DNA of 20,350 bases, taken from IMG/VR virus record IMGVR_UViG_3300037847_007581, positions 1-20,350 of that record; one strand, written 5' to 3'. The position numbers were made by a program, and so were the translations under genes. Position 1 is the stretch's first letter. Each line of letters starts with the position of its first letter. The notes beneath the pieces were generated by a model. It was not told where the DNA came from and ran no database searches. It was given only the letters and a program-made list of their open reading frames with translations. Source of the DNA: a virus. Positions 1 through 20,350 of the stretch are shown piece after piece.

Positions 1-570
1 CTATTTCTTCCCAGTTGGTTTTTGGCTTTTCCCAGGTTCCGGCTGCGGCTTTCCCAGCTCTTCCTCAGTTACAGGCTCAGCTTCGTTGTCTTCCGCCATC
101 TGCTCCTGCTGCACAATTTCCCAAATGTCGGCAAACAGCGCTTGGTCCATGGAGCGCGTGTCTTCCATCGACCACTCCGGTTGTGCAAGACGGCTACGAA
201 CCAGGGCGGTTACTGATGCCTCCATGTTGCGTTGGCCTGCATGGGCATACAGTGCAGCCACTTCTTGGATGCTGTCGGCGTGACGCACACGGATTGCCTC
301 GGCTTCGGGCTCAAGTGTTTTGCCTGAAATGGAGTCTTCAATAACTGCGAAAGCTTCGCTAATGGAGATTTTCTCTTGCGTGGCGATCCCGTCGGCGATC
401 TTCGCTCCAAGCACAAAAGAACTCTGCTCTTTGGCAAGAAGCTCAGAGATTGTGGCGCTTTCTCCGACAGTAAGACCCCCGAGAAGCTCGATCTCAAGAA
501 CCCCGCAACGGTTGTTCCCAACCCGGCAAGATGCTTTTTGTGCCGGGGGAACAACGAACGGCAGTGTCAT
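1..570 (-). CDS. Phage protein of unknown function, possible tail assembly chaperone
   Basis: This is a complete 189-residue ORF: ATG at 570, TAG at positions 3-1. Its start overlaps the stop of the 44-residue ORF upstream by four bases (ATGA), so it is probably translated by coupling; no Shine-Dalgarno sequence is visible. The middle contains a LEIELLGGLTVGE segment, a helical region, then an arginine-bearing stretch with RSRLAQPEWSMEDT. The last 35 residues are acidic and then proline/lysine-rich and probably disordered. The general plan (N-terminal strand, helical body, PEWSxEDT-like motif) reminds me of tail-assembly chaperones encoded near tape measure genes. That is a recollection of pattern only, and the gene lies at the far end of the tail module instead of before the tape measure. 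A virion or tail accessory role is a fair guess from position. Confidence 0.75.
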   Translation of the reverse strand: MTLPFVVPPAQKASCRVGNNRCGVLEIELLGGLTVGESATISELLAKEQSSFVLGAKIADGIATQEKISISEAFAVIEDSISGKTLEPEAEAIRVRHADSIQEVAALYAHAGQRNMEASVTALVRSRLAQPEWSMEDTRSMDQALFADIWEIVQQEQMAEDNEAEPVTEEELGKPQPEPGKSQKPTGKK

Positions 571-701
571 GTACGAGACGTGGCAGATGCAACAATCCTA
601 GCGGCTACCCTATTACGCAAGTAGAGGAAGCGATTGACTTGCGTCTGCTCTTTGGCGCGTCCCAGCAGCAGGCTTTCGGTGTAGTTGACAGTTGCAGGCA
701 T
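567..701 (-). CDS. Small hypothetical protein, translationally coupled to the next gene
   Basis: This 44-residue ORF runs from ATG at 701 to TGA at 569-567 and fills the gap between the 612-residue virion protein and the 189-residue protein. It begins MPATVNYTES and contains LLLGRAKEQTQVNRFLYLRN, followed by RVAARIVASATSRT. It is rich in arginine and predicted to be largely helical. Support comes from its exact fit: it starts 18 bases after the upstream stop and its stop overlaps the downstream ATG as ATGA, the same coupling seen at the 244/746-residue junction. I recognise no domain. A small helical partner for the downstream protein is a reasonable inference. Confidence 0.6.
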   Translation of the reverse strand: MPATVNYTESLLLGRAKEQTQVNRFLYLRNRVAARIVASATSRT

Positions 702-718
702 CGGTTTCTAGACCCTAT

Positions 719-2557
719 TCAAAGTATGCCGTAGGCGTCCAGCACATCTAGGAGCGCATAAAGCCGAAGAACTGGGTTGTACTGAGGATATGTGTAGCGT
801 TTAGATTTCATCTCTTCTTCTGTATTAACAGTAAATGCCGTTGGATTGACGTATCTAGATGGATAATTTTCATCACCAATAAAGCTGTGTGTACGCGTAT
901 TGTCGATTAAGTGGGTTGTCTTGCTGTTTCGAAAGTAGTCGTATTGGATGTCGTTTACAAACTGCTGATACCAAAGCATTGTCGGGACAAGCGTTTTCGC
1001 ACCGTTTGAAGGATACGTTCCATCGGGGTTTGGAATGCCAGTGGTGGGCAGTTCAGGGTCTAAAGGCCGCAATGGTGTGCTGCGCTTTAGTTCAGCTTGT
1101 GTAAAACCATTCATGAGATATAGGTTTTTGGAATCCCAAGTAGCGAAGAACCCGGACGACGTCCCAGAGGCGGTGGCATTTGTTATTTCTGATTCCGCCA
1201 AGTTATTACTTCCTGAGAAAGCATGGTCATCGCTGTTCCAGGAATAAGCGGACGGAGGGTTTGGCTGGTTTAAAACACCAAGAAAACTGTCTGTACGTAG
1301 TTTGTGGGAACCGTTCTTAAGTGTTGTGCCCAGATGGTTGAGGTGGGGGAACAGATCTACTGCGCCCTTGTCCAGCATCTGTGGGCTTAGCTGTGGATCG
1401 TATTCCAGAGTTGGGTTCGGGCCAGGGGCTGTTGTGCCTTGAAAAAAGTCGACCGCTACTTGGTGGTCTCGGTAAACCGGATACGCATCAATAAAAATTC
1501 TGCGAATCGAAGAAAGCTCACCTCCAGCGAGACCTTGGATTAAAGCTGTTAATTCGCCTACCTCGGCATTGCGGTAATTGAATTTGCCGAAACGGAACTG
1601 GCTAGGTGCCCCTCCAACACTTTGCTGGAAGGGTCTCAGCGTTTTTGTGATGAATTTTTCGCCCAGTACGTACGTCGTATTTGTTTGAAAAACAGGGCCT
1701 GTCGTACCTGTTGTGGTGACTACCTCACCACCCGAATAGTTTCCGATCGATACAAAAGGATCCAATCGATCTGATTGGGTAATCCTTACTGGGTCTGTGC
1801 TAAACGTGCAAGCACTACCGCTAACTCCGGTGATAGCACGGCCAGGGCCTGCGGTAGTAAAAACGAGCTTTTCACTTCGCCCTGTTTCACGAGTTGTGTA
1901 GTGGGTAGGCAGTCGGTAAACGTTATAGCGTTGGCTTGTTGACAGCGTTCCAGTGTTTTGGCAAACGAAAAAGCCTGACCCTGGCGGTGATTCAACAACT
2001 TGTGGGTCGAAAAGCCCGTCGCCTTTGCTTTTATCGCCAAAAACCCCATAGCCCTGAACTTGCTTCCGGTCAAAATTGTTGCTGTATGTGTACGACGCAA
2101 CGTAAGGAATCGAGACTCCAATTTCGTTTACATGTTTCGGTGTGACCTTTAGGTATTCAGTTGTTTGCCATTGGGAGGGTGTCGGTGTTAGCTGGATGTA
2201 GACAAACCGGTAGTTTTCAAAGCCTTTTTGTCTGATCTTCTGTAGCCAATGGTTGTAGGTTGAGGCGTCAGGGTGTTCTTCGAAACCAAGGCACACGTAA
2301 AGGAAGCCGCCGCCACGGAAAGCGGCTGGTTCATCCTTGACACGCTCCAGCTCGGTTAAGTCGTAGTTGCGCGGGTCTCCTGTTGCGGTGCGATCCTCCG
2401 ATTTGAGTTTTTCGTCCTTGGCTGCAAGCGCGTCAAGCTCCACCCGTTGGTAGTACCGGCCGTTGACGCCGTTGAAACGGTTGTTTTCTTGCTGACGTTG
2501 GTTTGCGCGGACCAGGGCATCATCACCAAAGTCGATGTTGACGTTGGTAGGTGCCAT
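719..2557 (-). CDS. Probable virion/tail structural protein, 612 residues
   Basis: This complete ORF has its ATG at 2557 and TGA at 721-719. It lies four bases after the stop of the 133-residue gene (TAA ACCA ATG), so it very probably belongs to the same transcript. The N-terminus is charged and helical (about residues 1-80); the bulk is rich in T, S, G, Y and aromatic residues in short beta-like stretches, typical of tail or fibre proteins. I see no signal peptide, membrane segment, collagen-like repeat or catalytic motif. I do not recognise the family. Its place after the tail-tip protein and two small beta-rich proteins suggests an adsorption-apparatus or baseplate component, but this is inferred from position and composition only. 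Confidence 0.8.
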   Translation of the reverse strand: MAPTNVNIDFGDDALVRANQRQQENNRFNGVNGRYYQRVELDALAAKDEKLKSEDRTATGDPRNYDLTELERVKDEPAAFRGGGFLYVCLGFEEHPDASTYNHWLQKIRQKGFENYRFVYIQLTPTPSQWQTTEYLKVTPKHVNEIGVSIPYVASYTYSNNFDRKQVQGYGVFGDKSKGDGLFDPQVVESPPGSGFFVCQNTGTLSTSQRYNVYRLPTHYTTRETGRSEKLVFTTAGPGRAITGVSGSACTFSTDPVRITQSDRLDPFVSIGNYSGGEVVTTTGTTGPVFQTNTTYVLGEKFITKTLRPFQQSVGGAPSQFRFGKFNYRNAEVGELTALIQGLAGGELSSIRRIFIDAYPVYRDHQVAVDFFQGTTAPGPNPTLEYDPQLSPQMLDKGAVDLFPHLNHLGTTLKNGSHKLRTDSFLGVLNQPNPPSAYSWNSDDHAFSGSNNLAESEITNATASGTSSGFFATWDSKNLYLMNGFTQAELKRSTPLRPLDPELPTTGIPNPDGTYPSNGAKTLVPTMLWYQQFVNDIQYDYFRNSKTTHLIDNTRTHSFIGDENYPSRYVNPTAFTVNTEEEMKSKRYTYPQYNPVLRLYALLDVLDAYGIL

Positions 2558-2561
2558 TGGT

Positions 2562-2963
2562 TTAGTCGTCGGTGATCAGGGAAAGCTGGTAGGTCTGGGT
2601 TTGGCCGGCGGATAAAGCGATGTTGGGACTCTCTTGGATCTCGCTGTGGATATTCGTCTCGCCGTCGATGAAAAGAATCACACGGTCGTAGCTGTAGGCA
2701 GAAGTAGCCGTAAAGCTGGCGTTGATCGTGGGCAAGATATAGCGGCCCGTACCAGTGTCGTAGCTGCCTGTTGCGATGGTGGCTGAAAACCGAACATACC
2801 CGCTGCCGCTTTGCTCGACAGTTTGCCAGTTGGCAACAGTGCTTTCGGCTGTAAAGCCGCTGCTTCCAACAGAGCACAGCATGACTTTCAAAGTCTTGCC
2901 TTCGTAAGCTTCGACAGCCAGACGCTGAAGCTCTTTCGTACTGATCGTAGTGGTCTGTGCCAT
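2562..2963 (-). CDS. Probable small virion protein, 133 residues
   Basis: The ORF starts at ATG 2963, three bases after the preceding stop, with AAGG about eight bases upstream (AAGGTTTAACTC ATG). Residues 1-30 form a helix-like segment (STKELQRLAVEAYEGKT). The rest alternates hydrophobic and polar residues with many T, S, G and Y, including GRYILPTINASF and YDRVILFIDGE, suggesting a beta-sandwich. No domain is recognised. Its tight spacing on both sides and its position between tail-tip and large virion genes point to a minor tail or fibre-associated protein. Function is inferred from context alone. Confidence 0.75.
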   Translation of the reverse strand: MAQTTTISTKELQRLAVEAYEGKTLKVMLCSVGSSGFTAESTVANWQTVEQSGSGYVRFSATIATGSYDTGTGRYILPTINASFTATSAYSYDRVILFIDGETNIHSEIQESPNIALSAGQTQTYQLSLITDD

Positions 2964-2966
2964 GAG

Positions 2967-3398
2967 TTAAACCTTGTTGATCCGAATAATGTGGTCGGTC
3001 GAATCCCAGATAATCCGAAAATCGTTTCCAGCGGTCGCCGTCAACGTCCCACCGAAATCAATCACAAATAAAGGTATCTGGCCTAGCAGACTTGAATAAT
3101 TCATCACAAGGGCGTGCGTAGCGCTAATACCGCTGCCACTTGCAGTCCAAACCACGTCATCTGCATCCAAAGTACCGTCGTCTGTACTAACAATGCCCGA
3201 TGATGTGTTTTGTAGAAATGCCCCACCTTGGGTGTACCCGTTAGCTGTGGATAGCTCCGTAAACGTCATTCCGCTTAGCGTGGTGTCTGCAGCGTTAAAA
3301 GTCAATGCTGAGCACAGCTGTACCGCAGTGTCAAAGGCTTGGGCACTACCAAAAGCCAATACTGACGCCGTATGGTTATAGACGCTGACTGTGGCCAT
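2967..3398 (-). CDS. Probable small virion protein, 143 residues
   Basis: This complete ORF has its ATG at 3398 and its stop three bases before the next ATG. The protein begins MATVSVYNHTASVLAFGSAQ and is rich in A, T, S and G with regular short hydrophobic strands. It contains TFNAADTTLSGMTF, DGTLDADDVVWTASGSGIS and FVIDFGGTLTATAGNDFRI, a composition typical of beta-structured phage fibre or decoration proteins. No motif gives a precise family. It is separated by 22 bases from the tail-tip gene and shares its direction. I assign it to the tail-tip module on position, with the exact role unknown. Confidence 0.75.
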   Translation of the reverse strand: MATVSVYNHTASVLAFGSAQAFDTAVQLCSALTFNAADTTLSGMTFTELSTANGYTQGGAFLQNTSSGIVSTDDGTLDADDVVWTASGSGISATHALVMNYSSLLGQIPLFVIDFGGTLTATAGNDFRIIWDSTDHIIRINKV

Positions 3399-3420
3399 AA
3401 CACGCCCGGTTTTTCTTAGT

Positions 3421-5661
3421 CTATGTCGTAGTAATAGTAGGAGTTGGGACGGTTAGCGTAAAGACTGGAGTAGGAACGTTGACTGAAGGCGGAGCTGTCT
3501 GAATTGCTGGTACAGGCACAACCAGTTGGAATGTTGGGGTAGTCGCAGCGACAGAGGTAACAAGGACTAAGCGGGTTTTTACGCTGAGAGATACCGAAGT
3601 TTGAGACGTTAAGGCGTACGGGTAGCTAGTAACAGTGACCCCTGTTTTGACTGTTGGGGCTAGCGAAAGACTGACGTTATACGCTGGGACAGTATTGGTT
3701 ACTGTCATCTGGCCGCTGACAACAGGTGGGGTGGTCGGAAGTGTGACAACACCCGGGGCAACTGGGAACCATGTCGTTCCAGTGCCGCCAACAGCACCCC
3801 AAAAAATAAGGTCGCTTGAAATGACGATGCCTTCGTCGTTCATCGTCCAGCTCAATCCGTTGTTGCGGTAGAGCGCACTGATGCCGCCCTCCTGCAAAAC
3901 AATTGGGTCGAAGGGGTTATTAGGGATAGTTTCAGGGCTGGTTTGGATGTTCATGCCCACCCGGTTGCCTATAAACAAACGGTTTTGCACGATTCCGTAA
4001 GTACGCGCTTTGGATTTTGCGTCGGAACGCGCCATCACATAGGCCGAGCCACTCTTCGTGTAGTAATCGTTGGCGTTGTACGGCATCGTGAATTCGATGC
4101 GGCGTTGAGCGGTTGGACTGCCTTGGGCCAACACCATCTCTGCAGACTCGCTATACCCCTCGCCTAGTTCGTCACGGCTAAAGGCTGAAGGATTAGGAAG
4201 CAGCTGGCCGGTGTTGTTGCTCCGTTCTGTATTGATGGTGGTATCCAACAGGTACAAGCCCGTCATTGCAAACTCGACGAAGTCGGCAACTTCGGTTGCT
4301 GAGGCAAAACTGCCCCTCGATTCAGCAATGGTTTGTTGGCCGCTAAGTGTCTTCATCCATGGGCCAAACCTCTTGGTAATCCGTTTGACGTAAGAGTGCG
4401 GTGGGATGTCGATCGTTCCAGTGGTGGTTGCACGCTGGGTTTCGACAACGATTTTTTCGTCGATGTACTCGACACCTGCACGAACTGGAATGACGTAGTC
4501 AGCTGGATTGACGCTGAAGACAAGTGGCAAGCTGACTGTGCCGAGGGCATGGGTCCAGCTTTTGTAGCGGGTGACTTCACGGAGAATCTCTTCGCCGCGA
4601 ACGTTGTAGGTGACCTTTTCCTCTTGGCGGCTTGTGATCAGCTGGTTTGAAACCGTCAACCCATTGCGCAAAAACTCGCTGACGATCGCTCCAGCGACTG
4701 CTACCAGTGATGCTTCTTCGGTGACTGTGCGGCTTGAGATTCGACGAGCCTCAGCGATTGTGCCGAAAGGCAGGACGTTGGAATCTGGTTGGGTTACCTC
4801 AGTTGTGATCTGGATTGAAGGGAAGTTGATTGTGACGTTGTTGCCAAGCGCGTTGGTGTAGCGGACGGGGATAACCGTGCGGTTTTCGCTGACTGACTGC
4901 GTGAAGTTGGAGTAGAGAGATCCGCCAAGTGCACCACTTGGGGCGTTATCGCCATCGTTTTGGTCTGAGCGCCAGCCGCTGTAGCGAACAGTTACTGCGT
5001 CTCCAGGCAGTTCACCGGAGTTGATCTCGCCGATGTCGATTAAATCGTTCTTGTCAATAACCGTTGCCGTGCCACCCGCTTGGGGGAGGTACACAACTTG
5101 CAAGACCTCGTTTTGGTCGAGATAGCCGAAGTAAGACTCGGAGACCAGCAAGTCTGAGAGGATCGAGACGTAGCCGCTCGAAAAATCAAACGTCTCGAAT
5201 TGGGTGAAGCGGTTGGTAAGCGGGTTGCTGCTAGCTGTTATGCCAATCTCGGTGAGACACTGATTCATCAATGAGCTGGCTTTGAAGTGCAGTGGCGCAC
5301 GTTCTGCGTCAGCTTCAGTCAGGCTGCTATTGGACGGATCGTCAAAAAGTGTCCAGTCGACTGGCTCCTTGACGTCTTCCATGTAGGTGAGCTTGCAGCC
5401 CAGCTCTACCTTGGTGGTTCGGCGGTATGGGTCGGCAAAGCTGCTTAGAACACGCAGCTTGCGCGGAAAGGTGTAGGTCGTTCCACCTTTTGTGTAGGTG
5501 AAGGTGACGGCAGTGCCGATCGCAGGCGCACTCAGGCCAGTGATTTCGACGCTGCCTCGGGTTTTTACTAGACCTGACTGTTGGATGTAGTCGTCGTTGA
5601 CGCTTGCATTGATCAGTGTTCCTAAAGAACAGGTGACTGTTGCACGAATATCTACCGTCAT
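3421..5661 (-). CDS. Large tail-tip / baseplate hub-like protein, 746 residues
   Basis: ATG at 5661 overlaps the stop of the 244-residue gene by four bases (ATGA), indicating coupled translation. The N-terminus (MTVDIRATVTCSLGTLINAS) carries a small beta domain with GSVEITG and PRKLRVLSSFADPYRRTTKVELGCKL. A long middle region includes FDFSSGYVSILSDLLVSESYFGYLDQNEVLQV and LPGDAVTVRYSGW. These features, plus its place after the distal-tail-like gene, suggest a tail-tip hub that organises the end of the tail tube. From about residue 636 the protein changes to a V/P/T-rich, low-complexity tail with repeated PTP- and PVP-type units, possibly a flexible adhesin-like extension. The hub role follows from gene order in siphoviruses and general composition; no catalytic motif was seen. 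Confidence 0.82.
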   Translation of the reverse strand: MTVDIRATVTCSLGTLINASVNDDYIQQSGLVKTRGSVEITGLSAPAIGTAVTFTYTKGGTTYTFPRKLRVLSSFADPYRRTTKVELGCKLTYMEDVKEPVDWTLFDDPSNSSLTEADAERAPLHFKASSLMNQCLTEIGITASSNPLTNRFTQFETFDFSSGYVSILSDLLVSESYFGYLDQNEVLQVVYLPQAGGTATVIDKNDLIDIGEINSGELPGDAVTVRYSGWRSDQNDGDNAPSGALGGSLYSNFTQSVSENRTVIPVRYTNALGNNVTINFPSIQITTEVTQPDSNVLPFGTIAEARRISSRTVTEEASLVAVAGAIVSEFLRNGLTVSNQLITSRQEEKVTYNVRGEEILREVTRYKSWTHALGTVSLPLVFSVNPADYVIPVRAGVEYIDEKIVVETQRATTTGTIDIPPHSYVKRITKRFGPWMKTLSGQQTIAESRGSFASATEVADFVEFAMTGLYLLDTTINTERSNNTGQLLPNPSAFSRDELGEGYSESAEMVLAQGSPTAQRRIEFTMPYNANDYYTKSGSAYVMARSDAKSKARTYGIVQNRLFIGNRVGMNIQTSPETIPNNPFDPIVLQEGGISALYRNNGLSWTMNDEGIVISSDLIFWGAVGGTGTTWFPVAPGVVTLPTTPPVVSGQMTVTNTVPAYNVSLSLAPTVKTGVTVTSYPYALTSQTSVSLSVKTRLVLVTSVAATTPTFQLVVPVPAIQTAPPSVNVPTPVFTLTVPTPTITTT

Positions 5662-6392
5662 CGCACCTGGCCGAGGGTGACAGACACAGTGTAAATATCA
5701 CTCCTAGCACCACTCACAATTCGAGCTTCTGCAGAGGCAGTAGGCGCACTAATTGGGAAGTAAGTACCAACCGCTGGGACGCTGGCAATCGTTGTTTCGT
5801 ACCAGCTCTGGATTGCAGTCCAGCCTGCTGAATCGGTTTCGCCTTCGACGTTGCGGATCTTGGTAGCGGTAAGTGGGCCGGTTATGTAACTGACCCCTGT
5901 AGTAGTTAGAGCCATTGATGGCGTGTCCTGGTAAGTCTCCATTGGACGAAGAAGATCCAGGGTTGTCGTTCCAAGCGTGACGGTGCCGAAGTAGAAACGG
6001 TTGGATTTGTTGATGCGGTTGCTGTTGCGGAGAACTTCAAGCGCCTGTGCAGCATCAACAAGCAGAACGCTGGCTTGTATGTAGTTTCCGGCTTGCTCGC
6101 CCTGTGGGGGTTCGGCGAACCAGCACGCAATACCGGCCCAGGTAACACCGTTAGCCGCACCGCTGTAGCTGACGGTTGTGCCGATACTGCCGCTGCTCAG
6201 TGTGTCTGGGTCGAGGATGCGTGCGTTGCGCCAGGTGTCGTAAACGCTCAGCAGGGATTGCCATTGCGTGCTGCTCAATAGGCCGCTAATCCGCCAGGTT
6301 CTTGCGGTCAGACCTTGACGACCTTCGCCTTCGTACCCAAGGGGTTGGGCCAGCAGGGTGGTGCAAGTAAACGCGCCGATGGAGAAAGTCAT
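5658..6392 (-). CDS. Distal tail-like protein, 244 residues
   Basis: ATG at 6392 shares one base with the tape measure stop (TAATG), and the gene's own stop overlaps the next ATG. The three genes therefore form a coupled block. The protein starts MTFSIGAFTCTTLLAQPLGYEGEGRQGLTA, followed by TWRISGLLSSTQWQSLLSVYDTWRNARI, a layout I associate with distal tail proteins that sit between tube and tip. The remainder is beta-rich with few charged residues. In siphophages the gene immediately after the tape measure normally encodes the distal tail protein (Dit), and the size fits. The assignment rests on position more than on sequence motifs. Confidence 0.8.
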   Translation of the reverse strand: MTFSIGAFTCTTLLAQPLGYEGEGRQGLTARTWRISGLLSSTQWQSLLSVYDTWRNARILDPDTLSSGSIGTTVSYSGAANGVTWAGIACWFAEPPQGEQAGNYIQASVLLVDAAQALEVLRNSNRINKSNRFYFGTVTLGTTTLDLLRPMETYQDTPSMALTTTGVSYITGPLTATKIRNVEGETDSAGWTAIQSWYETTIASVPAVGTYFPISAPTASAEARIVSGARSDIYTVSVTLGQVR

Positions 6393-9019
6393 TAGGAACC
6401 TCGGTTGATAGCGCCGACTGTGCTTGTAGAAACGGCTGCTTGGCCTGAAACAAAGACGTTTACAGGCTCTTTAGCTGCTAGAGCTTGCTGTGCAGCTGTA
6501 TTCTCCCGAATTGCTTGCTGCAGTTCATCTTCGGCTTGGTTGAAGCTTTCGACGAAGTTGGCTACCGCAAAGAGACGTTCCGGGGTTGAAATATCAACGC
6601 CGCCGCGCAGCAATCCACGCCGCTCACCAGAAGCGATGGATGCCCTGGCTCGTGCCAGCTCTTGCTCACGGAATTGCGGGGAGAGGAACTCGAAACCTCC
6701 GCGCAGAACACTCGAAATTGACTGCTGGGCTCCTTTTAGACGTTCAGCAGCGGTCGTGGCGTTACGCACCAGGGCTGCTCCGCCTTCTTGATAGGCAGTC
6801 AGAACATTTGCGTTTGCCGCTTCAACGCTCTGAACTAAGGCATCAATACGGTTTGTGTCTCGCTCCGGTGGAGGCTTAGCTAGTTCAGCGTTCAGCTGGT
6901 TCTGCGCTTCTTTTAGGTCTCTAATTTTCTCCTCTTGCTTAACTCTGTTCTGAATTGTGATGGCCAGTGTTTTTTGGCCGTTGGCTTCAGCTACAGCAAC
7001 CTTTTCAGCTGCTTCACCGCGTGCTTTTATGCCTGCAATAGCAGAAGCTGCTTGACGACGTTCCCTGTTCTCGTTCTCAACTAATAAATCTTGCTTTGCT
7101 TTAATTTGTGCTGCCTCAAGATCAAAACGGTCTTTGATAGCCGCTTTTTCTATTTCAGTAGCGCTTCCGGACAATGCTTGCGTATCTTGCAGTTTCTGTA
7201 AAAGAGCAATACGTTTTTGAAGTCTTAAAGAAAGTTCTCTGTTATTTTGTATGTTTGAAATAGCTAAAGCCTTATTGAGTTTCTGTATTCGTTGAAAACG
7301 TTGGTTTGCTTCGTTTTGCTTTTCTTGGGCTCTTATTGCTTTTTGCTTGCTTTCTGCAATCTGTTCGTCAGTTGGTGTCCTATCAAAAACGGCTCCAGCA
7401 AGACCTCCTCTAGTTTCTATTAAGGCACGCGCAGGCGCAGCACCAGCTCCTCCAGTTGCAAGTCCTACACCAGCAACAACAATATTTTTTAAAGTGTCTT
7501 TTTCAGCTTTAAAGCGATCTCTTTCTCTTGGCTGGTCTCCTCCCGGGGCAGGCGCAAGTGCTCTGTTTAATATCTCTAAAAACTTATTGAGCGGGCCAGC
7601 GATGAAACCGCCGACTGTTACTGACAGTTGAGCAAAATTTCGGTTTAGTCGATCAAACGTGTCAGCAATGTTTGCTGCTTGTAAACCTCCAAAAGCAGTA
7701 GCAAGGTCTTTTTGAATAAGCGCGGATGCTTCAGCCGCTCTACCTGTGCTAATTAAAGCTTCGATCTGCTTTTCAAGAGAGCGTGATGAGATAAGACCTT
7801 CTTGGGAAAGCGTTTGAAAACTTTTTATTGGAGAATCAAAAGCCTTACTTAGAGTTTCAACTTTTCTGATAGAGGCATCAACTTGGGTGCCAAGAGCCGT
7901 TCCAGCGATGCTTAAGGCAAACCCGGCTTGACCTCCTGCCAAACCGCCGAGTAAACCGCCAAGTGCACCGCCGCCTGCAGCACCAACACCTTGACCGAAC
8001 AGAAGTGGGAAGCCGCCGCCGATTAACGCGGATGAAGCAATGTCGCGTCGACGCGCACGACGTTGTTCAAGACGCTGAGTAGCCCGTCTGGCCTCAGCAC
8101 GTCTTTCTCGGCGGAGTCTTGCACTTTCTCTTTCGGCCTGTTTTGTTCTTCTTTCTCGTTCTTTTAACCTTCTCTGATAGTTTCTATTGCCTTCTTTCAT
8201 CGCCTGATCCATCAGACGATTTTGATCCTCAATGTATTTTGGTGAACCTGGTGTATTCCTATCGCCTCTAATTGGAGAACGCGCTGCGTTCTTCAAGATT
8301 TCGTTCTGTTCTCTTTGCGTAATCCTTAGTTTTTCTTGTGCTTTTCTAACAGATAACGTAAGTTGCCTAGTAACCTGTTTAAAAGATCCAAACTGTCTTT
8401 TTGCTTGGGCTGTAGTTGCTCTTCCTAACTGCTCTCGTAACTTAGAAACATCTACACCCTGCTCTTCAAGCCTGGTAATTTTTTTGGCAAGGTCAAATCG
8501 CTTTTCTTGTGCTGCAATTATTGCGTTTAAATCTTCTCTTTGGCCGCCTTGGGCTACGGCGCGTGTGACAAACCTAGGGCTTCCGACCTCGCGCACACTT
8601 CCTGCAAGAGGAGCGCGACCCAGTCCTCTAGCGCTGAGTACAACAGACTTTTGGGCCTTGTCTGTTTTTTCTAGCGTTTTAAGAAGGTCTTTTGCCGTTC
8701 GGTTGTGGGCTCTTGCTGTTTCAAGACGGCCTTTATCTGTAGCTGCAGAAGCTCGTTTAACGGCAGATAAAGCCTCAGCTGTATTTAGCCCTTGTCCCTC
8801 TAATTTTCTGATTTGATCGCCTAAACGGCGAGTAATCGCCATTGTTGCAGCACGGCGATCTTCAAGTCTTTTCTTCGCTAACTCAGCACGATTACTGCTT
8901 GGAGTTCCTTTTGCAGTAACACCCTTGATTTTTTGGCGTGCTTCTTTAAGACCGGCGACTAGCGCAGTATCATCTACGTCGAGATAAAGTACGGCCTTGC
9001 CTAGATTCTGATCTGCCAC
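6392..9019 (-). CDS. Tail tape measure protein
   Basis: The 875-residue protein begins with GTG at 9019, preceded by AGGAAG ten bases upstream (9035-9030). Residues 1-320 are charged and helical. An arginine/glutamate-dense stretch (about 283-326) is followed by a glycine/alanine-rich hydrophobic segment at about 330-385 (GGGALGGLLGGLAGGQAGF), the usual position of a tape measure's membrane-active region. Residues about 550-770 are again a long coiled coil. This helix / hydrophobic patch / helix plan and its length identify a tape measure, which sets tail length and enters the host envelope on ejection. At the family rule of roughly 0.15 nm per residue the tail would be near 130 nm. No lysozyme or peptidase motif is obvious. 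Much of the gene is visibly more A+T-rich than its neighbours. Confidence 0.92.
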   Translation of the reverse strand: MADQNLGKAVLYLDVDDTALVAGLKEARQKIKGVTAKGTPSSNRAELAKKRLEDRRAATMAITRRLGDQIRKLEGQGLNTAEALSAVKRASAATDKGRLETARAHNRTAKDLLKTLEKTDKAQKSVVLSARGLGRAPLAGSVREVGSPRFVTRAVAQGGQREDLNAIIAAQEKRFDLAKKITRLEEQGVDVSKLREQLGRATTAQAKRQFGSFKQVTRQLTLSVRKAQEKLRITQREQNEILKNAARSPIRGDRNTPGSPKYIEDQNRLMDQAMKEGNRNYQRRLKERERRTKQAERESARLRRERRAEARRATQRLEQRRARRRDIASSALIGGGFPLLFGQGVGAAGGGALGGLLGGLAGGQAGFALSIAGTALGTQVDASIRKVETLSKAFDSPIKSFQTLSQEGLISSRSLEKQIEALISTGRAAEASALIQKDLATAFGGLQAANIADTFDRLNRNFAQLSVTVGGFIAGPLNKFLEILNRALAPAPGGDQPRERDRFKAEKDTLKNIVVAGVGLATGGAGAAPARALIETRGGLAGAVFDRTPTDEQIAESKQKAIRAQEKQNEANQRFQRIQKLNKALAISNIQNNRELSLRLQKRIALLQKLQDTQALSGSATEIEKAAIKDRFDLEAAQIKAKQDLLVENENRERRQAASAIAGIKARGEAAEKVAVAEANGQKTLAITIQNRVKQEEKIRDLKEAQNQLNAELAKPPPERDTNRIDALVQSVEAANANVLTAYQEGGAALVRNATTAAERLKGAQQSISSVLRGGFEFLSPQFREQELARARASIASGERRGLLRGGVDISTPERLFAVANFVESFNQAEDELQQAIRENTAAQQALAAKEPVNVFVSGQAAVSTSTVGAINRGS

Positions 9020-9029
9020 GTCAGCTAAG

Positions 9030-9080
9030 CTTCCTAGAGACCCGTCTACCCATATTAGGGTCCCTGTTGATCAAACCCAA
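9030..9080 (-). promoter_or_regulatory. Possible promoter and ribosome site for the tape measure operon
   Basis: On the minus strand TTGGGT (9080-9075) lies 17 bases before TAATAT (9057-9052). TAATAT is a good -10 element, whereas the -35 matches the sigma-70 consensus only partly. AGGAAG at 9035-9030 precedes the GTG start. A new promoter is needed here because the unit to the right ends at a terminator and the two intervening genes run the other way. The match is by eye only. Confidence 0.4.
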
Positions 9081-9090
9081 AGGGGATTAG

Positions 9091-9489
9091 ATGGCCTCCG
9101 CTCTTTCAGCCCTAAAGAACGCAACGATCACGTTCAACATTGCTGGAACTGGCACGGTTACCGATCCAGTGACTGGAAACGTCAGCGCGAAGACGACAAC
9201 TACGACGGTGGAGTTCTATCTGGTTGTTACTCAGACCAATTCAGAAAGTTTTCCGGGTGTTCAGGTCACTGACACCCTGTATGAGGGTTACGCCGTTGAT
9301 CCAAAAGTGCTGCCTTCAACCGTTGGCGTAGGCACAGAGGGGACTTTGGACTTCGCTGGAACGACAGGCATTGAGTGCGAAGTGCTGGAGGCTCGGATGC
9401 CGTATGGAACAACAGGCCTTCTTGGTAAGACGCTCCAGAACGTTTTGGGAGACCGAGTCAGAATTACGGCAAGGACGCAAACGTCATGA
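9091..9489 (+). CDS. Head-closure / neck-like protein, plus strand
   Basis: This 132-residue ORF starts at ATG 9091 behind a clear AAAGGGG Shine-Dalgarno five bases upstream, one of the better ribosome sites in the window. The sequence opens with MASALSALKNATITFNIAGTG and ends GLLGKTLQNVLGDRVRITART. It is beta-rich with no membrane segment, consistent with a head-closure or stopper protein at the head-tail joint. Its stop overlaps the start of the HK97-gp10-like gene (ATGA), and these neck genes usually travel together. It is unusual that the pair points opposite to every other structural gene here, sitting between tail tube and tape measure. The functional call is moderate, from size, neighbour and fold-like composition. 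Confidence 0.8.
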   Translation: MASALSALKNATITFNIAGTGTVTDPVTGNVSAKTTTTTVEFYLVVTQTNSESFPGVQVTDTLYEGYAVDPKVLPSTVGVGTEGTLDFAGTTGIECEVLEARMPYGTTGLLGKTLQNVLGDRVRITARTQTS

Positions 9490-9935
9490 CCAAAACAAAA
9501 GTAACAGAGTGGAATGCCAAAGCTCTTTTAGCTAAAAGCGCTGTTGCGCTTCGAGAGTTCTCTCAACAAGTGAAAGTCGAGTCGGATAACCAAGTTAAAA
9601 AAGTTCAGTACCCGTGGCCTGTTTCAACAAAGCGTAAAAACGGCAAGTTGGTCAAAAGAGGTAAGCGGGACATTGTCGATACTGGGTTTTTGCTGAATTC
9701 GGCTTCCGCACCAAAGGTGTTTAAAACTAAAACCGGCGCGGCTTTAACGATTACTTGGAACGCCCCTTACTCTTTGGAGGTTGCGTTGGGCGGTTACACG
9801 CTTCGGCAAGGACGAAGTGACGAGTACACAGCTCCCAGCAGGAATTACGTGCTGAAGACGTATCGAGAAATGCGGAGCGATGGGAGCATCCCGTTTGCGG
9901 AGTTTTTCGCTAATAGCTGGAAAAACGTCAAATAA
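9486..9935 (+). CDS. HK97 gp10-like neck / tail completion protein, plus strand
   Basis: ATG at 9486 overlaps the upstream stop by four bases. The 149-residue protein has a helical N-terminus (MTKTKVTEWNAKALLAKSAVALREFSQQV) and a basic middle with YPWPVSTKRKNGK. It continues with DTGFLLNSASAPKVF, WNAPYSLEVALGGYTLR and a C-terminal YTAPSRNYVLKTYREM. A DTGxLxxS segment, then an xAPYxxxVxxG segment, then a proline/arginine-containing C-terminus is the usual plan of HK97-gp10-like proteins, which complete the neck between head and tail. The gene stops immediately before the stem of a terminator that serves the opposing tail tube gene. Orientation opposite to the other virion genes is the notable feature. 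Confidence 0.82.
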   Translation: MTKTKVTEWNAKALLAKSAVALREFSQQVKVESDNQVKKVQYPWPVSTKRKNGKLVKRGKRDIVDTGFLLNSASAPKVFKTKTGAALTITWNAPYSLEVALGGYTLRQGRSDEYTAPSRNYVLKTYREMRSDGSIPFAEFFANSWKNVK

Positions 9936-9959
9936 AAACCCCCGGTGGTGGCCGGGGGT
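9934..9959 (-). terminator. Intrinsic terminator of the tail tube unit
   Basis: The stem ACCCCCGG (9938-9945) pairs with CCGGGGGT (9952-9959) around a six-base loop. On the minus strand the stem is followed by a run of five T. It lies 22 bases after the tail tube stop. In the plus direction no T run follows, so termination of the neck genes here would be weak. Confidence 0.85.
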
Positions 9960-9981
9960 AAGGGTGGTTGACATGTAGAGA

Positions 9982-10458
9982 TCAGTCGGTCTCTGCACTC
10001 CAGGTGTAGGCGCCGTAGCCGCTGAGGGTGAAGCTCACGGTGGCGACGTTGCCGGCTTCGATTGCTTCGGAGAAGTCAGTCACGAAGGCAACCCCGGAGT
10101 GATATTCCGGATCACCTGCGGCGGTCATCTCGGGAGATTCCCGATACCACTCGACGGTTGTACCAGAAGCGGAGTTGAGGGCGGCGTTCTTGAGAACCGC
10201 ATAACCTGCGTCTCTCAGGTTCAGGTTCATCGTGCAGGGGATGTTGTAGCTCTGGGTCGTCACCAGAGAAGCGGTGAAGCCCAGGGTGCTGCCGTAATCC
10301 TGTACTTCCTGAGTCTCAGAAGTGCCCTGGATTCCTGCGTTGGTGAGTGACAGCACCTCGGTCATGCCCGTGGTAGCCGTCGGGTTGGTGCTTGCGGTCG
10401 TACCAGCCTTCACGTAAAAGCGGTAACCGAGACTGTTGAAAAATGCGCCGGTAGCCAT
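9982..10458 (-). CDS. Major tail tube protein
   Basis: The 158-residue protein begins MATGAFFNSLGYRFYVKAG at ATG 10458, with no Shine-Dalgarno visible. It contains TEVLSLTNAGIQGTSETQEV followed by QDYGSTLGFTASLVTTQSYN, which suits the beta-sandwich of a tail tube subunit. The C-terminal FSEAIEAGNVATVSFTLSGYG segment (about 130-150) resembles the conserved end of siphophage tube proteins, where it reads roughly F-x-E-x-G-x-x-x-T-x-S-F-T-L-x-G. The gene has its own downstream terminator, as expected for a protein needed in large amounts, and follows the head-tail adaptor as in many siphophages. Confidence in the role is good though not absolute. Confidence 0.85.
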   Translation of the reverse strand: MATGAFFNSLGYRFYVKAGTTASTNPTATTGMTEVLSLTNAGIQGTSETQEVQDYGSTLGFTASLVTTQSYNIPCTMNLNLRDAGYAVLKNAALNSASGTTVEWYRESPEMTAAGDPEYHSGVAFVTDFSEAIEAGNVATVSFTLSGYGAYTWSAETD

Positions 10459-10482
10459 TAGAAGAGAAGCAGAGGGTCTTAT

Positions 10483-10511
10483 TTCTTACAGCTTAAATCA
10501 GCTAATAAGAA
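10483..10511. repeat. Imperfect inverted repeat before the tail tube gene
   Basis: TTCTTA (10483-10488) and AGCT (10490-10493) pair with AGCT (10500-10503) and TAAGAA (10506-10511), giving a ten-pair stem with a one/two-base bulge and a six-base loop. It sits in the 94-base gap between the adaptor stop and the tail tube start. It could be a leader hairpin, an RNA processing site or an operator. No T run follows on the minus strand, so a terminator is less likely. Confidence 0.5.
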
Positions 10512-10552
10512 ACAAAAGAAGGCTGGTTGCCACTAAACGGATTCTAGCGATG

Positions 10553-11116
10553 TCAGTTTCGCTTGACCCTAAAAACTCCACCAAGAGCACTTGCAGTGCT
10601 TGTGGTTAGGCAACCGAGGATGGTTGCAAGATGGGGTAGCACTGTAAGAGGTGTGACAGGCTTTGTTGTCGAGCTGGAAATGTTGTCGCGCCACTCGATT
10701 TCCATTACGTCGAGTTTGAGGCGGCTCAGGTCACGGTTGGGAATGCCGTCAACTAGGGCTGTGGTTGTGCTGGCGTTTTGCAGCAGCGTTGGGGTTGTGA
10801 TTAGTGCGTTGGCAAGCTCGAATGTCGCCAGCTTGACTTCATCTGGGATTTCAGTCTTCGTATAGCTTTTGTCGCCGCACTTTGCATTTTCGCGGGGCCA
10901 GCTCAGTGCTTGGGTTGTTGCGGCGCGAGTGCCGATGTATTCGAGAGTCTCTAGGCCGTTTGTGGCCATCACTAAAGAGCGGGCTTTGTCGTCTGCGCTT
11001 GCGCTGCTCCAAGCAAGCGTGCCAAGTCGGGCGTCTGCAAAAGTGTCGCCTTCTGCAGCCGTAATGAAGCTGTTGGCGTTAGTTGCACCAGCTGTAGCGA
11101 CAATAGTCGGTGCCAT
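10553..11116 (-). CDS. Head-tail adaptor, DnaT-like phage family
   Basis: The 187-residue protein begins MAPTIVATAGATNANSFITA and continues with AEGDTFADARLGTLAWSSAS, DKARSLVMATNGLETLEYIG, ALSWPRENAKCG and IPDEVKLATFELANALI. This succession (NANSxxTxAEGDxxFxDR, ALxWPR, IPxEVKxATxELA) is the hallmark of the phage adaptor family often annotated as DnaT-like ssDNA-binding protein, helical proteins that attach beneath the portal. The C-terminus is more variable. It starts 12 bases after the small 63-residue gene and ends 94 bases before the tail tube gene. The adaptor role follows from family and gene order; the DnaT label should not be taken as evidence of replication function. Confidence 0.85.
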   Translation of the reverse strand: MAPTIVATAGATNANSFITAAEGDTFADARLGTLAWSSASADDKARSLVMATNGLETLEYIGTRAATTQALSWPRENAKCGDKSYTKTEIPDEVKLATFELANALITTPTLLQNASTTTALVDGIPNRDLSRLKLDVMEIEWRDNISSSTTKPVTPLTVLPHLATILGCLTTSTASALGGVFRVKRN

Positions 11117-11127
11117 CGCTGCCTATT

Positions 11128-11319
11128 TTAGTACCGTCTTTTTTGCAGCTTAGCTCGGCCAGCTTTTCGTACTGGACGGATTGGGTCCATTACTGCTGCG
11201 TGATAAACCTCAACACCTTTTATCTCTAATCCGGCTTTCGTTTCCAAGTGCTCGCCGTATGGAACGTCGACAAAGCTGCGGTGATTATTGTGTGAGATGT
11301 AAAGTCGCACCAGTTTCAT
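11128..11319 (-). CDS. Small basic hypothetical protein, 63 residues
   Basis: I choose ATG 11319, which gives MKLVRLYISHNNHRSFVDVP and a C-terminus rich in arginine and lysine (VRKAGRAKLQKRRY). A longer frame continues upstream, but its extra 47 codons are low in hydrophobic pattern and lie wholly antisense to the 91-residue plus-strand gene, so I leave them out. The ribosome site is weak: AGGAAG lies 13 bases upstream. The middle (GLEIKGVEVYHAAVMDPIRP) looks beta-like. Placed between capsid and adaptor genes, it may be a head accessory protein. Its start codon overlaps the divergent start of the neighbouring gene in the sequence CATG. I recognise no family. Confidence 0.6.
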   Translation of the reverse strand: MKLVRLYISHNNHRSFVDVPYGEHLETKAGLEIKGVEVYHAAVMDPIRPVRKAGRAKLQKRRY

Positions 11320-11593
11320 GCCTGAGTGTCCGCTTCCTAGCTCTGAACCCAAAGTAAAGAGAAAGCCGGCTGATCCGTCAGCACCCGGTAAAAAGATTCG
11401 CAAACTCGAAGACGTGGCGATTGCTATTCGTCGTTTGCGGGAAGAAGAGGGTCTGGACAATCAACAGATCAACGAAAAGCTCAAAGTCAGCTTTGACGTC
11501 ATCAATCAACTGTTTTTGCAGTCGTACAAGATGACCATGAACACTAAAGAGGTGTTTGAGGCGCAAGAAAAAATCAGGCTTGACATGGTCTGA
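11318..11593 (+). CDS. Small protein with possible helix-turn-helix, plus strand
   Basis: This 91-residue ORF runs from ATG 11318 to TGA 11591-11593 and is followed within four bases by a two-way terminator. Residues 1-25 are proline/lysine-rich and probably disordered. Residues 29-75 are helical, with KLEDVAIAIRRLREEEGLDN then QQINEKLKVSFDVINQLFLQ. That spacing fits a helix-turn-helix in which a recognition helix follows the LDNQQI turn. The protein could be a small DNA-binding regulator or a virion-associated helical protein. No Shine-Dalgarno is visible, and its promoter would have to lie inside the opposing gene. It converges on the capsid gene and shares CATG with the divergent 63-residue gene. 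The family is not recognised; the ORF is likely real because of its composition and the terminator at its end. Confidence 0.7.
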   Translation: MPECPLPSSEPKVKRKPADPSAPGKKIRKLEDVAIAIRRLREEEGLDNQQINEKLKVSFDVINQLFLQSYKMTMNTKEVFEAQEKIRLDMV

Positions 11594-11596
11594 GCA

Positions 11597-11635
11597 ATAA
11601 AAAAGGCCCCCGTAGTTGGGGGCCTTCGCTTTTGT
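11597..11635. terminator. Strong bidirectional terminator between capsid gene and 91-residue gene
   Basis: AAGGCCCCC (11603-11611) pairs with GGGGGCCTT (11618-11626) around the six-base loop GTAGTT. On the minus strand the stem runs into at least six T, directly after the capsid gene stop at 11645. On the plus strand it is followed by CGCTTTT, so it can also end the convergent gene. This is the clearest terminator in the window. Confidence 0.93.
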
Positions 11636-11644
11636 CCCGAAGGA

Positions 11645-12757
11645 TCAATAAGCGGTGGTATCGAACGGGGTGTTGACCAGCAGACGTGCGATGGGCACCT
11701 GCTTGGTGCTGCTGAACACCAGGTTCCAGCTGGCGGTATCGGCCAGGTTGCCGGTGGTTGCAGCGTTGGTGGGGTTGTCGCCAGAGGCGGCCCACTTGGT
11801 GCCGGTGATGTGGTAACCGTAGTGGTAGTCCACAGCCAAGACATCCTGCATGGAGAGGATGTTGCGGTCGGCAGCAACGCGCAGGTCCTGTTGGACGCCC
11901 TCGGAGACGACGCCAGACTTGAACAGGTAGACGGGATACTTCACCGCGTGGGTGGAAGTACCGCCGGTCAGGTAGGTCAGCTGGTCGTCGATCACGACGC
12001 GCAGGCCAGCGAAGAAGGGAACTTCGGCGGCAGTTACGCCAACACCGCCACCACCCCAGGTCACAGCGCCGGAAGCGGCGAGTGCAGAGGTGCTGAAGGT
12101 CAGCATTCCAACCTGTTGCAGGTAGTAAGCAACGTTGGAGTGCATGGCGATGGAGTCAAGCTCATCACCCTTTTCGCCCAGCACAGACTTGGCTGCAACC
12201 ACGTTGCCAACGTTGATGTAGTTGGCTTCGGTGACGGCAGAAGGAGCGCCAGCACGGCTCTTGTCGGTCTGGTTAGCACCCAGCACACCAGCTGCAGAGA
12301 TGCCGCCGAACAGACCCAGCAGTTGGGCGCTCAGGGTGGCAGTCTTCAGCTTGTTGATGGAGGCAGTCAGCTGGTTGCGGACGTGGCTGAGGGGATCAGC
12401 ACCGGTTCCGAGCTTGCTGAGGTCGTCAGCGGCGTAGCTGAAGCCACGGTGCAGCAGAGTCATGATCTGCTCGTCGGCAGTCACGTTCTGAGGCACCAGG
12501 TAGCCGCCACCGCCACCCCAGGTGTTGTTGCTCAGGATCTGAGTCTCGGTGGGAGCAATCGGATCGAAGAAAGGCACGCGAACGCGGGTGCCGCCGGCAC
12601 GGGCGTCGAGGGCTGCGTTGCGCTGCACAATGCCGCTTTGGACCCACTTCGATTGCTCGAAGATGCCCTCGGCGGTGTACTCAAGAAATTCTGGACGGGC
12701 GACCAGGTTCGACAGGAAGGTCGAGCCTGATCCGTAGTTTCCGGCGAAGGAAGACAT
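11645..12757 (-). CDS. Major capsid protein
   Basis: The 370-residue protein starts at ATG 12757 behind AGGAG seven bases upstream, a strong ribosome site suited to an abundant product. Key segments are residues 1-50 (an extended N-terminus with FAGNYGSGSTFLSNLVARPE), GTRVRVPFFDP (about 56-66) and a glycine run at 81-85. Also present are DSIAMHSNVAYYLQQVG (201-217) and VPFFAGLRVVIDDQL (246-260). The pattern of a D-x-I-x-M-H-S motif before a 'VPxFxGxRVVxDD' strand is characteristic of an HK97-fold coat protein family. It is flanked by a scaffold-like gene and a strong terminator. No long N-terminal delta domain is apparent, which agrees with a separate scaffold. Confidence 0.93.
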   Translation of the reverse strand: MSSFAGNYGSGSTFLSNLVARPEFLEYTAEGIFEQSKWVQSGIVQRNAALDARAGGTRVRVPFFDPIAPTETQILSNNTWGGGGGYLVPQNVTADEQIMTLLHRGFSYAADDLSKLGTGADPLSHVRNQLTASINKLKTATLSAQLLGLFGGISAAGVLGANQTDKSRAGAPSAVTEANYINVGNVVAAKSVLGEKGDELDSIAMHSNVAYYLQQVGMLTFSTSALAASGAVTWGGGGVGVTAAEVPFFAGLRVVIDDQLTYLTGGTSTHAVKYPVYLFKSGVVSEGVQQDLRVAADRNILSMQDVLAVDYHYGYHITGTKWAASGDNPTNAATTGNLADTASWNLVFSSTKQVPIARLLVNTPFDTTAY

Positions 12758-12764
12758 CGGTTAG

Positions 12765-12769
12765 CTCCT
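12765..12769 (-). promoter_or_regulatory. Strong Shine-Dalgarno of the major capsid gene
   Basis: AGGAG reads on the minus strand seven bases before the capsid ATG. Most other genes in the window lack a comparable site, so this marks the capsid gene for high translation and fixes its start. Confidence 0.85.
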
Positions 12770-12789
12770 ATGGAGTCGAGTTGACGGGC

Positions 12790-12802
12790 GCCCCACGGGG
12801 GC
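12790..12802. repeat. Short GC hairpin between scaffold and capsid genes
   Basis: GCCCC (12790-12794) pairs with GGGGC (12798-12802) around a three-base loop, immediately after the scaffold stop on the minus strand. No T run follows, so it is not a standard terminator. It could stabilise the downstream capsid message or mark a processing site. Confidence 0.45.
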
Positions 12803-13507
12803 TTACTTCCCTGCCTCAGCTTTCAACAACCGTGCTTTATCTGGATCCTTATTTAGAAGATCCATTTGCTCGGTGAAGTTCCAGCTGTCTTTCAACCACG
12901 GGTTGGATTGGCCAGGAAGGGCGGTGGAACGGGCACTACCCGCAACACCCATACCGGCGCGATTCGTAGCTGCAAAATGATGCTCGTAACCGCTACCGGG
13001 GTTTTTTAAGTTGGAGAGATACTCCCCAACCGGAACCTCAACACCGCCGACAACAGCCACTGGCTGACCATCTTTAGTGCGAAGATTGTCCTCTATAAGA
13101 CGATACAGCTGATCAGGTGCTAATGCACCGCTTTGGGATAACTGACTAACCGTGCTTGCACGCAATTGTTGTTTGGAATAGCCCTGCTGCAGCTCATTCA
13201 TCTCTGCATCTTTAGCGGCTAGTTGCTGCTTAAGTTCGGTAACCGTGTTTTGAACGTCTTCCCAAAGCGTTTTGTAATCGCCAGACTCAGTCAACTTGGC
13301 CGTCTTGATCTGGTCGTGGGCAGCGCGAAGCTCGTCCATTTGGGATTGGAGCGTTTCGCGGTTTTCTTTGTCCTTGCGGCGCTCGGCAATAAGTTCGGCG
13401 TTTTTTGCCTTCAGTGCTTCGATTTGAGCGGCAAAATCTGCACTTTCTGCCACAGGCTTGGGTGCTTCAGCTTCCACAGGAGGCTGCGCTTGTTGCTCTT
13501 CAGACAC
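12803..13507 (-). CDS. Probable capsid scaffold protein
   Basis: The 234-residue protein begins with GTG at 13507 (MSEEQQAQPPVEAEAPKPVA). Residues 1-25 are acidic and proline-rich. Residues about 26-115 are a continuous charged coiled coil (IEALKAKNAELIAERRKDKE and following). The C-terminal third contains GGVEVPVGEYLSNL and ends in a basic/charged helix (NKDPDKARLLKAEAGK). A long coiled coil plus a charged C-terminal helix, encoded directly before the major capsid gene, is the usual profile of internal scaffolding proteins. No protease motif is seen, so the scaffold may leave intact or be cut by a host or unrecognised enzyme. Confidence 0.82.
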   Translation of the reverse strand: MSEEQQAQPPVEAEAPKPVAESADFAAQIEALKAKNAELIAERRKDKENRETLQSQMDELRAAHDQIKTAKLTESGDYKTLWEDVQNTVTELKQQLAAKDAEMNELQQGYSKQQLRASTVSQLSQSGALAPDQLYRLIEDNLRTKDGQPVAVVGGVEVPVGEYLSNLKNPGSGYEHHFAATNRAGMGVAGSARSTALPGQSNPWLKDSWNFTEQMDLLNKDPDKARLLKAEAGK

Positions 13508-13530
13508 AGGTGTGTACTAGATAGACAGCT

Positions 13531-14934
13531 CTAGTTTAGATCAGTATTAAGTTGTTGTTGTAGCTCAATACCTGGAAGACGCTCTAGTTCGTCCTCGATC
13601 TTGGTGTTATCAGGCAGAATTTCGCCCCGACGCAAGATCTCCAGCATGGTTTGATCGCTCAGTTTGCCCATTTGGTTGAGCTGCGCAATCACAGATACGT
13701 CTTGGCCGATCAAGCGGTAGTACTCGAAATCGCGATCTACTCGCACAGTGGGGGCTTCGATCCCTACGTAGCGGGCGGCAAAGTCGAACGCTTGGTTGAG
13801 TGCGCTCTCAAGTTCTTGGCTGATAATTGACAGCACACTGTTTGACTGGGCCTGGTCGATCCGTTTGGCTTCGGCAGACTCAGCAACAAACTTTTGGCCG
13901 AACAGCTTGGTTACACCCAGAGTTGACATCTGGGCTTCCAGGGCTTGCAGCTCAGCCATCTGTGCATCGAAGCTGGTGGCGTCGGCTTGCACGTAGTAAG
14001 CCTTGTTGCCCGGGTTCATCGAAATGGCGTAGTTGACGCCCATCGATGCGCTACCCGTCGTGTCATCCCAGCCTTCCAGCACAAGCGTCGGCATTGCCGC
14101 GATGTGCAAGGCGTGGATCAAGTCAGCCTGACGCTGGTAATGCGTGATGTTCAGGTTGGCAATGTCCAGCAGTGGCGGCAGAGACCGCAACATGCCCCGG
14201 CGGTTGCTGTAAATCGGCACCAGAGGGATCTCCTCCAGGCTGTAGTCGCCAGTTTCACTGAACTCGACGACGTCTTGACCGAGCGTGTACAGGTCATAGC
14301 GGCCCGGGTAAATAACCCGCATCTGCTCGATCTGCTCCTCGCCGAACTCGTTTAGTGGGCGAGTGGTGTACTCATGGATCCGTACTTGGGTGAGGGCGCT
14401 GCCAGGCATTGTGCTGGCTTGACGCCATCCCCAAATCTGTGGGGCGTCGATGTGAATAAAGTAAGGTCTTCTTCCCAGTGCTCGCTCTTCGGCAAGATTA
14501 AGGGCATCGGAGGCCGCAGGATAATCAACAAGGACAGCGCTATGTCCGTAAGTGAGGCTGCTAACAAGAGCACGACGGGCATATTCATTGATGTTGGAAC
14601 CTAGTCCGTCGATATTCTCACTCAATTCCAGCCAATAATCATCCCCCTCGATTTGGATTGGCTTGCGGAGGATTGCACCAGCGGCGGTCTCAATTAGACG
14701 GCTGGTGTAAGGCGACAGCACAGAGCGGTCGATGCGCGTCTGGTACGCGTCGTCATCCTCTCTTGGTTCCTGCGGTAGGAATGTTTCGTGTAAGTCACGT
14801 AGATAGTTGGTGCCCCGCGTGACGGCGCCCATTGTGTCCCAGTCTTCCAACATCGCGATCACTTCTAGATCGCGTACGAAGGGCGACTCGCTGACAACAG
14901 CGCCTGTAGATGGAATAGCAGCGCTGTAAACCAC
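13531..14934 (-). CDS. Portal protein, DUF4055 family
   Basis: The 467-residue ORF starts with GTG at 14934. The N-terminal half carries NYLRDLHETFLPQEPREDDD, then AYQTRIDRSVLSPYTSRLIE and AAGAILRKPIQIEGD, the signature of the DUF4055 family, which I take as portal proteins. The middle has SLTYGHSAVLVDYPA and IYSNRRGMLRSLPPLLDIAN. A long helical part follows, with QTMLEILRRGEILPDNTKIEDELERL near the C-terminus. The protein forms the dodecameric DNA channel at one capsid vertex, is bound by terminase during packaging and by the adaptor afterwards. It lies 23 bases upstream of the scaffold gene, matching the standard portal-scaffold-capsid order. Confidence 0.9.
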   Translation of the reverse strand: MVYSAAIPSTGAVVSESPFVRDLEVIAMLEDWDTMGAVTRGTNYLRDLHETFLPQEPREDDDAYQTRIDRSVLSPYTSRLIETAAGAILRKPIQIEGDDYWLELSENIDGLGSNINEYARRALVSSLTYGHSAVLVDYPAASDALNLAEERALGRRPYFIHIDAPQIWGWRQASTMPGSALTQVRIHEYTTRPLNEFGEEQIEQMRVIYPGRYDLYTLGQDVVEFSETGDYSLEEIPLVPIYSNRRGMLRSLPPLLDIANLNITHYQRQADLIHALHIAAMPTLVLEGWDDTTGSASMGVNYAISMNPGNKAYYVQADATSFDAQMAELQALEAQMSTLGVTKLFGQKFVAESAEAKRIDQAQSNSVLSIISQELESALNQAFDFAARYVGIEAPTVRVDRDFEYYRLIGQDVSVIAQLNQMGKLSDQTMLEILRRGEILPDNTKIEDELERLPGIELQQQLNTDLN

Positions 14935-14963
14935 GGTTCTTCAGCTACTTTTTCTCATTGTAG

Positions 14964-14980
14964 GTGTCACCACTTGACAC
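14964..14980. repeat. Inverted repeat upstream of the portal gene
   Basis: GTGTCA (14964-14969) and TGACAC (14975-14980) form a perfect six-base inverted repeat with a five-base spacer, spanning the stop of the 84-residue gene and lying about 30 bases before the portal GTG. There is no T run. It may be an operator or a short hairpin controlling portal translation. Confidence 0.4.
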
Positions 14981-15221
14981 GATTTGCCCAATAAGCCGCA
15001 GACATCTTCCCCTTAGCGATGTTTTTTGCGTGACGGGCCTTGAAAGACTTGTTTCTTGCTGTGCCACTGGGGCTTCCTTTCACTCCCTGCTGGCCAAAAC
15101 GTATCAATTTAATCTTGTCGCCCTCTTTTGCAAGCACTGCGTGGGACTTTTTTGGGTGGTTTGGAGTGCGTTTTGGCTTGTTGTATCCCGAAAAGGACTC
15201 GCGGCCACGCTTAACTGTCAT
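14967..15221 (-). CDS. Small basic protein, DUF6321-like
   Basis: This 84-residue, strongly basic protein has MTVKRGRESFSGYNKPKRTP then NHPKKSHAVLAKEGDKIKLI, RFGQQGVKGSP, and a C-terminal block with KARHAKNIAKGKMSAAYWAN. I recognise this as the kind of small phage and bacterial protein grouped under DUF6321 (name recalled, not checked). The conserved FSGYNKPKRTPNHPKKS and the FGQQG motifs are the basis. Function is unknown; the charge suggests nucleic-acid contact. It starts inside the end of the 59-residue gene (11-base overlap), so the two are probably co-translated. Confidence 0.82.
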   Translation of the reverse strand: MTVKRGRESFSGYNKPKRTPNHPKKSHAVLAKEGDKIKLIRFGQQGVKGSPSGTARNKSFKARHAKNIAKGKMSAAYWANRVKW

Positions 15222-15390
15222 CGTCTTCGACCGAAATCATTACTTCTATGCCAGATGCTAGGCGGACCATCAATCCGGCGAAGTCCTCAACGTCGGTTGG
15301 GGTCATGAACGTGAAGGTTGCGACTGTATTGTGATTGTCTGCATCCACTTCGATGTGCTTGCAGTAGCCCGGAACAATCCTTGTGCCCAT
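15211..15390 (-). CDS. Small hypothetical protein, 59 residues
   Basis: I choose ATG 15390 because it overlaps the upstream stop as TGATG; a TTG one codon earlier is possible but less likely. The product MGTRIVPGYCKHIEVDADNH continues with TVATFTFMTPTDVEDFAGLM and ends acidic (VEDDDS). It looks like a small alpha/beta protein. It contrasts with its neighbours by being acidic near the C-terminus while they are basic. No family is recognised. The tight overlaps on both sides argue that it is real. Confidence 0.65.
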   Translation of the reverse strand: MGTRIVPGYCKHIEVDADNHNTVATFTFMTPTDVEDFAGLMVRLASGIEVMISVEDDDS

Positions 15391-15740
15391 CAACCGTTGT
15401 ATGTAGCTGCAACGTGCGGAACAATGCTTGGCGTACCGCTTGTGATTTGACTTATGCGGCAGCGGATTGTAGATGTACTCTTGCCGCTGTAGTAGTAAAC
15501 AAACTCTCCGTCTTCGTTGATAGTCTTGCTCGTGTCGATTTCGTACCAGGTGTTGCCGCCGTTGAAGCTGGCCTCGAATGCAAGCTTGAAGTTGGCTCCA
15601 CCGGTTACTTCAAAGGCAAAGGTGAATTCGGAGGCGTGTGAGTGGACGCGGAACTCGTCGTTGACGGCGGACATGGTCCCGCCTTTGTATTCAACGACGT
15701 TCGTGTAGCGCTCTACGGAAACAATGCTGACGATTGCCAT
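15390..15740 (-). CDS. Probable beta-structured virion protein, 116 residues
   Basis: ATG is at 15740, two bases after the stop of the 55-residue basic gene. The protein (MAIVSIVSVERYTNVVEYKG) is rich in T, S, F and Y with regular strands, including FAFEVTGGANFKLAFEASFN and WYEIDTSKTINEDGEFVYYY. It looks like a small jelly-roll or Ig-like fold, such as head decoration proteins have. The family is not recognised; its position between terminase and portal is a common place for small head-associated proteins. The decoration role is inference. Confidence 0.72.
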   Translation of the reverse strand: MAIVSIVSVERYTNVVEYKGGTMSAVNDEFRVHSHASEFTFAFEVTGGANFKLAFEASFNGGNTWYEIDTSKTINEDGEFVYYYSGKSTSTIRCRISQITSGTPSIVPHVAATYNG

Positions 15741-15742
15741 GC

Positions 15743-15910
15743 TTACTTCTTCTTAGGCTTGCGCTTTTTGGCCGTTTTTGCGGCATCCTTGAAAGCTTTG
15801 GCGGTTGGAGCGCCTTTTGAGCCCGGCTTGCGCATTTTTTCGCCAGATCCCGCTGCAATACGTTTCCGTTTAGCAGCGATGTTGGCGTATAAGCCGCGTT
15901 TTTTACGCAT
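15743..15910 (-). CDS. Lysine-rich micro-protein, 55 residues (MRKKRGLYAN type)
   Basis: This ORF runs from ATG 15910 to TAA 15745-15743. The product begins MRKKRGLYANIAAKRKRIAA, then GSGEKMRKPGSKGAPTAKAF and a final KDAAKTAKKRKPKKK. The GSGEKMRKPGxKGAPTAKAF pattern is one I associate with small proteins of cyanophages and related viruses; that is recollection. The lysine/alanine/proline C-terminus resembles histone H1-like DNA-condensing tails. It is probably a DNA-binding or packaging-associated protein, but this is inference from charge. It is separated from the next gene by two bases. Confidence 0.75.
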   Translation of the reverse strand: MRKKRGLYANIAAKRKRIAAGSGEKMRKPGSKGAPTAKAFKDAAKTAKKRKPKKK

Positions 15911-15934
15911 GGATCTGGCGCCGATGATTTGATG

Positions 15935-16024
15935 CTACTTCTTTTTGCTGGTCTTCTTCATCGGCTTTTTCTTTTTAGCTGGGCGACCGCGCTTCGATCC
16001 GTAAGTTCCAGGGCCTTGGGGCAT
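15935..16024 (-). CDS. AT-hook-like micro-protein, 29 residues (MPQGPGTYGSKRGRP type)
   Basis: This very short ORF goes from ATG 16024 to TAG 15937-15935. The product is MPQGPGTYGSKRGRPAKKKK followed by PMKKTSKKK. The core KRGRPAKKKK is an AT-hook-like motif (GRP flanked by basic residues), which binds the minor groove of A/T-rich DNA in other proteins. I recall similar tiny MPxGxGTYGSKRGRP proteins in cyanophages. It lies between two other small genes in the same direction with short gaps. The size is at the limit of detection, but codon content and motif make it convincing. Confidence 0.7.
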   Translation of the reverse strand: MPQGPGTYGSKRGRPAKKKKPMKKTSKKK

Positions 16025-16032
16025 TTGAAACC

Positions 16033-16224
16033 TCAGGTGACATATGGCCAGCTTATCTGGAAATCGCGTTGCCAGATGTCTGGGTCTACTGGGTTGGACT
16101 TAATGAAGGCCGTTAGAACGCTTTTTAATTCGGTTAAGGAAATCCCGAGTTCTTTTGCTTTCACGGCGACGTTCGTTTGCCCTTTGTAGAGCACGCCCAA
16201 GGCTTCTTCGAGTTCTGGCGTCAC
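16033..16224 (-). CDS. Small helical protein, possible helix-turn-helix, 63 residues
   Basis: The start is GTG 16224, overlapping the upstream stop by four bases (GTGA). The sequence MTPELEEALGVLYKGQTNVA leads into VKAKELGISLTELKSVLTAF, which fits a helix-turn-helix with the turn at ELGIS. The C-terminus is NPVDPDIWQRDFQISWPYVT. The family is not recognised with certainty. It may be a DNA-binding helper in packaging or a regulator of the late genes. The product differs from its basic neighbours in being nearly neutral. Confidence 0.72.
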   Translation of the reverse strand: MTPELEEALGVLYKGQTNVAVKAKELGISLTELKSVLTAFIKSNPVDPDIWQRDFQISWPYVT

Positions 16225-16346
16225 TTCGAGCTTTTCTTCTTGCCTTTTTTAAGAGATCGGAGATAGCCCTCACACCGAGCCTGAGCAGGGTTCTTGCTCT
16301 TCTTGGCAGAAGCCTTCTTCTTCCTTGAACCGGACGAGTTATGCAT
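16221..16346 (-). CDS. Lysine-rich micro-protein, 41 residues
   Basis: ATG is at 16346 and TGA at 16223-16221, 15 bases after the terL stop. The product is MHNSSGSRKKKASAKKSKNP followed by AQARCEGYLRSLKKGKKKSSK. Two lysine-rich ends flank a short helical centre (QARCEGYLRSLKK). Its stop overlaps the next GTG start (GTGA), which is the main reason to accept such a short ORF. A DNA- or RNA-binding role is likely from charge but unproven. Confidence 0.65.
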   Translation of the reverse strand: MHNSSGSRKKKASAKKSKNPAQARCEGYLRSLKKGKKKSSK

Positions 16347-16361
16347 AACGGGTTGGGACGC

Positions 16362-17612
16362 CTACCACACACGATAATTCGTTGTTCCCATAGTTTCTGG
16401 TTTTGCCAAGTTAAATACTTGTAGGCACAGGTAGCCCAAAGCGTCGAATGCATGGTCTACACCAAGGTTCTTATTAGGTAGCCCCGTCCCAGGCACGTAG
16501 GTCAGGGTGCGGAGGGATTTGATTAGCTCTTTGCAGCGGGGGTGGATGAATAGGCGGCGGGTGTTGCTGGCGTCGAGGAGGGCGGTGTTGACGCAGGTGA
16601 TCTTGTCGCGGATCTTCCAGGGGGATCTGGGGGTGGACACCGTGAAACCTGATTTGCGCAGGATGCTGTGGTCCGTTGTTCCGACGCCTTGGGTCTTGCG
16701 GGCGCCGCCAGTGGGGTCGGGGCAGGTGATGATGCGACGGTCCACGCCGTAGCGGTTTTGGACTTCTTCGCAGAAATCCCAGGTGGTGGCTCCGCCGGTC
16801 ATGATGATTTCGTCGAAGACCCACAGGACGTCGCCTTTTTTGACGGCGCAGATGCCTGACATGGGGTCGACGTTGAAGTCCACGCCAAGTAGGAGGGGCA
16901 GGACGGGGAGGTCTTGGACTTCTTGGGAGATGTTGTCGTCGTTGAAGCTGATGGCGACTAGGCCGCTCAGGTTTTCGAAAGATGCCTCGAACTCTTGGCG
17001 GAAGGTGCGCTTGTCGAGTTGGGCGCGGGCGGCTTCGACTTCGTGGTCGGGTACATTGCCGCCCTGGATCGTTGTGAAGCACCAGCGAGCCCACTCTTGG
17101 GTCTTGTCCTCTGGGACGTAGCACCACATGTCGTAGAACCAGCTCGCCGTCCCATCCGGGGTGCTGATGAAGAGTGCCCAGCCCTGTTTGTCGGCTAGAG
17201 CGGGGCGGATGACCTCGAACCAGACCTCGGACTCCATGAAGGCGGCCTCGTCTAGCACAACACCGGCTAGGGAGCGGCCACGGAGGGCCATGGCGTTCTC
17301 AGTGCCCTTTAGTTCGATCGTTGAGTCGTTTACAAGCTCCAGGCGGAGGTCTGTTTCGTTTTTGGTCTTGATGAATTGCGGTGGGATTATCTTTTTGAGC
17401 GTTTTCCAGGCGATGTCTTTCGCCATTCGATACGTGGGGGCGCAGTAAAAGTAGGTTTCGCCGGGGCGTTCCAGCGCTTTTACGAAGAGTTCGATGCAGG
17501 CCAGGTAGGACTTGCCGAAGCGGCGGCCTGCAACGAGGACTCGAAAGCGTTTACGGGAGTAAAAAACTTCGGATTGGGCTTTTTTGAGGCTTATGTCAAG
17601 CGTTTTCGGCAT
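16362..17612 (-). CDS. terL: Terminase large subunit
   Basis: The 416-residue motor/nuclease has an ATPase domain with Walker A AGRRFGKS (28-35), Walker B GVVLDEAA (117-124, with D121/E122) and a coupling motif FISTP (148-152). The nuclease domain shows GVDFN (243-247, D245), a central DPTGG (299-303) and DHAFDALGY (386-394, D386/D390), placing acidic residues as in RNase-H-like terminase nucleases. It cuts concatemeric DNA and drives it into the capsid through the portal. ATG 17612 overlaps the terS coding end by 17 bases. Length is typical for the family. Confidence 0.97.
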   Translation of the reverse strand: MPKTLDISLKKAQSEVFYSRKRFRVLVAGRRFGKSYLACIELFVKALERPGETYFYCAPTYRMAKDIAWKTLKKIIPPQFIKTKNETDLRLELVNDSTIELKGTENAMALRGRSLAGVVLDEAAFMESEVWFEVIRPALADKQGWALFISTPDGTASWFYDMWCYVPEDKTQEWARWCFTTIQGGNVPDHEVEAARAQLDKRTFRQEFEASFENLSGLVAISFNDDNISQEVQDLPVLPLLLGVDFNVDPMSGICAVKKGDVLWVFDEIIMTGGATTWDFCEEVQNRYGVDRRIITCPDPTGGARKTQGVGTTDHSILRKSGFTVSTPRSPWKIRDKITCVNTALLDASNTRRLFIHPRCKELIKSLRTLTYVPGTGLPNKNLGVDHAFDALGYLCLQVFNLAKPETMGTTNYRVW

Positions 17613-18141
17613 CTTCGGCTTGGGTTACGTCAATGGGGAGTAGATGGGCGGGTTCCGGACCAGGGAGGTCTTTGGGTGGTTCGACGCGGACGTGGATTTC
17701 GGGGAGTGAGGTGGTTTGTTGGGGCTCGTCGCAGCCGATTTGACGTGCCAGGGAGTCCAAAACTTGGGCGGCGGTGTTCATTTGGCCGCGGCGCATGGCG
17801 GCGTTGAACACGCGCTGGCGCATCGCAAAAATGCGGGCCGCCATTGTTTCGCGCTCTTGCTCGAAATCCTGGTCGTTCAGCTTGGAGACTTCGCGCCAGT
17901 CGCGCCAAGCCGTTTTTTCGCAGATTTGCTCTTTTTTGGCGTGATCAAGGATCAGCTGTTTGGCGGTTAGGCCCTCCAGCTGGCGCAAGTACAGGCGTTT
18001 GACCCGCTCGTGCTTGTTCGTTTGCTTCTTTTGCTCCGCCAATGACATCCCCTTTCGGGGATTTTCTGGCTTCTTTTCGTTCAGTTCGGTTGGGTACTCG
18101 CGCTCCACAGAAGCGTCGATGTTTTCTTCCACGAGATTCAC
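17596..18141 (-). CDS. terS: Terminase small subunit
   Basis: The 181-residue ORF starts at GTG 18141. Residues 1-40 are charged and probably flexible. A helix-turn-helix-like segment spans about 57-88 (GLTAKQLILDHAKKEQICEK then TAWRDWREVSKL). Further helices (EQERETMAARIFAMRQRVFN, then AAQVLDSLARQIG) suit an oligomerisation core, and the C-terminal 35 residues are proline-rich and acidic, a likely TerL contact. The role is recognition of viral DNA to start packaging. The gene overlaps terL by 17 bases. A hairpin lies six bases before its start and further dyads lie upstream, where a cos or pac site could be. Identification depends on position plus the fold-like layout. Confidence 0.87.
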   Translation of the reverse strand: MNLVEENIDASVEREYPTELNEKKPENPRKGMSLAEQKKQTNKHERVKRLYLRQLEGLTAKQLILDHAKKEQICEKTAWRDWREVSKLNDQDFEQERETMAARIFAMRQRVFNAAMRRGQMNTAAQVLDSLARQIGCDEPQQTTSLPEIHVRVEPPKDLPGPEPAHLLPIDVTQAEDAENA

Positions 18142-18146
18142 AGAAT

Positions 18147-18177
18147 CTTGCTTTCAAAGTAACAACTTAAGAGCAAG
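18147..18177. repeat. Hairpin immediately before terS
   Basis: CTTGCT (18147-18152) pairs with AGCAAG (18172-18177). Inside it AAGT (18157-18160) pairs with ACTT (18165-18168). On the minus-strand RNA the hairpin ends five bases before the terS GTG, in place of a Shine-Dalgarno, so it may affect terS translation or form part of a terminase binding site. Confidence 0.5.
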
Positions 18178-18378
18178 CCTACCTGGTTTGCGCATTTTTT
18201 GGCCCCGGGTGTAGCACAAATGAGAAAAATGACCCCTGCCCCCGTCCCAAGGCCAATTTTTTGGGAGTTATTTGTGCAGGTTCCCGGTAGGACGACTGGC
18301 TAGCAAAAAATTTCCAACCCTGCCCCCACTTGTTGTGGTGGGGGTGGGCGGATTTTTGCGGTCGGTAGTTGGCGGAAG
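18178..18378. other. Non-coding leader with dyads and A/T tracts upstream of terS
   Basis: No convincing gene lies here. GCACAAAT (18214-18221) and ATTTGTGC (18270-18277) form an eight-base inverted repeat, with AAAAAT (18225-18230) and ATTTTT (18256-18261) pairing inside it. A second hairpin, CCCCCAC / GTGGGGG, lies at 18323-18344. A or T runs of five or six occur near 18195, 18225, 18257, 18305 and 18353. The location next to terS is where phage packaging sites are often found, but I cannot define a cut site. It may also hold the late promoter. Confidence 0.45.
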
Positions 18379-18573
18379 TTAGGACGCCTGTACCTGCTCG
18401 GCAAAAGCGACAAGACCGGAAGCGTTGAAGCGGCCGCCGGGGAGGGGAGACCCCCACATGTCGGGACCACGGCGGACGATCCACTGATTCTCGGGACGTC
18501 CGACACGCGCGGGCAGAAAACCGACGGAGTAGCCGGCGGAGGTGAGCAGCCAGGAAGCTTGCGGAGTTTGCAC
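18379..18573 (-). CDS. Small hypothetical protein, 64 residues
   Basis: This ORF has GTG at 18573 and TAA at 18381-18379. The product is MQTPQASWLLTSAGYSVGFL, then PARVGRPENQWIVRRGPDMW and GSPLPGGRFNASGLVAFAEQ. The mix of Trp, Gly, Pro and spaced hydrophobics reads like a genuine small domain: a strand-rich N-terminus, a WGxPLPGGRF turn, and an amphipathic end. A TACAAT sequence on the minus strand, about 25 bases upstream, could be a -10 element, but no good -35 is found. The G/C-rich dyad at 18323-18344 lies downstream. Family unknown. Confidence 0.55.
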   Translation of the reverse strand: MQTPQASWLLTSAGYSVGFLPARVGRPENQWIVRRGPDMWGSPLPGGRFNASGLVAFAEQVQAS

Positions 18574-18833
18574 GGTGTCTGGGTGTGACTTCCTTAATTG
18601 TAGTTCAAAAGAGATCGAGACCGCCGGAACCTACTAGTTCTTTACATTAGTAGATCTTATGGCAGCGATTAGCAAAACTTATGCCTTCGGCCGGGTTGAC
18701 GCCGGACCAAGCCGGAACCGTTGCGCCGCAGTTGCCCACAGATTCGCCCAGGGACAGGCAGAGTGCGCATGCGCAACGAAAAACCCCCAGCAAACGCCAG
18801 GGGAATCAGCCTAGTAGGTTGTCCTGTAGCAGA
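18574..18833. other. Mostly non-coding stretch with inverted repeats and a terminator
   Basis: It contains an inverted repeat CTACTA / TAGTAG at 18631-18653 (11-base loop), a perfect 12-base palindrome TGCGCATGCGCA at 18764-18775, and the terminator at 18779-18803. A 51-codon plus-strand frame (ATG 18659 to TAG 18814) is open here, but it has no ribosome site and runs across the terminator, so I do not call it as a gene. Confidence 0.5.
18779..18803 (-). terminator. Intrinsic terminator after the small membrane protein gene
   Basis: Read on the minus strand, CCCCTGGC and GCTGGGGG form an eight-pair stem (two G-U pairs) with a four-base GTTT loop, followed by five T. It lies about 30 bases after the stop of the 74-residue membrane protein and supports that gene being transcribed leftward. 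Confidence 0.8.
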
Positions 18834-19058
18834 TCAGAACTCTTCAGAAGCCTTCCGAACGGCACCTAGCAGAACGCCAGCGGCCGCGATACTCAGACCA
18901 GACGAGAGACTACCGGAACCACTGCGCTGGATTGTTTGGCACTGATCGGCTCGGGAATAGGGACACGGACCAAACAAAGCGATAGCACTGAAGCTGGACA
19001 ACAGAACGCCATAGCCAGACAGGAAAATCGCGCCGGCGGTGAGAACAGATGAGAACAT
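18834..19058 (-). CDS. Small predicted membrane protein, 74 residues
   Basis: ATG is at 19058 with a short AAAGG just upstream. The N-terminus is a hydrophobic helix (about residues 3-29: SSVLTAGAIFLSGYGVLLSS and on). A polar loop with two cysteines (PCPYSRADQCQ) follows, then a second hydrophobic stretch (about 52-67: GLSIAAAGVLLGAV) and a short charged tail (RKASEEF). Two membrane segments, small size and a charged C-terminus fit a holin-like or other small inner-membrane phage protein, but no lysin gene lies beside it, so the holin idea is weak. The downstream terminator supports expression as part of, or at the end of, the unit formed by the two acidic genes to the right. Confidence 0.6.
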   Translation of the reverse strand: MFSSVLTAGAIFLSGYGVLLSSFSAIALFGPCPYSRADQCQTIQRSGSGSLSSGLSIAAAGVLLGAVRKASEEF

Positions 19059-19074
19059 GAGCCTTTTAGTTGGT

Positions 19075-19092
19075 GAGCTGTGGTGTCAGCTC
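19075..19092. repeat. Inverted repeat upstream of the membrane protein gene
   Basis: GAGCTG (19075-19080) and CAGCTC (19087-19092) form a perfect six-base dyad with a six-base loop, in the short gap between the 141-residue gene and the membrane protein gene. Together with CAACATG / CATGTTG at 19128-19147 it may shape the message between the two genes. No T run is present. Confidence 0.4.
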
Positions 19093-19122
19093 TTGCCCAA
19101 TACACTAGAGCATCTCGGCAGG

Positions 19123-19548
19123 TTATGCAACATGGTTAAACATGTTGTCCAGATTTTCAGCCAGGCTCAGGCCTGACGCACCAGGTCGACCAGTCTTCCG
19201 CCATCGCTCCCAAGTGAACAGGGCGAACGCTTCAGCATCGAAAAACTGCCCGAACGTTTCGCCAGACTCCCACCATTGCGCGTCACATTCGCCACGGTCA
19301 AAACAGTGGGGGGAGCCGTCACCGTAGGGAGCAACGGCCCAGGAGTAAACCCGCAGGATCACACGGAAACCATCATCCGTAGGATCCCGCAGAATCTCCA
19401 TCTCGCCAGCCAGGCCTAGGTTGTCGTGGACGGCCCAGGGGTGGAGATACAGCGAAGTATGCGCACCTTCCGGGTAACCGCACTGGTTGACGTAGTGAAG
19501 CTGCAGAAAATCGCTTTCCTGAGCTGGGGTAGGGAACAGGGTAAGCAT
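19123..19548 (-). CDS. Acidic hypothetical protein, 141 residues
   Basis: ATG 19548 overlaps the stop of the upstream gene by one base (TGATG), indicating coupled expression. The protein is rich in Trp, Tyr, Phe, His and acidic residues: MLTLFPTPAQESDFLQLHYV, HPWAVHDNLGLAGEMEILRD, YSWAVAPYGDGSPHCFDRGE, then WESGETFGQFFDAEAFALFT. There is no membrane segment or known catalytic motif. The cysteines in NQCGY, PHCFDRGEC are too few and too spread to assert a zinc site. I do not recognise the family. It may be an early, host-directed protein, given its position away from the virion genes. Confidence 0.75.
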   Translation of the reverse strand: MLTLFPTPAQESDFLQLHYVNQCGYPEGAHTSLYLHPWAVHDNLGLAGEMEILRDPTDDGFRVILRVYSWAVAPYGDGSPHCFDRGECDAQWWESGETFGQFFDAEAFALFTWERWRKTGRPGASGLSLAENLDNMFNHVA

Positions 19549-20048
19549 CAGACGGCCACCTTATCAACGAACCAGGCCAGAGCTTCGGCCTCGATGCTGT
19601 CGTGCTCAACCCATAGGAAGTCAGACGGACCAGCCCAGGAAAACCAAACCCGCAGCGAGGCATGATCAATCACACCGTGTGGGCCATAGTCGCCAGTGAC
19701 ATAGCAAGACGGACCACCAACGGTGAGCCAAACCTTGAAGCTATCGGGCTGGCCGTCAAAATCGCAGCCAGCGGACCAGGTAGCGGAATAGTCGACGCCT
19801 AGGCATTCAGAACGGCAGGCATCGTCTGCGACGTCCCTAATATGGTCGGCGGTGATGTCGTCCTTGTTGAAGTCGTAGCCTGCCTGTTCCAGCAGCTCCG
19901 CTGCATCCTGAGACAAGGGGAATAGCTGTTTGTCGTCATCCATCAGCCGGGAGAATCGTTCCAGCTCATAGATGGCTTCAATGCCTGCAACTTTGGCGCG
20001 GGCGTTATCGGCGCCGCTGGATTCTGTGGAGAGAAGGGTTGATGTCAT
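19548..20048 (-). CDS. Acidic hypothetical protein, 166 residues
   Basis: I choose ATG 20048 because AAGG lies seven bases upstream (20059-20056); an upstream in-frame start at 20105 would add 19 residues of poor quality. The N-terminal half is helical and acidic (GIEAIYELERFSRLMDDDKQ, then DAAELLEQAGYDFNKDDITA). The C-terminal half is strand-rich, with SFKVWLTVGGPSCYVTGDYG and VIDHASLRVWFSWAGPSDFL. A 'LxxGGPxxxxxGxxG...LxxxW' layout recurs in short acidic phage proteins of unknown function, in my recollection. It is strongly negative overall, so a DNA-mimic or inhibitor role is possible but unproven. It is followed directly by the 141-residue gene. Confidence 0.75.
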   Translation of the reverse strand: MTSTLLSTESSGADNARAKVAGIEAIYELERFSRLMDDDKQLFPLSQDAAELLEQAGYDFNKDDITADHIRDVADDACRSECLGVDYSATWSAGCDFDGQPDSFKVWLTVGGPSCYVTGDYGPHGVIDHASLRVWFSWAGPSDFLWVEHDSIEAEALAWFVDKVAV

Positions 20049-20227
20049 GGGGTGGCCTTGGTGTTGCCTTCCGCCATTAGAAACGACGCACCAGCCAGCC
20101 GTCAATCATTGATAAGCGGCGGCAATCAATCAACCGGAACTGATAAGCGGTCGGCAGTTTTCCACAAATTAATTGGCCCTTTTTTGCTTTCCTCTTTATT
20201 GTGCTGCAGTACCGATACCCCAAAACT
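20049..20227. promoter_or_regulatory. Divergent control region with direct repeats and a DnaA-box-like site
   Basis: This gap separates leftward and rightward genes, so it should hold promoters for both. TGATAAGCGG-CGGCA (20110-20124) and TGATAAGCGGTCGGCA (20141-20156) are near-identical direct repeats 31 bases apart. TCAAT-C-ATTGA just before the first copy is a short palindrome. TTTTCCACA (20158-20166) matches the DnaA box TTATCCACA at eight of nine positions, and an A/T-rich stretch follows. No clear -10/-35 pair was found. Confidence 0.5.
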
Positions 20228-20350
20228 ATGGGATCGATTTTCGCAGCTGAGGTCCACGAGACCCGCAAACGTTCCAAAGCAGAAGAGCGTGAACTGCTCA
20301 AAGCCGAGAAGCGCAATTACAAGGACTTGCGCTGGGCAGTTGATCGCTAC
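20228..20350 (+). CDS. Partial plus-strand gene, charged helical N-terminus
   Basis: From ATG 20228 the frame stays open for 41 codons to the window edge: MGSIFAAEVHETRKRSKAEE then RELLKAEKRNYKDLRWAVDR. It is a charged helix with no recognised domain in the visible part. It is the only gene pointing rightward at this end, across the repeat-bearing control region from the two acidic genes. An opposing 79-codon frame over the same bases lacks protein-like composition and is left out. The product cannot be named from what is present. Confidence 0.55.
   Translation, partial: MGSIFAAEVHETRKRSKAEERELLKAEKRNYKDLRWAVDRY

Follow-up and report, generated by a model that had tools for sequence, protein, structure and literature searches.

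In a DNA of 20,350 bases (hereafter the window, a fragment held as a linear IMG/VR virus record), two overlapping genes predicted to encode neck proteins, hc and gp10, lie on the plus strand between the minus-strand genes for the tail tube and the tape measure protein. The inverted pair is real, conserved and unusual, in a neck module of otherwise known kind, and it characterizes the lineage: every relative examined has it, and it is not private to the window's phage. Neck gene order serves siphophage classification and gene calling, and tools that expect collinear neck genes would miss the inverted pair, which is a fixed exception in at least 75 distinct viruses.

Gene organization of the window

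The minus strand of the window carries the genes for terminase, portal, scaffold, major capsid protein (MCP), adaptor (Ad1), tail tube, tape measure protein (TMP) and distal tail proteins. The features surrounding the inverted pair are listed below.

6392-9019, minus strand: tape measure protein, 875 aa (position, length, family profile)
9020-9090, no strand: divergent hc/tape measure spacer (sequence, compared with relatives)
9079-9085, plus strand: putative hc ribosome-binding site, AAAGGGG (sequence)
9091-9489, plus strand: hc, predicted head-closure (stopper, Hc1-like) protein, 132 aa (fold and profile matches)
9486-9489, plus strand: ATGA stop/start overlap, coupling hc and gp10 (sequence)
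9486-9935, plus strand: gp10, most likely a tail completion protein (HK97-gp10/SPP1 gp16.1-like, Ne1), 149 aa (remote homology)
9938-9959, minus strand: predicted intrinsic terminator of the tube transcript, ACCCCCGG..CCGGGGGT then TTTTATTT (hairpin and T run)
9982-10458, minus strand: tail tube protein (PHROG_1407, major tail protein, E 4e-11)
10553-11116, minus strand: head-tail adaptor Ad1, the canonical upstream neighbour of Hc1 (PHROG_477, E 2e-28)
11318-11593, plus strand: small HTH-like protein, 91 aa, the second inverted gene (weak HTH_19 match)
11602-11627, no strand: bidirectional-looking terminator at the convergent MCP/HTH junction (hairpin prediction)

A preliminary description of this DNA had placed the ATGA-coupled plus-strand genes between the minus-strand tube and tape measure genes, with the tube terminator at their 3' end; the ORFs at 9091-9489 and 9486-9935, and the hairpin and T run at 9938-9959 in the tube direction, confirm both points. 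The AAAGGGG sequence is 5 nt from the hc ATG. The tape measure ORF has no library match of its own, and the family profile built from it gives weak matches (E 1e-4) to the proteins annotated as tape measures in KBS-S-2A and S-2L. The gene for the HTH-like protein is inverted within the late block in the same style as hc-gp10, and its inverted position between MCP and Ad1 is kept in part of the relatives.

Three minor features of the window may be added. It is apparently mosaic over 9982-12757, where the tube gene is nearest to one group of relatives (L002 group, 89%) and the capsid gene to another (L014 group, 65%). The family of the minus-strand gene at 1-570, through its members L004 and L018, has a weak match (E 0.002) to S-CBS2 gp15. 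In S-CBS2, gp15 directly follows the neck pair, and the gene at 1-570 possibly encodes a tail assembly chaperone that was relocated as well. The adjacent minus-strand genes at 2562-2963 and 2967-3398 both match PHROG_644 (unknown function) and are perhaps a tandem duplication.

Identity of the hc and gp10 proteins

The AlphaFold2 model of hc, computed from 32 aligned relatives, has a pLDDT of 90, and its matches in the PDB are almost all phage neck stoppers, with Z values of 6.4 to 8.3. These include proteins of GTA (6tba, Z 8.3) and Pam3 (8hdr, Z 8.2), the T1 stopper (9l0e, Z 7.7) and, lower down, the SPP1 connector (7z4w, Z 6.4) and the lambda neck (8k37, Z 6.4). Z values of 6-8 are middling by themselves; the list of matches is strikingly uniform. 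The hc profile matches S-CBS2 gp13 (E 2e-4, the sole scorer among seven candidates), and comparison with PHROG and Pfam gave PHROG_34238 (unknown function), one weak match to a head-tail connector and nothing else. hc predicts as a head-closure (stopper) fold, and its earlier assignment as a head-closure protein is borne out by the modelled structure.

The model of gp10 is of moderate confidence (pLDDT 77). Foldseek gave no significant match for it, and a second structural aligner retrieved the SaPI1 tail completion protein (9mu2_P) at Z 7.1, the next match being at Z 3.7. At the sequence level, the gp10 profile matches Ne1 of KBS-S-2A (E 3e-4, again the sole scorer among seven candidates). 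The family profile finds S-CRES3 gp78 (E 1e-29) and S-CBS2 gp14 (E 1e-18), both of which are in its own iteration set, and the A2 profile, built without them, finds the same two proteins (E 2e-18 and 1e-10, respectively). PHROG_5 weakly matches single members of the gp10 family; PF04883 matches 2 of 27 members, also weakly (best E 0.093), with no match to the window gp10. gp10 is most likely a tail completion protein of the HK97-gp10/SPP1-gp16.1 type, although the evidence is weaker than for hc, and the preliminary label HK97-gp10-like stands in the sense of this remote homology. A studied member of the family, SPP1 gp16.1, aids tail-head joining and the correct routing of DNA (PMC11099176). 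Close homologues of hc and gp10 were absent from 50,697 phage records, and a PDB sequence search with the two profiles returned no match.

Conservation and origin of the inverted arrangement

Relatives were collected by a tube search (51 loci) and an hc-profile search (the best 80 of 227 candidates), with some contigs occurring in both. Loci in which gp10 and tube were both readable were counted, giving 125 including the window, at 76 distinct junctions. Among these tube-search loci and best 80 of 227 hc-profile candidates, the pair runs opposite to the tube, with tube and tape measure on either side, in 125 of 125, and is on the tube strand in none. In most relatives, hc and gp10 overlap by 1 or 4 bases. 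dN/dS of the pair, where close relatives were compared, is about 0.02-0.16, so the pair is under purifying selection and, as had been supposed, looks functional and not decayed; together with the shared gene order, this excludes recent decay and assembly error. As a single 20-kb metagenomic contig for which no near-identical relative has been shown, the window might by itself have carried a private inversion or been an assembly chimera; the gene order that it shares with 75 further distinct junctions, from many metagenomes, refutes this, and the probability is practically nil.

The usual order of a Virfam Type 1 neck is Ad1-Hc1-x-Tc1 (PMC4362835), and relative to it the pair is both displaced and inverted, much as the preliminary description had it. 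The collinear, one-strand order was found at none of the readable loci, in all of which the pair is inverted and downstream of the tube. The two-gene inversion and relocation first suspected in one contig is therefore lineage-wide, the relatives carrying the same families in the same place. In the open-access literature, no earlier case of oppositely oriented neck genes was found. The window resembles Type 1 modules (Ad1-Hc1-Ne1-Tc1, as in SPP1 gp15-gp16-gp16.1-gp17, HK97 and KBS-S-2A) in its Ad1 family, its predicted head-closure fold and its putative tail-completion family, and in having the last two genes adjacent and overlapping. In contrast to them, its lineage carries the pair on the opposite strand, downstream of the tube, and has no recognised Tc1/terminator gene between adaptor and tube; queries with the KBS, S-2L and S-CBS2 proteins revealed no Tc1 terminator gene beside the tube in the window or its relatives.

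In S-CBS2 (gp13-gp14) and S-CRES3 (gp77-gp78), the homologous pair is collinear, ATGA-coupled and upstream of the tube, and KBS-S-2A has the canonical order Hc1-Ne1-terminator-tube. S-CBS2 and S-CRES3 share with the window's lineage a homologous tail completion protein, tube and small sigma factor, and probably an hc homologue, but differ in the collinear, upstream position of the pair. Taken with the Virfam order, these three isolate genomes suggest the polarity of the change: the pair most likely changed place and strand in a phage ancestral to the window's lineage.

Terminators flanking the pair

Terminators in the tube direction were predicted at 61 of the 76 distinct junctions, against 5.3 in shuffles. 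Their position is conserved and their sequence is not, the hairpins differing between relatives. In the gp10 direction, they were predicted at 9 of the 76 junctions (3.2 in shuffles), so that most relatives have no detected terminator after gp10 in its own direction.

Cargo genes of lambdoid phages are inverted and bracketed by a terminator and a promoter. The hc-gp10 pair, likewise inverted and bracketed by a terminator and promoter-like DNA, might be moron-like cargo of this kind, expressed from its own promoter and terminator outside the late programme and encoding non-virion proteins. Such a role is very improbable, since hc and gp10 fall in the stopper and tail-completion families, their S-CBS2 homologues are annotated as structural proteins, the pair is present in every relative examined, and no other Hc or tail completion gene was found in the window.

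A conserved motif before late genes

In the relatives, the regions upstream of hc have in common a palindrome-like element composed of two outward copies of GGMAACYTAG. This motif has 122 matches (70 non-redundant loci), of which 107 are intergenic, though intergenic sequence makes up 3.9%; 92 of the 122 lie no more than 60 nt ahead of a start on the same strand, most often at a distance of 18-24 nt. Thirty letter-permuted patterns, a control in which the relatedness among loci persists, gave means of 4.4 matches and 0.37 upstream. The motif precedes the tube gene in 59 of 66 cases, ad1 in 43 of 59, TMP in 39 of 57 and hc in 34 of 65, and was seen in the relatives before none of 66 gp10, 61 sigma and 41 MCP genes. 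Of 68 regions upstream of hc, 47 contain both outward half-sites (0.01 in shuffles). In divergent spacers the half-sites are two separate outward copies, 0-10 nt apart, and a second divergent spacer of the relatives, between HTH and Ad1, has the same pair. A slightly looser form of the motif matches nine times on a 42-kb contig (G001), always in intergenic sequence. Similar sites on this contig (L139-L141) occur about 19-34 nt before further genes outside the head-neck-tail block. The motif is not recognisable in the window, where the hc/TMP spacer reads CCCATATTAGGG (9049-9060), and sigma-70 type promoters near the pair are no more numerous there than in shuffles.

It had been suggested that the neck genes have a promoter of their own and a timing separate from that of the tail. 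The promoter is likely, because the predicted terminator cuts the tube transcript before the pair and a promoter-like element precedes hc in the relatives. Separate timing found no support: in the relatives, the hc element is of the same class as those of adaptor, tube and tape measure, and stands back-to-back with that of the tape measure. While strand and terminator imply a separate transcription unit, a single motif class before tube, adaptor, tape measure and hc in the relatives makes separate timing of neck and tail quite improbable.

Bacterial bidirectional promoters consist of pseudo-symmetrical DNA (PMC12825309, PMC10268837). The hc/TMP spacer of the relatives is like them in having a symmetrical element within a short divergent spacer, and unlike them in having two separate outward half-sites of a phage-specific motif. 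On symmetry and position, the paired half-sites resemble a bidirectional late promoter, and the two-way regulatory site common to the pair and the tape measure in the relatives is probably a promoter.

The element could instead be an operator, that is, the site of a regulator such as an HTH protein, or an mRNA leader element, with hc-gp10 expressed from an unrecognised promoter. It is near-palindromic in the divergent spacers, it has no -35 block, and in 45 of 57 cases its hc-side half-site all but reaches the ATG. The distance from the end of that half-site to the ATG is usually 3-5 nt, compared with 18-24 nt at other genes, so that the hc transcript would be leaderless or odd if the half-site acts as a promoter. 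Against an operator, single half-sites stand before ad1 and tube, where nothing diverges, and the motif also occurs in relatives in which no HTH gene was detected. The third base of the motif is always C on the TMP side and G (29), A (19) or C (9) on the hc side, with no compensating change in the other arm, which makes an RNA stem unlikely. The RNA-hairpin reading of the palindrome was rejected for this lack of covariation. Overall, we regard an operator or leader element as rather unlikely and a promoter as the preferred reading.

A small sigma factor in the relatives

Between adaptor and tube, the relatives carry a gene for a small sigma factor (e.g., L021:9425-9973). Region 2 is present (PF04542, Sigma70_r2, E 2.7e-5 in L021), the protein aligns with solved sigma factors of the PDB over regions 2-3 only, and region 4 was not found. 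A factor of regions 2-3 would not be expected to contact a -35 block, which fits the single-block element. The adaptor-tube gap is at least 543 bases in all 111 of the relatives' loci with both ends readable, compared with 95 bases in the window, where the small sigma gene is absent from this slot and from the rest of the 20 kb. In S-CBS2, the small sigma gene adjoins terL, a different position from that in the window's relatives.

Of 9 records checked, 6 have both motif and small sigma, S-CBS2 and S-CRES3 among them, whereas S-2L and KBS-S-2A have neither. One record (L041) has the motif twice, but its sole sigma is full-length, so the link between factor and motif is not perfect. A full-length sigma factor is also found in 12 of 12 larger contigs. 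The small sigma is a candidate reader of GGMAACYTAG, and the full-length sigma or a host sigma may be the reader instead.

The T4 late box is TATAAATA, which GGMAACYTAG does not resemble. The T4 and relatives' systems are alike in having a small phage sigma without region 4 and a single-block element, promoter-like in the relatives, before late genes, although the relatives' factor has regions 2-3. T4 gp55 is related to sigma domain 2, and T4 late promoters have no -35 element (PMC2988020).

Proposed transcription of the pair

We propose that hc-gp10 is a working neck unit that originally lay upstream of the tube, was transferred to its present site between tube and tape measure, inverted, and kept since, and that it forms a small, separate unit of late transcription. 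Leftward transcription of the tube would end at the terminator just before gp10, and in the divergent spacer the tape measure would restart leftward and hc-gp10 start rightward. In the relatives, the back-to-back GGMAACYTAG copies would let the pair and the tape measure fire together from one bidirectional late promoter, read by the small sigma. The arrangement may be of benefit in that a protein required at about 6-12 copies per virion no longer depends on the high-output transcript of the tube.

Taken as a whole (relocated neck unit, own late unit, bidirectional promoter and small sigma as reader), the scheme appears reasonably likely. It is built on the observed gene order and its fixation, the hc fold, the terminators, the placement of the motif and its co-presence with the small sigma; promoter function, recognition of the motif by the sigma factor, timing and dosage are what we infer from these. 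The promoter part draws on the relatives, as both the motif and the small sigma gene are missing from the window. The broadest reading, towards which we are somewhat less than evenly inclined, is of a large uncultured phage group with its own late system, in which a sigma lacking region 4, encoded in the virion gene block, would read the single-block GGMAACYTAG, and paired copies would act as bidirectional promoters driving the neck unit against the tail operon and setting its dosage. With the promoter-like motif and the candidate sigma, the control of late genes in siphophages of the cyanobacterial type can be tested directly.

Host and lifestyle

The host of the phage group is probably cyanobacterial, judging from the closest isolates. 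A host or prophage was sought in two scans of the GTDB genomes, which gave nothing beyond a 36% match and a contig of 3.3 kb binned as Rhodoferax; neither is usable as host evidence. In two loci of one contig (L052 and L085), the capsid, sigma, tube and tape measure genes are split into overlapping frames, probably by sequencing errors. An integrase gene is present in 5 of the 12 larger contigs (G001, G002, G004, G007 and G011), and part of the phage group may be temperate.
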